NCBI GenBank assembly: GCA_030426475.1
Contig: JAUHYR010000004.1
Location: forward strand, 1 to 60,490
Direction of reading: 5' to 3'
Source of the DNA: Bacteroidia bacterium
GTDB taxonomy: Bacteria > Bacteroidota > Bacteroidia > Flavobacteriales_E > Vicingaceae
Length of the DNA: 60,490 bases
Shown here: piece by piece, positions 1 through 60,490 of the stretch
How the letters are laid out: each line of letters opens with the position of its first letter
Numbering within the stretch: position 1 is the stretch's first letter
The notes under the pieces: generated by a model
Told to the model about the DNA's origin: nothing
The model's database searches: none
The model's input: only the letters and a program-made list of their open reading frames with translations
Made by a program: the position numbers and the translations under genes

Positions 1-79
1 ATGTCCATGTTAGACAAAGGTATATTTTTTTTGAGTATCTCTTTTATAAGTGTGGAAAGCTAATCTAGTTTTAGGTTAT

Positions 80-319
80 TTATTCTTTAATATAGTTTTG
101 ATAAGCTTCTTTTGTAATCATGCTATAGTTATTTGATTCATAATAACAATCACAAGTTAAAGGCGATATAGTGGAAAACGTCAATTCACAATTTATGTGC
201 TCGCTTCCTAGTTCAGAAATGTTTTTTAACTCCCATACTTCGTTTTTCAACTCTTTTAGTCAAGCTTCAAAGAAATTCTTTTCTATTTTATCACCATTAA
301 AAAGAGTTATATATTCCAT
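80..319 (-). pseudogene. Small hypothetical gene with an in-frame TGA stop
   Basis: An ATG at 319 opens a frame that starts MEYITLFNGDKIEKNFFEA, meets TGA at codon 20 (262-260), and then continues as an ordinary-looking acidic and polar sequence (LKELKNEVWELKNISELG...) to a TAA at 82-80. Without the TGA it would be a 79-residue protein. The residue composition after the stop still looks coding, so I read this as a recently broken gene or a base error (TGG to TGA is one change). No family is recognised. It points away from rpsA. Confidence 0.5.
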
Positions 320-355
320 AAACCAAATTTAACTTGTATTACTAATCTTAGCAAA

Positions 356-387
356 TTTGCCCAATAAAAATTAAAATCTTATCTTCG
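356..387 (+). promoter_or_regulatory. Predicted rpsA promoter
   Basis: TTTG at 356-359 and TATCTTCG at 380-387 are separated by 20 bases. This matches the Bacteroidota housekeeping promoter (TTTG, about 19-20 bases, TAnnTTYG). It predicts a leader of roughly 90 bases before the rpsA start. Confidence 0.6.
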
Positions 388-418
388 CGCCTCATTAAAA
401 AAATAGGTGTTATCCGGA

Positions 419-463
419 ATGCCTTATGTTAAACCAACTCTCATTTATCCGGACTTAGAGTGA
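419..463 (+). other. Possible upstream ORF in the rpsA leader
   Basis: ATG at 419-421 opens a 14-codon frame (MPYVKPTLIYPDLE) closed by TGA at 461-463, 18 bases before the rpsA start. The leader also holds a direct repeat TTATCCGGA (410-418 and 445-453); its self-complementary TCCGGA cores could pair with each other. S1 is autoregulated in other bacteria, so a leader control element is plausible, but this short ORF could be chance. Confidence 0.25.
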
Positions 464-481
464 GATACAAGCTAAATACAA

Positions 482-2440
482 ATGGCGGAAAAAGAAAACG
501 CTGAAAACGAAAAGGCTGCAGAAGAAACTCCAAAAAAAGCAGCTTCAGCAAAAAAAACCGAATCTAAAAAATCTGAAGAGTCGGTAGAAAACAAAGAAAC
601 AGCTAAGGCTGAAAAACCAGCAAAAAAAGAAGTTAAAAAGGAAACAGCTCCTGTTACCAATGGTGAGCCGTTAAAAGATTTTGACTGGAGCAGAATTGGT
701 AAGTATGAAGAAACTTACTCTGACTCTGAAAAAGCTGATTTAGAAAAAATGTACGATGCTACACTTGCTTCTATTAATACGCAAGATGTAGTGATGGGTA
801 CAGTAGTTGGAATCAACGAAAAAGAAGTTGTGGTTAATATTAACTACAAATCTGAAGGTATTATTCCAATTTCTGAGGTAAAATACAACCCTGATTTAAA
901 AGTTGGTGATGAGATAGAAGTATTTATCGAAAACCAAGAAGATAAAAACGGACAGTTAAACCTTTCTCATGCTAAGGCTCGTTCATTAAAAGCTTGGGAT
1001 AGAGTAAATAATGCTCTTGAAACTGAGGAAATTGTTAAAGGTTACGTTAAGTGTAGAACTAAAGGTGGACTTATCGTTGACGTATTCGGTATTGAAGCAT
1101 TCTTACCGGGTTCTCAAATTGATGTGAAACCTATTAGAGATTACGATGTGTACGTTGCCAAAACAATGGAATTCAGAGTAGTTAAAATTAATAAAGAATT
1201 CAAAAACGTTGTTGTTTCTCATAAAGCGCTTATTGAAGCCGAAATTGAACAACAAAAACGTGAAATCATCTCTAAACTAGAGAAAGGACAAGTATTAGAA
1301 GGTGTTGTTAAAAACATTACTTCTTATGGTGTGTTCATTGACTTAGGTGGTGTAGATGGTTTAATTCACATTACTGATCTTTCTTGGGGTAGAATTTCTC
1401 ACCCTGAAGAAATTGTTAAGTTGGATGAAAAAATCAATGTGGTTATCCTTGACTTTGACGAAAGCAAATCAAGAATTGCACTTGGTTTAAAACAACTTTC
1501 TGCTCATCCTTGGGAAAACCTTGGTGATGACGTACAAGTGGGTGATGTGGTTAAAGGTAAAGTGGTTGTTGTGGCTGATTATGGTGCGTTTATTGAAATT
1601 AAACCGGGTATTGAAGGTTTAGTTCACGTATCTGAAATTACTTGGTCTAACCATTTAAAACCTGCTCAAGAATTCTTTAAGGTAGGTGACGAAGTAGAAG
1701 CTAAAATCCTTTCAATAGACAGAGAAGAAAGAAAAATGTCTCTAGGCATTAAGCAATTGAAACCGGATCCATGGGAAGGTATTGAAAGCAAATACGCTGT
1801 TGATTCTAAGCATACAGGTAAAGTAACTAATATTTCTGACTTTGGAGTGTTTGTTGAGCTTGAGGAAGGAATTGATGGTTTAGTTCATATTTCTGACTTG
1901 TCATGGTCTAAGAAAATCAATCACCCATCTGAAATTACCAAAGTAGGTGAATCTTTAGAGGTTGTTATTCTTGAGATTGACAGAGAAAACAGAAGACTTA
2001 AATTAGGATACAAACAGTTAGAGGAGAATCCTTGGGATACGTTTGAATCTGTATTTACTCCTGACTCTGTTCATGAAGGTACTATCATTGGAATTAAAGG
2101 AAAAACTGTTATCGTATCTCTTCCTTACGGTGTTGAAGGTATTGCTACCAAAAACAACATTGTAAAAGAAGATGGTAAAACAGCTAATGTTGATGAGAAA
2201 TTAAACTTTAAAGTATTAGAGTTTAACAAAAACTCAAAACGTATTTTAGTTTCACATACTCAAACTTTCCAAGATGAAGTGGAAGGTGATGATGGTACAA
2301 AAGGTAAAACTAAAGCGAAAAAAGGTAAAGCAACCAACAAAGCTATTCAAGATGTTCGTTCTAACTTAGAAAAAACAACTCTTGGTGACTTAGATGCGCT
2401 TTCATCTTTAAAAGCTGATTTAGAAAAAGACGAAGAATAA
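482..2440 (+). CDS. rpsA: 30S ribosomal protein S1
   Basis: RNA-binding protein of the small ribosomal subunit that holds mRNA for translation initiation. The 652-residue product has a Lys/Glu/Ala-rich low-complexity N-terminus (about 1-60) and then six S1 (OB-fold) repeats at roughly 101-165, 182-250, 268-338, 354-424, 441-512 and 529-594. Repeats 3-5 show the classic cores, for example SYGVFIDLGGVDGLIHITDL and DFGVFVELEEGIDGLVHISD. A charged tail follows. The charged N-terminal extension is longer than in the E. coli protein. It is a single-gene unit, with its own promoter and a strong hairpin terminator at 2462-2492. The ATG has no purine-rich ribosome-binding site, as is usual in this phylum. 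Confidence 0.97.
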   Translation: MAEKENAENEKAAEETPKKAASAKKTESKKSEESVENKETAKAEKPAKKEVKKETAPVTNGEPLKDFDWSRIGKYEETYSDSEKADLEKMYDATLASINTQDVVMGTVVGINEKEVVVNINYKSEGIIPISEVKYNPDLKVGDEIEVFIENQEDKNGQLNLSHAKARSLKAWDRVNNALETEEIVKGYVKCRTKGGLIVDVFGIEAFLPGSQIDVKPIRDYDVYVAKTMEFRVVKINKEFKNVVVSHKALIEAEIEQQKREIISKLEKGQVLEGVVKNITSYGVFIDLGGVDGLIHITDLSWGRISHPEEIVKLDEKINVVILDFDESKSRIALGLKQLSAHPWENLGDDVQVGDVVKGKVVVVADYGAFIEIKPGIEGLVHVSEITWSNHLKPAQEFFKVGDEVEAKILSIDREERKMSLGIKQLKPDPWEGIESKYAVDSKHTGKVTNISDFGVFVELEEGIDGLVHISDLSWSKKINHPSEITKVGESLEVVILEIDRENRRLKLGYKQLEENPWDTFESVFTPDSVHEGTIIGIKGKTVIVSLPYGVEGIATKNNIVKEDGKTANVDEKLNFKVLEFNKNSKRILVSHTQTFQDEVEGDDGTKGKTKAKKGKATNKAIQDVRSNLEKTTLGDLDALSSLKADLEKDEE

Positions 2441-2461
2441 ATTCTTCTCACCTTATAAAAT

Positions 2462-2492
2462 AAAAAAGGGATACAAATTGTATCCCTTTTTT
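2462..2492 (+). terminator. Bidirectional terminator between rpsA and the convergent gene
   Basis: AAAAAAGGGATACAA, one base, then TTGTATCCCTTTTTT form a near-perfect palindrome, with a T run on either strand. It can end rpsA rightwards and the CoA-binding gene leftwards. Confidence 0.85.
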
Positions 2493-2514
2493 AATTGCGA
2501 TAAATTAGTGTTGA

Positions 2515-2871
2515 CTAAAATGAACCGATAGTAAGCATCACCAATGTACAAGCTTCAACAGGTGCTATGTCGTTTTCCTTTAAAAGAGATTCAAACTCTT
2601 GGTTTTCTGTACCCGGATTAAAGATGACTCTTCTTGGTTTTAAATCAATAATTTCCTGATAATACTGCTCCTGTAATTTAGGATTGATATATAAGGTTAC
2701 CGTATCAAATTCTTCATCTTTCGGAATTTCTTTTACAAATTCAATACCTGCAACACTACCTTTTTTAATTGAAACGGGAGTTACATTATGCTTATGACTT
2801 GTAAGCATATTAATCGCCTTATAAGAATATCTTTCAGGTTTGTCTGATGCACCTATCAATAAAACTTTCAT
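2515..2871 (-). CDS. CoA-binding domain protein (YccU-like)
   Basis: The 118-residue protein is a single small Rossmann-type CoA-binding domain. The N-terminus KVLLIGASDKPERYSYKAI has the GAS nucleotide loop, and the C-terminal half has VIFNPGTENQEFE followed by VEACTLVMLTIGSF. This is the stand-alone family otherwise called YccU or CoA_binding_2; its role is not established. A TACCTTTG box lies about 4 bases before the ATG on the minus strand (2875-2882), which would make the transcript nearly leaderless; no matching -33 box is seen. It converges on rpsA and shares its terminator. Confidence 0.85.
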   Translation of the reverse strand: MKVLLIGASDKPERYSYKAINMLTSHKHNVTPVSIKKGSVAGIEFVKEIPKDEEFDTVTLYINPKLQEQYYQEIIDLKPRRVIFNPGTENQEFESLLKENDIAPVEACTLVMLTIGSF

Positions 2872-2929
2872 ACCACAAAGGTAAGTTATTCTGTTTTCTT
2901 TCAGCTTGTTTTTAGCGACTTAAAGCACG

Positions 2930-2960
2930 AAAAAAGCCATGATAATTATCATGGCTTTTC
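2930..2960 (-). terminator. Terminator of the subtilase gene
   Basis: GCCATGATAATTATCATGGC is a perfect 10-bp inverted repeat flanked by A6 and T4. On the minus strand it ends in a run of six T, 23 bases after the subtilase stop codon. Confidence 0.85.
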
Positions 2961-2982
2961 AAGGATTTTAGGTTTTAGTTAT

Positions 2983-5900
2983 TTAGTATTTCACAAACTT
3001 ATTGGTGAAGTTATCTTCTGAATTAAATAGTTTGATGTAATATACTCCGTTTGCAAACTCATCCATATTGTATGTTTTAAGCATGGTTTTAGAGTTTACA
3101 TAAACATTTTCTTCTATTACATTTTGTCCAATGGAGTTCATTATCATAATTTGATAATTACCGACAGGAACATTATTCATGCCTATCTGAACATTTTTGT
3201 TAGAAGGGTTGAAGTAAGAAGTAATACCTGTTTTTGTTTCTATAGTTGATACTCCGGTACAAATATCAATAGTAATAAATCCTGTTAATGTGTCATTTGA
3301 ACAAGAGTTGGAAGCTGTTAAGAAAACAGGATAACTTCCGCTTGAAGCATAAGTAATAACAGGAAATACCTGATTTGATGTAGAAGGTGTTCCTCCGGTA
3401 AATGACCAGTTATAAGACGATGCATTAATAGTTGCGTTCGGATTGAAAGTTACGGGAGTGTTTGGACAAATATTACTTGTTGGCGAGAAAGTAAATGCTG
3501 CAGTAGGAGCAACATCTACATTAATCGTAACATTGTCTATATCACTACAATTTCCCGTTGTTCCTGTAACTGTATAAGTTGTAGTACTGGCAGGTGTGGC
3601 AGTAACAACTGCTCCGGTAGTTGGGCTTAAACCTGTTGTTGGTGTCCAGCTATAGGTACTAGCTCCTGTTGCTGTTAAAGTAGCAGAGCCTCCCGGGCAA
3701 ATAGTATCCAAACTTGTGGTTACATTTACATTTGGGGAAGGGTCAACAGTAATAGAAGGATATTCTAAATCATAATACCCACAACTATTGTATGCTCTTA
3801 ACGATTGAACATAAACTCCTGGATTAGCAAATGTAACTGATGGAGTAGCAGAAGTTGAAGATGACAGATTGGCTCCGTTAAATGTCCAGCTATATGAGCT
3901 TGCATTTGGAGATGTTGAAGCATTAAAGTTAACAAAGTCTCCCGCACAAATGGTATCTGTTAATGGAGTTACGACAGCGGTAACAGGATAAGAAGTAACA
4001 TAAGCAAATGTCCATCCGGCTAGATGCAAAGGTTGACTGCTTACAGTAAACACATTTTGTGTTGGCTGCCAAGTTCCTCCGGATACATCCGTCCATATTT
4101 TTCCTGTTCTTCCTGAACCATTTAAATTTGGGGTTGTTCCCCAAGCTAAAGTGTCAGGGTTAAACTTATCAGCTTGTAATCCTAAAAAGAACTGATTGTT
4201 TGCAGGTATTTTAACCGGAGTACCAAAGTTGATTCTAACAAATCCTCCTGTTCCCGTTATATTTTTAATGGTTCTGTAAGTTATTCCAACCGCTGCTTTA
4301 ACTGTATCCGGTGCTCCTGTGGTTGGGTGTACCGTCCACATGGCTACAGCAAATGAGTTAGTATTATTTATTGAACCGGCTCTTGCTAAATAAATGTCAA
4401 AATACTGTAGGTGAGTTGCAGCAGTTGTATTAGTAAAATGCTCAGCCCAAGTATTAAGGTTGTTTGCAAAAGTTCCTCCTAAATATCCACTAGGTCCTGC
4501 TGACCAAACACTTAATAGACTGTCTGTAGCAATAATATTAGTAATAGAGTCGCAACCGTTACTGGCTACAACATTTATATAGGCAACTTTAGTAGCAGTA
4601 TCAGATCCATTTGAGTTACTTGCTATTAATCTTACCTGATATGTTCCGGGCGTATTGTAAACAATGTTAGCCGGATTTTTAGTAGATGAAGTACTAGGTG
4701 TACCACCTGTAAATGTCCAATTCCAAGAAGTAGGATTGTATAATGATAAATCTGTAAAGTTTACGCTACCACCGGCAGTAACCGTTGTAACATTAGCTGT
4801 GAAATTTGCTAAAGGTTTACTGCTTAATAAAGCTCCAACACATTGTAGTGCTTTAAAAGCATTTACTCTTCCTGCTCCCATTTGACTGGCTAAAGAACCT
4901 GAAATAGGATCACAAGTAGAAGTTAAACAGCTTAATACGTTTGCAGGAGTAATATTTGGATTATATGAAAGCATTAACCCCACTAGACCTGCAACAAGAG
5001 GACTTGCCATTGAAGTTCCTTGTAAATAACCATATTGATTAGTAGGTAAAGTACTTAAAATATTTACACCTGGCGCAGAAACATCAAGTGTAGAACCATA
5101 ATTTGAGAAACTAGCTTTAGTATCTGAAGAAGTGGTTGCTCCGACAGAAATTACTCCCGGATAGCTTGAAGGATAGTGGTTTGCACTTGAATTGCTATTA
5201 CCTGCTGCAGCTACTATAATAATCCCTTGATTAACAGCCCAACTTACTACACTTGAACCATAAGAACTACTTCCTGTTCCTCCCCAAGAGCAGTTAATTA
5301 CATGGGCGCCTGAGCTTCCGGCATAAACTATTCCATCATATCCATTCGGAAGCGCAGTAGTTGATGAAGAATTACTAGCACATTTAACAGGCATATTTTT
5401 AATACCAAAACCAATTGAGGCTACACCTGTGTTGTTATCTGTTCTTGCACCAACAGTACCCATTACGTGTGTACCATGGCTATGACCGTTAGTAGGAGGC
5501 ATTACGTTGTTATCGTTATCACTCACGTCAAATCCATTTACATCATCAATGTAACCATTACCATCATCATCAATATTGTTGTTAGGAATTTCTCCCGGGT
5601 TTGTCCAAATAGTTCCTGCAAAATCAGGGTGGGTAACTTGCATGGCGTTATCAGTAGTGGCGACTACAATGTTCGCATTTCCAAAAGATAAGTTCCAAGC
5701 TAAGTCTGCTTGTACTTTAAATAATCCCCACATTTGTGTAGAATTGAAGAAAGGATCATTTGGCGTATATTCTACATAACACATTTCGGCTTTCTCTGCC
5801 ATTTCTACCATTTCTATTGCTTCCAAATCTTTTATAATTTGCTCTACATTGTGGAAGTCAGAAAATTCAATTCTAAATGTTCTTTGAAGCACAAAAGATT

Positions 5901-6180
5901 CTTTTGCAGCATGAGCAGGCTTAGAAAGCTTAGTGATTTGGTATTTTTCAGAAAGCTTTTGCATGAATGGGAAATAATTTAAGTCTAAATTATTCCAATC
6001 TATGTCATTTTTTATTTTCCCATCAATACTAGAAATACCATTGTCTAACGGAAATTCTTTTTTAATAATGAAATGCACTCTACCATCTACATAGTCATGA
6101 TAAAAAGTTTGTGCTGAAAGTTGAAGGGTTGAAATAATGGCAATAGCTATAGCCATTGCTGATAAGTAAATTTTCTTCAT
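2983..6180 (-). CDS. Secreted subtilisin-family (S8) protease with PKD domains and type IX secretion tail
   Basis: A 1065-residue exported serine protease. Residues 1-24 are a signal peptide ending LQLSAQ. A prodomain of about 120 residues follows. The S8 catalytic domain (about 150-455) keeps the full triad: Asp177 (in ATTDNAM), His235 (GHSHGTHVMG) and Ser390 (GTSMASP), with Asn328 (AAAGNS) for the oxyanion hole. Next come a PKD domain (about 457-535), a beta-sandwich region, a second PKD (about 735-810), an Ig-like repeat (about 815-890) and a third PKD (about 892-970). The last 80 residues are a Por-type sorting domain ending GVYYIKLF...NKFVKY, so export through the type IX system and surface release is expected. 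The Asp motif reads TTDNA rather than the usual IDTG. Its substrate is unknown. It has its own promoter and terminator. Confidence 0.93.
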   Translation of the reverse strand: MKKIYLSAMAIAIAIISTLQLSAQTFYHDYVDGRVHFIIKKEFPLDNGISSIDGKIKNDIDWNNLDLNYFPFMQKLSEKYQITKLSKPAHAAKESFVLQRTFRIEFSDFHNVEQIIKDLEAIEMVEMAEKAEMCYVEYTPNDPFFNSTQMWGLFKVQADLAWNLSFGNANIVVATTDNAMQVTHPDFAGTIWTNPGEIPNNNIDDDGNGYIDDVNGFDVSDNDNNVMPPTNGHSHGTHVMGTVGARTDNNTGVASIGFGIKNMPVKCASNSSSTTALPNGYDGIVYAGSSGAHVINCSWGGTGSSSYGSSVVSWAVNQGIIIVAAAGNSNSSANHYPSSYPGVISVGATTSSDTKASFSNYGSTLDVSAPGVNILSTLPTNQYGYLQGTSMASPLVAGLVGLMLSYNPNITPANVLSCLTSTCDPISGSLASQMGAGRVNAFKALQCVGALLSSKPLANFTANVTTVTAGGSVNFTDLSLYNPTSWNWTFTGGTPSTSSTKNPANIVYNTPGTYQVRLIASNSNGSDTATKVAYINVVASNGCDSITNIIATDSLLSVWSAGPSGYLGGTFANNLNTWAEHFTNTTAATHLQYFDIYLARAGSINNTNSFAVAMWTVHPTTGAPDTVKAAVGITYRTIKNITGTGGFVRINFGTPVKIPANNQFFLGLQADKFNPDTLAWGTTPNLNGSGRTGKIWTDVSGGTWQPTQNVFTVSSQPLHLAGWTFAYVTSYPVTAVVTPLTDTICAGDFVNFNASTSPNASSYSWTFNGANLSSSTSATPSVTFANPGVYVQSLRAYNSCGYYDLEYPSITVDPSPNVNVTTSLDTICPGGSATLTATGASTYSWTPTTGLSPTTGAVVTATPASTTTYTVTGTTGNCSDIDNVTINVDVAPTAAFTFSPTSNICPNTPVTFNPNATINASSYNWSFTGGTPSTSNQVFPVITYASSGSYPVFLTASNSCSNDTLTGFITIDICTGVSTIETKTGITSYFNPSNKNVQIGMNNVPVGNYQIMIMNSIGQNVIEENVYVNSKTMLKTYNMDEFANGVYYIKLFNSEDNFTNKFVKY

Positions 6181-6211
6181 AATGTGAACAGTTAGGTTAA
6201 TTTTAACTCAA

Positions 6212-6242
6212 TAAATTTATACATTATATTGTGAGAATCAAA
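6212..6242 (-). promoter_or_regulatory. Predicted promoter of the subtilase gene
   Basis: On the minus strand TTTG (6242-6239) and TAAATTTA (6219-6212) are separated by exactly 19 bases, a 7-of-8 match to the Bacteroidota -7 box. The start codon lies 31 bases downstream. Confidence 0.5.
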
Positions 6243-6268
6243 TAGGAATTAAATTAATTCTTTGATTC

Positions 6269-7129
6269 CTAATGAGAAAATACCTCCGGCAATACCTTGA
6301 ACGCTGAAACGAGTGCTTCTTTGTTAATGGAAAGCCCAACATTTTTTTCGGTAAAATACTCAATCATATTTTCGGTTGGCATGTTCCCAACTAATTTATC
6401 CTCAGCCATTGGGCAACCACCATAACCTTTTAAAGCTCCATCAAATCTTCTGCAACCACTGTTATAAGCGGCTTCAATTTTTTCTTGCCAATTATGTGGT
6501 GCAGTATGTAAATGTGCGCCAAATTCAACCTCAGGGAATTCAGGAACAATGTTTTCAAAAACATATTTTATCTTTTCAGGATTGGAAACACCAATGGTAT
6601 CTGCAAAAGACAAAACTTTAATTCCTAATTGGCTTAATTCTTTAGTCCATTTCCAAACGATTTCGGTATTCCAAGGGTCGTTGTAGGGATTGCCAAAGCC
6701 CATTGAAATGTAAACTAATAAGGTTTTATTTTTCTTTTCGCATAGGTTTTGGATAAACTCAACTCTCTTTAAAGATTCTTCAATGGTAGAGTTAGTGTTT
6801 CTTAATTGAAAAGTTTCTGAGATAGAAAACGGAAAACCTAAAATAGAAATTTCATCGAACGCACAGGCTTTAGTAGCTCCTGAGTTATTGGCGACAATGC
6901 TTAAAAGCTTAGTATTGCTATTAGATAAATCTAATAGCTTAAGAACATCAGCGGTATCCTTCATTTGTGGAATTACCTTAGGAGAAACAAAGCTTCCAAA
7001 GTCGAGTACGTCAAAGTTAACTTTTAGTAGCGCATTTATATATTTAGCCTTTAATTCAGTGGGAATGAAGTTTTTGATGCCTTGCATTGCATCTCTCGGG
7101 CATTCGGTTATTTTTACATCGTGATTCAT
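6269..7129 (-). CDS. Hydroxymethylglutaryl-CoA lyase family enzyme
   Basis: TIM-barrel lyase of the HMGL-like family, expected to split HMG-CoA into acetyl-CoA and acetoacetate, the last step of leucine breakdown. The N-terminal VKITECPRDAMQG matches the family's VKIVEVGPRDGLQ motif with the catalytic Arg-Asp, FGAHLHTAP gives the two metal-binding His residues, and YGGCPMA holds the catalytic Cys of the GGCP loop. At 286 residues it is of normal length. I prefer the ATG at 7129, because ten more residues from 7159 (MRDFLYFRTL) have no place in the fold and run towards the repeat at 7165. Sister enzymes in the superfamily use other acyl-CoAs, so the exact substrate is inferred. Confidence 0.85.
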   Translation of the reverse strand: MNHDVKITECPRDAMQGIKNFIPTELKAKYINALLKVNFDVLDFGSFVSPKVIPQMKDTADVLKLLDLSNSNTKLLSIVANNSGATKACAFDEISILGFPFSISETFQLRNTNSTIEESLKRVEFIQNLCEKKNKTLLVYISMGFGNPYNDPWNTEIVWKWTKELSQLGIKVLSFADTIGVSNPEKIKYVFENIVPEFPEVEFGAHLHTAPHNWQEKIEAAYNSGCRRFDGALKGYGGCPMAEDKLVGNMPTENMIEYFTEKNVGLSINKEALVSAFKVLPEVFSH

Positions 7130-7164
7130 CAAAGTCCGAAAGTATAAAAAATCCCTCACAAAAT

Positions 7165-7189
7165 CATACCCGTGAAAACGGGTATCCAG
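7165..7189 (-). repeat. Palindromic REP-like repeat, left of the GIY-YIG gene
   Basis: Read on the minus strand it is CTGG followed by ATACCCGT-TTTC-ACGGGTAT, an 8-bp perfect stem with a 4-base loop. It is the inverted counterpart of the repeat at 7504-7529 and lies 36 bases upstream of the HMG-CoA-lyase-like gene. Confidence 0.75.
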
Positions 7190-7210
7190 AAAATTAATAA
7201 ACTCAAGAAC

Positions 7211-7498
7211 TTAAAACCATTCTTTAGACAAATCTTCCCAATCCGGATTACTCTTTTCAATAAGTTCTAATTTCCATTTTCTATTCCATTTTTTTAGCTG
7301 TCGTTCTCTTTCAAAAGCTTCATCGTAGTTGTGGTGTTGCTCATAGTAAACTAGTAAATTAATAGAATATTTTGATGTAAAACCTTTTACTTGTTTTGTT
7401 TTATGTTCCTGAATTCTTCTTTCAATATCATTGGTTAAACCTATATATAGTGTTCCATTTCTTTTACTCGCTAGTATATAAACATAAAAGGTATTCAT
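7211..7498 (-). CDS. GIY-YIG family nuclease, UPF0213-like
   Basis: A 95-residue single-domain GIY-YIG endonuclease. The family motif appears as YVYILASKRNGTLYIG (residues 5-20), followed by LTNDIERRIQEH with the conserved Arg, and by YYEQHHNYDEAFERERQLKKW with the conserved Glu region. Small proteins of this group are common in Bacteroidota and have no settled function. The notable point is its surroundings. A hairpin repeat begins 5 bases before its start codon (7504-7529) and an inverted copy ends 21 bases after its stop (7189-7165), so the whole gene sits inside an inverted pair. The same hairpin recurs at 13664. This suggests, but does not prove, that nuclease and repeats belong to one element. 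Confidence 0.9.
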   Translation of the reverse strand: MNTFYVYILASKRNGTLYIGLTNDIERRIQEHKTKQVKGFTSKYSINLLVYYEQHHNYDEAFERERQLKKWNRKWKLELIEKSNPDWEDLSKEWF

Positions 7499-7503
7499 TA
7501 TTA

Positions 7504-7529
7504 CTGGATTCCCATTTTCATGGGAATGG
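7504..7529 (+). repeat. Palindromic REP-like repeat, right of the GIY-YIG gene
   Basis: CTGG, then the stem-loop ATTCCCAT-TTTC-ATGGGAAT, then GG. Relative to the copy at 13664 it differs by G to A and C to T at paired stem positions, so base pairing is kept. Confidence 0.75.
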
Positions 7530-7587
7530 TTTTTTATTTATAAAACGAAATAAGTTGTATCTATGTACTTTGTTTTATTTTTAAATA

Positions 7588-10011
7588 GTGGAGTACATAT
7601 TTCCGAAAATAGCAAAATTTCAATTCAGTTTGAAATTCATTTTACTTGTAGGGTTTTTAATCTGCTCTACTTTATTTTATGCTCAAATAGAAGGAACCGT
7701 AAAAGGCAGAATCACAGACATGGAAATTGGCTCTCCATTATTTGCAGCCAATATATGTATACTCAAAGGTGAGAAACAGTTTAGTTGTGTAATTAGCGAT
7801 GAACAAGGCTATTTTATTATTGAAAACATTCCTGTGGGTGAATACAGCTTGGTAGTAAGTGTGTTGGGTTACAAACCTTATGTAATGAAAATACTAAAGG
7901 TTACTTCCGGTAAACAAATTGATTTACCTATTGCATTAGAAGAATCTGCTTTTGAAATTGAAGCATTTGAGGTAAAGTCGTTAAAGCGGGAAGAAGTCAA
8001 TAATGAATTCTCTACCATTAGCTCTCGAACTTTTGCCATTGAAGAAACAGACCGATATGCAGGCAGTAGAGGAGACCCTGCAAGAATGGCTAGCAATTTT
8101 CCGGGCATAAGAGGCTCTGATGATAGCAGAAACGATATCGTCATCAGAGGTAATTCTCCTTTAGGGTTGCTTTGGCGAATTGATGGTATTACCGTTCCTA
8201 ACCCAAGTCACTTTGCATTGTTTGGAACCACCGGAGGACCCATTGGAATTTTGAATAATAAAACCTTAGCCAACTCTGATTTTATGACGGCAGCTTTTCC
8301 TGCCGAATACGGAAATGCTTTGGCAGGCGTATTTGATTTAAAGCTAAGAAACGGAAACGCAAAAAAGCATGAGTTTACCGGGCAGTTTGGGGTAATGGGC
8401 TTGGAAGCTTTAGCTGAAGGTCCAATCAATAAAGAAAAACATTCTTCTTATTTGGTTTCTTATAGATATTCTACCTTGGCATTGTTTACAGCTGCAGGTT
8501 TAAAAATTGGTGTTTCCTCTAATCCTACTTACCAAGACTTAACGTTTAAATTAAACTTTCCTACCAAAAAAGGCTATTTCTCTGTTTTCTCTGTTGCCGG
8601 ATTAAGCGATATAAAACTATTGGATGCCGATAGAGATTCTACAGATTTTTCTTACGGAGATTTAGGCCGTGATGTATATTTCGGTTCTCGCTTGGCGATT
8701 ATGGGATTTAACTATCATCATTTTGTCAATGAAAAAACTTCGCTTAAGTATAGTTACTCTCCTTCTTATAGTTCTTCGTATAGCCGCCATGACCTAAGAA
8801 GAGATACAGCAGATTTTTCTAAAGTCATTAATCCGCTTCCTTTTGTGAGAAACAGAATGATAGAAATAGACCAAACCGTTCAAGCTATTTTAAACAGAAA
8901 AATAGGGAAGAAGCATACCTTAAAATCTGGCCTGGTGGCAAAAAACATTGCCATTAATTTTAGCGATAGTGTTTACAGAAAATCAACAGAAAGTCTGCAA
9001 GAAAGAATTACTACCGTTGACAGAAACGATTTGTTTTTAGTGCAGGCTTATGCGCAATGGAAATACAAAATTTCTAAACGCTGGACGGCAAATGGCGGTG
9101 TAAATTATTTGCTCTTTACTTACAACAACTCGCAGGCAGTTGAGCCAAGAGCGGGCTTACGTTTTAATATAAACGACAACTCTTCCTTGAGTGCCGGCTA
9201 TGGAGTTCACCATCAGTTGCAACCTATTTATACTTACTTTTTAAAAGTAACCGATAAAAACGGTGTAAAAGGTCCGTTTAATCAAAACATGGATTTTACT
9301 AGAAGCACACACTATGTATTAGGTTATGAAAATTATTTTACAGAATTTTTGCGATTTAAGTTAGAAGGATATTATCAATACCTGGATAAAATTCCGGTGC
9401 AGTCTGAAGCTAGCAGTTCTTTTTCAATGATTAATGAAGGAAGAGATATGAATTTTATTGAACTTCCGGGTAAGCTGGTAAACGAAGGAACGGCCGAAAA
9501 CTATGGTGTAGAAATGACCATTGAAAAATTCTTCAATAAGAAATATTTCTTTTTGATTACGGGCTCGCTTTACGAATCTAAATACAAAGGAAGTGACGGC
9601 ATAGAACGAAACACCGCTTTTAATGCCAATTATTTATTGAACCTTTTAGGTGCAAAATCGTTTGTTACCAGTAAAGAAAAGAAAAACTATTTGACCATAG
9701 GCGGAAAATATACCTTGGGCGGTGGAAACCGATACACACCTTTTGATGTGGTAAATTCTGATTATTTTAATACGGCTTATTTAACTGACCAGGCATATTC
9801 TCAGCAGAGCAAAGAATACCAGCGCTTTGATGTTCGGATTTCGCACACTGCCAACCGAAAAAAATCAAGCCATGAGTTGGCGCTGGATTTAATTAATGTG
9901 CTGAACATACAAAACGTATTGACCAGAATTTATAACCCGATAACCAAAGAAGCTTACGAAGAACCACAATTGGGCTTTTTGCCTATATTATATTATAAAA
10001 TTCAATTTTAA
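7588..10011 (+). CDS. TonB-dependent outer-membrane receptor
   Basis: An 807-residue outer-membrane transporter. The signal peptide ends near residue 33 (STLFYAQ). Residues of about 37-120 form a carboxypeptidase-regulatory-like domain (GRITDMEIGSPLFAANI... VGEYSLVVSVLGYKPY), followed by the plug (about 140-255, with DIVIRGNSPLGLLWRIDGI and GNALAGVFDLKLRNG), and then a beta-barrel ending LPILYYKIQF with a terminal Phe. This is the SusC-like and FecA-like superfamily arrangement, but no SusD partner is adjacent, so a nutrient class cannot be named. The stop overlaps the start of the following TPR gene (TAATG), so the two are translationally coupled. Confidence 0.92.
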   Translation: MEYIFPKIAKFQFSLKFILLVGFLICSTLFYAQIEGTVKGRITDMEIGSPLFAANICILKGEKQFSCVISDEQGYFIIENIPVGEYSLVVSVLGYKPYVMKILKVTSGKQIDLPIALEESAFEIEAFEVKSLKREEVNNEFSTISSRTFAIEETDRYAGSRGDPARMASNFPGIRGSDDSRNDIVIRGNSPLGLLWRIDGITVPNPSHFALFGTTGGPIGILNNKTLANSDFMTAAFPAEYGNALAGVFDLKLRNGNAKKHEFTGQFGVMGLEALAEGPINKEKHSSYLVSYRYSTLALFTAAGLKIGVSSNPTYQDLTFKLNFPTKKGYFSVFSVAGLSDIKLLDADRDSTDFSYGDLGRDVYFGSRLAIMGFNYHHFVNEKTSLKYSYSPSYSSSYSRHDLRRDTADFSKVINPLPFVRNRMIEIDQTVQAILNRKIGKKHTLKSGLVAKNIAINFSDSVYRKSTESLQERITTVDRNDLFLVQAYAQWKYKISKRWTANGGVNYLLFTYNNSQAVEPRAGLRFNINDNSSLSAGYGVHHQLQPIYTYFLKVTDKNGVKGPFNQNMDFTRSTHYVLGYENYFTEFLRFKLEGYYQYLDKIPVQSEASSSFSMINEGRDMNFIELPGKLVNEGTAENYGVEMTIEKFFNKKYFFLITGSLYESKYKGSDGIERNTAFNANYLLNLLGAKSFVTSKEKKNYLTIGGKYTLGGGNRYTPFDVVNSDYFNTAYLTDQAYSQQSKEYQRFDVRISHTANRKKSSHELALDLINVLNIQNVLTRIYNPITKEAYEEPQLGFLPILYYKIQF

Positions 10012-10694
10012 TGACTGATTTCGATACCGCTTCCGATTTCATGAAGCAACATAATTACGAAGAAGCTGTAAAGCATTTTACCAATGCCATACAATCTACA
10101 GACAAACAATTGGAGTCGGTGTATTACCGAGCTATATGTTACCGAAGATTAGACAAGCACAGCCAATCTATTGAAGACTTTGAATTTTTGCTGGAAGCCA
10201 AGCCCAAAGATGCTGACATTTGGAGCGAAATGGGCGTTACTTATTTTCATTTACAAAAGTATGAAGAAGCTTTTGATGCTTTGCAAAAAGCCAAAGAGCT
10301 TGAACCCGAAAATGCTTACCGATATAGCAGCCTGGCTTACATACAAGCACACATTGGCTTAACTTATGAAGCCATTGATAATTACAAAAAAGCCATTGAG
10401 CTTGACCCAACAGATGAAATTGCACACAACAACCTTGGCTTGATTGAAGAGAATTTAGGTTATGGCAGACAAGCCCAAGACCGTTTTGCTATTGCAGACC
10501 AACTGCAAAAGGAAAAAGAAAGCCAATACAAAACCAATAATGAGCTGCCGCAAGAAACACAACCCGAACCTAAAGCTACACCCAAAGAGCCGGAACAAAA
10601 ACAAACAGGATTAGTACGAACCATGCTTTCGGTATTTACCTCACGTGCCAGCCGTAAAGAGTTTTTTGATTTTTGGTTGGGGAAGAAGAGATAA
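10011..10694 (+). CDS. Tetratricopeptide-repeat protein
   Basis: A 227-residue protein with no signal peptide. It has about four TPR units between residues 5 and 165, for example YEEAVKHFTNAIQSTDKQLE, YEEAFDALQKAKELEPENA and YEAIDNYKKAIELDPTDEIA. A Gln/Glu/Pro-rich linker (about 170-200) and a basic C-terminus ending FFDFWLGKKR follow. TPRs hold protein partners; the partner is unknown. Its start overlaps the stop of the TonB receptor by one base, so it is probably made together with the receptor. Confidence 0.85.
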   Translation: MTDFDTASDFMKQHNYEEAVKHFTNAIQSTDKQLESVYYRAICYRRLDKHSQSIEDFEFLLEAKPKDADIWSEMGVTYFHLQKYEEAFDALQKAKELEPENAYRYSSLAYIQAHIGLTYEAIDNYKKAIELDPTDEIAHNNLGLIEENLGYGRQAQDRFAIADQLQKEKESQYKTNNELPQETQPEPKATPKEPEQKQTGLVRTMLSVFTSRASRKEFFDFWLGKKR

Positions 10695-10700
10695 TTACTC

Positions 10701-11375
10701 TTACTTCTTAGAATAGACTTTTAATAAATAAAAAAGTAATCCGCTAGAAATTACAGTTAAAGAAGCCCAGCTAGTAGCACTATTCGTTTCATTTATTTTT
10801 GATATTGTAAGAAAGATTAATATTCCTAACATTACAAATAATACGAATTTAAACCCTTTAGATTTATAAAAAGGTTCGCTTTCTACTATTTGTCGTTCAT
10901 TATTATTAGAAAGTAAAAATTGGTTTGAAATTACTGGAAAATCATTTACTAATTTTTTAAAGTCATCTTCAATAGGAAAAATTGATAACCTTGAAATTTT
11001 ATACCTTCTCCCATTATTTAAATTAATAATAAAGCTGTCAAAGGTCCTTTCCTCTTCCATAATGAAGTTATCTATTATATTCCAAGAAATTTTTAAGCTT
11101 TTTGCTTTACTGAAAGGGTATCGTTTTTCCCACATATGAAAATAACCATCTTCATTCATTATTACTTTAATCCTTGCCTTACTTAGTTGATGTGATAAAT
11201 AAATGGAAATAATAAATATTATAACGACTTCCAGAAAAGTAATAATACCACTTTCAGGATTGTAGCCAAAGTTGCTTAATGAAAGAAGAGTTGTAGGCAA
11301 AATAATTATCATCCCAATAAGAAACCTGATAATTGAATGGATAGTAATTTTGTATTCACTTTTAATGGTTTTCAT
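10701..11375 (-). CDS. Hypothetical four-helix membrane protein with PH-like middle
   Basis: 224 residues. Two hydrophobic helices lie at about 14-32 and 42-62 and two more near 176-193 and 202-218. Between them is a soluble segment of about 110 residues (VIMNEDGYFHMWEKRYPFSKAKSLKISW... RRYKISRLSIF) with the alternating pattern of a bacterial PH-like domain. I recognise no named family. It converges with the TPR gene, leaving 6 bases between the stop codons, and is followed upstream by another small membrane protein in the same orientation. Confidence 0.6.
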   Translation of the reverse strand: MKTIKSEYKITIHSIIRFLIGMIIILPTTLLSLSNFGYNPESGIITFLEVVIIFIISIYLSHQLSKARIKVIMNEDGYFHMWEKRYPFSKAKSLKISWNIIDNFIMEEERTFDSFIINLNNGRRYKISRLSIFPIEDDFKKLVNDFPVISNQFLLSNNNERQIVESEPFYKSKGFKFVLFVMLGILIFLTISKINETNSATSWASLTVISSGLLFYLLKVYSKK

Positions 11376-11397
11376 TTAAGTCTCTTAAAGTGATAAC

Positions 11398-11886
11398 TTA
11401 CTTAACCTTCTCTTGAATTTTTGATAATATTCTTTTTTCAAACTCATCTAAAAGCGGCTTATTCTTCCACCACCAAAAGTATTCATTAACTTGAATCCAG
11501 CTTCTAGTTTCTAAGTCGTAAATATAAATAAACATCAAAGTTGATTTTCTCTTTCCATCTTTTCTTGTAGCTGTTTTTACTACTTGGTTTTTATCTGGAT
11601 AATAAAAGAAAACGTGATAATAATGGTCAGTACTATCTTTTCTGCCTTCATTGAATATAGGCTCTATAAGTTCGTTTGGTATTTTAATGTTTTGATTTTC
11701 TTCTTTAGCTTCATAAATAATTTGAATTAAAGAATCTTCAGGTATTGCAAATTCATAAACTTCTGCTCTTGGATAGCCTCCTGGTCCAAAACTCCATGCA
11801 AGATACATTAATAAAAATCCAACTATTAGGAATGCTAATAAAATTGCAAGTGCAAGAGTTATTTTATCTTTAATTTCTTTATCCAT
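11398..11886 (-). CDS. Hypothetical membrane-anchored protein
   Basis: 162 residues with one strong transmembrane helix at about 11-34 (LALAILLAFLIVGFLLMYLA) and a soluble domain of about 125 residues rich in charged and aromatic residues (SWIQVNEYFWWWKNKP). There is no Cys for lipidation. It stands 22 bases upstream of the 224-residue membrane protein in the same direction, so the two probably form a pair. No family is recognised. Confidence 0.6.
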   Translation of the reverse strand: MDKEIKDKITLALAILLAFLIVGFLLMYLAWSFGPGGYPRAEVYEFAIPEDSLIQIIYEAKEENQNIKIPNELIEPIFNEGRKDSTDHYYHVFFYYPDKNQVVKTATRKDGKRKSTLMFIYIYDLETRSWIQVNEYFWWWKNKPLLDEFEKRILSKIQEKVK

Positions 11887-12039
11887 TTCTAGTTAGCCTA
11901 GTAAAAATACTCTTTTTCCTAAAAAAGTGAGTGTTTTGCCATTTTGTCAGTCATTTTAAGGGTTTTTTAACAGTTTCGCCCTAAAACAGGGGCTTTCCTG
12001 CCATTTTTGCCTACCTGAATTAAGGTTTTATGGAAGCTA

Positions 12040-12270
12040 ATCTTAGATTCATGAAAGCAAATCTCGAATTCATGAACCTAAATCTAAGATTCAGACAAGC
12101 GAATCTTTAATTCAAGAACCTTAATCTAAGATTCAAGGAAACGAATCTTTAATTCAAGAACCTTAATCTCGAATTCAAGAACCCAAATCTAAGATTCATG
12201 AACCCAAATCTTTAACTCAAGTTCGTAAATCTTAGTAACAAGTTGGTGAATCTTTAATTGTAGTTCGTCA
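12040..12270. repeat. Degenerate tandem array, eleven 21-bp units
   Basis: Eleven consecutive units of exactly 21 bases, each beginning ATC with consensus near ATCTTTAATTCAAGAACCNAA. The middle alternates between CTTTAATTC, CTAAGATTC or CTTAGATTC, and CTCGAATTC; the last three units (12208-12270) are more diverged. The period is two turns of DNA. It lies in the 511-base gap 11887-12397 between divergent genes. In the best plus frame it would give heptads (NLRFMKA, NLEFMNL, NLRFRQA) but that frame is cut by four TAA codons, so it is not a gene as it stands. The rest of the gap shows nothing I can name. Confidence 0.8.
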
Positions 12271-12397
12271 TACTTCCATTTACTTTTTTAACCATTTAAC
12301 TTATCTACCTATTAACTCATTTGATTATCGCATTATCTAATTAAATAATCATCTCATCAATTCGCATAAACCATTACCTTTATACCAAGTTTAGCGT

Positions 12398-13651
12398 ATG
12401 TTTAAAGAACTAAAGTGGATAAAGTTTTTACTGGTGGCTATTATTGTAGCTATTGTATTTTCCAAAATAGACTTTGGTAATGTGCCCATTAAACATGGCT
12501 ATTGCAACAACATCTCTTTCTATCCGGGTGATTCGCTGGTGCTGTTTGCCGATGAAAATCTAAAAGAAATAAAAAAGAGTTATCGGCTCTACAATTTAAA
12601 AGGTGAAGTAGTTTTTGAAACCAAAGGAATTGGGCGTATTCAGCAAGCGCCTTCGCCACAAGTGTATAGTGAGGGCTTAAACTATCAGCCAACGCTTACT
12701 TGCCAAGTTCCTGATTTGCCTAGCGGTATTTATCATTGGGAAAAGAAAGTGCCTGTCATCATAAAATCAAAAGAAAAGGCGGATGTTACACTGGTGTATC
12801 CTTTTTTGTGTAGGCAAGGGGAGAACAGCTTTGGCGGAAAGTCTTTTTTTGGTTACAACTCTACGGATGGCGTGCCTGCTAAAAGGCTTAGCCTTGAGCG
12901 TGATTTGTATGTAACACCCAAAGAGTTTTTTATCGTTGATTTTTTCACCAAAAACTTTCCTGAGTTAAGCCTCAACGTCATTGCTGATGTGGATTTAATG
13001 GATGAGCAGCATAACACACAACTGCTTTGGTTTTACGATAATTATCCGTTTGCTACGGCACAACTCAAGCAAAACATTGACCAATTAAATTGCAATGTAT
13101 TGGTTACGGCTAACGGCTTTATGAATAATCAAATCATCTTGAATGATGACGAAATGATATTTACCAATGATGCTACCGATTCATTAAAAACCTTGCCATT
13201 TAATCATCCTTTGGTGAATTCTCCTACTTATCTTACTTCCGGAGTTTCGCATTTGTTTGGTGTAGAAACTGATGCTGTAAAACCTAATCCGCTAAGTTTA
13301 AGTTTGCTTATCGACCATCCTATTTTTAAAGATGTTTCGGGAGCGGAGCTACATTTTGCATCTTCTAATCACTGGAACGGTCCGCCCATACTTTCTGATA
13401 GTTTAATAGATGTTCGCTCGGTTACGGATTCTATTTCTACTTATTTTAAAAGCTATGATTTACTGGCGTACAACTGGAATAGTTATTATGATATTAAAAC
13501 CATTGGCGGCATTGTAAACTTTAAGCGAAAAGGTACCAATTCTGAATGGATTAATTTAGGTTCTTATGCTTTTGTAAATGAAGAGAATCTCCAAAACCCT
13601 GATGTAAAAAGTGTGTTGGTGAACTCTATTCGTTATTTAGCAGAAGATTGA
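12398..13651 (+). CDS. Exported protein resembling the N,N-dimethylformamidase large-subunit C-terminal domain
   Basis: 417 residues. One hydrophobic helix at about 9-22 (FLLVAIIVAIVFSK) is either an uncleaved anchor or a signal peptide. Residues of about 25-115 look like a beta-sandwich, and the main domain starts near VTLVYPFLCRQGENSFGGKSFFGY. That segment, with the later VIADVDL, HNTQLLWFYDNYPF and FASSNHWNGPP, recalls the glutamine-amidotransferase-like domain of N,N-dimethylformamidase beta subunits. I see no proof of amidase activity. It stands alone behind the 21-bp array, and REP-like hairpins follow its stop codon. Confidence 0.55.
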   Translation: MFKELKWIKFLLVAIIVAIVFSKIDFGNVPIKHGYCNNISFYPGDSLVLFADENLKEIKKSYRLYNLKGEVVFETKGIGRIQQAPSPQVYSEGLNYQPTLTCQVPDLPSGIYHWEKKVPVIIKSKEKADVTLVYPFLCRQGENSFGGKSFFGYNSTDGVPAKRLSLERDLYVTPKEFFIVDFFTKNFPELSLNVIADVDLMDEQHNTQLLWFYDNYPFATAQLKQNIDQLNCNVLVTANGFMNNQIILNDDEMIFTNDATDSLKTLPFNHPLVNSPTYLTSGVSHLFGVETDAVKPNPLSLSLLIDHPIFKDVSGAELHFASSNHWNGPPILSDSLIDVRSVTDSISTYFKSYDLLAYNWNSYYDIKTIGGIVNFKRKGTNSEWINLGSYAFVNEENLQNPDVKSVLVNSIRYLAED

Positions 13652-13663
13652 GTTTTATTATTT

Positions 13664-13737
13664 CTGGATTCCCGTTTTCACGGGAATGGTAATATATAGT
13701 AAAGGTATTGCTATCATTCCTGCGAAAGCAGGAATCC
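13664..13737. repeat. Inverted pair of REP-like hairpins
   Basis: The first hairpin (13664-13689) is CTGG-ATTCCCGT-TTTC-ACGGGAAT-GG. The second (13715-13737), read on the minus strand, is GG-ATTCCTGC-TTTC-GCAGGAAT-G. Each has a perfect 8-bp stem and the same TTTC loop. They face opposite ways, 25 bases apart, in the space between the formamidase-like gene and asnB, which converge here. They may serve both genes as a transcription end. Confidence 0.8.
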
Positions 13738-13805
13738 ATAATTAGAATAGCGTAATTGAAAAGTAATTAAGTCCTTTTTGTATTAGCTTTAATACTTAAA
13801 ATATC

Positions 13806-15611
13806 TTAGCCAAAGTACTTTTTCGCCCAAAGTTCAGTAATATAGGTTCTAAAAATATCCGGTGAATTGAGCATACTTTTCCCTTGCACAAAGTCTTTAT
13901 AATGTTGCTGAAACTTTTTAGCGTCAATCATTCCCATTTCTTGTAAGACAGAATTATCAAAGGCTGCTAAAATGTTTTCTTTTAGTTCGTTTTTTAACCA
14001 TTTCTCTTGAGGTGTGGTAAAGCCTTTTTTGTCTTTTCGCCACCTAATTTCTTTATCTAAATCTTTCATGGCTTTACGCAAAATATACTTGGTCCACCCT
14101 TTATGAATTTTATGTTTGAGCTGTAAGTTAACTGAAAAGTCAACCAATCGGTGGTCTAAAAACGGATGGCGCACTTCAATAGAATGTGCCATAGAATTTC
14201 GGTCTTCGTAGTGAGCAAGTGCTGGTATTGAAAATTTATCTACATCGTTTATCTGAGATTTTTTAATGTCGTAAACGTCTTGCCACTTAGCGATAGGTTG
14301 AAATTCATTGGTTAAAAAATCAAACTGCCCGGAGAATTTTTTACGCTGTAAAAACTTTTTGGCTTGGTACAAGTCGAAATGATAAAAGAAATTACCGTTA
14401 AGCATAGAACCACCCAATGTATTGGCTAAGTATCCCAGTTTTTTCTTTTTAACGGCATAGCCTAGGCTAAAAAAGAAGAAGCGAACATATCCCATTAAGA
14501 TTTCATCTGCTCCTTGTCCGCTGAGTACCACTTTAATTCCGGCTTTTTCTTTAATGGTTTTAAAAATGAGATATTGTGCAATAATGCTAGAAGATATGTA
14601 TGGTTCTTCTTGGTATTCTAGAGTAGTGTTGATGTAATTAATGACATCATTTTCGTTAAAGTTGAACTTTACATTTTCAAAGCCATGCGAGCGAATGGCT
14701 TTGTCGATAAAGTTTTCTTCACTGTAGGCTTTTATTTCAGAAACCACAGAGAACGATTTTATTTTCTGTTGCTGATTCGCTAAAAGGGTAATGGCAGTAG
14801 AATCTATTCCACCACTCAGCAACGAACCTACTTCTACATCACTTCTTAAACGAATTTTTACCGAGTCTTCTAATAAATATCTAAACTGCTCGAAAACATC
14901 ACCTGACGGATTGGAATCATTGTATTCCCAGTAATGATGTAGTGTGGTAGTTTCGTTTGCTAAATCAATTATTAAGGAATGTTTTGCAGGTACTTTATTG
15001 ATTCCTTTAAAATAGGTCTCAGTATTAAAATTGGTAATACCCGACCGAATAAATTGATAAACAGAATGCTTATTGGCTTCTTTGTTTTTTAGAAAGGGTA
15101 GAAGTGATCTAATTTCACTTCCAAAAAATAATTTGTTGTCTTCTTTAACATAGTAAAGAGGTTTTATGTTAAAACGGTCTCTAGAAAGAATGAGTTGATT
15201 GTTATTGGTATCGTAAAGGGCAAATGCCCACATGCCGTTAAATAAGTTAAAACCTTCTTTGCCGAACTTCCTATATACTTTGGTGATAATCTCAGTATCA
15301 GAATTCGTTTTGAAGTTTTCATTAGGGAAATACTCTTTTTGTAATTCCAGGTAGTTAAAAATTTCTCCATTGAAGATGAGAATTAAATCATCATCAATAA
15401 ATGGTTGATTGGCTCCTTCACTAAGGTCAATAATGGAAAGCCTTCTGTGTCCTAAAAAAACATCTGTTTTTGTTTTTTCATTAAAAGTGTGATAGTGGGA
15501 TTGGTTGTCAGGGCCTCTGTGAGCAATTGAATTTAAAGAGTTCGAAAATAGCGTGTGTTCTTTTTCCGAAAACTGATTTTTAAAGTTAATGGCTCCAAAT
15601 ATTCCGCACAT
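13806..15611 (-). CDS. asnB: Asparagine synthetase (glutamine-hydrolysing), polysaccharide-locus type
   Basis: 601 residues with two domains. The N-terminal Ntn glutaminase starts with the catalytic Cys2 (MCGIFGAI) and has HRGPDNQ, LGHRRLSIIDLS and FNGEIFNY. The C-terminal synthetase carries the ATP loop SLLSGGIDSTA (about 263-273). Stand-alone enzymes make asparagine; in polysaccharide loci the same fold is thought to amidate sugar acids or amino-acid substituents, which fits its place as the last gene of a long surface-polysaccharide operon. Its start lies one base after the stop of the epimerase gene. Which substrate it amidates cannot be told from the sequence. Confidence 0.9.
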   Translation of the reverse strand: MCGIFGAINFKNQFSEKEHTLFSNSLNSIAHRGPDNQSHYHTFNEKTKTDVFLGHRRLSIIDLSEGANQPFIDDDLILIFNGEIFNYLELQKEYFPNENFKTNSDTEIITKVYRKFGKEGFNLFNGMWAFALYDTNNNQLILSRDRFNIKPLYYVKEDNKLFFGSEIRSLLPFLKNKEANKHSVYQFIRSGITNFNTETYFKGINKVPAKHSLIIDLANETTTLHHYWEYNDSNPSGDVFEQFRYLLEDSVKIRLRSDVEVGSLLSGGIDSTAITLLANQQQKIKSFSVVSEIKAYSEENFIDKAIRSHGFENVKFNFNENDVINYINTTLEYQEEPYISSSIIAQYLIFKTIKEKAGIKVVLSGQGADEILMGYVRFFFFSLGYAVKKKKLGYLANTLGGSMLNGNFFYHFDLYQAKKFLQRKKFSGQFDFLTNEFQPIAKWQDVYDIKKSQINDVDKFSIPALAHYEDRNSMAHSIEVRHPFLDHRLVDFSVNLQLKHKIHKGWTKYILRKAMKDLDKEIRWRKDKKGFTTPQEKWLKNELKENILAAFDNSVLQEMGMIDAKKFQQHYKDFVQGKSMLNSPDIFRTYITELWAKKYFG

Positions 15612-15612
15612 A

Positions 15613-16686
15613 CTAACCTTGGTTTACAAACCATTGAGCAATAACTTCAGCTGCATTGCCATTACCATAAAGGTTTTTAGAAAAGTCAGAAGACTTGCTT
15701 AGCATTTCATTACTAAGTTTTAAAATTTGCTCGTAATTGCTTCCTGCCAGTTTGTTGTAGCCGTTTTTAACTAGTTCTACCCACTCGGTTTGTTCACGTA
15801 ATGTAACACAGTTTTTATGAAAGAAGAAGGCTTCTTTTTGGAGCCCTCCACTATCAGTCATCACCATTTTGCAGTTTTCTAAAAGCGTTATCATATCAAA
15901 ATATCCGACAGGTTCAATAAGTGTTACGTTCAATTTTAAATTGAACTCATTTAACTTTTTAGCAGTTCTTGGATGAAGCGGAAGAACAATATTGGTGGTT
16001 TTTTGAATTTCATTTAAAGCATTTACAATGTCAGTTAGTTTTTCTTTGCTGTCAGTATTTTCAGCCCTGTGAAGCGTACAAAGGATAAAGTGAGATTTTA
16101 ATATATCATTAGAAATAGTATTTTTTTCTTTTGCTTTTTCAGCATAAAACATAGCTGCATCTTGCATTACATCGCCACTCATTACTATTTCTCCATAACT
16201 GTTTTTACCGCCTTCTTTTTCTAAATTGTCAATTGCCGTTTGTGTAGGGCAGAACAATACATCTGAAATTCTATCTGTCAAAATTCTATTTACTTCTTCA
16301 GGCATTTCAATATTGAAACTTCTTAGGCCAGCCTCAATATGAGCAACTTTAATATGAAGTTTTTTTGCAGCCAAAGCTCCAGCAATTGTAGAGTTAGTGT
16401 CGCCATAAACCATTACATAATTAGGCTGTTCTTTTATTAATACTTTTTCTATTTCCTCAAGCATTCTACCTGTCATAGCACCATGTGAAAGAGAGTTGAT
16501 TTCAAGATTATAATCCGGCTTGGGTATTTCCATTTCGTCAAAAAATACGTCACTCATATTTTTATCAAAATGTTGCCCGGTGTGTAAAATAACTTCTTCT
16601 ATAGATGGGTACTTTGCAAACTCTCTGCTAACAACAGCTGCTTTTACAAACTGTGGTCTGGCTCCAATTATGGTTAGTATTTTCAT
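15613..16686 (-). CDS. wecB: UDP-N-acetylglucosamine 2-epimerase (non-hydrolysing)
   Basis: 357 residues, the usual length for enzymes that interconvert UDP-GlcNAc and UDP-ManNAc. Family signatures in order are IIGARPQFVKAA (7-18), ILHTGQHFD, VYGDTNSTIAGA, HIEAGLRS with the catalytic region, PEEVNR, LHRAENTD and TDSGGLQKEA near the UDP site. The enzyme supplies a ManNAc-type precursor for the polysaccharide. The stop and start codons of neighbours on both sides nearly abut it, so it is inside the operon. Confidence 0.93.
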   Translation of the reverse strand: MKILTIIGARPQFVKAAVVSREFAKYPSIEEVILHTGQHFDKNMSDVFFDEMEIPKPDYNLEINSLSHGAMTGRMLEEIEKVLIKEQPNYVMVYGDTNSTIAGALAAKKLHIKVAHIEAGLRSFNIEMPEEVNRILTDRISDVLFCPTQTAIDNLEKEGGKNSYGEIVMSGDVMQDAAMFYAEKAKEKNTISNDILKSHFILCTLHRAENTDSKEKLTDIVNALNEIQKTTNIVLPLHPRTAKKLNEFNLKLNVTLIEPVGYFDMITLLENCKMVMTDSGGLQKEAFFFHKNCVTLREQTEWVELVKNGYNKLAGSNYEQILKLSNEMLSKSSDFSKNLYGNGNAAEVIAQWFVNQG

Positions 16687-18945
16687 CTAGTCAAGTTTTT
16701 TAATTTCTAGTAACAGTTTTTCTGCAATTTTATCTCGGTTAAAATTAGCATTTACATAATTTCTACCGTTTTCAGCAAAAGTTTGGTAAGCTTCTTTGTT
16801 AGTAATAATTTGTTCGCACTTCTTAGCTAAATCATTATAGTTTTCAGGTTCAAATGCTAATCCACACTTTCCTTCATCTATAAATAATTCTTTTGCTTCA
16901 CCTTCTACACCCAATAAAATCGGCTTTTTCATTCCTAAGTTTTCAAATATTTTTGATGGGATTGCCCCTTTAAATAAATCTAGTTTTTTAAGTGGTATTA
17001 TTGAAACATCTATTCCTTTAATAATTTCAGGCATTTGTGCTTTTGAAATTGATGGATAGAAGAAAACATTATCCACTTGCATTTTTTCTTTTAGTTTAAT
17101 AAGTTTTTGTTTCTCAGGGCCATCACCAAGAATAATAAACTTAATGTTTTTGTTGTCCTTTAAAATTTTGGCAGCATTTAGTATAATTTCAAGTCCTTGT
17201 GCATGGCCAATAATTCCTCCATAGAAGAATAAAAAGTCATCATTTTTAAAACTATTCTTTTCCCTCCAGTTACTCGTAATTTTTTGAGGGTTGTAATAAT
17301 CTAAATCAACTCCATTAGGTAACCAGTATACTTTCTTTTCAGGAAATCTTGAGTGAATATTTTTAACGATACCCTGTGTTTGTCCGGTAATAAGGTTAGA
17401 TTTCTTATACAAGAATTCTTCTAGCCATTGTGCAATCGACAGAAATATTCTATTCTTAACTAAGCCTAATTTTTCAGCACTTTCCGGCCATAGATCCGAA
17501 ACATTGAAAATTAGTTTAGCTTTTTTCTTTTTACACAAATAATAAGCAGAAATTCCCAAAAATAGTGGAGGAGACTCACATAAAATGTAATCATATTTTG
17601 GTTCAAGCTTTTTCTTTCCAACTTTATATGAAGACCAAACAAATGAAAAATAGTTAAGAAGTCTAGCAAAAATGGTTTTCTTTTTAGATACATATATGCT
17701 TGAACGATATATTTTTAAATTATTTACTTCTTCATAGCAATATTTTTTACCTACATATTCTTGGTGTATTTCCATTTTTGGATAGTTGGGCATTGCTGTT
17801 AATACACTTACATCAATGTCTTTTTTTTCTAAACGAATGGCAAGCTCAAATAACCTATTTTGTGGTGCACCAACTTCAGGTGGAAAATATTGGGTGAGAA
17901 TTAGTAGTTTTTTCTTTCTTGATTTGGTAACCCTAGTTGTCTCTTTTAACTTTTCAGGAGGATCTCTTTGTAAAATAAGGAAGTCTATAATACCCTTTAT
18001 GTAACCCATTCCATAGGAGAAGTGTAGAGTAAAAAAGCAATAAATAGTAGAGAAAAAATCTTTTAATGAACTAGAGTTTTTTAAGGAAAAGGCAGAAGCA
18101 AGAACTAAATAAAGTAGTACAATAATTGCCGGAAAGAATAAAAAAACTTTGTTAATTAGAGCTAGAACTAATCCAAGAATAATACCTAATATCAAAAGAG
18201 ATGGAAAGAGCTGTCGGAGAGTTGTTATTTGTTGATGTTTTCTATTAACAAATATTTTCCAGTAGCCATATTGATAATATTGTTTGGATAATTTGCTGTA
18301 AGCACCTCTTACGTAGTAATAAGAAATGACTTCAGGTGAGAAGTATATTTTAAACTCTGCTTTTAGTAGTCTAAAGTTGAATTCATCGTCTTGATTTCTA
18401 ACTAAATTTTCATCAAAAGAGCCTATCTTTTTTACAACAGATTTTCTGTACATTCCAAAGGCAACTGTATCTACAAAACCTTTTTTACCTCCAGTTCTAA
18501 ACACCGCATTTCCAACCCCAAATTTCGAGCCCATTGCTTTTGAAATATAAGCTCCGGCATCATTTAGATGGATATTTTTAATTACTCCTCCCGAACAGCC
18601 TATTTGCTCATTTGACTGAAGTATTTCTACATTGTATTTTATAAAATTTTCATCTACATAAGAGTGACCCCCAATAATTGCAAAGTATTCACCTGTTGAA
18701 TGGGTAATACCTATATTCAGTGCATGAGATGTTATTTTATTAGGGTTTTCTAAAAGAAATACATTATGGTGTTGTTTGATAAGTTGATTAGTAATTTCCT
18801 GAGTTCTGTCTTCACTCATTCCATCTACTACCAATATTTCAACTTCTCCTTCATAAGATTGATTGAGAAGGGAAAGCACGTTTTTCTCTATGTACTCTTC
18901 TTCGTTTCTACAGGGAATTATTATGGAAACCTTTGGAAGTGACAT
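16687..18945 (-). CDS. Fused glycosyltransferase: GT2 with membrane helices plus WbuB-like GT4
   Basis: 752 residues joining two enzymes that are normally separate. The N-terminal part is a GT2 transferase (KVSIIIPCRNEEEYIE, VDGMSEDRTQE, DEEFNFRLLKAEFKIYF) followed by three or four membrane helices, as in ExoA-like proteins. The C-terminal part, starting near KKLLILTQYFPPEVGAPQNR, is a full GT4 of the WbuB type, with YDYILCESPPLFLG, NVSDLWPESAEKLG and the C-terminal LGMKKPILLGVEGEAKEL. I place the start at the ATG at 18945, one base after the previous stop, because the longer frame from 19014 overlaps the deacetylase gene. A frame error joining two genes is unlikely, since the linker (TRVTKSRKKKL) reads smoothly. 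Confidence 0.88.
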   Translation of the reverse strand: MSLPKVSIIIPCRNEEEYIEKNVLSLLNQSYEGEVEILVVDGMSEDRTQEITNQLIKQHHNVFLLENPNKITSHALNIGITHSTGEYFAIIGGHSYVDENFIKYNVEILQSNEQIGCSGGVIKNIHLNDAGAYISKAMGSKFGVGNAVFRTGGKKGFVDTVAFGMYRKSVVKKIGSFDENLVRNQDDEFNFRLLKAEFKIYFSPEVISYYYVRGAYSKLSKQYYQYGYWKIFVNRKHQQITTLRQLFPSLLILGIILGLVLALINKVFLFFPAIIVLLYLVLASAFSLKNSSSLKDFFSTIYCFFTLHFSYGMGYIKGIIDFLILQRDPPEKLKETTRVTKSRKKKLLILTQYFPPEVGAPQNRLFELAIRLEKKDIDVSVLTAMPNYPKMEIHQEYVGKKYCYEEVNNLKIYRSSIYVSKKKTIFARLLNYFSFVWSSYKVGKKKLEPKYDYILCESPPLFLGISAYYLCKKKKAKLIFNVSDLWPESAEKLGLVKNRIFLSIAQWLEEFLYKKSNLITGQTQGIVKNIHSRFPEKKVYWLPNGVDLDYYNPQKITSNWREKNSFKNDDFLFFYGGIIGHAQGLEIILNAAKILKDNKNIKFIILGDGPEKQKLIKLKEKMQVDNVFFYPSISKAQMPEIIKGIDVSIIPLKKLDLFKGAIPSKIFENLGMKKPILLGVEGEAKELFIDEGKCGLAFEPENYNDLAKKCEQIITNKEAYQTFAENGRNYVNANFNRDKIAEKLLLEIKKLD

Positions 18946-18946
18946 A

Positions 18947-19765
18947 TTAGTTTTGAGAAGTTTTAGAAAGTTCTTTAATGGCTTCTTGGTGTGTGGTAAA
19001 TTCGTAACCTTCATTTAAAAGATATTCTACAAACCAGCAATACCAGTTTTTCCAAGTGACAAAACTTTTGCAGAAGTATCTATCATGAAATAGTATGGAG
19101 AAATATTTTAAATCAGCTTCTCTTGCCTTTTTTAGTTTATCTAACGAATATGTTTTAGTTTCTTCAAAATTTCTGATTTGGTAACTCTTTTTTTCATTCA
19201 TTACCCATCCATCCATCACTTGCAATGGAAACTCCCACATATTGCCAATTTTATAGGGGTTTTTAAATCCATGTTCAGTGGCATCAAAGCAATAACCACT
19301 TTTTTCTATGTTTTTAAAAGTGTTTTCGTTTTGTCTTAAGTAATGCATTCTTATACCAAAATCATCTAGCTTGCTGATGGTTTTAAACGTATCGTATTCT
19401 GATTTAATACTTTCAAAATTTTGAAAATCAATACCATGTACACCTACTTCAAAACCTTGCTCAATAATTTTTGGTATCCATTTTTTTGAATATGAAAGGG
19501 GGTAGTTTAACCCTTTACCATTGTTTACTCCAACAAAAAAACAGCTTTTAATTCCAAGAGAGTTATGATAGTCAATTACTTCTTGAATTTGCTGCCATTT
19601 ATTGGTAAATAATTGAAGGCATCTGGTAAAATATTCTTTTAAACTAATTTTTCCGGTAAGCAATTCAATTTTTGCTCTTATAATAAATTTAGGTACAATT
19701 AAATCTCTGAATAGGTGTTCAGAAATGGTCATGTGATCGGTATCATGTGAAAGAATAATCTTCAT
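18947..19765 (-). CDS. Polysaccharide deacetylase-like protein
   Basis: 272 residues of the carbohydrate esterase 4-like barrel family, probably removing acetyl or similar groups from a sugar. ILSHDTDHM near the N-terminus corresponds to the metal-binding HDxD motif, FEVGVHGIDF carries the next conserved His, and LRQNENTF and FHDRYF follow. The motifs are weaker than in typical chitin or peptidoglycan deacetylases, so the substrate is open. It has no signal peptide and so should act in the cytoplasm on precursors. Its start overlaps the end of the methyltransferase-like gene. Confidence 0.75.
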   Translation of the reverse strand: MKIILSHDTDHMTISEHLFRDLIVPKFIIRAKIELLTGKISLKEYFTRCLQLFTNKWQQIQEVIDYHNSLGIKSCFFVGVNNGKGLNYPLSYSKKWIPKIIEQGFEVGVHGIDFQNFESIKSEYDTFKTISKLDDFGIRMHYLRQNENTFKNIEKSGYCFDATEHGFKNPYKIGNMWEFPLQVMDGWVMNEKKSYQIRNFEETKTYSLDKLKKAREADLKYFSILFHDRYFCKSFVTWKNWYCWFVEYLLNEGYEFTTHQEAIKELSKTSQN

Positions 19766-20460
19766 TAAGATGCTTTTTCAATCACAAAGTAAAATAAAGT
19801 AACTACATCATTTCTTACTAAATGATTAAAGTATTTAACACTATAACCTTTATTTGTAATGATGTTTTCATAAATCTGCCCTAATTTTTTAATTCCTATG
19901 TTTTCAACTTCATTTTTATTTAGATTATAAAACTGACTTCGTTTTACTAGCCAATCATTATAATCTGTTTCGTTTTCGGGATAATATTTTACCCTTGTTA
20001 TTGTGTTTGGCACAACATTAAAAGCAATTATTCCATTATCTATATATTTAAAAACATAATCAAATACTTCAAAATGTTCAGTGTATGGACCAAACTTCCC
20101 GCTAAAGTTGTCTGAAAGAATAAAATTGTATTTTTCTTTTTTTAGTTGATTTTGAGATAACATTTTAATACTGTCTCCTAAGTTATAACTATTTGCTTTA
20201 ATTGCTTTCTTTGACCAGTTGTGATAGAACTTATCAATTTCACATAGTTCAAGATAGTTCACTTTGTTTTCATAGTCTTTGCTTAACCATAGACCGTTTC
20301 TAGCAAACAAATCCAGTGCTTCTATGTTATTTGGTAGGAGCTGTTGAATTTGTAAATCCAAAAATAGTTGATCTATAACGGTATTCAGAGAAAGTTTTTT
20401 TCTACTCCAGTCAACTAGTTTTCTTCGGGTATTTTCCTTTATAATTTGAAGAATTTTCAA
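19765..20460 (-). CDS. Probable SAM-dependent methyltransferase-like protein
   Basis: 231 residues. The centre reads like a Rossmann methyltransferase: ALDLFARNGLW (glycine-loop position), YLELCEIDK (acidic residue for ribose), NLGDSIKML and YNFILSDNFSGKFGP in strand-loop order. The C-terminus ends in a typical antiparallel pair (KYFNHLVRNDVVTLFYFVIE). I cannot name the family and the first loop is not canonical, so activity is inferred. It overlaps both neighbours by 1-4 bases inside the polysaccharide operon. Confidence 0.55.
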   Translation of the reverse strand: MKILQIIKENTRRKLVDWSRKKLSLNTVIDQLFLDLQIQQLLPNNIEALDLFARNGLWLSKDYENKVNYLELCEIDKFYHNWSKKAIKANSYNLGDSIKMLSQNQLKKEKYNFILSDNFSGKFGPYTEHFEVFDYVFKYIDNGIIAFNVVPNTITRVKYYPENETDYNDWLVKRSQFYNLNKNEVENIGIKKLGQIYENIITNKGYSVKYFNHLVRNDVVTLFYFVIEKAS

Positions 20461-21428
20461 AATATATTTCGTTTTACAAATTTTAGCATTATCTCAACTG
20501 GTAAACTTGCTTTATTAATTGATTGATAAGGTACAGAATAACCTCCAAATGCTCTAAAAAACTTTTCTACCTCCGGAAGAATAGAACCTTCAAAGTCAAA
20601 TGTTTTTAGACCTAACTCTTTTGCATGTTGTATAGCATTCCAAACAGATAAAGCTCCTGCCCCTTGATGACGATGATTAGGGTCGTAACCACCAAGTAAA
20701 TAGTATGCAATATTGTTATAATAAATTATGAATGCACCTGCAATAGGCTTATTTTCTTGATAAGTTATATAGCAAAAACTATTTTCTTTATTGGCGTACT
20801 TATTTATAATGGCATCTATAATTTGGGCATTCATTTTTTTATCCTTTCGCTCATAAGTAAACTCTACCATTTTTTTGATGATGCTATAATTATCAGTTTT
20901 TACTGATTTTAGTCTATCTTTTTCAGCCTTTTTTATATCGTTTCTTCTTTCAGAGGCAAAATTTTTATATATCGTGTCAACACTATCTTGCAAATTTAAA
21001 TGATAGGTGATTAAAGGAGAAACTTTATAGCTATTCCAGAAAAAAGGTAAAAAGTCATGATAATCGGAAGGGAAACAAATTGTGGTAATTACCTTTTTTT
21101 GACTTGATAAGTAATTTTCGATTAGTGAAAATACTTTTTTATAAAATGAATTTTGTTTAGCAAGATTGTTTGCAATGTTTTCAAATATCAATGAACAATG
21201 TGGAGAAAATGGTGGATTGTTTAAGTGTGAAAAAATTCCTGTCTTAGTATTGTAGGTATTAAAAACTCCAATAGGTTGGTTATCTTTATTAAAAATAACA
21301 TTGATATCTAATCTACTATCATATATCGATAGCCACTCCGGAGTGTTAAACACTTTTAGTTTTATTCGTTTCTGAAGTTTTTCAAAAATACTATTGTATT
21401 CTGCTATGTCAACTTGTTTAATTTCCAC
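20457..21428 (-). CDS. FemAB/GNAT-type acyltransferase
   Basis: 323 residues of the doubled GNAT fold found in FemX-like and other peptidyl or acyl transferases. Markers are the central LQDSVDTIYKNFASERRNDIKKAEK, which is typical of the family, and the C-terminal acyl-donor segment AGAFIIYYNNIAYYLLGGYD with NHRHQGAGALSVWNAIQHAKELG. In polysaccharide loci such proteins attach acyl or aminoacyl groups to amino sugars. The substrate is not visible. It overlaps the upstream glycosyltransferase gene by 11 bases. Confidence 0.75.
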   Translation of the reverse strand: MEIKQVDIAEYNSIFEKLQKRIKLKVFNTPEWLSIYDSRLDINVIFNKDNQPIGVFNTYNTKTGIFSHLNNPPFSPHCSLIFENIANNLAKQNSFYKKVFSLIENYLSSQKKVITTICFPSDYHDFLPFFWNSYKVSPLITYHLNLQDSVDTIYKNFASERRNDIKKAEKDRLKSVKTDNYSIIKKMVEFTYERKDKKMNAQIIDAIINKYANKENSFCYITYQENKPIAGAFIIYYNNIAYYLLGGYDPNHRHQGAGALSVWNAIQHAKELGLKTFDFEGSILPEVEKFFRAFGGYSVPYQSINKASLPVEIMLKFVKRNIF

Positions 21429-22518
21429 TAAGCTCGTTGTATAAACTAATTAGTTTCTCTGACTCAGCTTCCCAGCTGTATTTTTCATTTACTAATTTTC
21501 TACCTTCATTAGCCATTTTTTCTCTTAATTCAGAGTCGTTAATCAACAAATTTAAACTTTCTGTAATTTGTTTAATGTTTTTTGGATCTGTAAATAAAGC
21601 CCCACATGTAAATGTTTGTTCCCAGTAAGGGAAGTTTGACATAATAATTGGAAGACCGCATGCCATATATTCAAACGCTTTAACAGGAAGGCTTCTTAGG
21701 TAGTTTTTATCAGGGTAAAGCAATGCTATACCTATATCGCACGTTGAAAGCTTTTTAAAAACTTCATCTAATTTTACGTGACCAATATAATTTACTTTAT
21801 CCCAGCCTTTTAGAGATTTACATTCATTATAATAATCCTGTTCAGCCCATTCCCCCATAACTAAAAATTCGAGAGGTTTTTCAATAGACTCAATTGCTTT
21901 AATAACTTCTTTTAGCCCTCTATTTCTAGTCAATCCACCAGCATAAACTATTTTTAGTTTGTCGTTTTTAGTTTTTTTAGAAGAAATTAAATTTAAAATA
22001 GGTAAGTTTTTTATTACAAGACTTTTATTTGGTGAAAACTCATCCGCTATTTCAGGAATTACAGTTACTATTTTATCAAAAAACAAACAACAAAATTTTT
22101 CTGCTGTTTTATAAAAAAGGGCTATAATTTTTCTAAAAAATGCTGGTTTTATCCACTCCTTTGAGCTAATTTGTCTTGATACATTTTCATGAACATCATA
22201 AATTACTTTTTTGTTTGACAATTTTAGGAACACACCTAAAAACATTAGTTCAGGATCATGGAAGTGAAATATACTTGCATTTGATTTTATTGCTAGTTTG
22301 TAAGCTTTAATAGAGCCTTTTATAAATCTTGAAAATCTTCCTTGAAATTTTGGTAGTGCTAATATGTTTACGTTATCTACTATCTCTGATTTTGGATGTT
22401 GAATAACTAAATAAACTTTATACCCATTATTGGCCAAAGTAACACACTCTTTGTAAAAAATTCTATCATCAAATGCATAATGAACCGTAGAGATATGACA
22501 AACTATTTTATTTAACAA
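21418..22518 (-). CDS. Glycosyltransferase family 4
   Basis: 366 residues with the GT-B fold. The N-terminal half has CHISTVHYAFDDRIFYKEC and IFHFHDPELMFLGVFLK; the C-terminal half has the donor-site signatures IVYAGGLTRNRGLKEVIKAI, YIGHVKLDEVFKKLSTCDIG and KAFEYMACGLPIIMSNF. It should add one sugar to the lipid-linked repeat unit in the cytoplasm. It overlaps its neighbours on both sides by 11 bases, which is typical for this operon. Confidence 0.88.
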   Translation of the reverse strand: MLNKIVCHISTVHYAFDDRIFYKECVTLANNGYKVYLVIQHPKSEIVDNVNILALPKFQGRFSRFIKGSIKAYKLAIKSNASIFHFHDPELMFLGVFLKLSNKKVIYDVHENVSRQISSKEWIKPAFFRKIIALFYKTAEKFCCLFFDKIVTVIPEIADEFSPNKSLVIKNLPILNLISSKKTKNDKLKIVYAGGLTRNRGLKEVIKAIESIEKPLEFLVMGEWAEQDYYNECKSLKGWDKVNYIGHVKLDEVFKKLSTCDIGIALLYPDKNYLRSLPVKAFEYMACGLPIIMSNFPYWEQTFTCGALFTDPKNIKQITESLNLLINDSELREKMANEGRKLVNEKYSWEAESEKLISLYNELSGN

Positions 22519-23779
22519 CTGAATGGGGATTTAAAATTTGTTTAGAATATATTACAAATAGAATTACCGTTAGCATCCATCCATGAGAAAGTAATAACGT
22601 TGAAAGAGCCGAACTACTTAAAAGTAAAACGGGTGTTAGATTAAAGATGAGCTGGAATTTAAAGTTATTTTTAAAAAGAAGTTTCACTATAAAAAAGAGA
22701 AAACTGAGGATAATCCCAGAGATAAATAAGCCTAGTTTACCAAAGTTAGAGTAATCATGCATAAATGTAGAAGTAACTAATGTGCCTTTTACTCCTAGTT
22801 TTGCATATTCAGGGTATTCTAAATCGTAAATTACTTCAGGATATTTAATGTGGTCACATTTTAGAATAGGCGTCAAAAATCGATAACCACAACCATTTAA
22901 AAAAGGAAGTTCATCAGGAATGTAAGTAAACCAAATAGAAACTATTTCACCTGGGATAATAAAAACTCTCTCTGAGAGAGATTTTATCATTGTTACTACT
23001 TTATGTTCGTTTGAAGGTGTTTTTTCAGCTAAGTTAGAAGATGTGTCAATCGTTTGTGTTGTATCTATGATTTCTTGCTTGTTTACTTGAGAAGAAACTT
23101 CATTGTTTAAGTGAGGGTTTGCTACTTTGGTTAAATAAAGTACAGATCCAATAATGAATAATATGGATAGTAAAGAGAACCACCAACTTTTTTTAAGTAA
23201 AAAGAAAATAAATAGTGGAAGGATAATGGTAACTATGTAGCTTTTTTGAAGAAGGGAAAGAGTATAAAAGCCACTAACCAAAAATAAAATTGTAAACAAG
23301 GTATATTTTTTTTGATGAAAAAAATAAAAAAGGTAAAACGGAATTATAGCTTTTATATAAAAGCTTGCCAGATAGTTAATCCACTTTGGACATTCTGTAG
23401 TTACTTTGTTTCTTATACTAGATACTTCTAGATGATCAGTAGTGGCTAATGCTTTAAATAAAGGCACTCCTTCCATATAAAAATAATGTAAAACAATAAA
23501 GCCAATAATGGAAATAAAGGCAATTAAGTTAAGCGTTGAGAAAGACTTAATATTTAAACTGATAAAATCTGAAAGTTTGGTGAAAGAATGATACATGTAT
23601 TTGTTAAACAAGAAATACGAGAAAAAAAGTGTTCCAATAAAGATTGATAAAAGAGGGAAATACTTAAACCCTGAATGTGAATAAACACCTATAAGCAAAA
23701 CAAAAAAAACAAAGCTGTAAAGAGCCAATAAAATATGATCTTTTCCAAAGCTTATTATGTTAGTTAATGCTTTTTTCAT
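22508..23779 (-). CDS. Oligosaccharide repeat-unit polymerase (Wzy-like)
   Basis: 423 residues with about ten to eleven membrane helices and a large loop between residues of about 225 and 330. The segment HYFYMEGVPLFKA followed by an Arg-containing SSIRNKV is typical of O-antigen polymerases of the oligosaccharide-repeat-unit type. It is encoded directly after the flippase, overlapping it by 20 bases, the usual companion in Wzx/Wzy systems. The assignment rests on topology, motif and context, because these proteins diverge fast. Confidence 0.75.
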   Translation of the reverse strand: MKKALTNIISFGKDHILLALYSFVFFVLLIGVYSHSGFKYFPLLSIFIGTLFFSYFLFNKYMYHSFTKLSDFISLNIKSFSTLNLIAFISIIGFIVLHYFYMEGVPLFKALATTDHLEVSSIRNKVTTECPKWINYLASFYIKAIIPFYLFYFFHQKKYTLFTILFLVSGFYTLSLLQKSYIVTIILPLFIFFLLKKSWWFSLLSILFIIGSVLYLTKVANPHLNNEVSSQVNKQEIIDTTQTIDTSSNLAEKTPSNEHKVVTMIKSLSERVFIIPGEIVSIWFTYIPDELPFLNGCGYRFLTPILKCDHIKYPEVIYDLEYPEYAKLGVKGTLVTSTFMHDYSNFGKLGLFISGIILSFLFFIVKLLFKNNFKFQLIFNLTPVLLLSSSALSTLLLSHGWMLTVILFVIYSKQILNPHSVVK

Positions 23780-25007
23780 AATGGTGCGCCAAACTTAGCG
23801 AAATAATTAAAAATACTATGTAGGCTATAGCTTCAGAAAGTGTAATATACCAAAGGACTGATTCTATATTACTTAAACTGATAAAAAATAAAGAAAGTAA
23901 TAATACAAAATAAACTACCGGAAAAATAATAGAGTATTTCATTTTATTTACAGCTGTAATAATTTGTCCGAAGGGAGCCACAATAGTTTGGATAACAAAC
24001 CCTAAAATTAAAGTTTGAGCAAATTCACCAGAAATCCTCCACTGTTCTCCAAATATTATTGAGAATAAATCTGGTCCAAAAAAATAAACTACAAAATATG
24101 CAGGAATACTTATGATAATTAATGAAGTCAGAAGTTTTTTTAATAACGGAAATATTCTTTGTTTCTCTTTTATTTTAGAAGAAATTGACTCAAGCAATAC
24201 CTGGGAAATAGCTATGCTTAAAAGTGAAAGTGGTATTAATGTGTATTGGCGAATATGTGTAAAGTAACCTACGGTTTCTGTATCATAATACTTTTGAAGG
24301 TATAAAACCGGAATGAAAATTTGACATACCGTAATTAAAATGGTAGGTAAAATATTATATATCGGAAAACTCTTGTATTCTTTAATTACAGTGAGCAATT
24401 CCGAAGACTTAATTAAAATAAACTGAAAATCTTTTTTGACAGACTGATAAAATGTAAAGAGTACGTATATCAACCATCCTGACAGATAAGCAATAATTAG
24501 ATTGCCGTCAAATTTAAAAACACTTAAACTTATGGCTGCAATAGTAATAATTGAAGTCTGGGCTATTTTATTGAAGGCAGTAGCTTTAAATGCCTGTTTT
24601 CTTATTAGCCAATAATTTAAAGGAGTTTGAAGACCCACAAAAATCATAAAAAGAGGAACAATGAAAATCCAAGTTTGAAGTCTTGTTTCATTAAAAAAAC
24701 TAACTACTTGTTCATTAAAAATTATTGATACGATAATAAATAATACAGTCAAACCCAAAGAAGAAATAAATGAAACGTTGATTAATGAGATTGATTTTCT
24801 GTCATCTTTTGGTAGAATAACTGCTTGCTCATACCTTAAGTTTAAAATTGGGCTTAAAGTCATGGCGATGGTTCCATAAACTAAACCCATAAACCCAAAA
24901 TCTTCAGGTGTGTATAGGCGAGAAATAATAGGCGAAAACAGAAATGGTATTACTTGTGCAATAGTATTGCCTGCAAGGAGAACACTTACATTTTTTAAAA
25001 AGCTCAT
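23760..25007 (-). CDS. Polysaccharide flippase, Wzx-like (MATE/MOP superfamily)
   Basis: 415 residues with about twelve helices. The N-terminus LLAGNTIAQVIPFLFSPIISRLYTPEDFGFMGLVY is the hallmark of Wzx-type exporters, and LRYEQAVILPKDD follows in the first loop. It moves the undecaprenyl-linked repeat unit across the inner membrane. At 415 residues it is within the family's range. The start overlaps the upstream glycosyltransferase by 4 bases. Confidence 0.9.
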   Translation of the reverse strand: MSFLKNVSVLLAGNTIAQVIPFLFSPIISRLYTPEDFGFMGLVYGTIAMTLSPILNLRYEQAVILPKDDRKSISLINVSFISSLGLTVLFIIVSIIFNEQVVSFFNETRLQTWIFIVPLFMIFVGLQTPLNYWLIRKQAFKATAFNKIAQTSIITIAAISLSVFKFDGNLIIAYLSGWLIYVLFTFYQSVKKDFQFILIKSSELLTVIKEYKSFPIYNILPTILITVCQIFIPVLYLQKYYDTETVGYFTHIRQYTLIPLSLLSIAISQVLLESISSKIKEKQRIFPLLKKLLTSLIIISIPAYFVVYFFGPDLFSIIFGEQWRISGEFAQTLILGFVIQTIVAPFGQIITAVNKMKYSIIFPVVYFVLLLSLFFISLSNIESVLWYITLSEAIAYIVFLIISLSLAHHYEKSIN

Positions 25008-26062
25008 ATTGCTTTGTTAGGATTTAAAATACCACTGTAAAGGTTAAAAAAGTTTTTTGTTGAAATTTCTTTTGTAGCCCTTTGTTGAATAACATTACTA
25101 TTATGTTCTCTAAGATTTTGATTTTCAATTTTAAGCGCTTCTTCATAGCAATTTCTTTCAGTACTATAAATAATTCCATTTTTAGAATTTTCTATCCATT
25201 CATGAGAGACAGGAATGTCACCAACAATAGGCAAGCAACCTGCTGACATGGCTTCTAACAAGCTTACTGATGTTCCGTCTGAATTAGGGATTGATATATA
25301 GATTCTTGCTTTTTTGTAATAGTCTAAATTTTGAGATTTGTCAAGCCAACCCACAAATTCAATCTTGTCTTTTAACTGTAGTGTATTAGTTAACTCTTTC
25401 AATTTTTTAGTTTCAGGTCCGTTCGCAGCAATAATCAATCGCCAGTCAAGGTGTTTTTTAGAAAAGTCTGAAAAATCTTTTATAATTTTATCAATATTAT
25501 AAAAGTCTTTATGAAGTCTATTCGAGTAAATAATATTTTCTTTTAAATCAGAAATATAACCTACTGGTTTAATCCCAAAATAAATCAGCTTGCATGAATT
25601 CATTTTAGGCTCAAGCTTTTTCATTTCATCAATCATGTGTTGTGAATCGGCAGTACAAGCCCAAGCTTTTTTTAATACATATTGAACAGCTGATTTCTTG
25701 ATGAAGTTTTCTTGTGGTTGCTGTAAAACATCACTTCCCCATGCAGTTACAACAAGTGGAATAATTTTTTTGTTACAAAATGTAGTATATATCGCTAGCT
25801 TGTTTATCTGATGAATATGAATAATATCAGGCTGTTCATTCTTTATTATTTTTTTTATTTGATTGAGTAACTGAATTATTTTAATGGGGTTATTTACTTT
25901 TGGATTGACTGTGTACTGATTGGAAATAATATTGTCTTCTATGTTTAATCGCTCATCTCCTAAATAAACTATTTCCTTAAAATAAAGCTTTATCATGCTG
26001 CAAAAATTAGCTACATGCGGAGAATTCGAACCTACAACCAATATTTTGTTCGCTAACATCAA
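25004..26062 (-). CDS. Glycosyltransferase family 4
   Basis: 352 residues with the GT-B fold. DIIHIHQINKLAIYTTFC and VTAWGSDVLQQPQ mark the acceptor half. IEFVGWLDKSQNLDYYKKARIYISIPNSDGTSVSLLEAMSAGC is a clear GT4 donor region with the EX7E-like Glu. It lies within the operon and overlaps both neighbours by 4 bases. The linkage made is unknown. Confidence 0.9.
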   Translation of the reverse strand: MMLANKILVVGSNSPHVANFCSMIKLYFKEIVYLGDERLNIEDNIISNQYTVNPKVNNPIKIIQLLNQIKKIIKNEQPDIIHIHQINKLAIYTTFCNKKIIPLVVTAWGSDVLQQPQENFIKKSAVQYVLKKAWACTADSQHMIDEMKKLEPKMNSCKLIYFGIKPVGYISDLKENIIYSNRLHKDFYNIDKIIKDFSDFSKKHLDWRLIIAANGPETKKLKELTNTLQLKDKIEFVGWLDKSQNLDYYKKARIYISIPNSDGTSVSLLEAMSAGCLPIVGDIPVSHEWIENSKNGIIYSTERNCYEEALKIENQNLREHNSNVIQQRATKEISTKNFFNLYSGILNPNKAI

Positions 26063-27267
26063 AGTTTGTCTATTAATTGTTCAAGTTTTTTAACTTGATG
26101 TTTTCTGTGTAATAGTTTTACCTTTTCCTCATCCATACTCAACTTGGTTTTGTTACACCAATTTTGATGAAGCTTTTCGATTGCCTTTTCTATTTCTAAA
26201 ACATTATCAAAATTTGCTATTTCTCCGGCTCTGTATTCTGTTATCATTCCTGCTGCAACATCAGATACATCAACAACACCAAGAATTGGTTTTCCTACAG
26301 AAAGATAATCAAATAGTTTACCGGTATAAACTCCTTTTCTCCCTGAACTTGGGTTTATAAGAAGATTGACATCGGCATTTCGCATTTCTATAATTGCTTC
26401 TTCAGATTTCATTTTCGGGTAAAAATGGATATGACGTTTTAATTCATTGGGAATAGTAAAGTTTTTAGGAGTCCCTATAAACTTAATTATAAAATCAAAC
26501 TTACTTTTTTTGAGATTTTTATAGTTTATAAGTGCTTTAAAAAAAGTGTGTGGTTTAATTTCACCATAAAAAATACCACAATAGGTAATGGTGAAAATTC
26601 TATTAAAATTGTAGTTAGAAAAGGTTAACTCATGGTCATATCCATTTCTTATTTCTTCAAAATGTGGAATATCAGGAAGAGCTTTTTTAAAGTCATTTAG
26701 TATTGGTTCGCTAACGCTAGTTAGTGCTGTAGCATATTTATTAATTTCTTTTTCGATAGACTGATAATAAACCTTTGTTTTTTCATCGATTAATGGAGTC
26801 ATGCTCATTTCATCTCGCATATCCGCAATCCATTTTGTATCTTGATTTCTTTTAACAAAATCTAAAGCGACCAAATGACAAGCAACTGGAGAAAAGGAAG
26901 AAATAACAATATCTATTGGTTTTTTTGACTGTATTTCGTTTAGTTTTTTGATGCTTTCTTTTGTCCAGCCTTCAAGCTCATTTTTTTGAATCTTTTGAAC
27001 GAAAACTTTCCAAGCTACTTTTAGCTTATGAACCATAAAATTATCATTACTAAAATTGGGAATTTTTAGCAATTGTTTGTTCGGAATGTGATAAACAGTC
27101 ACGTTTTCAATGAAAGATGGTTTTACAACAGTAGTAGTAAGAACACTAATTTGGTATTTTTCTTTTGAAAGATATTTTGCAAAAGCAGCCATTCGATTTA
27201 CTGCTACTCCAATTTTTGGAGGAAACCAAGTAGTAATAATTACGATATGCTTTTTCTTATCTGGCAA
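26059..27267 (-). CDS. Glycosyltransferase family 4 (TTG start)
   Basis: 402 residues with the GT-B fold. The start IVIITTWFPPKIGVAVNRM holds the family's glycine-rich loop, WIADMRDEMS lies in the acceptor half, and KLFDYLSVGKPILGVVDVSDV is the donor-binding end. The only start in the right place is TTG at 27267 (TTG CCA GAT AAG), inside the last codons of the gene before it, giving an 11-base overlap. Several genes in this window use non-ATG starts. Confidence 0.85.
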   Translation of the reverse strand: MPDKKKHIVIITTWFPPKIGVAVNRMAAFAKYLSKEKYQISVLTTTVVKPSFIENVTVYHIPNKQLLKIPNFSNDNFMVHKLKVAWKVFVQKIQKNELEGWTKESIKKLNEIQSKKPIDIVISSFSPVACHLVALDFVKRNQDTKWIADMRDEMSMTPLIDEKTKVYYQSIEKEINKYATALTSVSEPILNDFKKALPDIPHFEEIRNGYDHELTFSNYNFNRIFTITYCGIFYGEIKPHTFFKALINYKNLKKSKFDFIIKFIGTPKNFTIPNELKRHIHFYPKMKSEEAIIEMRNADVNLLINPSSGRKGVYTGKLFDYLSVGKPILGVVDVSDVAAGMITEYRAGEIANFDNVLEIEKAIEKLHQNWCNKTKLSMDEEKVKLLHRKHQVKKLEQLIDKL

Positions 27268-28168
27268 CTTGTTCTATCTTTTCTATAAACTTAGTTAATA
27301 CTTTTTTCTTGTTGGCATTTTCCTTGACCCAGCTTATATTTTGAGTATTCACTTGAAGATTTCGTTCAATAACTTCTTTTTGCAACTGTAAAACTTTGCT
27401 TTCAAGCTGGGCTAAATTTGTAGCTAAATGTGTCATTTTATGTGGTTGCGTCCAAATTACTTCATTGCCGTTTGCTAAGGCCTCAATTACTGATAAAGCA
27501 TTTCCATCATGCTGCGTAAGACGAATAAATATAGCGTTTTGAATAAATAGTTCATTCATCTTGTTTTCATCTACCCACCCATGAAATTTTATGTTTTCAT
27601 ATTTCTGTTCTATTTTTTTTCCACTAGAACCAACAATGTCAATTGTGATTGTTGGATATTTTTGGGCAAACTCACTTATAATTTCATATCCATAAAATGC
27701 TTCTTTTCCTTCTGCCATATAGGTTAAAATATTTGAAGTAAGAAAGCTTTTGTTTTTGTCTTTGCATTCAACATATTTAAAATGAATAATTTCAGAGTCA
27801 ATTCCTATTTCTCCTAATTCTTTTTGAAGCCAGGAGGCATCAGTAAAGTGCTTAGAGCTTTTAATATATTTTGAGTTAATTTTATTCTCTTTAAAAGCTT
27901 TTACTGCAATACTAACATCTGAACCATGCCATTGCATCCAGATTTTTTTATTTAAAAGTATGGCAAAATTTAATGCTTTACTGTTTGCTGATACGCCATT
28001 AAAGGAAATGATAAGATCAGCATTAGCAGTATGTAAGATAAACTTAATTCTATCAAAAAAGGAATAGTAAGTATCAAAAAAATAGTAGGAGTTATTAGAG
28101 TCAAATTCATTTAACTCTTTTACAAGTTTCTCTGAAAAATATGGGATACCTGTAAATATTATTTTCAT
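27257..28168 (-). CDS. Glycosyltransferase-like protein
   Basis: 303 residues, shorter than most GT4 enzymes. Markers are ADLIISFNGVSANSKAL, WMQWHGSDVSIAVKAF, IKFHGWVDENKMNELFIQNAIFIRLTQHDGNALSVIEALANGNEV and a short helical end. The HGSDV and NALSVIEALANG segments match the GT4 pattern. It overlaps the upstream ligase-like gene by 4 bases. The sugar specificity is not known. Confidence 0.78.
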   Translation of the reverse strand: MKIIFTGIPYFSEKLVKELNEFDSNNSYYFFDTYYSFFDRIKFILHTANADLIISFNGVSANSKALNFAILLNKKIWMQWHGSDVSIAVKAFKENKINSKYIKSSKHFTDASWLQKELGEIGIDSEIIHFKYVECKDKNKSFLTSNILTYMAEGKEAFYGYEIISEFAQKYPTITIDIVGSSGKKIEQKYENIKFHGWVDENKMNELFIQNAIFIRLTQHDGNALSVIEALANGNEVIWTQPHKMTHLATNLAQLESKVLQLQKEVIERNLQVNTQNISWVKENANKKKVLTKFIEKIEQVAR

Positions 28169-29556
28169 GGTTTTGCAGTTAAGCTGTTGGTTGTTGCAAT
28201 GAAAATTCCGGTAAATAGCCAGTTTATATCAAGGATTAAAAAGGCACTTGGCATTATGGATGCAAATACAAATACTATTAAAACAAGTATGGAGTTAATC
28301 CTTAAAAATAAGCTAAATCGCTTTTTAAACACAGAGATTAAAAAAATCAGTAGGTAACCACAAAATATAATGGCGCCATATTGAACAAGAATTTCCATAA
28401 ACCAAAAGTGTGGGTTTTGTATGGTTCCGGCATAATACTTTTGCTTTCCTATTTTTTGTGAATATCTAAATTGTCCGGCACCAATACCAAGTATTGGTTT
28501 TTCTTGGTATAACTCCCAAACATTTAAAAAAATTGCTTTTCTAAAATTTAAAGAGCCATAGTGGAATTTTAAAGTGTGTGCATAATAATTGGCTGTGTCT
28601 TTTATTAAGACTAACCCCTCTGGAATTTTATCCTCAATTTTTTTTATTGAAGTAAATACGTTTTTTTGAATTACTAAAGTATCTGTACTTGCTTTAACTC
28701 CTTCAAAACTAATGCGCTGGTTTGAATTATTGATGATTGGATTAAATAGAATACAAACGCCAAAAAGACCAACTAAAATAATGTGAAACACGCTTTTGTT
28801 AGGAGCATTGAAACTAAAATAATATTTTTTTGAAAGGATTTTTGTAATTAAAACTAATCCAATAATGGTACAGGCTATTAGACCAATTTTTGCATCTAGC
28901 AAATAGCTGTATAACAATGATGAAACTAGTACAAAGCAAGTTATAAATAAATTGTTTTCCTTGATGTTTAAGGTCATTAAAATTAGTCCAATGCCAATAA
29001 TGTAAGTAGTGAAATTATTTACATTATCAAACAAAAAGAAAGCTGCTCTTATATTTTGTTCAGGTCTTTCAAGAATGTATTGTGAGTAGTTTCCCTCAAA
29101 ATGAAAGCCTGAAAAATACTCTACTAAACCAATTACTATTAAAAAAAGATAAACTGAAAAAATTAAAGGATTTAATTTTTTAATAAACTCGTCAACTCCA
29201 TAGTAATTTTTAAGCCATATCAAGTTATATACGGTTAGTGAAAATAAGATTGTACTCCTAAAGTCAATTATTGCATCAGCTTTTCCTTCTACAAGGAAAA
29301 TACTTATGAAAGAATATATTGACCAAACACTAAAAAAGCCAATACTATATTTCTCAACTTTATTTTTGATGATTTTAAAATTGAAAATGCCAATACCAAA
29401 AATTAGTAGAATGAAAATTAAGTTGGGGTAAAGTGTAAAATATCCGAGCGAAATTGGAAAAATAGCCGAACCAAACAAAAATGTGAGTATATACCCTGAT
29501 AGCAAAAGGCCAACTAATCGTTTGTTATTTAGTATTTTATGATAAAAATTACTCAC
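28165..29556 (-). CDS. O-antigen ligase/polymerase family membrane protein
   Basis: 463 residues with about ten to twelve helices and a periplasmic loop between residues of about 280 and 370. The signature of the Wzy_C/WaaL family is clear: KPILGIGAGQFRYSQ and then NPHFWFMEILVQYG, which includes the conserved His. It is therefore either the ligase that attaches the glycan to its carrier or a second polymerase; the gene at 22508 is the other candidate polymerase. It starts with GTG at 29556 and is the first gene of the 13-gene minus-strand operon. A CATCTTTG box lies just upstream on the minus strand. Confidence 0.8.
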   Translation of the reverse strand: MSNFYHKILNNKRLVGLLLSGYILTFLFGSAIFPISLGYFTLYPNLIFILLIFGIGIFNFKIIKNKVEKYSIGFFSVWSIYSFISIFLVEGKADAIIDFRSTILFSLTVYNLIWLKNYYGVDEFIKKLNPLIFSVYLFLIVIGLVEYFSGFHFEGNYSQYILERPEQNIRAAFFLFDNVNNFTTYIIGIGLILMTLNIKENNLFITCFVLVSSLLYSYLLDAKIGLIACTIIGLVLITKILSKKYYFSFNAPNKSVFHIILVGLFGVCILFNPIINNSNQRISFEGVKASTDTLVIQKNVFTSIKKIEDKIPEGLVLIKDTANYYAHTLKFHYGSLNFRKAIFLNVWELYQEKPILGIGAGQFRYSQKIGKQKYYAGTIQNPHFWFMEILVQYGAIIFCGYLLIFLISVFKKRFSLFLRINSILVLIVFVFASIMPSAFLILDINWLFTGIFIATTNSLTAKP

Positions 29557-29644
29557 AAGTTTTCTTATTTAACAAAGATGATAAAATATGTGTTTCCATT
29601 AATTGATAGCCATAAAGTAAATTAACAATTGAGTGTTGGCTACT

Positions 29645-30547
29645 TTAGAAATAGATTTCTTGTGCTAATCGGTAGGTGTTGGCATGTGCTTCTACAATGT
29701 CTTTAATATTTGGTGAATAACCACCGCCCATACTTGCTACAACAGGAATATTGTTGGTTTTACAAATTTGTAAAACAATTCTATCTCTCTCTTTACAACC
29801 TTCGATAGTACACGACAATCTTCCCAACTTATCAGAACTGATAATATCTACTCCACATTGATAAAAAATGAAATCAGGTTCAAGCTCATCTAGTAATCTT
29901 GGTAAAGTATTTTTAAGTGTTTTAAGGTAAAACTTATCATCGGTTCCATCAGGTAATTCTATATCTAAGTCAGATTCTTCTTTGTACATTGGATAATTTT
30001 TTTCTCCGTGCATACTGAATGTAAATACTGATTTATCATTTTTAAAAATCTCAGCCGTTCCATTTCCTTGATGAACATCTAAATCCACAATTAATACTTT
30101 TTTAGATAGATTGTTTTTTAGAAGACATCTAGCCGCCAGAGCATTATCGTTTAAAAGGCAAAAACCTTCTCCATGAGTAGTGTAAGCATGATGAGTACCA
30201 CCGGCAATATTCATGGCAATCCCATTTTCCAAGGCGAATAATGCACACTGTTTAGTTCCCTCCATAATAGTGATTTCTCTTTCAACCAGTTCTTTTGATA
30301 ATGGAAATCCAGTTTTTCTTTCTTCGGCTTTTGTAAGATTAAGTTCTTTTAATTTTTCCCAATAGTGTTTTTGATGAACATTTAAAATATCAGTTTCCAT
30401 CATTTTTGAAGGCTGAAAAAGGTTTTCCTCATTGATAGTTCCCTCATAAATTAATTGTTCAGGGAGAAGACTGTATTTCTCCATAGGAAACCTATGCCCA
30501 ACAGGTAAAGGATGATGATAATTTTTAGCGTAAGCTATTTTTAACAT
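29645..30547 (-). CDS. Histone deacetylase superfamily hydrolase
   Basis: 300 residues of the arginase/deacetylase fold. The zinc site is complete: Asp157 and His159 in VDLDVHQGNGT and Asp239 in GVDIISSDKLG. The general-base pair His119-His120 is in GGTHHA and the terminal MGGGYS gives the catalytic Tyr. Bacterial relatives act on acetyl-lysine, acetylpolyamines or small acetylated metabolites such as acetoin; the substrate here is not evident. Its start directly follows the stop of the DUF819 gene (TAGATG), so the two are cotranscribed and may share a pathway. Confidence 0.9.
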   Translation of the reverse strand: MLKIAYAKNYHHPLPVGHRFPMEKYSLLPEQLIYEGTINEENLFQPSKMMETDILNVHQKHYWEKLKELNLTKAEERKTGFPLSKELVEREITIMEGTKQCALFALENGIAMNIAGGTHHAYTTHGEGFCLLNDNALAARCLLKNNLSKKVLIVDLDVHQGNGTAEIFKNDKSVFTFSMHGEKNYPMYKEESDLDIELPDGTDDKFYLKTLKNTLPRLLDELEPDFIFYQCGVDIISSDKLGRLSCTIEGCKERDRIVLQICKTNNIPVVASMGGGYSPNIKDIVEAHANTYRLAQEIYF

Positions 30548-31867
30548 CTATACTGATATATATTTCATCAGTTCAGCACATAAAATGGCACCATAAGTCC
30601 CTAGCGCATAGCCCAAAACGGCTAGTAATACACCTACAGGTGCCAGAGCAGGGCTAAAAGCTGAAGCCACAATTGGAGCTGAAGCAGCACCGCCAACATT
30701 TGCTTGGCTTCCCACAGCTACAAAAAAGAAAGGTGCTTTTATAATTTTAGCAATTAACATCAGTAATAATACATGAATGAATATCCAAATAAGTCCAACT
30801 AATATCAAAAACTTAAAAACAGCCCAGTTATTAATTAGTTCACTAATATTCATGTGCATTCCAATAGTGGTTACAAGTACGTATAGAAAAACACTACCCA
30901 TTTTTGATGCTCCGGCTCCTTCTAACTTCCTATACTTTGTAAATGAAACTAATACTCCAAGTGTTGTAGCAATAATTACTAACCAAAAGAATCCTGAACT
31001 TAAAGAAGTTAAGTATTTCCATCCCGATTCACTATCTGCTGCAATTTTATTTTCAATAAAACCTCCCAAAGCGGGAGATATGATGTCAGCTAACCAATGT
31101 GAGATGGCGACAGCACCAAAAGCAATAGCCATAATGGTCATTAAATCTTTTGTTTTAGGAATAAATGCTGTATTAGCTTGATAGTTTTCAATATTTGTTT
31201 GTAATTCAGTGATGGCCGAACTATCTGCTTTCAACCAATTATCTAGTTTTTTGGTTATTCCTGCTCCAAAAAGTAAAAAGGCCATCCAAATATTTGCCAC
31301 AAAAACATCTACTACAATCATAGCGGAAAAGAGCGTGTCTGAAGGACCATAAATTTCTTTCATAGCTGCTTGATTAGCTCCTCCACCAATCCAACTTCCG
31401 GCAATGGTTGATAAACCTCTCCATATTTCTTCAGGACCTTGCCCACCTAATACTTCAGGCGCAAAACTACTTACTGTTAACAATGCAACTGGACCACCAA
31501 TAACTATTCCTATTGTGGCTGTAAAAAACATAATTATTGCTTTTGGGCCTAGTTTTAAAATTCCCTTTAAATCGATACTAATACATAACAAAACCAAACT
31601 AGCGGGTAATAAATACCTTGATGCCACATGATAAAGGTTTGAGGCTTCACCGTCAATTAAACGATAGCCTTCACCATTAATGGTAATGGGCGAATTAAAA
31701 ATGGCAGGGATAAAATAACATAGTAATAGAGCAGGAATGAAAGTATAAAATCGTTGCCAAGCTTTTTTTTCAGAGGCTGAAGTAGTAAAAATAAAAGCTA
31801 GCACAAGCAACAAAAGCCCTAATACTACTGCATCATTTGTAATAAGTGTATGAATGTTTTCTTCCAT
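30548..31867 (-). CDS. DUF819 family membrane protein
   Basis: An integral membrane protein of about 439 residues with ten or more helices. It matches the DUF819 (YjcL-like) family: LLPASLVLLCISIDLKGILKLG, the glycine-rich GSWIGGGANQAAMKEIYG and VGSQANVGGAASAPIVASAF. The family looks like a transporter, but the substrate is unknown. I choose the ATG at 31867 over the TTG at 31888, because a TACTTTTG promoter box overlaps that TTG on the minus strand. It forms a pair with the deacetylase-family gene. Confidence 0.85.
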   Translation of the reverse strand: MEENIHTLITNDAVVLGLLLLVLAFIFTTSASEKKAWQRFYTFIPALLLCYFIPAIFNSPITINGEGYRLIDGEASNLYHVASRYLLPASLVLLCISIDLKGILKLGPKAIIMFFTATIGIVIGGPVALLTVSSFAPEVLGGQGPEEIWRGLSTIAGSWIGGGANQAAMKEIYGPSDTLFSAMIVVDVFVANIWMAFLLFGAGITKKLDNWLKADSSAITELQTNIENYQANTAFIPKTKDLMTIMAIAFGAVAISHWLADIISPALGGFIENKIAADSESGWKYLTSLSSGFFWLVIIATTLGVLVSFTKYRKLEGAGASKMGSVFLYVLVTTIGMHMNISELINNWAVFKFLILVGLIWIFIHVLLLMLIAKIIKAPFFFVAVGSQANVGGAASAPIVASAFSPALAPVGVLLAVLGYALGTYGAILCAELMKYISV

Positions 31868-31952
31868 TTTCAACGCATTTGTATTCAAAAGTAATTATTT
31901 GAACCAAACAAGCTTATCTGATGGAATTATATCTTTGGTAAAATTTTAATTA

Positions 31953-33158
31953 ATGATTCCTTTTTCGCCTCCACATATTGATGAGAAAATAATAGCAGAA
32001 GTTACCGAAGCGCTTAAATCGGGATGGATAACAACAGGTCCAAGAACTAAACAATTAGAAAAAAATCTTACTGCTTATTGTGGAAACAAGTCAACTGTTT
32101 GTTTAAATTCTGCAACTGCCGGATTAGAATTAGTTTTAAGATGGTTTGGAGTAAAAGAGGGAGATGAAGTAATTATTCCCGGCTATACCTATTGCGCTAC
32201 TGCAAACGTAGTTGAGCATTGCGGTGCAAAGGCAGTAATGGTTGATGTAGGAAAAGATTTTAATATTTCTGTTGACGCAATTAAAAATGCTATTACCTCA
32301 AAGACAAAAGTGATTATTCCGGTAGATTTTTCGGGCTTTCCTTGTGATTATGGTGAGATTTATAAAGTTATTGAAGAGAAAAAGAATTTATTCAATGCTG
32401 AAACAGGTGAGCAGAAGCAATTAGGTAGAATACTATTACTAGCTGATGCTGCTCACTCTATTGGTGCTAAATATAAGGGGAAAATGTCCGGTAGTTTAGC
32501 AGATATTTCTTGTTTTTCTTTTCACGCAGTAAAGAATTTGACCACAGCAGAGGGCGGAACAATTAGTTTAAATCTTCCTGATTCGTTTAATCATGATGAG
32601 TTATACAGAATGTTTTGCATTAAGTCGCTTCACGGGCAAAGTAAAGATGCATTGGCAAAGTCACAAAAAGGCGCATGGAAATATGATGTGGTTGAAGCAG
32701 GATATAAATGTAACATGACTGACTTACAAGCTGCAATTGGATTAGTAGAGCTGGAGCGTTACAATGATATTTTGGCTAGACGTAAATCAATATTTAATCA
32801 ATACGATGCTGCTTTTAGTCAATACGACTTTTTTGAATTACCTTTTTCTAAAACAGATGAAAAGGAGTCGTCTTATCATGTATATGCGTTGAGAGTAAAG
32901 GGTATAGCTGAAGCTCAACGTGATGAAATTATTCAAAAAATCTTTGATAAAGACGTTTCTGTAAATGTTCACTTTCAGCCTTTACCGCTTTTATCTTATT
33001 ACAAAAACAAAGGATATAACATTAATAATTTTCCAAACGCTTATGATAATTTCTCCAGAGAAATAAGTCTTCCGGTTTATTATGATTTAGATGAAAGTAA
33101 CGTGAAAACCGTAATAGATGCAGTTATTCAATCTGTACAAGAAGTAATAAATGCTTAA
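31953..33158 (+). CDS. DegT/DnrJ/EryC1/StrS family sugar aminotransferase
   Basis: 401 residues of the PLP-dependent fold-type I family that converts a keto group on a nucleotide sugar to an amine. The PLP-binding Lys is Lys194 in SFHAVKNLTTAEGG and Asp165 (LADAAHSIG) pairs with the pyridine nitrogen. The N-terminus PFSPPHIDEKIIAEV is the family's usual opening. A TATCTTTG box lies upstream at about 31930-31937. It overlaps the initiating sugar transferase gene by 8 bases, which places it in polysaccharide synthesis, probably making the 4-amino sugar that starts the repeat unit. Confidence 0.9.
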   Translation: MIPFSPPHIDEKIIAEVTEALKSGWITTGPRTKQLEKNLTAYCGNKSTVCLNSATAGLELVLRWFGVKEGDEVIIPGYTYCATANVVEHCGAKAVMVDVGKDFNISVDAIKNAITSKTKVIIPVDFSGFPCDYGEIYKVIEEKKNLFNAETGEQKQLGRILLLADAAHSIGAKYKGKMSGSLADISCFSFHAVKNLTTAEGGTISLNLPDSFNHDELYRMFCIKSLHGQSKDALAKSQKGAWKYDVVEAGYKCNMTDLQAAIGLVELERYNDILARRKSIFNQYDAAFSQYDFFELPFSKTDEKESSYHVYALRVKGIAEAQRDEIIQKIFDKDVSVNVHFQPLPLLSYYKNKGYNINNFPNAYDNFSREISLPVYYDLDESNVKTVIDAVIQSVQEVINA

Positions 33159-33744
33159 GCGGGTATTCGATATCTTTTTTTCTGTTTTTGGAATAGTTTT
33201 ACTTTCTCCTCTCTTTTTTATAGTCGCATTGTTAATTATTGTTGAAAATGGTTTCCCGGTATTTTATACTCAAAAACGAGTTGGAAAAAGAGGTGTTGAA
33301 TTTTCATTATTGAAATTCAGAACTATGATAAAAGATGCTGATAAAAATGGACTTTTGACAGTTGGTGGGAGAGATGCAAGAATTACAAAAGTTGGCTATT
33401 ATCTTAGAAAAACTAAAGTTGACGAACTTCCTCAATTAATCAATGTTTTAATTGGAGATATGAGCCTAGTAGGTCCAAGGCCTGAAGTTAAGAAGTACAC
33501 AGACTTATATACTGAAAAACAACAACAAGTTTTAACTGTAAAGCCCGGAATTACTGATTATGCTTCCATTCAATTTGTTGATGAAAATGATTTATTGGGT
33601 AAATCAGAAAACCCGGAGGCAACATACATTAAGGAGATAATGCCAAAAAAACTTGAACTAAACTTAAAGTATATTCAAGAATCTTCTTTGATTACAGATT
33701 TAGCAATAATATTTAGAACTATTGCTAAAATCATTTTCCGATAA
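33151..33744 (+). CDS. Initiating undecaprenyl-phosphate sugar-1-phosphate transferase
   Basis: 197 residues, the small PglC-type single-domain form. One membrane-embedded helix lies near 8-30 (IFFSVFGIVLLSPLFFIVAL). Conserved motifs are YTQKRVGKRG, LLKFRTM (about 53-59), RKTKVDELPQLINVLIGDMSLVGPRPE and KPGITDYASIQF. It moves a sugar phosphate from a nucleotide sugar to undecaprenyl phosphate, the first step of repeat-unit assembly. With the aminotransferase it forms the plus-strand part of the polysaccharide locus. Confidence 0.93.
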   Translation: MLKRVFDIFFSVFGIVLLSPLFFIVALLIIVENGFPVFYTQKRVGKRGVEFSLLKFRTMIKDADKNGLLTVGGRDARITKVGYYLRKTKVDELPQLINVLIGDMSLVGPRPEVKKYTDLYTEKQQQVLTVKPGITDYASIQFVDENDLLGKSENPEATYIKEIMPKKLELNLKYIQESSLITDLAIIFRTIAKIIFR

Positions 33745-33774
33745 ATTGTATATTAGCTTATTAAACATGAACTT

Positions 33775-35247
33775 ATGAAAAGGTATTTACTGTTAGCATT
33801 AGTTACAGCTTCTACATCTACGTTATTTGCTCAAGCTGAGTTAAGTGCATTTACATCAACGGGTAGAGCGGGAGTTGCCACTACGTTTGTTACTGATTAT
33901 CAATGTGCGGGTATTAATCCGGCTAATTTGGGTTGGCAGCCAAAATATGAAGGGAAAAAGTTTACCACTTCTGCTATGGAATTTACTTTTTCATTGTATT
34001 CAGAGCCACTTAAAAAGCAAGAGCTTCGCCAAATATTTAAAGAAATATTAGGCGGAGAAAGAGCTGCAAAGCTTACACTAGATGAAAAAAAGCAAGCGGC
34101 CATAGATTTTACTGATGCCAAAACAGCCATGAATTTAGATTTGGCTATGTTTTCTTTTGCTGCACAATTTCCAAAAGCAGGAGGTTTTTCCTTTACTACA
34201 AGAGAGAGGATACAGTGGTTTTCACAACTGAATAAAAACGCAAGTGAAATTTTATTTTTAGGCTATAACGCTTCTTATTTTGATATAAAATTAGATAGTG
34301 CAGGAAATAACATTTCTGATTCTTCCAATGCTGAAGAAAAGATAAGGAGAGGCGTTGCTTCTAATCCAAAAACTTATAATGAAGTTTTTGATGGCACACA
34401 TATTTCATTGTCTTGGATGCGTGAATATAACTTAAGTTATGGGCATCATTTAATAAATAATGAAGACTTTAAATTATTTGCCGGAGCGGGAATTAAATAT
34501 TTTCAGGGAATAGCAATTATAGATGTTCAGTCAAATAATGGTGAGTTTTCTGCTTTTACCGCTTTTTCACCGGCTTTTGATTTGCAATTTGATTCTGCTG
34601 CAGTTGCCGATAATCCATCTGCTTTAGCTCCTGACACCAATAGCTTTTTACCCAAAAGTGTAGGTAGCGGATTTGGTTTTGATTTGGGTGTGAGTGTAAT
34701 TATTAAAGATAGAATTAAGCTAGGCCTAGCTGTGAATGATATTGGTTCTGTGCTTTGGGACGGAAACGTTTATACCGCTCCGAATGATACGGTTTATGAT
34801 ATTTCTTCTGACGGTGTAGAAAGTTATAATGTAATGGGTGAGGCATTAAACTCTTTCGGTGAAAGTGCTTTTGCCTGGAAAGGTGCATCTTCTAAAAGAG
34901 TGGCATTGCCGACTGTTTTAAGAACAGGAGCCAGCATTGCTTTTGGAGAAAACAAAAGTGTGGAAGTGGGAATTGATGCCATTATTCCATTCAATAATTT
35001 AAGTGGAAATTATGAAGATGCTTTATTTGCAATTGGTGGAGATGTTTGGCCAACTAAATGGTTACGACTTTCTACCGGAATGACATTTGGCGGAAATTAT
35101 GATTTTAATTTACCTGTGGGATTGGGAATTGTAGTGCCAACCGGCACCTGGGAGTTTGGTATTGCCTCCAGAGATGCGATTAGCTTTTTTGCCGATAACG
35201 GCCCAACTATTTCTTTAAGTACAGGGTTTTTGAGATTTAGATTTTAA
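33775..35247 (+). CDS. DUF5723 family outer-membrane protein
   Basis: 490 residues with a cleavable signal peptide ending STLFAQA (about residue 20). The beginning of the mature protein, ELSAFTSTGRAGVATTFVTDYQCAGINPANLGW, resembles FadL-like outer-membrane barrels of Bacteroidota and the DUF5723 family. The rest is beta-strand rich and ends SLSTGFLRFRF with a C-terminal Phe. Its function is unknown. Its last 33 bases overlap the convergent lipoprotein gene. Confidence 0.78.
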   Translation: MKRYLLLALVTASTSTLFAQAELSAFTSTGRAGVATTFVTDYQCAGINPANLGWQPKYEGKKFTTSAMEFTFSLYSEPLKKQELRQIFKEILGGERAAKLTLDEKKQAAIDFTDAKTAMNLDLAMFSFAAQFPKAGGFSFTTRERIQWFSQLNKNASEILFLGYNASYFDIKLDSAGNNISDSSNAEEKIRRGVASNPKTYNEVFDGTHISLSWMREYNLSYGHHLINNEDFKLFAGAGIKYFQGIAIIDVQSNNGEFSAFTAFSPAFDLQFDSAAVADNPSALAPDTNSFLPKSVGSGFGFDLGVSVIIKDRIKLGLAVNDIGSVLWDGNVYTAPNDTVYDISSDGVESYNVMGEALNSFGESAFAWKGASSKRVALPTVLRTGASIAFGENKSVEVGIDAIIPFNNLSGNYEDALFAIGGDVWPTKWLRLSTGMTFGGNYDFNLPVGLGIVVPTGTWEFGIASRDAISFFADNGPTISLSTGFLRFRF

Positions 35248-35967
35248 GGTTGCTAGATTATCTTTTATCATTGTATAGTAGATTTCAGTAAGTATAATGT
35301 ACTTTATATAAATATTATTCAAGTCATTTTTTAAGCTTAATAGTCCGTCAGATATTAGACAGGGCGATATATCTCCACCAACCGAAGTTTTTGCTTCGAC
35401 ATAATCTTTTACAATTGTATCGTTTGAAAATTTGTATAGTCCAAAAAGAAATGCTCCTCTTTGATTAGTCGAAAGTGTAGTGTCCCATCGCAATTTCATT
35501 GATTTCTCTAGACTATCATAATCAATGGATTTATCCTTAGTAATCGGAATTATTTCGTCTTCTATTTTAAGTTCTAAACTTTCAAGAGAGTCAGTTTGCA
35601 CTGTTTTATTAATTAATTCAAGTATAGGGTATTCTTTGTAGTCTGTTTCGCTACCATATAACCAAATATCTTTTCTTAGTCCTGTCTTTTCAAATTCTTC
35701 AAGTATTCTTTCATTTTTTTCTTTTTCAAAAATTAAATTAGGTTTCAAACTATCCTCACAAGAAAAATCTTTTAAAAAATCTCGAATACTTTCATTATTT
35801 ACTTCGCCATAGTTGTTTTCAATAAAACTATCAAAAGACAACATCAACTCGTTTAAAGCAATAGCTTTTTCTGTCCCTAAAAACTCAATAAATTCTTTAT
35901 TATCCGATTTATTATTACTACAGCTGAGTGTAGTTAATCCAATAAATAAAAAAATATAGAATCTCAT
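35215..35967 (-). CDS. Hypothetical lipoprotein
   Basis: 250 residues. The N-terminus MRFYIFLFIGLTTLSCSNN is a lipoprotein signal with Cys16 at the lipobox TLSC. The mature part is helical and charged and resembles no family I know. It lies 2 bases downstream of the phosphodiesterase-TPR-sulfotransferase gene in the same direction, so it may be its operon partner. It converges with the DUF5723 gene, with 33 bases of overlap. Confidence 0.7.
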   Translation of the reverse strand: MRFYIFLFIGLTTLSCSNNKSDNKEFIEFLGTEKAIALNELMLSFDSFIENNYGEVNNESIRDFLKDFSCEDSLKPNLIFEKEKNERILEEFEKTGLRKDIWLYGSETDYKEYPILELINKTVQTDSLESLELKIEDEIIPITKDKSIDYDSLEKSMKLRWDTTLSTNQRGAFLFGLYKFSNDTIVKDYVEAKTSVGGDISPCLISDGLLSLKNDLNNIYIKYIILTEIYYTMIKDNLATLKSKSQKPCT

Positions 35968-35969
35968 AT

Positions 35970-38630
35970 CTAAACCTTACTTCTATACAATTTAGCATCT
36001 ACTACCGCAGCCATTTTGTTGGTGTCTAATTTGTTGCCTAAAAACTCATTTATTTTTTCAGCTTGCGTTTTCGGGTCTTCTATTACAGCTGTGTAAGGTA
36101 TTTTTAAAATTTCTACATGGTGGTTTTTCGTTGCCCAAAAGTTTACCTTATCTAGGTTGTTTTTAAATGCAATTTCTAAGCCTGTACGGTATTCTCCTTC
36201 TTTAATTTTTCCGTCTCGGGTTAGCATTTTATGCTGGGAGTCTATTACTTCGTTTAGCTCCCTTTCCATAAAAATAATCTTGTAATTGTAGCGGGCAGGC
36301 AAGGAGGGAAGCAGTTGAGAAATAACCTTTACAGCTTTGTCTCCCACTTCATTAACCCATTTATTGTTTTTCATGGTTCCTTTTACCGCTTCATGTTCGT
36401 AGTATCCTTTTGGATTACTTTCATCAGCTTCACGCTTTTTGTCGGTAAAGATATCCATACCGCCTTGCTCCAGCATTTGCATCATCATTGAAGTTCCCGA
36501 TCTTGGTAAGCCGGAAACAACGGTAATAGTTCCTAAAGCTTTTCGCTTGATAGCTTCTTTTTGTTCTTCTATTTTTTCTTCAATGTTGTTTTCAATCTCT
36601 ACTTTTTCAATCATAGCAGAGTTTTCAGGTTTTTGAATATGATTGGTATAAATTTCAATCAGCCAGTTTCTAGCTTTTCCAATAGCCGGATTTTGACTCA
36701 AACAAACTTCAAAAGCATTGGCAGCAGCTTCGTATTCTTTGATATAAAACAAAGCTTCTCCTAAGTGATAATGTGCAAAAGGGAAATTATAAATATGTTC
36801 TATCGCCAATAAAAAGTTTTCAATGGCTTCTTCGTATTTGTTTTGGCGTAGCAAAGCTGTTCCCAAACCGTGAAGTGCTGTAGCTTTATGTGGGTCAATG
36901 TTTAGAGATGTTTTAAAATGCTCTTCTGCTTTTTTCCATTTCTTTAAAAGAATATAACACCTACCAATATGTAAATGCAAGTTAGGTGCTTTGCTAACGG
37001 ATACATCTAGTTTTGTTAAAATTTCTAGGGCTTCCTTGGGTTTATTCTCATCTATTAAAATCTTGGCTTCTTTTAAATCCAGTATTTTAAAATCAGTTGG
37101 AATATTTTCCGGATTTACTTTTCGTCTCTTGTTCTTAGAGTTTTTTAGCGCCTCTCGTTCTTTTGTTATATTTTCCTTGCTTAACTGAATCATTTCACGA
37201 GCTTCTTTATTCCTATTCAGCTCAGCATAACAATCAGAGAGTTTTAAGGTAAACCTTGAAGAGTCAGGGCTTTTTTGGTGAAGTTCCAGTAAAACATCAA
37301 TAGCTTCTTGATGTTTGTTTGCTCCGATATAAGCTTGCGCAAGATTGTATCTGTTTTCTTGGTATGCATTATTTCTGGCCTTTTCTGCATTTTCATCAGG
37401 TCTGTCAATGTAGCCTAATTCAACTAATTGGTCAATAGCATTTTTTGCATCGGCACTACTTTCTGCCATTTCTTTTGGATGCATTCCGCTATTTCCGGCA
37501 ACATTTTCCCAACTATCAATAAGCTTTATTTTTTGCGGTTCTTCAAATGCATTGACTAAAACTTTGCCATCCATGTCTTCGCCAATAGGTAAACCAAACA
37601 GATGAAGTACGGTAGGAGCAATGTCTAGCAAACTTACACCTGTGAGTGTTTCATCTTTTTTTATTCCCGGACCGCTCATGCAGAAAATTCCATATCTTCT
37701 GTGCTCGAAAGCCGGAGCAGCAGGCTCATGAGGTAAGCTGGTTAAGCGCAAATGGTCAGAGTGAAAGCCATGGTCGCTCACTAAAATAATATAAGTGTCA
37801 TCATCAATCAGCTGTAAATATCTTTCCAGAATCATGTCATGGAAAATATAGGCTCCGTTGATAATGTCTTTATAAAGTTCGAAATGTGTGTCTGGTAAGC
37901 CCGGTAATTGGGGCGGATGATATTTCATAAAGCCATGAGAAAAGTGGTCGATACCGTCAAAATAAATAGCTGAAAAATCCCATTCGGTATTTTCAACACA
38001 CCATGTTCCTGCTGAATGTACACTGGCTGTGTCCGCTAATATTTTACAAAACATTTCTACTCTTTTATCTTCTTCTTGATTAATTTCGGCTAGTCTTGGA
38101 ATAAATGGTTTTACATGAGCTTCAGTTAATTCTTGTGGGTGAACTCTAAGTGCTGCAATGGTTTCAGCTAAGCTTTCAGGATGTACCGTTCCTTTAGCCA
38201 TTTCCCAGGCTTTATCAATAGATTTGTTGGCTCTTTGGTAAAAATTAGAAACCATCACTCCATTTATTGGCTCAGCCGGGTGACTTGGCCACCAGGAAAT
38301 TACATTTGATTTATATCCGTTTTGGTTTAAAATATTCCAGATACCTTTTGCTTTTCTTGATAAAGAGGAGACAGGTCTAATGCTTTCACTATTTGGATCA
38401 GGCTCTGTGAAACCATGAACTCCATGTTTGAAAGCATACTTTCCTGTGGTGATAGAGCTCCATAGCATTGGAGATAAAACAGGCTCTAGGGTAGATATGT
38501 TGCCCATTACACCATTATTAACCAATCTTTCCATAGCAGGCATTTTTCCTGCATCCATTAGTGGGTGAATCACTTGCCAGTCGGCTGCATCCCAGCCTAT
38601 GAGCAATACTTTTTTATTTTTTTTGCTCAT
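35970..38630 (-). CDS. Type I phosphodiesterase/alkaline-phosphatase-like, TPR and sulfotransferase fusion
   Basis: 886 residues with three parts. Residues 5-365 are an alkaline-phosphatase-superfamily domain of the type I phosphodiesterase class: Asp14 in LIGWDAADW, a Ser/Thr nucleophile region SPMLWSSITTGK (53-64), Asp225/His229 in YFDGIDHFSHG, Asp286-His287 in VSDHGFHSD, and a final His in LPHEP. Residues of about 425-670 are TPRs (KKAEEHFKTSLNIDPHKATA, YEEAIENFLLAIEH). Residues of about 700-886 look like a sulfotransferase, with a PAPS-type phosphate loop SGLPRSGTSMM (706-716). There is no signal peptide, so it should be cytoplasmic. It overlaps a small gene at its 5' end and abuts a lipoprotein gene downstream. 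The substrate is unknown. Confidence 0.85.
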   Translation of the reverse strand: MSKKNKKVLLIGWDAADWQVIHPLMDAGKMPAMERLVNNGVMGNISTLEPVLSPMLWSSITTGKYAFKHGVHGFTEPDPNSESIRPVSSLSRKAKGIWNILNQNGYKSNVISWWPSHPAEPINGVMVSNFYQRANKSIDKAWEMAKGTVHPESLAETIAALRVHPQELTEAHVKPFIPRLAEINQEEDKRVEMFCKILADTASVHSAGTWCVENTEWDFSAIYFDGIDHFSHGFMKYHPPQLPGLPDTHFELYKDIINGAYIFHDMILERYLQLIDDDTYIILVSDHGFHSDHLRLTSLPHEPAAPAFEHRRYGIFCMSGPGIKKDETLTGVSLLDIAPTVLHLFGLPIGEDMDGKVLVNAFEEPQKIKLIDSWENVAGNSGMHPKEMAESSADAKNAIDQLVELGYIDRPDENAEKARNNAYQENRYNLAQAYIGANKHQEAIDVLLELHQKSPDSSRFTLKLSDCYAELNRNKEAREMIQLSKENITKEREALKNSKNKRRKVNPENIPTDFKILDLKEAKILIDENKPKEALEILTKLDVSVSKAPNLHLHIGRCYILLKKWKKAEEHFKTSLNIDPHKATALHGLGTALLRQNKYEEAIENFLLAIEHIYNFPFAHYHLGEALFYIKEYEAAANAFEVCLSQNPAIGKARNWLIEIYTNHIQKPENSAMIEKVEIENNIEEKIEEQKEAIKRKALGTITVVSGLPRSGTSMMMQMLEQGGMDIFTDKKREADESNPKGYYEHEAVKGTMKNNKWVNEVGDKAVKVISQLLPSLPARYNYKIIFMERELNEVIDSQHKMLTRDGKIKEGEYRTGLEIAFKNNLDKVNFWATKNHHVEILKIPYTAVIEDPKTQAEKINEFLGNKLDTNKMAAVVDAKLYRSKV

Positions 38631-38796
38631 TTTCTTTTTTGTTTAATAAATTACCAACTTCTTTTCTTTTCATCCTCCAGGCCATTAGACCTTTGTAGCC
38701 AAGTGCTAAAAGACCAATTGAACCTTCAACCGGAACTTCAATGGTTTTTCCGTCTTTATCCTTAATTATCGGACTATTTTTTTCGATATTTTGCAT
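38614..38796 (-). CDS. Small conserved-looking protein upstream of the fusion enzyme
   Basis: 60 residues: an acidic start (MQNIEKNSPIIKDKDGKTIE), a central VPVEGSIGLLALGYKGLMAW that could lie at a membrane or a protein surface, and a basic end. Its last 17 bases overlap the start of the 886-residue fusion gene, which suggests translational coupling and argues that it is real. A hairpin terminator at 38808-38838 isolates it from the gene before. No family is recognised. Confidence 0.55.
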   Translation of the reverse strand: MQNIEKNSPIIKDKDGKTIEVPVEGSIGLLALGYKGLMAWRMKRKEVGNLLNKKENEQKK

Positions 38797-38807
38797 GGTT
38801 TAAAAGT

Positions 38808-38838
38808 AAAAAAAGCTACCTAATATTTAGATAGCTTT
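38808..38838 (-). terminator. Terminator after the 522-residue exported-protein gene
   Basis: AAAGCTA and TAGCTTT form a stem around a partly paired loop. On the minus strand a run of seven T follows. It lies 23 bases beyond the stop codon at 38861. Confidence 0.65.
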
Positions 38839-38860
38839 AAAAAAATACTTTCTTAATAAA

Positions 38861-40429
38861 TTAGTTAAATACTACTTTGGTAAACTGATATGTTTTCTTT
38901 TTCATTGAAAAGAGTATCAATTCGGTATCATTTATTTGAACGCTTAATTTAGGGCGAATCATTGTTTCTGCATCTTCTGCTTTCACCATCACTTTTTTAT
39001 CTATATACCCTTCTGAGTTTACTCTGGCAATTACTATATCTGTATATTTTTGTGAGGGGGAATAATTTTTATAATCTCTTGGGTCAGCAACATCTCTGTT
39101 TTTTGAATTTTCATTGTAAACGAAATAAATATACTCATCAGTTACAAAAGAAACGTAGCTTGAAAATCGTCCTCCGTCATTTACACTATGCTGATTTTTA
39201 ATAATTTTTTTATTCCAATCAATTTCTCCATTTGGATTTATGTTAATGGCTAAAATGCTGTTATAATAATAGTGGTAGGTAGTTGAAGTAGATGTAGTTC
39301 CGTTTGCATTTGTATAATAGGTTGTTACTACATCAACATAATATTGTTCGGCCAAAAGAACACAACCTCCGTCTTCTCTTAGTATAAGTTCGTCTAAATC
39401 ATACTCATACAACTCAATGTTTTTTCCTTTGTCTGCTTTCTTTTTAGTCTTTTCAGTTCTTTTTTCACTCATTCCTTCTGTAATAAAGTCTATTCCAAAT
39501 TCCTTTTTATTTGAAGAAATGATAGAACCCGACTCTTCATCTAATCTTAGGTAAAAAACTCCTTTTATTGAATGGAGACCAACTTCAGAATAAAAACCTG
39601 CACATATTATTTCTTTGCTCTTTGGAGTAAAGGTAAAATCAGTAATTACTTTATCATCTAGCTTGATAATATAGTCATTTTCTACATCTTCTTTACCATT
39701 ATATGCAAGTAAATGGTATTCATATTTCTTATAACTGCTTCCTTTTACTTTATCTTCGTTATCATAATACTTTCCTAATATGTATGAATTTCCTTCTTCA
39801 TCAACTTTATAACCTGTGATAGTAAAATATCTATCTGCATATGGAAGTGTAACATCTTTTTCCCATACCTTAACCATTTGATTGTCAAATACCTTAAAAT
39901 TGTATTTTTCGGGACCATCTTTTTCATAAAGTAAGTCCATGTAAACTAAAATTTTGGTTTTTTCAGGAGAAAGTATTACTGAAAAGTTTCCCCTGTTACT
40001 TCTTTTTATGTCTTCAATCTGGGCTATTTGTTCTAGCTTACCTTTGCTTTGGAGGGTACTGGTGGAAAATACTTCGTAGTAAAGTGTTTTGGTGTCCGCT
40101 TTTCTGTCAAATTGAGAATAAAAAACAATGATATTTTCATTAGCAAAAATTGTTCTTTCGTGAAACAAGTATATATCATCTCTTCTTTGTATAATCTCAG
40201 TGGATTTTGATAATGAAAGTTTTTTATTGTATTTGTCAATATGAAGTTTACCTTTTTTTGACATTAAGAAATAATAGTTTTCATTATCCTCTCCAATAAA
40301 GTCTTCTACCACTGATTTTTTAGAGTCAACCTCTTCACCATAAATAACTTGAGTTCCAAAAGGAGGGGATTGTGCTTTAATAATAAAACTGCTCAACAAT
40401 AAAGCAAACAATAGGATTTTTGTTTTCAT
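38861..40429 (-). CDS. Hypothetical exported protein
   Basis: 522 residues with a signal peptide MKTKILLFALLLSSFIIKAQ. The mature protein is rich in short beta segments and Lys/Tyr (for example YYFLMSKKGKLHIDKYNK, VYMDLLYEKDGPEKYNFKV), the pattern of a six- or seven-bladed propeller, but no repeat signature is firm. A low-complexity TTYYTNANGTTSTSTTYHYY stretch lies near residue 380. The function is unknown. It stands alone, with its own terminator. Confidence 0.7.
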   Translation of the reverse strand: MKTKILLFALLLSSFIIKAQSPPFGTQVIYGEEVDSKKSVVEDFIGEDNENYYFLMSKKGKLHIDKYNKKLSLSKSTEIIQRRDDIYLFHERTIFANENIIVFYSQFDRKADTKTLYYEVFSTSTLQSKGKLEQIAQIEDIKRSNRGNFSVILSPEKTKILVYMDLLYEKDGPEKYNFKVFDNQMVKVWEKDVTLPYADRYFTITGYKVDEEGNSYILGKYYDNEDKVKGSSYKKYEYHLLAYNGKEDVENDYIIKLDDKVITDFTFTPKSKEIICAGFYSEVGLHSIKGVFYLRLDEESGSIISSNKKEFGIDFITEGMSEKRTEKTKKKADKGKNIELYEYDLDELILREDGGCVLLAEQYYVDVVTTYYTNANGTTSTSTTYHYYYNSILAININPNGEIDWNKKIIKNQHSVNDGGRFSSYVSFVTDEYIYFVYNENSKNRDVADPRDYKNYSPSQKYTDIVIARVNSEGYIDKKVMVKAEDAETMIRPKLSVQINDTELILFSMKKKTYQFTKVVFN

Positions 40430-40454
40430 AGAAATAGTAAGTTTATATAAATGA

Positions 40455-41105
40455 TTACAGAGATTTTAGTTTTGAAATAGTCGTTGCAGGATTTTCTGAT
40501 CCAAACACAAAGCTTCCTGCTACAAGTGCATTAGCACCTGCTTCTACCAATTGTTTTCCCGTTTCAAGATTTACTCCTCCGTCTACTTCAATAAGTGTGT
40601 TAGAACCTTTTTCTGAAATTAATTGTTTTAGTTTTTTTACTTTATCAATTGCCGATGGAATAAACTTTTGCCCGCCAAAACCGGGATTTACGCTCATGAT
40701 AAGTACTAAATCTAAATCAGAAATTATTTCTTCTAGTGAACTAACGGGAGTATGAGGATTTAATGCAACCCCTGCTTTCATTCCTAGTTTTTTAATTTCT
40801 GCAATAGTTCTATGAAGGTGAGTGCAAGCTTCTAAGTGAACTGTTAGCATATCTGCTCCTGCATTTTTAAAATCTTCAAGAAAATCATCAGGATTTTGAA
40901 TCATCAGATGAACATCAAAAGGTTTGTCGGTATGTCTTCTAATTGACTTAATTACAGGTAAGCCAAAGGAAATGTTAGGAACAAAAACACCATCCATTAC
41001 ATCAATATGAATCCATTCACAATCAGATTTATGAAGCATTTCAACATCTTTTCCAAGATTAGAAAAATTAGCTGATAGGATGGAAGGGGAAACAATTGTA
41101 CTCAT
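40455..41105 (-). CDS. rpe: Ribulose-phosphate 3-epimerase
   Basis: TIM-barrel enzyme of the pentose phosphate pathway that interconverts ribulose 5-phosphate and xylulose 5-phosphate. Motifs are IVSPSILSANFSNLG, WIHIDVMDGVFVPNISFG (metal site), DVHLMIQNP, VLIMSVNPGFGGQKFIP and IEVDGGVN. At 216 residues from the ATG at 41105 it has the normal length. A longer frame from 41150 would run back into the terminator hairpin at 41121-41147, so I reject it. Confidence 0.96.
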   Translation of the reverse strand: MSTIVSPSILSANFSNLGKDVEMLHKSDCEWIHIDVMDGVFVPNISFGLPVIKSIRRHTDKPFDVHLMIQNPDDFLEDFKNAGADMLTVHLEACTHLHRTIAEIKKLGMKAGVALNPHTPVSSLEEIISDLDLVLIMSVNPGFGGQKFIPSAIDKVKKLKQLISEKGSNTLIEVDGGVNLETGKQLVEAGANALVAGSFVFGSENPATTISKLKSL

Positions 41106-41120
41106 GGGAACAAATAAACG

Positions 41121-41147
41121 AAAAACGGATGACATTTCTGCCATCCG
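41121..41147 (-). terminator. Terminator after the sigma factor gene
   Basis: On the minus strand CGGATGGCA-GAAA-TGTCATCCG forms a 9-bp stem (one G-T pair) with a GAAA tetraloop, followed by TTTTT. It separates the sigma factor gene from rpe. Confidence 0.75.
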
Positions 41148-41178
41148 CAACTGCTAAACTATAAATTATGAAATAAAC

Positions 41179-42045
41179 CTAACCTAAGTACGATTTTAAT
41201 AATTTGCATCTCGAACCGTGTTTAAGTCTTCTAAGTGCTTTTTCTTTTATTTGGCGAACTCTTTCTCTTGTTAATTCAAACTTTTCACCAACTTCTTCTA
41301 ATGAAAGTGGGTGTCCGCCATCTAATCCAAAATAATATCTGATAACTTGTGCTTCTCTTTCTGTTAATGTTGACAAGGCTCTTTCTATTTCTTTTCTTAA
41401 TGATTCTGTCAAAAGTTTTTTGTCCGGTCTTGGACTGTCGTCACTTTTTAAAACATCGTACATATCACTACTATCTTCATCGGAAGAAAGCGGAGCATCC
41501 ATTGATAAATGCTTCCCTGAATAGGAAAAAGTATCTTTTACTTCGTCTTCATTCATTTCTAAAACAGCCGAAAGTTCTGCACTGGTTGGCTCTCTTTCAA
41601 ATTCTTGTTCAAGTTTTGAAAAGGCTTTATTTACCTTATTTATTGAACCAATTTTATTTAGTGGCAATCGTACTATTCTTGCTTGTTCTGCCAATGCTTG
41701 AAGTATGGATTGGCGAATCCACCAAACCGCATAAGAAATAAACTTAAAGCCTCTTGTTTCGTCAAATCTTTGTGCTGCTTTAATTAAACCAAGGTTTCCT
41801 TCGTTTACTAAGTCAGATAATGTTAAACCGTTATTTTGATATTGTTTAGAAACAGAAACAACAAACCTCAAATTAGCTTTTACCAATCTTTCCAATGCTT
41901 TTTGGTCACCTTTTTTTATTCTTTTTGCTAGGGCAACTTCTTCTTCTGCGGTAATCAACTCTTCTTTTCCTATATCCTGAAGATATTTTTCAAAAGAGAC
42001 GGTATCACGATTGGTGATTTGCTTGCTAATTTTCAGTTGCCTCAT
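41179..42045 (-). CDS. rpoD: Primary RNA polymerase sigma factor (RpoD/SigA)
   Basis: 288 residues, the short form typical of Bacteroidota, without the long N-terminal region 1.1. It has region 1.2 ([20 protein letters not shown]), region 2 ([56 protein letters not shown]), region 3 and a C-terminal region 4 helix-turn-helix ([30 protein letters not shown]). It directs transcription from the housekeeping promoters seen elsewhere in this window. It forms a single-gene unit between terminators. Confidence 0.96.
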
Positions 42046-42107
42046 GTTTGCTTGATTAATGGTTTTGGGTGGTTTACGGCAAAATATTTTTTAAGGTTAC
42101 AAAAGGA

Positions 42108-42138
42108 CAAAAAAAGTCCCGATTTTTTTTCGGGACTT
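42108..42138 (-). terminator. Terminator after pnp
   Basis: AAGTCCCGA and TCGGGACTT form a 9-bp stem with a T-rich loop. On the minus strand it is followed by a run of seven T, 27 bases past the pnp stop. Confidence 0.85.
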
Positions 42139-42164
42139 GACTGAAAAGTATTTAAGAAGTTAAT

Positions 42165-44342
42165 TTATGCTTCCTTTTTTTCTTCCGTTATCGGTTTTTC
42201 TTCTCTTGGGGGTCTTGGTAATAAAGCCTTTCTAGAAACTTTTTCTTTTCTGGTTTTTGGATCAATACCAAAATATTTAACCTCAATAACATCTCCCATG
42301 TTTACTACATCGGCTACGTTATTTGTTCTTTCCCAAGCTAACTCAGAAATGTGAAGCAACATCTCATTGCCAGGGGCTTCAAGGTATTCTACTACAGCGC
42401 CAAAATCTAACATTTTCACTACTTTTACTTTATATGTTTCTCCAACTTTTGGCTTAAATGTGATAGATTTAATTTTAGCTAAAACGGCATCAATTCCTGC
42501 TTGGTCAGTACCAAGAATCTCAACTATTCCTTCTTCTGTTTTTTCATCTTCATTGATTACAATAGTCGTTTTAGTTGCTTTTTGTAATTCTTGAATTACT
42601 TTTCCTCCCGGACCAATCAATGCACCAATATACTCATTAGGGATTACCGTAGTAACCATTTTAGGGGAGTGTGGTTTTACATCAGTGTTTGGTTGAGCAA
42701 TAGTTTCGGTAAGTTTTCCTAAGATATGTATTCTACCTTTTTGAGCTTGTTTTAAAGCATTGACTAAAACTTCATAAGAAAGTCCTTTTATTTTAATATC
42801 CATTTGGCATGCTGTAATTCCTTCTGCAGTTCCGGTTACTTTAAAGTCCATATCACCTAAATGATCTTCATCACCAAGAATGTCAGATAATACAGCATAT
42901 TTTCCTGTTTCAGCGTCAGAAATTAATCCCATAGCAATACCGGATACCGGTTTTTTCATTTGAATACCTGCATCCATTAAAGCCATAGTTCCTGCACAAA
43001 CGGTTGCCATTGAAGAAGAACCATTTGATTCTAGTACTTCTGACACAACTCTAACGGTGTAAGGACAATCACTTGGAATCATTCCTTTTAAAGCTCTTTG
43101 AGCTAAGTTTCCGTGTCCTACTTCTCTTCTTGAAGTTCCTCTTATAGGTCTTGCTTCACCGGTTGAGAAAGGAGGAAAGTTATAATGTAAATAAAATGTT
43201 TCTTCACCTTGATATGAAGGCATATCTATTTGATTGGCTTCTTTTGAAGTTCCAAGAGTTACAGTGGCTAGTGCTTGTGTTTCTCCTCTGGTGAAAATAG
43301 AAGAACCATGAGCAGAAGGTAAGTAGTCAACTTCACACCAGATTGGTCGGATGTCTTCTGTTTTTCTTCCGTCTAATCTTAAGCCTTCATTTAAGGTTAA
43401 GTTTCTTACGGCAGCTTTTTCTGCTTTTGAGTAATATTTTGAAATCAATCCACCTAAGTCAGCCAACTCTTCTTCAGAGAAGGTTGCCATAATATCTTCT
43501 TTAATTTTAGCAAAAGCCTCACTTCTTTCATGTTTAGATGAGCCCGATTTAGCAACGGCATAAACTTTATCGTATGCCATATCATAAATCTTTTTCGCTA
43601 ATTCTTCATCTTCTCTTTCCGGCTCATATTCACGAACAGGCTTTTTGCCAAATGCTTCTGCTAATTTTACTTGAGCAGCACATTGTACTTTTATTGCATC
43701 ATGAGCAAACTTAATGGCTTCTACCATTTCTTCTTCAGAAATTTCTTTCATTTCTCCTTCCACCATCATCACTGAATCTGCAGAAGCACCAATGACCATA
43801 TCAATATCAGACTCTTCTAATTGGGCAAATGTTGGGTTAATAATTAGTTTTCCGTTAACTCTTCCAACTCTTACTTCTGAAATAGGACATTCAAAAGGAA
43901 TGTCTGAAAGTTGTATTGCAGCTGATGCTGCTAGTCCTGCCATGGCATCCGGCATCACATTTTCGTCATGAGACATAAGCTGTATCATAACTTGAGTCTC
44001 AGCGTGATAGTCTTTCGGAAAAAGTGGTCGTAAAACCCTATCCACTAACCTCATGGTTAGCACTTCACCATCGCTTGGTCTAGCTTCTCTTTTGAAGAAA
44101 CCACCCGGGTATTTTCCTGCAGCAGCAAACTTTTCTCTATAATCAACTGTGAGTGGTAAAAAGTCTACATCACTTTGCTGGTAGTTTGAAACTACTGTGC
44201 AAAGCAACATGCATTTACCTGATTGAACAACTACGGAACCGTGAGCTTGTTTTGCTAATTTTCCTGTTTCTATGGAAATCTCTCTTCCATCTTCAAGTGT
44301 TATTACTTCTTTGTATACACTTGGAATTAATTGATTTGACAT
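42165..44342 (-). CDS. pnp: Polyribonucleotide nucleotidyltransferase (PNPase)
   Basis: 725 residues. The phosphorolytic 3'-5' exoribonuclease of RNA turnover. It has two RNase PH domains (the first with [31 protein letters not shown]; the second about 310-540, with [26 protein letters not shown]), a KH domain with [16 protein letters not shown] and an S1 domain ([32 protein letters not shown]), and a charged tail. It follows rpsO with a terminator between them, the same gene order as in many bacteria. Confidence 0.97.
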
Positions 44343-44373
44343 ATATATAATTTAGTTTTAATTCGGTTAATAT

Positions 44374-44405
44374 AAAAAGGGGCTATTGTTGCAGCCCCCT
44401 TTTTT
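44374..44405 (-). terminator. Terminator between rpsO and pnp
   Basis: On the minus strand GGGGCT-GCAACAAT-AGCCCC followed by TTTTT. It should end part of the rpsO transcripts; read-through would feed pnp. Confidence 0.8.
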
Positions 44406-44432
44406 AATAAAATATGTTAGAATCTTTAATGA

Positions 44433-44702
44433 TTACTTTCTGATATTAAGCTTATCAATTAAAGCTCTGTATTTTTCAATATCTTTATTTTTAATATAAT
44501 CTAATAAACTTCTTCTTTTTCCTACCATTTTAATTAAAGACCTTTGAGTGTTTAAGTCTTTTTTGTTTGCTTTTAACTTTTCAGTTAAAGCATTAATTCT
44601 AGTTGTAAAAAGAGCTATTTGACCTTCTGTTGAGCCAGTGTTTTCTGCTTTACCACCGTACTCTTTAAAAATTTCTGCTTTTGCTTCTTTTGTTAAATAC
44701 AT
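44433..44702 (-). CDS. rpsO: 30S ribosomal protein S15
   Basis: 89 residues, the standard length. It binds 16S rRNA early in assembly of the small subunit. Recognised by GGKAENTGSTEGQIALFTTRI, LKANKKDLNTQRSLIKMVGKRRSLLDYIK and the C-terminal YRALIDKLNIRK. It has a well-formed promoter upstream and a terminator downstream. Confidence 0.97.
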   Translation of the reverse strand: MYLTKEAKAEIFKEYGGKAENTGSTEGQIALFTTRINALTEKLKANKKDLNTQRSLIKMVGKRRSLLDYIKNKDIEKYRALIDKLNIRK

Positions 44703-44727
44703 CTTGTTTTAATCTTTTAAACGGCTG

Positions 44728-44757
44728 CAAAGATAGCTATTTTTTTTAATGAACAAC
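44728..44757 (-). promoter_or_regulatory. Predicted rpsO promoter
   Basis: On the minus strand GTTG (44757-44754) and the consensus box TATCTTTG (44735-44728) are separated by 18 bases. The rpsO start lies 25 bases downstream. Confidence 0.6.
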
Positions 44758-44775
44758 TATTTTTAATGAAATGCT

Positions 44776-45621
44776 TTATTTTTTTAACATGTTTAGCAAG
44801 AGAGCCAGTTTTTGTTTCATTTCGTTTCGTTGAACGATAAAGTCTAAAAAGCCTTTTTCCAGAACAAACTCAGAGGTCTGAAAACCTTCCGGTAAGTCTT
44901 TTCCAATGGTTTCTTTTACTACTCTTGGTCCGGCAAATCCTATTAGAGCTTTTGGCTCGGCAATATTAAAGTCGCCAAGCATTGCAAAAGATGCTGTAAC
45001 TCCACCGGTAGTGGGGTTGGTTAATATAGAAATGTATGGAACCTTAGCTTCTGCTAATTGAGCTAATCTGGCAGATGTCTTTGCCATTTGCATCAATGAA
45101 AAAGCACCTTCCATCATTCGGGCTCCACCCGATTTTGAAATCATGATGAATGGATATTTCTTTTTTCTGGCAAATTCAATGGCTCTTGCTATTTTTTCTC
45201 CAACTACAGAACCCATGGAGCCTCCAATAAATTTGAAATCCATACAGGCTATAACGATATCTTTTTTATCTAATTTACCATGGGCTGTTTTTATAGCATC
45301 TTTCAGCTTAGTTTTTTCCATGGTGTCTTTTACTCTGTCTGCGTATTTCTTTTTGTCTTCAAATTCAAGCGGGTCAGCTGAATATAGATTAGGGTCTAAT
45401 TCTTTATATTTTCCTCCGTCAAATAAGAATTTAAAATATTCTTCCGGACCAACTTTTTCATGATATTGACACTCTGCACATACCCATAGGTTTGCTTCAA
45501 AATCTTCTGAAGTAACTACAGTATTGCATTCAGGACATTTATACCATAATCCTTCCGGAGTTTCTTTTTTTTCTGTTGTGGGAGTTGTAATTCCTTCTTT
45601 ATCTCTTCTAAACCAAGCCAT
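44776..45621 (-). CDS. accD: Acetyl-CoA carboxylase carboxyltransferase subunit beta
   Basis: 281 residues. Together with AccA it transfers the carboxyl group from biotin to acetyl-CoA, the committed step of fatty-acid synthesis. The N-terminal zinc ribbon is intact ([11 protein letters not shown] and WVCAECQYH). The crotonase-like domain has [55 protein letters not shown] and [12 protein letters not shown]. It starts 23 bases after the aldolase stop, so it is probably cotranscribed with it. Confidence 0.96.
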
Positions 45622-45644
45622 TTAAAAAGTTTATGGTTTTTAAA

Positions 45645-46712
45645 TTATGCAATAGTGATGTTGTTATCTAAATAAACATCCTGTATTGCGTTTAGTAGTT
45701 CAATTCCTTCTTTCATTGGTTTTTGGAAGGCTTTTCTTCCGGAAATTAATCCATGACCTCCGGCTCTTTTGTTAATAACAGCCGTTGTAACAGCTTCTGA
45801 TAAGTCTGAAGCTCCTGCTGAAGCACCACCTGAATTAATCAATCCGTTTCTACCCATATAGCAATTTGCTACTTGGTAGCGACAAAGGTCAATTGGATTG
45901 TCTGTTGTTAATTCGGTATATACCTTTTCATGTGTTTTTCCAAACTTAATTGCCTTATATCCGCCATTTAATGTTGGAAGCTTTTGTTTAATTATATCCG
46001 CCTGAATGGTAACACCAATGTGATTAGCTTGAGCAGTAATATCAGTAGCTGTATGATAATCTACTCCGTCTTTTTTGAAATCATTATTTCTTAGGTAACA
46101 CCATAAAATAGTAGCCATACCCAATTCATGAGCTCTTTCAAATGCCTGAGAAATTTCTATAATTTGCCTTTCGCTTTCAGGTGAACCGAAGTAAATTGTT
46201 GCGCCAACAGCAGCAGCGCCCATATTCCATGCTTCTTCTACACTTCCGAATAAGATTTGATTGAACGTATTTGGATAAGACAAAAACTCGTTGTGATTAA
46301 TTTTAACTATAAATGGAATTTTGTGTGCATATTTTCTTGAGCAGGCAGCTAAAACACCATAGGTAGAAGCGACTGCATTACAACCGCCTTCAATGGCTAA
46401 TTTTACAATGTTTTCAGGGTCAAAGTAAATTGGATTGGGCGCAAAAGAAGCTCCGGCTGAATGTTCAATCCCTTGGTCAACAGGAAGAATAGAAACATAA
46501 CCTGTACCTGATAATCTACCATGATTGTATATTGCTTCAAGGTTTCTAAGTACTTGCGAGCTACGATTAGAGTCTTTAAAGCATCTATCAACAAAATCGG
46601 CACCGGGTAGATGAATTTGCTCTTTTGTAATGGTTTTACATTCGTGAGACAATAGGTTTTGAGCCTCATTGCCAATCAGTTCTTCTATTTTTGAAAGTGT
46701 TGTTGTTGCCAT
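45645..46712 (-). CDS. fbaB: Fructose-bisphosphate aldolase class I (DhnA type)
   Basis: 355 residues of the DhnA-type class I aldolase family, which forms a Schiff base with the substrate and splits fructose 1,6-bisphosphate in glycolysis or works in reverse. Markers are [58 protein letters not shown] and [15 protein letters not shown]. The ATG at 46712 is preferred to an upstream TTG at 46733, because that TTG is part of the promoter box TATCTTTG (46738-46731, minus strand). Confidence 0.93.
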
Positions 46713-46803
46713 AATTTTATATAGGGATGGCAAAGATAATAATTTAGAATTCAGAACAGATATTTTACAATTGAGAATTCTATTATTGCTTAATTAAGTG
46801 AGA

Positions 46804-46917
46804 TTAAAAAATAAAGAAGGAAGCTATAATGAAGATTACAATCATTATAATATAGTGCCAAAAATCTACAAAGTAGGGGAAGTATTTTTTGTATGTTTCT
46901 TTAAGATTAGTAAGCAT
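46804..46917 (-). CDS. 37-residue membrane peptide downstream of tamL
   Basis: ATG at 46917 to TAA at 46806-46804. The product is a soluble N-terminus (MLTNLKETYKKYFPYFVDFW) followed by one strong transmembrane helix (HYIIMIVIFIIASFFIF) that ends at the C-terminus. It begins 13 bases after the tamL stop, in the same direction. Length, helix and spacing look like a real small membrane protein, but conservation is untested. Confidence 0.5.
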   Translation of the reverse strand: MLTNLKETYKKYFPYFVDFWHYIIMIVIFIIASFFIF

Positions 46918-46930
46918 AGTGTAAAGATAA

Positions 46931-51435
<4,505 letters not shown>

Positions 51436-51447
51436 TCAGAATACAAT

Positions 51448-52401
51448 CTATTTTTTATGTCCTAAAAACAACTTTCTAGTTAATGATGTTTTTAAAAAGA
51501 CCTGATGGAGTAAGACTGCAATTAGTATAGCAATTAAAACTCTAAATGGACGATTATGCGTAAGGTAATTATAAACAGTAATTTGTATTGCTTGGTGTAC
51601 GAACATAATAGTTAATGATGATTTACCTAGCAACTTGATATAGTTGCTAGCGGTTTTATAATATGATATTTTCTTTGCAAAAAGCATAATTAAAAATATT
51701 ATTGAAAGCCCTCCTAATAAACTGATTATAGGCATTCCATAATTAACATATTTCATGTTTACTCTAAAGTCTTCAAATGCAAAAAGTAAAAATACTGAAA
51801 CAATGGAGACTATTATTAGCAAAAATAGTGGTGGAAAATATTTTTTTTGACGAATAATATATCCCACATAAAAAAAAGGAAGTGAAGCAAACACTACATC
51901 AAAAGCAAGAGGAATCATATATTGTGAAAAAAAATAAGAGTCAAGGTATGCAATTACTAATGAAATAATAATAACAATGTTAATTTTCTTTTCAGAGAAT
52001 GTTTTAATTAAGTAACAGGCAATTTGTTGTGTGAAAAATAAACAGGTGATAAACCAAAAAACTCCAGTTTCATTCACGAGAGCTCTTCCACCAAAAATGG
52101 GTTTAACAATATATTTGATTAGTTCATTTTGATTGTTTGGGAACTCTGTAAATGTTAGATAAAGGATTACCAAATAAATACTATATGGAACTAGTAATTG
52201 TTTGACCTTGTCTTTAAAGTAGCTGGTTTGATTTTTATTTTTTTTAAAAAGAAAGCCTGAAATGAAAAAGAATAAAGGCATATGGAAAAGGAAAATAAAT
52301 TTACTTATGAACCCACTATAAACGTGTCCAATAACTACTAAAATAATTCCTATTCCCTTTAGGATGTCAACCCAATCAATATTATTGAGTTTATTTTGCA
52401 T
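51448..52401 (-). CDS. Acyltransferase family 3 membrane protein
   Basis: 317 residues with about ten membrane helices. The opening WVDILKGIGIILVVIGHVYSGF has the family's conserved His, and FLFHMPLFFFISGFLFKK and LTIMFVHQAIQ follow. These proteins O-acetylate or otherwise acylate cell-surface sugars. I start it at the ATG at 52401: the longer frame to 52647 only mirrors the start of the sulP gene on the other strand. The gene is bracketed by a 26-bp direct repeat, which suggests insertion between ligA and sulP. It is more AT-rich than its neighbours by eye. Confidence 0.88.
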   Translation of the reverse strand: MQNKLNNIDWVDILKGIGIILVVIGHVYSGFISKFIFLFHMPLFFFISGFLFKKNKNQTSYFKDKVKQLLVPYSIYLVILYLTFTEFPNNQNELIKYIVKPIFGGRALVNETGVFWFITCLFFTQQIACYLIKTFSEKKINIVIIISLVIAYLDSYFFSQYMIPLAFDVVFASLPFFYVGYIIRQKKYFPPLFLLIIVSIVSVFLLFAFEDFRVNMKYVNYGMPIISLLGGLSIIFLIMLFAKKISYYKTASNYIKLLGKSSLTIMFVHQAIQITVYNYLTHNRPFRVLIAILIAVLLHQVFLKTSLTRKLFLGHKK

Positions 52402-52420
52402 GCTATTTTTTTGAATCACT

Positions 52421-52446
52421 GCAAAGATAAGATTTGGAAGGGAAGA
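52421..52446. repeat. 26-bp direct repeat, copy 2 (acyltransferase and sulP upstream region)
   Basis: Second copy of the 51380-51405 sequence. Here the minus-strand TATCTTTG box faces the acyltransferase, while the TTTG inside the repeat serves as the -33 element of the plus-strand sulP promoter. Confidence 0.85.
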
Positions 52447-52463
52447 TAAAACCTTTAGCTTTG
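52433..52463 (+). promoter_or_regulatory. Predicted sulP promoter
   Basis: TTTG (52433-52436), exactly 19 bases, then TAGCTTTG (52456-52463): a full match to the Bacteroidota consensus. The start codon lies 23 bases downstream. Confidence 0.7.
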
Positions 52464-52486
52464 CGCCCCTTAAAAATGCTGGAAGA

Positions 52487-54070
52487 ATGAATTTTATTTT
52501 AAAGCGAAGAGCAAACGCAAAAAATGATGTCTTGAGTGGGTTGACTGTTGCTTTAGCATTAGTGCCAGAAGCGGTTGCTTTTGCCTTTGTGGCTGGAGTT
52601 GACCCATTAGTAGGATTGTATGCTGCTTTTATGATTGGTTTAATCACATCTGTTTTTGGCGGAAGACCGGGAATGATTAGTGGAGCAACGGGTGCATTAG
52701 CTGTGGTTATGGTAAGCCTGGTGGCTGAAGGAAATGCTATGGGGCAAGAAGGAGAGGAGTTAGGTCTTTATTATCTTTTTGCTACCGTTATTTTAATGGG
52801 GGTTATACAAATGTTGGCAGGTGTATTTAAGCTTGGAAAGTTTGTACGGTTAATTCCTCATCCGGTAATGATGGGATTTGTAAACGGTCTGGCAATTGTA
52901 ATTTTCTTGTCTCAACTCGGAATGTTTAAGGAGGTGATTGACGGTGAAAAAGTTTGGATGCAAGGAGCAGAACTTTTTATTATGCTAGGCTTAGTAGGAC
53001 TAACCATGCTAATTATGTTTGGCTTGCCTAAGCTAAGTAAAAAACTGCCCGAAGCCTTAATAGCTATTTTAGTAGTATCTGCCATTGTTATTTTTGGAAA
53101 TTTAGATGTAGCAACGGTAGGGAGTTTTATTAGAGATGGAGGAGGAGAAGGTTTGAAAGGTGGACTGCCTCAATTTCAGTTTGATATTTTTAATAAAATT
53201 CCCATGAACTGGGAAACTTTAAAATTTATTTTCCCTTATGCGCTTATTCTAGCAGCAATAGGTTTAATTGAATCTTTGATGACTTTAAATTTGGTAGATG
53301 AGCTCACAGAGACAAGAGGGAATTCAAACAGAGAGTGCTTGGCACAGGGCGGAGCGAACATTGTAACGGGTTTGTTTGGCGGAATGGGTGGTTGTGCCAT
53401 GATAGGACAATCAATCATTAATATTAAAAGTGGTGGTAGAACAAGACTTTCGGGAATTACGGCTGCCTTAGCTTTATTGGTTTTTATCTTGTTTGCATCA
53501 GGTTTAATTGAGCAAGTGCCAATTGCAGCCTTAGTAGGAGTGATGTTTATGGTGGTAATTGGAACGTTTGCCTGGAGTAGTTTTAGAATATTACATAAAA
53601 TACCGGTTAGTGATGTAGTGGTGTTAATAGCCGTTTCTTCATTAACCGTAATTTTTGATCTGGCCATTGCGGTTATTTCAGGTGTAATAATAAGCGCATT
53701 GGTTTTTTCCTGGGAAAATGCCAAACGTATTCGTGCAAGGAAACATGTAAAAGAAGACGGCACAAAAGTGTATGAAATTTTTGGGCCGTTATTTTTTGGA
53801 AGCATACAAGCATTTAACAGCAAGTTTGATGTAAATAATGACCCTGAAAATGTAGAAATTGATTTTTTGGAATCAAGAGTTTCCGACCATTCTGCTTTGG
53901 AAGTATTGTTTAATTTAGTAGAACGCTATAATGCCAAAGGAAAAAATATTCGCATCAAACACCTGAGTGATGAATGTCAGCGATTAATGGTAAAAGCATC
54001 GCCTACTTTAGCAAATGTAATTGAGAAAAGCGAAGATGACCCGGAATATCATGTAATGGCAAAAGCCTAG
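52487..54070 (+). CDS. SulP family inorganic anion transporter with STAS domain
   Basis: 527 residues. The membrane part (about 10-410) has the SulP signatures LSGLTVALALVPEAVAFAFVAGVDPLVGLYAAF, GRPGMISGATGALAVV and NSNRECLAQGGANIVTGLFGGMGGC, followed by a C-terminal STAS domain (about 425-527). Family members carry sulfate, bicarbonate or other anions, often with sodium or protons; which one is carried here is not visible. Its stop overlaps the convergent miaE stop (CTAG shared by both). Confidence 0.92.
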   Translation: MNFILKRRANAKNDVLSGLTVALALVPEAVAFAFVAGVDPLVGLYAAFMIGLITSVFGGRPGMISGATGALAVVMVSLVAEGNAMGQEGEELGLYYLFATVILMGVIQMLAGVFKLGKFVRLIPHPVMMGFVNGLAIVIFLSQLGMFKEVIDGEKVWMQGAELFIMLGLVGLTMLIMFGLPKLSKKLPEALIAILVVSAIVIFGNLDVATVGSFIRDGGGEGLKGGLPQFQFDIFNKIPMNWETLKFIFPYALILAAIGLIESLMTLNLVDELTETRGNSNRECLAQGGANIVTGLFGGMGGCAMIGQSIINIKSGGRTRLSGITAALALLVFILFASGLIEQVPIAALVGVMFMVVIGTFAWSSFRILHKIPVSDVVVLIAVSSLTVIFDLAIAVISGVIISALVFSWENAKRIRARKHVKEDGTKVYEIFGPLFFGSIQAFNSKFDVNNDPENVEIDFLESRVSDHSALEVLFNLVERYNAKGKNIRIKHLSDECQRLMVKASPTLANVIEKSEDDPEYHVMAKA

Positions 54071-54648
54071 CCGTGAATGGTTTCTTTTTTTCCGTATTTC
54101 TGAATGATTTTTCCTTCGTATTCTAAAAACTCTTTCCAGCGCTTATCTACATCTACACGCTCGGAATACTTTTTAGCCAACTTTATAAATAAGGTATAAT
54201 GATTAGCTTCCGATATCATTAATTCATGGTACCATTTAGCCAACTCAGGGTCATTAATGTTTTCTGATAAAACTTTAAAACGCTCACAGCTTCTAGCCTC
54301 TATCATGGCAGCAAAAAGCAAACGCTCAACTAAAGCGGTATTTCTATCTCCATCTCTTTGAATAAAGTTGAGTAAATCATGTATGTAATCATCTCTTCTT
54401 TCTTTTCCTAACTTTAAATTGCGTTCAGCCAGCTTATCTAGCACTTGTTCAAAATGCTCTAGTTCTTCACGAGCAAGCTCCGACATTTCTCTCACAATTT
54501 CAGGATAATCACAGCTTTTTACCATAATGGTTATGGCATTAGAAGCGGCTTTTTGCTCACAATACGCATGGTCGGTAAGAATTTCTTCAATATTCTTTTC
54601 CGCAATGTTTACCCATCTGGGGTCCGTTGGAAGTTTTAGTTTTAGCAT
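54067..54648 (-). CDS. miaE: tRNA-(ms2io6A37) hydroxylase family protein (MiaE-like)
   Basis: 193 residues of the ferritin-like di-iron fold. The iron ligands are visible in the first Glu region (EEILTDHAYCEQKAAS), REELEHFEQVLDKL, EARSCERF and SEANHYTLF. MiaE hydroxylates the isopentenyl group of ms2i6A at position 37 of some tRNAs. The start follows directly on the stop of the upstream lipoprotein gene (TAAATG), so the two are cotranscribed. Confidence 0.9.
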   Translation of the reverse strand: MLKLKLPTDPRWVNIAEKNIEEILTDHAYCEQKAASNAITIMVKSCDYPEIVREMSELAREELEHFEQVLDKLAERNLKLGKERRDDYIHDLLNFIQRDGDRNTALVERLLFAAMIEARSCERFKVLSENINDPELAKWYHELMISEANHYTLFIKLAKKYSERVDVDKRWKEFLEYEGKIIQKYGKKETIHG

Positions 54649-55653
54649 TTATTTCCCTTTGAGTATATAATATTTTTTATAAAAATTATTGTTCTGATCA
54701 TAAGGCCCATTAACTCCAATAAAATAATTTGAACCAATAAAATTGATTTCACCAATATCTAATATGTGTTGACATTCTGTTGTCCAGCTAGAACCGGCAT
54801 CAGTCGAGAAAATCACTTCATTTTTTAATGTTGTGGCATAAATAGTACTTATGTCTTTATAAACAACACTCCTAAGTTCACTAGAGTAAATAATATTCCA
54901 AGTCAAACCTCCATCAGAGGTTTTAAGTAATTTTTTTCCATGAATAACTCCATTTTTAGAATCCATAAAATAAACTTTCTTTAAATCAAAGCTACTTTGA
55001 TATATTGTATCCCATTTTAATCCAGAATTTATTGTTTTAAGACAATGATTGTTTGTAATTAAAAACCCAGTGCTGTCGTCAATGAATTTGATGTCTTTTA
55101 TATCAAAATTAATTAGGTTACTATCAATTTTCCATGTATTACCTCCATCAAATGTTTCAATTAAGCCATTTTCAACAGTTATATAACCGTGCAATGAATT
55201 GTGAAAATAAATAGGGGTTTCATATTTAGGTATACCTCCACAACCAACACTTTTCCATGTAGTACCAGCATCACAAGAAAATCTTAAGCTACAACCAGCT
55301 GCACCTTGAAAATAGGCTATAACCGTATCTCCCTTTAAGGCGAAAATATTTGTGGGCAGTTCAATATATCCTGCGCCATTGGCTATTTGATTGAAAGTTA
55401 CTCCATAATCCTTTGAATTAAAAATACTAGCAGTAATTGTAGTTCCAGAATATTTATTAAAAATAAAATATAGGTTACTTGAATTTCCAATAATTGAATA
55501 TGTTGAATACGAATAATAACCACCACTAGGCCATTCAAAATATTGCTTGATTTCCCAATTTGGACAGGGAGTAGTAGCAGCCGATTTATCTTTTTTACAC
55601 CCAAACAAAACCGGTAGTAGTAACAAAAATGTAAAAAAGTAGTAGATTTTCAT
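54649..55653 (-). CDS. Lipoprotein with BNR/YCF48-like propeller repeats
   Basis: 334 residues. The signal MKIYYFFTFLLLLPVLFGC places the lipidated Cys at residue 19. Repeats with the Asp-box-like pattern (SCDAGTTWKSV, TFDGGNTWKIDS, TINSGLKWDTI, KTSDGGLTWNII, STDAGSSWTTE) occur about every 35-45 residues and point to a beta propeller. Such proteins in Bacteroidota are surface or periplasmic with mostly unknown roles. It is encoded directly before miaE. Confidence 0.82.
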   Translation of the reverse strand: MKIYYFFTFLLLLPVLFGCKKDKSAATTPCPNWEIKQYFEWPSGGYYSYSTYSIIGNSSNLYFIFNKYSGTTITASIFNSKDYGVTFNQIANGAGYIELPTNIFALKGDTVIAYFQGAAGCSLRFSCDAGTTWKSVGCGGIPKYETPIYFHNSLHGYITVENGLIETFDGGNTWKIDSNLINFDIKDIKFIDDSTGFLITNNHCLKTINSGLKWDTIYQSSFDLKKVYFMDSKNGVIHGKKLLKTSDGGLTWNIIYSSELRSVVYKDISTIYATTLKNEVIFSTDAGSSWTTECQHILDIGEINFIGSNYFIGVNGPYDQNNNFYKKYYILKGK

Positions 55654-55707
55654 TTTCCAAAATTAACGAAAAAGAGTTTCATTGTTAGAAAATAATGACA
55701 TATAAAT

Positions 55708-56385
55708 TTAGTTAATGGAGTGCTTAATATTCAACCAAAACACATGGGTTGTGGTGTTTGAAGAAGTTTGGTAGTTATATACCATTGAAAAAACTAACTT
55801 TTTACTAAATTTCATTTCAGGACCAATTAAAAAACGGTTTTGTTCATAAACTTTATTTGCGCTTGGGTTAAAAAAGAATTCATTTCCAAGCAATAGGTTT
55901 AGTTTTTTTTCTTCGTTAAAGTTTATTAGTTCTGCTTCTACTAATAATCTGTATCGAAATCTAAAGTTAAAATCGGTTTGTTTTGGAAAATAACTTTTTT
56001 TGCTACTTGAAAAAAATCTTTCTTCTACTCTAATTCTATGGTTTAGGGTAAAAAACTTAAGCTTGTTTTTTAGGTTAAATTCTTGGTGTGGTCTGAATTC
56101 GTTGCGTATTAAATCATTGTTGTTTACTTGCCCTGCATAGGCAAAACCCACTGCAACGGATATGTTTTCAGTAAATTCTTTTGCAACAGTACTTCTAACT
56201 AAATAAAGCACAAAATGTGAAAACGTATTTTGAAATCTAATGTTAGCGTCAGAGTTAATGACAAAATCATTTTTTAGTTTTACTTGATTTGAGTATTGTA
56301 TCCATTGTTGGTCAGTAACAAACTGGGAGTTTGCTACTAGAGAAATAGCCAACAAGAAAAAAGTTAAAGCTGTTTTGTAAATCAT
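55708..56385 (-). CDS. DUF2490 family exported beta-barrel-like protein, coupled to thiH
   Basis: 225 residues with a signal peptide ending VANSQF (about residue 21). The mature protein is a run of amphipathic beta strands (KNDFVINSDANIRFQNTFSHF, RYRLLVEAELINF, KLVFSMVYNYQTSS) characteristic of DUF2490 proteins, probably a small outer-membrane barrel. Its ATG follows the thiH stop without a gap (TAAATG), so it belongs to the thiamine operon. A link to uptake or release of a thiamine precursor is only inference from position. Confidence 0.78.
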   Translation of the reverse strand: MIYKTALTFFLLAISLVANSQFVTDQQWIQYSNQVKLKNDFVINSDANIRFQNTFSHFVLYLVRSTVAKEFTENISVAVGFAYAGQVNNNDLIRNEFRPHQEFNLKNKLKFFTLNHRIRVEERFFSSSKKSYFPKQTDFNFRFRYRLLVEAELINFNEEKKLNLLLGNEFFFNPSANKVYEQNRFLIGPEMKFSKKLVFSMVYNYQTSSNTTTHVFWLNIKHSIN

Positions 56386-57501
56386 TTACTGCAACACTTT
56401 ATCCCAATCTTTAAAAACGGGTTCGTAGCCTTGTTGTTTAATAATATTAGCAAATTCTTCGGTAGAGCGTTTATCATCAATTTCAAACTGCTCTAAAGCT
56501 TCTTTTGGTTTGTTATAACCACCTGGTTCGGTTTTAGAATCTGCGCTAATGGAGGTAATTCCTAACTTAATAATATTGTTTCTAAAATTTTCTGATTCTC
56601 TGGTACTCATGCTTAGCTCCAGCTCCTGATTAAAAATTCGGTATGCACAAATAAGTTGTACCAATTGTTTATCAGTTATCACTGATTTTAATTTGGTTCC
56701 ACCGGCATGTGGTCGCAATCTCGGAAATGAAATAGAATAACGGGTTTGCCAAAATTTCTTTTCTAAATAGTTTAGGTGTGCAGCACAAAAAAAGGAATCG
56801 GTACGCCAGTCTTCCAAACCAATCAAAATTCCCAAACCCATTTTATGAATTCCTGCTTTACCCAATCTTTCAGGGGTTTCTAGTCGGTATTCGTAATTTG
56901 ATTTTTTTCCTTTAGGATGATGAATCTTGTAATTTTCTTTGTGATAAGTTTCTTGATAAACCAAAACGGCATGTAAGCCTTCCTCTACTAAAGTCTGATA
57001 TTCTTCTGTTTCTATAGGTTGAACTTCAATAGATATTTGTGAAAAATAGGGTTTAATTAATCGAATGGCATTTTTTAAATAATCAACTCCCACTGTTTTG
57101 TTGGCTTCACCGGTAACTAATAAAACATGGTCGTAGCCCAATTTTTTAATGGCTTTTGCTTCTTCAATAATTTCATTGTCAGTTAGGGTTTTTCTTGGAA
57201 TTTTTACATCCAGACTAAAGCCACAGTAAGTGCAAATATTTTGGCATTCATTGCTTAAATAAAACGGAATATACATTTGAATAGTGTTGCCAAATCGTTC
57301 TTTGGTGAGGTATTGGCTTTTTTGTGCCATTTCTTCCAAGTAGTTTTCGGCAGCAGGAGAGAGGAGTGCTTTAAAGTCTTCTAATGTTGGAGTGAGGTTG
57401 TTTAAGGCAGCTTCAACATCAGTTGATGTTTTGGAGTAGATGGAACGAGTTATTTCTTCCCAGTCAAATTGTTTAGCTATATCGGAAAAGTTGGTGTTCA
57501 T
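56386..57501 (-). CDS. thiH: 2-iminoacetate synthase (tyrosine lyase)
   Basis: 371 residues. A radical-SAM enzyme that splits tyrosine to dehydroglycine and p-cresol and so supplies the glycine-derived part of the thiazole. The iron-sulfur motif CX3CX2C is present in NECQNICTYCGFSLD. Further family signatures are LVTGEANKTVGVDYL, VYQETYHKENYKIHHPKGKK, LGILIGLEDWRTDS and SISFPRLRPHAG. It overlaps neither neighbour but abuts both, between thiG and the DUF2490 gene. Confidence 0.96.
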   Translation of the reverse strand: MNTNFSDIAKQFDWEEITRSIYSKTSTDVEAALNNLTPTLEDFKALLSPAAENYLEEMAQKSQYLTKERFGNTIQMYIPFYLSNECQNICTYCGFSLDVKIPRKTLTDNEIIEEAKAIKKLGYDHVLLVTGEANKTVGVDYLKNAIRLIKPYFSQISIEVQPIETEEYQTLVEEGLHAVLVYQETYHKENYKIHHPKGKKSNYEYRLETPERLGKAGIHKMGLGILIGLEDWRTDSFFCAAHLNYLEKKFWQTRYSISFPRLRPHAGGTKLKSVITDKQLVQLICAYRIFNQELELSMSTRESENFRNNIIKLGITSISADSKTEPGGYNKPKEALEQFEIDDKRSTEEFANIIKQQGYEPVFKDWDKVLQ

Positions 57502-58272
57502 TTATGAAAGAAATTGGGTAAGCGGGCTGCTAGCTTCTGCTTTTTCGTTCACTTTTCCCAGCTTTGCTTCGTAGGCCATTCTTCCTGCAATGGTAGCTAA
57601 TTTAAATGCTTCCGCCATTTCTACAGGATTTTGAGAAACTGCAATGGCTGTATTTACCAAAACGGCATCCGCACCAATTTCCATAGCTTGTGCCGCATGC
57701 GATGGACTACCAATTCCGGCATCAATTACCACAGGAATGTTACTTTGTGCAATAATGATTTTAAGCATTGCCAAGGTTTCTAAACCTTTATTGGTGCCAA
57801 TTGGAGAACCCAAAGGCATAACTGCTGCAGTTCCCACATCTTCCAATCGTTTGCAAATTACCGGGTCAGCGTTGATGTAAGGTAAAACAATAAATCCTTT
57901 TTTTACTAATTCTTCCGCAGCTTTTAAAGTTTCAATGGGATCGGGTAAAAGGTATTTTGGGTCTGGGTGAATTTCTAGTTTCAACCAGTTCGTTTCTAAT
58001 GCTTCCCTTGCCAACTCAGCAGCAAAAACAGCTTCTTTAGCGTTTCTTACACCTGAAGTATTAGGAAGTAAATTAATGTGTTCATGATTTAGGTGAGACA
58101 AAATAGTGTCGTTTTCTCCTTCAGTAAGATTTACTCTTTTTAAAGCAACAGTAACCAATTCAGAAGCTGAGGCAAGAATGGATTTTTCCATTAAATCGTA
58201 AGATGAAAACTTACCTGTTCCTAAGAATAATCTTGATTCAAATTCTTTATTTGCGATAACTAACTTTTCCAC
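57502..58272 (-). CDS. thiG: Thiazole synthase
   Basis: 256 residues, the normal length. It forms the thiazole phosphate ring from deoxyxylulose phosphate, dehydroglycine and ThiS thiocarboxylate. Markers are [52 protein letters not shown] with the Schiff-base Lys, [16 protein letters not shown] and [31 protein letters not shown]. No ThiS gene is seen in the window. Confidence 0.97.
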
Positions 58273-58301
58273 CTTACAAAGGTAAAGTTAATGAGTGAAG
58301 A

Positions 58302-58922
58302 TTACTGAAATTGTTGAAAAATTTGGCGAATTGTTTCTTTTTTATTTTCCGATTTTGAAATGAGTGAAGAAACAGCAATGCCACTAACTCCTGTTTCCAT
58401 AAGTGGTGGTATGTCTTTTATTTGAATTCCTCCAATGGCATAAACAGGTAATTTGATACCATTCGTTTTAAGTTTGGACATAATATTTCTATAGCCTTCA
58501 ATACCTAAAACTTGAGATAAATTTTCTTTTGTTGTAGTAAATCGAAACGGGCCGAGACCGATATAACTGGCTCCTTGATTATAAGCGTTTACAATATCTT
58601 CATATGTATTTGCTGTTGCACCTACAATTTTATTTTCACCTAATTGTTCTTTAGCCGTTAAAACAGAAAAATCATTTTTCCCCAGATGTACTCCGTCTAA
58701 ATTTAATTCTTTTGCAATATGCAAATAGTCATTTAAAATAAAAGTTACCTTATACCTGTCAGTGATACTTTTTACTTCAAGAGCGGCTTCTCTGATTTCT
58801 TTTTCTGAGTATTTTTTCAAGCGTAGTTGAACCCATTTCACTCCATTTCTAGACGCTTTGGTAATATTAGAGATGTGTTCTTCTATTGAGTTTCCGGAGG
58901 ATATGTATTGCAGCTTTTCCAA
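58302..58922 (-). CDS. thiE: Thiamine phosphate synthase
   Basis: 206 residues. It joins hydroxymethylpyrimidine diphosphate and thiazole phosphate to thiamine phosphate. Motifs are VKWVQLRLKKYSEKE, FILNDYLHIAKELNLDGVHLGKND, SYIGLGPFRFTTTK (phosphate-binding), and the C-terminal VYAIGGIQ and SGIAVSSLI. The start is TTG at 58922, immediately after the thiD stop (TAG TTG GAA AAG). This is the canonical ThiE; a divergent relative is encoded at 59597. Confidence 0.93.
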   Translation of the reverse strand: MEKLQYISSGNSIEEHISNITKASRNGVKWVQLRLKKYSEKEIREAALEVKSITDRYKVTFILNDYLHIAKELNLDGVHLGKNDFSVLTAKEQLGENKIVGATANTYEDIVNAYNQGASYIGLGPFRFTTTKENLSQVLGIEGYRNIMSKLKTNGIKLPVYAIGGIQIKDIPPLMETGVSGIAVSSLISKSENKKETIRQIFQQFQ

Positions 58923-59666
58923 CTATGAGTGATAGGCTAAAAGAGACTTATTGCTTTTTAAAGCTTTTGAAACATAGTCTTTTGCTATGAGACAAGATTT
59001 AATTAAAGATTTATTTTTTGCTAATGATGCTGTTAGTGCGCTAGAAAATATGCATCCGCTACCGTGCTTTGGAAAGTAAGTTCCTTTTTTTGAATTAAAA
59101 GGATATAATTTTCCTTCTTTAATAAATAGATAGTCTTTTCCTTTGTTTTCTTTACTATGCCCTCCTTTTAAATACACATGGCAAAGAGAACTTAATTCAA
59201 GACCTATTTCTTTTACTTCTTTTTTTTGAGAACCAAAGGCCTCAATTTCATTTAAGTTTGGAGTGATTAAGAACAACTCTTTTAATATTTCTTTTGAAAA
59301 GCTCTGATGAAAATCAAAGCCTGAACTAGCAGAAATAATGGGGTCCCAAATAATTTTAATTTCCGGATGATGAGATTTTAGTGTTTTAATTACACTTTTT
59401 AAAACACTTTCAGATTCTATTAATCCAATCTTACAGAATTCAATTTTGTACTTTGGTAAAATAGTGTTTAGTTGTTCAAGGATTTCCTCTTCCTTAATCC
59501 AATTTGGTTTTAAAAAGGTGTCTTCAGTTTGAATGGTGTTTGCGGTAATTACTCCCAAGCCAATTGTTTTAAGGCTTTCAAATGATTTGATGTCGGCTAA
59601 AATTCCTGCTCCACCGCTTGGGTCGAACCCGGCAATACTGAGGACGTATGGTCTAGCGTTGAGCAT
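58923..59666 (-). CDS. thiD: Hydroxymethylpyrimidine (phosphate) kinase
   Basis: 247 residues of the ribokinase-like fold. It phosphorylates HMP and HMP phosphate to the diphosphate. Motifs are VLSIAGFDPSGGAGILADIKSFE, IIWDPIISASSG, LITPNLNEIEAFG, VYLKGGHS and GTYFPKHGSGCIFSSALTASLA with the catalytic Asp/Gly/Cys loop. The start at 59666 lies 70 bases inside the end of the upstream tenI-like gene. No later start would keep the first strand. Confidence 0.95.
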   Translation of the reverse strand: MLNARPYVLSIAGFDPSGGAGILADIKSFESLKTIGLGVITANTIQTEDTFLKPNWIKEEEILEQLNTILPKYKIEFCKIGLIESESVLKSVIKTLKSHHPEIKIIWDPIISASSGFDFHQSFSKEILKELFLITPNLNEIEAFGSQKKEVKEIGLELSSLCHVYLKGGHSKENKGKDYLFIKEGKLYPFNSKKGTYFPKHGSGCIFSSALTASLAKNKSLIKSCLIAKDYVSKALKSNKSLLAYHS

Positions 59667-60274
59667 ATTTGTTTTAGTTTCAAAAACCGACTAACGGTTT
59701 TATCAATGTCTTTGTTTTTGAGGACAGGTCGCCAAAGATATCCAATGAGTGCCACACCGTCAAATCCATAACTATAACTTTCTTCAACATTGGTATAATC
59801 AACTCCGCCAAGGGCAATAATATTAAGTTTAGTTTTATAAGAGTGTACTTTTTCTGTTAACAATTTTCTGTCTTGAAATTTAGATTTGTGTGTTTTTTTA
59901 GAGTGACTATCGTAAATTGGAGATAAAAAGGCATATTGAATAGTAGAGTCAATTTTTTCTAGGTCAGAATAACGATGTGTGGAAATAGAAAAGACACTTT
60001 CAGGATAATTGCCAACTAAACTTAGATTAACGGCATATCTTTTATTAAAGTTAAAACCTTTTAATTCATACTCTCTTAGCAATTCAGGAAAAGAGTGAAG
60101 CATTATTTTTTTGTGGAACTTTAATGGGATATGATTTAACCAATTTCTTATTTGTTCGATAGTAAAATCAGGCTTTCTTAGGTGAAACGTTTGTAAACCA
60201 TTTTCAAATAAGCTGATAACGGTTTCGTATTCCGAATCAAAAGCTTTAGGGTATGATATAACCAGTAATTTCAG
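59597..60274 (-). CDS. ThiE/TenI-family protein, CTG start
   Basis: 225 residues from CTG at 60274. The N-terminus LKLLVISYPKAFDSEYETV with NGLQTFHLRKPDFT is the first strand and phosphate-site region of the ThiE/TenI barrel; later marks are YAVNLS, FSISTHR, YAFLSPIYDSHSKKT and IIALGGV. No ATG, GTG or TTG lies between the in-frame TAA two codons upstream and the ATG at 60103, which would cut off a quarter of the barrel. It is shorter and more diverged than ThiE and may be a TenI-type thiazole tautomerase rather than a second synthase. It overlaps thiD by 70 bases. Confidence 0.8.
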   Translation of the reverse strand: MKLLVISYPKAFDSEYETVISLFENGLQTFHLRKPDFTIEQIRNWLNHIPLKFHKKIMLHSFPELLREYELKGFNFNKRYAVNLSLVGNYPESVFSISTHRYSDLEKIDSTIQYAFLSPIYDSHSKKTHKSKFQDRKLLTEKVHSYKTKLNIIALGGVDYTNVEESYSYGFDGVALIGYLWRPVLKNKDIDKTVSRFLKLKQICSTLDHTSSVLPGSTQAVEQEF

Positions 60275-60343
60275 TGTTTAAATTTTGTGTCTTCAAACAT
60301 AGACTATTTATTAAAAATAAGCCTCAGTATTTTTACCTAAATT

Positions 60344-60490
60344 TTAAATGTAAACTTCTCCTCCCTTTTCAATAAACTCTTTCGACTTTTCTTCCATACC
60401 TTTTTCTAATGCCTTTTCTTCTTCCAATTCTTTTTGAGCTGCGTAATCTCTAACGTCTTGCGTAATTTTCATGGAACAGAAATGTGGCCC
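60344..60490 (-). CDS. thiC: Phosphomethylpyrimidine synthase, C-terminal fragment at the window edge
   Basis: The last 48 codons of a gene that continues past the right edge. The translation begins [18 protein letters not shown], which is the end of the CX2CX4C iron-sulfur motif and the following helix of ThiC, the radical-SAM enzyme that makes the pyrimidine of thiamine. The tail is Glu/Lys-rich and ends GGEVYI. It is the upstream neighbour of the tenI-like gene, 69 bases away. A TPP riboswitch, if present, would lie outside the window. Confidence 0.93.

Follow-up and report, generated by a model that had tools for sequence, protein, structure and literature searches.

Our analysis suggests that a protein fusing a phosphodiesterase, a TPR region and a sulfotransferase domain, together with a small protein of 60 residues and a tagged cargo, forms an undescribed system that sulfates surface proteins, or gates them, before their export. 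We tentatively place it, at a little short of an even chance, as a cytosolic, PAPS-dependent module that would modify co-encoded T9SS proteins before export by recognizing their signal, a reading that draws on sequence comparisons and on structural models. If it is correct, a covalent modification step is added before T9SS export, and this could explain a conserved export tag. The findings point to a module that is class-wide and so far unnamed. It would connect PAPS and a secretion system with a protein that joins two enzymes on a TPR scaffold, and it offers a defined candidate substrate family and a candidate residue. A search of an open-access library of papers found nothing on the phosphodiesterase–TPR–sulfotransferase architecture or its partners.

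The window is the whole stretch of 60,490 nucleotides of DNA that was analyzed, in which the genes and domains of the locus are arranged as follows.

35970..38630, minus strand: phosphodiesterase–TPR–sulfotransferase fusion, 886 amino acids, predicted cytosolic (open reading frame call and Pfam)
37401..38630, minus strand: NPP-type domain of the alkaline-phosphatase superfamily, residues 1–410 (PF01663, invariant residues, structural match of a homologue's model to ENPP3)
36561..37379, minus strand: TPR superhelix, residues about 418–690 (TPR families, structural match to 1w3b)
35970..36548, minus strand: PAPS-type sulfotransferase domain, residues 695–886 plus stop (Pfam, motifs, fold)
36492..36512, minus strand: 5′-phosphosulfate-binding loop GLPRSGT, residues 707–713 (motif conservation)
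36237..36263, minus strand: 3′-phosphate-binding motif R790-x7-S798 (conservation, alignment with SULT1C2)
38614..38796, minus strand: gene of the small accessory protein, 60 amino acids (overlaps the fusion start, conserved partner)
35215..35967, minus strand: lipoprotein-like gene, outside the conserved unit (no relative in the compared neighbourhoods)

The 886-residue protein exceeds the Pfam cut-offs for PF01663 (residues 8–290, E 7.9e-23), for TPR families at about residues 418–660, and for both PF00685 (residues 704–877, E 3.6e-7) and PF13469. The initial annotation had read one polypeptide here with an alkaline-phosphatase-type metal site, TPRs and a PAPS-loop sulfotransferase. Pfam and the invariant residues agree with this, and when each part was submitted to family search and structure prediction the cut-offs were passed and the models matched NPP, TPR and PAPS-sulfotransferase folds. 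The N-terminus, MSKKNKKVLLIGWDAADW, has no signal peptide as judged by eye, in keeping with the earlier claim that the fusion lacks an export signal, and the small gene was correctly placed upstream with a 17-base overlap, the two reading frames sharing 38614–38630. The claim of a lipoprotein gene 2 bases downstream of the fusion holds for its position, but not for a conserved partnership, since a related gene was sought in the compared fusion neighbourhoods and none was found. It was rejected as a functional partner on this ground, and by this comparison its place next to the fusion is incidental. No RNA families were found within the window.

How widespread is the fusion? In the order sample 46 genomes were searched, and 11 of these encode it in full or nearly so (in G011 and G039 it is cut by contig ends), with a twelfth, G037, holding a fragment at a contig end. 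The class sample contains the full-length protein in 29 of 395 genomes, so that the joining of its parts is more than chance. Five genomes of the same sample (G165, G257, G366, G404 and G419) have a split form, with the phosphodiesterase–TPR protein and the sulfotransferase as separate genes, and G331 has a piece at a contig end. Two of 395 genomes in the phylum sample have the fusion, namely the window's own genome and G241, and the genomes named there all belong to the same class. A mobile origin was considered and rejected: comparison of positions 36525–37270 of the window gave no phage match, and among the ten plasmid matches listed there are just haloarchaeal hydrolase domains at 23–28% identity, with no plasmid match found for the sulfotransferase domain.

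On its sequence and its predicted structure, the C-terminal domain is a member of the PAPS sulfotransferase superfamily. Taken alone it exceeds the cut-offs of both PF00685 and PF13469. The G, P, R, G, T and S columns of the GLPRSGTS loop are invariant in 37 of 37 sulfotransferase domains, and the loop serine of PRSGT is nearly invariant, with a single PRAGT among the 37. R790 and S798 (R96 and S104 of the domain) are likewise unchanged in all 37, and the stretch from R790 to S798 aligns with the same region of SULT1C2. The model of the window domain (pLDDT 89.6, pTM 0.87) matches PAP-bound sulfotransferases. Absence of the 3′-phosphate site would have told against the initial annotation, yet the R-x7-S motif and the 5′ loop are both present and the domain is predicted to fold like the PAPS sulfotransferases. 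The first-ranked Foldseek match is TPST2 (3ap2_B, E 3.6e-5), and in VIA TPSTs fill the top seven rows (Z 13.4 to 12.8, 164–168 aligned residues, rmsd 2.8–3.2, 13–15% identity), with which the sulfotransferase domains of CurM and of olefin synthase (Z 12.4) tie, lying within 1 Z. Among PDB entries, mouse SULT1D1 (2zpt, E 4.7e-6) gives the best match by sequence profile.

Might this part of the protein be dead as a catalyst and serve for binding? In G257 and G404 the P-loop is gone from the fused copy, which shows that such a loss can occur. However, each of these genomes encodes an intact, separate copy that adjoins the defective one, which argues that activity matters, and the PAPS-binding residues are invariant in all of the 37 other domains. 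We therefore consider a dead module most improbable.

Genes for the sulfate donor were also surveyed. APS kinase (PF01583, E 1e-20 or better) is present in 39 of the 40 genomes with the fused or split form, compared with 22 of 40 others from the same draws (Fisher p 8e-6, with the genomes taken as unrelated); the one genome missing it, G063, is 84% complete. The initial annotation had pointed to PAPS synthesis genes as something to look for, and in the window's own genome an APS kinase was indeed found, at C54. The kinase gene lies beside the enzyme genes in four genomes. It overlaps the stop of the fusion by one base in G179, and in G347 it adjoins the fusion on the other strand, while in G366 and G419 cysC, cysD, cysN and the separate sulfotransferase gene stand in one same-strand row, an apparent operon.

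The N-terminal domain has a well conserved active site. Residues D14, D225, H229, D286, H287 and H310, which we take to be the six metal ligands of the alkaline-phosphatase superfamily, and S53, the putative nucleophile, do not vary among the 10 relatives aligned, nor do the corresponding columns in any of 38 sequences of a wider alignment. The hydrolase domain in the model of a homologue matches ENPP3 (6c01_B, Z 27.7, rmsd 2.8, 275 aligned residues), and also ENPP1 and the Xac NPP. Formylglycine sulfatases carry a C/S-x-P-x-R activation motif; here the nucleophile site reads S53-P-M-L-W and the match to PF00884 is partial (E 4.8e-8), and a formylglycine sulfatase was rejected because the motif is absent. 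NPP enzymes bind adenine nucleotides, and this, like the structural matches to ENPP1, ENPP3 and the Xac NPP, is consistent with a housekeeping function in which the domain destroys the inhibitory by-product PAP or excess PAPS, the fusion doing no more than coupling sulfate transfer to the clearing of what it leaves behind. Furthermore the hydrolase and the sulfotransferase are still linked when they are split, also beside the cysC-cysD-cysN row. This function would account for neither the TPRs nor the small protein, and we regard it as somewhat unlikely; it is nevertheless compatible with the explanation that we prefer, that of modification of T9SS proteins before export.

The TPR region is the fastest-changing part of the fusion protein. 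Its repeats structurally resemble the TPR domain of O-GlcNAc transferase (1w3b); this enzyme and SPINDLY are transferases that modify proteins. A profile scan of the contigs also returned two unrelated TPR loci.

The small protein is a constant companion of the fusion. Its profile is strong in the same 29 genomes of the 395 in the class sample that have the full fusion (E 9.3e-10 or better), and weak in G326, G327 and G340 (E 0.001 to 0.008), where the frames are unrelated. The gene is present at 36 of 37 fusion loci with flanks, the exception being L043, where the contig ends inside the fusion. Whether it always accompanies the fusion had been raised at the outset, and it does so at all 36 loci where its place is readable; it was found at none of the five split loci. 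At three loci (L122, L127 and L140) the small protein forms the in-frame N-terminus of the enzyme. The model of the natural fusion of L140 (891 amino acids, pLDDT 87.1, pTM 0.75) places two short helices in the small-protein part, with a pLDDT of about 90 for residues 11–30. The core of the family reads VPxEGSLGLLALGxxGLxAWRxxR, with invariant columns G25, L30, G33 and G36 and no conserved tyrosine.

RaxX of Xanthomonas is a tyrosine-sulfated substrate of RaxST, according to PMC6637879. The window's small protein was rejected as a sulfated substrate; unlike RaxX, it is more likely a subunit, because its family conserves no tyrosine and three genomes encode it in one piece with the enzyme. Weak matches to PF07589 (PEP-CTERM, best E 0.0093) and to PFE-CTERM (best E 0.00036) were each obtained for 14 of 33 members of the family, that of the window having neither. 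The small protein is not the C-terminal tail of an exported protein, being either a separate reading frame without a signal or the N-terminus of the enzyme. A link to exosortase was discarded, as PF09721 matches occur commonly whether or not the fusion is present and do not separate the genomes.

The third partner is a secreted protein. Over 37 fusion and five split loci, the commonest gene next to the enzyme encodes a family of T9SS cargo that we label YTD from its mature start. At 31 of the 42 loci (29 of 37 fusions and two of five split) its gene is on the enzyme's strand and no more than 300 nt away, and at 33 of 42 it is within the examined flanks; at six of the 37 fusions, among them that of the window, those flanks hold no YTD gene. 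The TIGR04183 sorting domain exceeds its 23-bit cut-off in each of eight YTD proteins scanned, assigning them to T9SS type A cargo. Matches to the family are found in 46 class-sample genomes: 28 of the 29 with the fusion, two of the five with the split form and 16 with neither. In the window's genome two YTD copies with the signal motif described below are on C118, a contig other than that of the window; the signal of the third copy of the domain (C3), MRKIYTLLAIIVAMTINSNAQ, is of the ordinary kind and lacks the motif.

The signal peptide of the YTD proteins near fusions reads KLKxYS(A)xA. The motif [KRHQ][LIM]xxY[SATMGP] is present in 53 of 55 such proteins, the exceptions being both copies at L143, where despite absence of the motif the tyrosine is still at the aligned place. 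None of 17 homologues from fusion-free genomes has it (15 of 16 genomes read), and YTD proteins with ordinary signals also occur in fusion genomes. All 48 nonredundant sequences have the signal tyrosine, the sole invariant column of 62. A tyrosine of the mature protein, conserved in 41 of 48, was rejected as an acceptor. Of the genomes with the fused or split form, 28 were tested with a model of the signal alone and 24 gave a match, as did one of 28 fusion-free genomes (G055, a weak match in a frame of 20 amino acids), although the profiles used to find the signals contain the tyrosine, so that these counts are biased. With the same bias, sixteen further copies found with the signal model in G063 and G076 keep the tyrosine while their mature part diverges.

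The four genomes not matched by the signal model are G241, G165, G366 and G419. G241 has the fusion and the small gene, but neither the YTD family nor a match to the signal; the T9SS protein encoded next to its enzyme begins with a long N-terminus of another kind. The partner signal in G366 and G419 is HLKTCSAAAL or QLKACSAAAL, with a cysteine replacing the tyrosine, and the protein neighbouring the enzyme in G165 has no such motif. The neighbouring proteins of G419, G165 and G241 do contain the T9SS domain, the copy in G366 being cut by a contig end and left out. Cargo of this kind next to systems lacking the tyrosine indicates that the enzyme is linked to T9SS cargo more widely than to the tyrosine. 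As sequences, these four systems speak against the signal tyrosine as a universal acceptor.

Are the small protein and the T9SS family merely neighbours, with no functional tie to the fusion? The T9SS copies of the window's genome are on another contig, and G241 lacks the YTD family, as might be expected of mere neighbours. Against this, the small gene and the fusion co-occur in 29 of 29 genomes, with three in-frame fusions, and the T9SS family is present in 28 of 29 fusion genomes that span several families of the class. Simple adjacency is thus very unlikely, though transfer as a linked cassette could be the source of the co-distribution.

A different acceptor must also be weighed. Glycans and small molecules are the acceptors of many PAPS sulfotransferases, and the enzyme might sulfate a polysaccharide, a glycolipid or another small acceptor, with the T9SS protein binding or displaying the product. 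A 3-O-sulfotransferase, which acts on glycans, also matches the model of the window domain (Z 11.6), and the hydrolase domain has distant relatives in haloarchaea that lie in a polysaccharide cluster (one record). There is a DegT aminotransferase with a sugar transferase about 2 kb from the window's fusion, and a related pair near L139. Yet glycosyltransferases do not form a conserved part of the loci compared, and a glycan acceptor does not explain that it is the signal peptide, rather than the mature domain alone, that marks the partner in fusion genomes. We consider such an acceptor rather unlikely.

Modification of the secreted protein itself is the reading that we prefer. The initial annotation had offered either one enzyme that removes and adds groups or a scaffolded modification of a surface molecule, and the second is favoured because the conserved third partner is a T9SS-secreted family. 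The cytosolic fusion, aided by the small protein, would bind the co-encoded precursor through its TPR superhelix and recognize its unusual signal peptide, and the sulfotransferase domain would then move sulfate from PAPS onto the precursor before its export by Sec and T9SS. The NPP-type domain may belong to this cycle too, acting on PAP, the by-product, or stripping an ester from the substrate. We infer that the secreted protein is the substrate and the signal the recognition element, and likewise the role of the hydrolase domain.

A bolder proposal is that the invariant tyrosine of the KLKxYS signal is itself the acceptor, O-sulfated in the cytosol. The negative charge thus added where the signal core begins might hold or route the precursor until it is removed by the NPP-type domain, or the sulfated peptide might after cleavage be released to serve as a messenger; the small protein would then be an adaptor resembling a sorting tail, moved from cargo to enzyme. 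We think this quite improbable. If true, it would mean that a bacterial signal peptide can be switched by a reversible chemical change. Very few cases of sulfated bacterial proteins are known, RaxX being one.

Several known systems invite comparison. The hydrolase domain has its fold and metal ligands in common with ENPP1, ENPP3 and the Xac NPP, but differs from these enzymes in its predicted cytosolic location, in having serine as nucleophile and in its fusion to the TPR and sulfotransferase parts. Human TPST1 and TPST2 and the tick TPST are the top structural matches of the sulfotransferase domain, in a tie with CurM and olefin synthase, and have PAPS motifs of the same kind; the window domain is shorter, has no export signal and is fused to a phosphodiesterase and TPRs. 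As in O-GlcNAc transferase and SPINDLY, a TPR superhelix is joined to a transferase, but here the transferase is a sulfotransferase and a second catalytic domain is present. The core of the small protein resembles the sorting tails of the PEP-CTERM/exosortase type, weakly so by profile; unlike them, it is separate or N-terminal to the enzyme, rather than the C-terminus of an exported protein. Lastly, in RaxX–RaxST of Xanthomonas, as presented in PMC6637879, a PAPS-dependent sulfotransferase is likewise encoded next to a protein of 60 residues and has a link to secretion, but in that case export is type I, whereas the system of the window is associated with T9SS.

Where the phosphodiesterase-TPR protein and the sulfotransferase are encoded by separate genes, the split form can share its neighbourhood with cysC, cysD and cysN together with a gene for an Rrf2-type regulator, as at loci L145 (252-6477) and L149 (838-6714). 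This proximity suggests that sulfur supply controls the split form. At two further loci, L138 (8294-11319) and L148 (7801-10784), the phosphodiesterase-TPR protein carries a degenerate sulfotransferase tail and is adjoined by a separate, intact sulfotransferase; the two proteins are a putative pseudoenzyme/enzyme pair.

In the window, about 2 kb separates the fusion from two genes (31953-33744), one encoding an aminotransferase of the DegT type and the other a bacterial sugar transferase. A related pair is found near the fusion in a different family, at L139. The gene for a DUF5723 (PF18990) protein (33775-35247) has its 3′ end within an overlap with the lipoprotein-like gene, which is on the opposite strand. 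Further sulfotransferase-like genes (PF13469) are present on contigs C6 and C8 of the window's genome (L001-L005).

The family bearing the KLKxYS signal is greatly expanded in genome G076, with diverging mature parts and 24 matches to the signal (L209-L216). In genome G165 the split enzyme genes are flanked by two very large T9SS proteins, of 1681 and 1203 aa (L130, 3417-15134).
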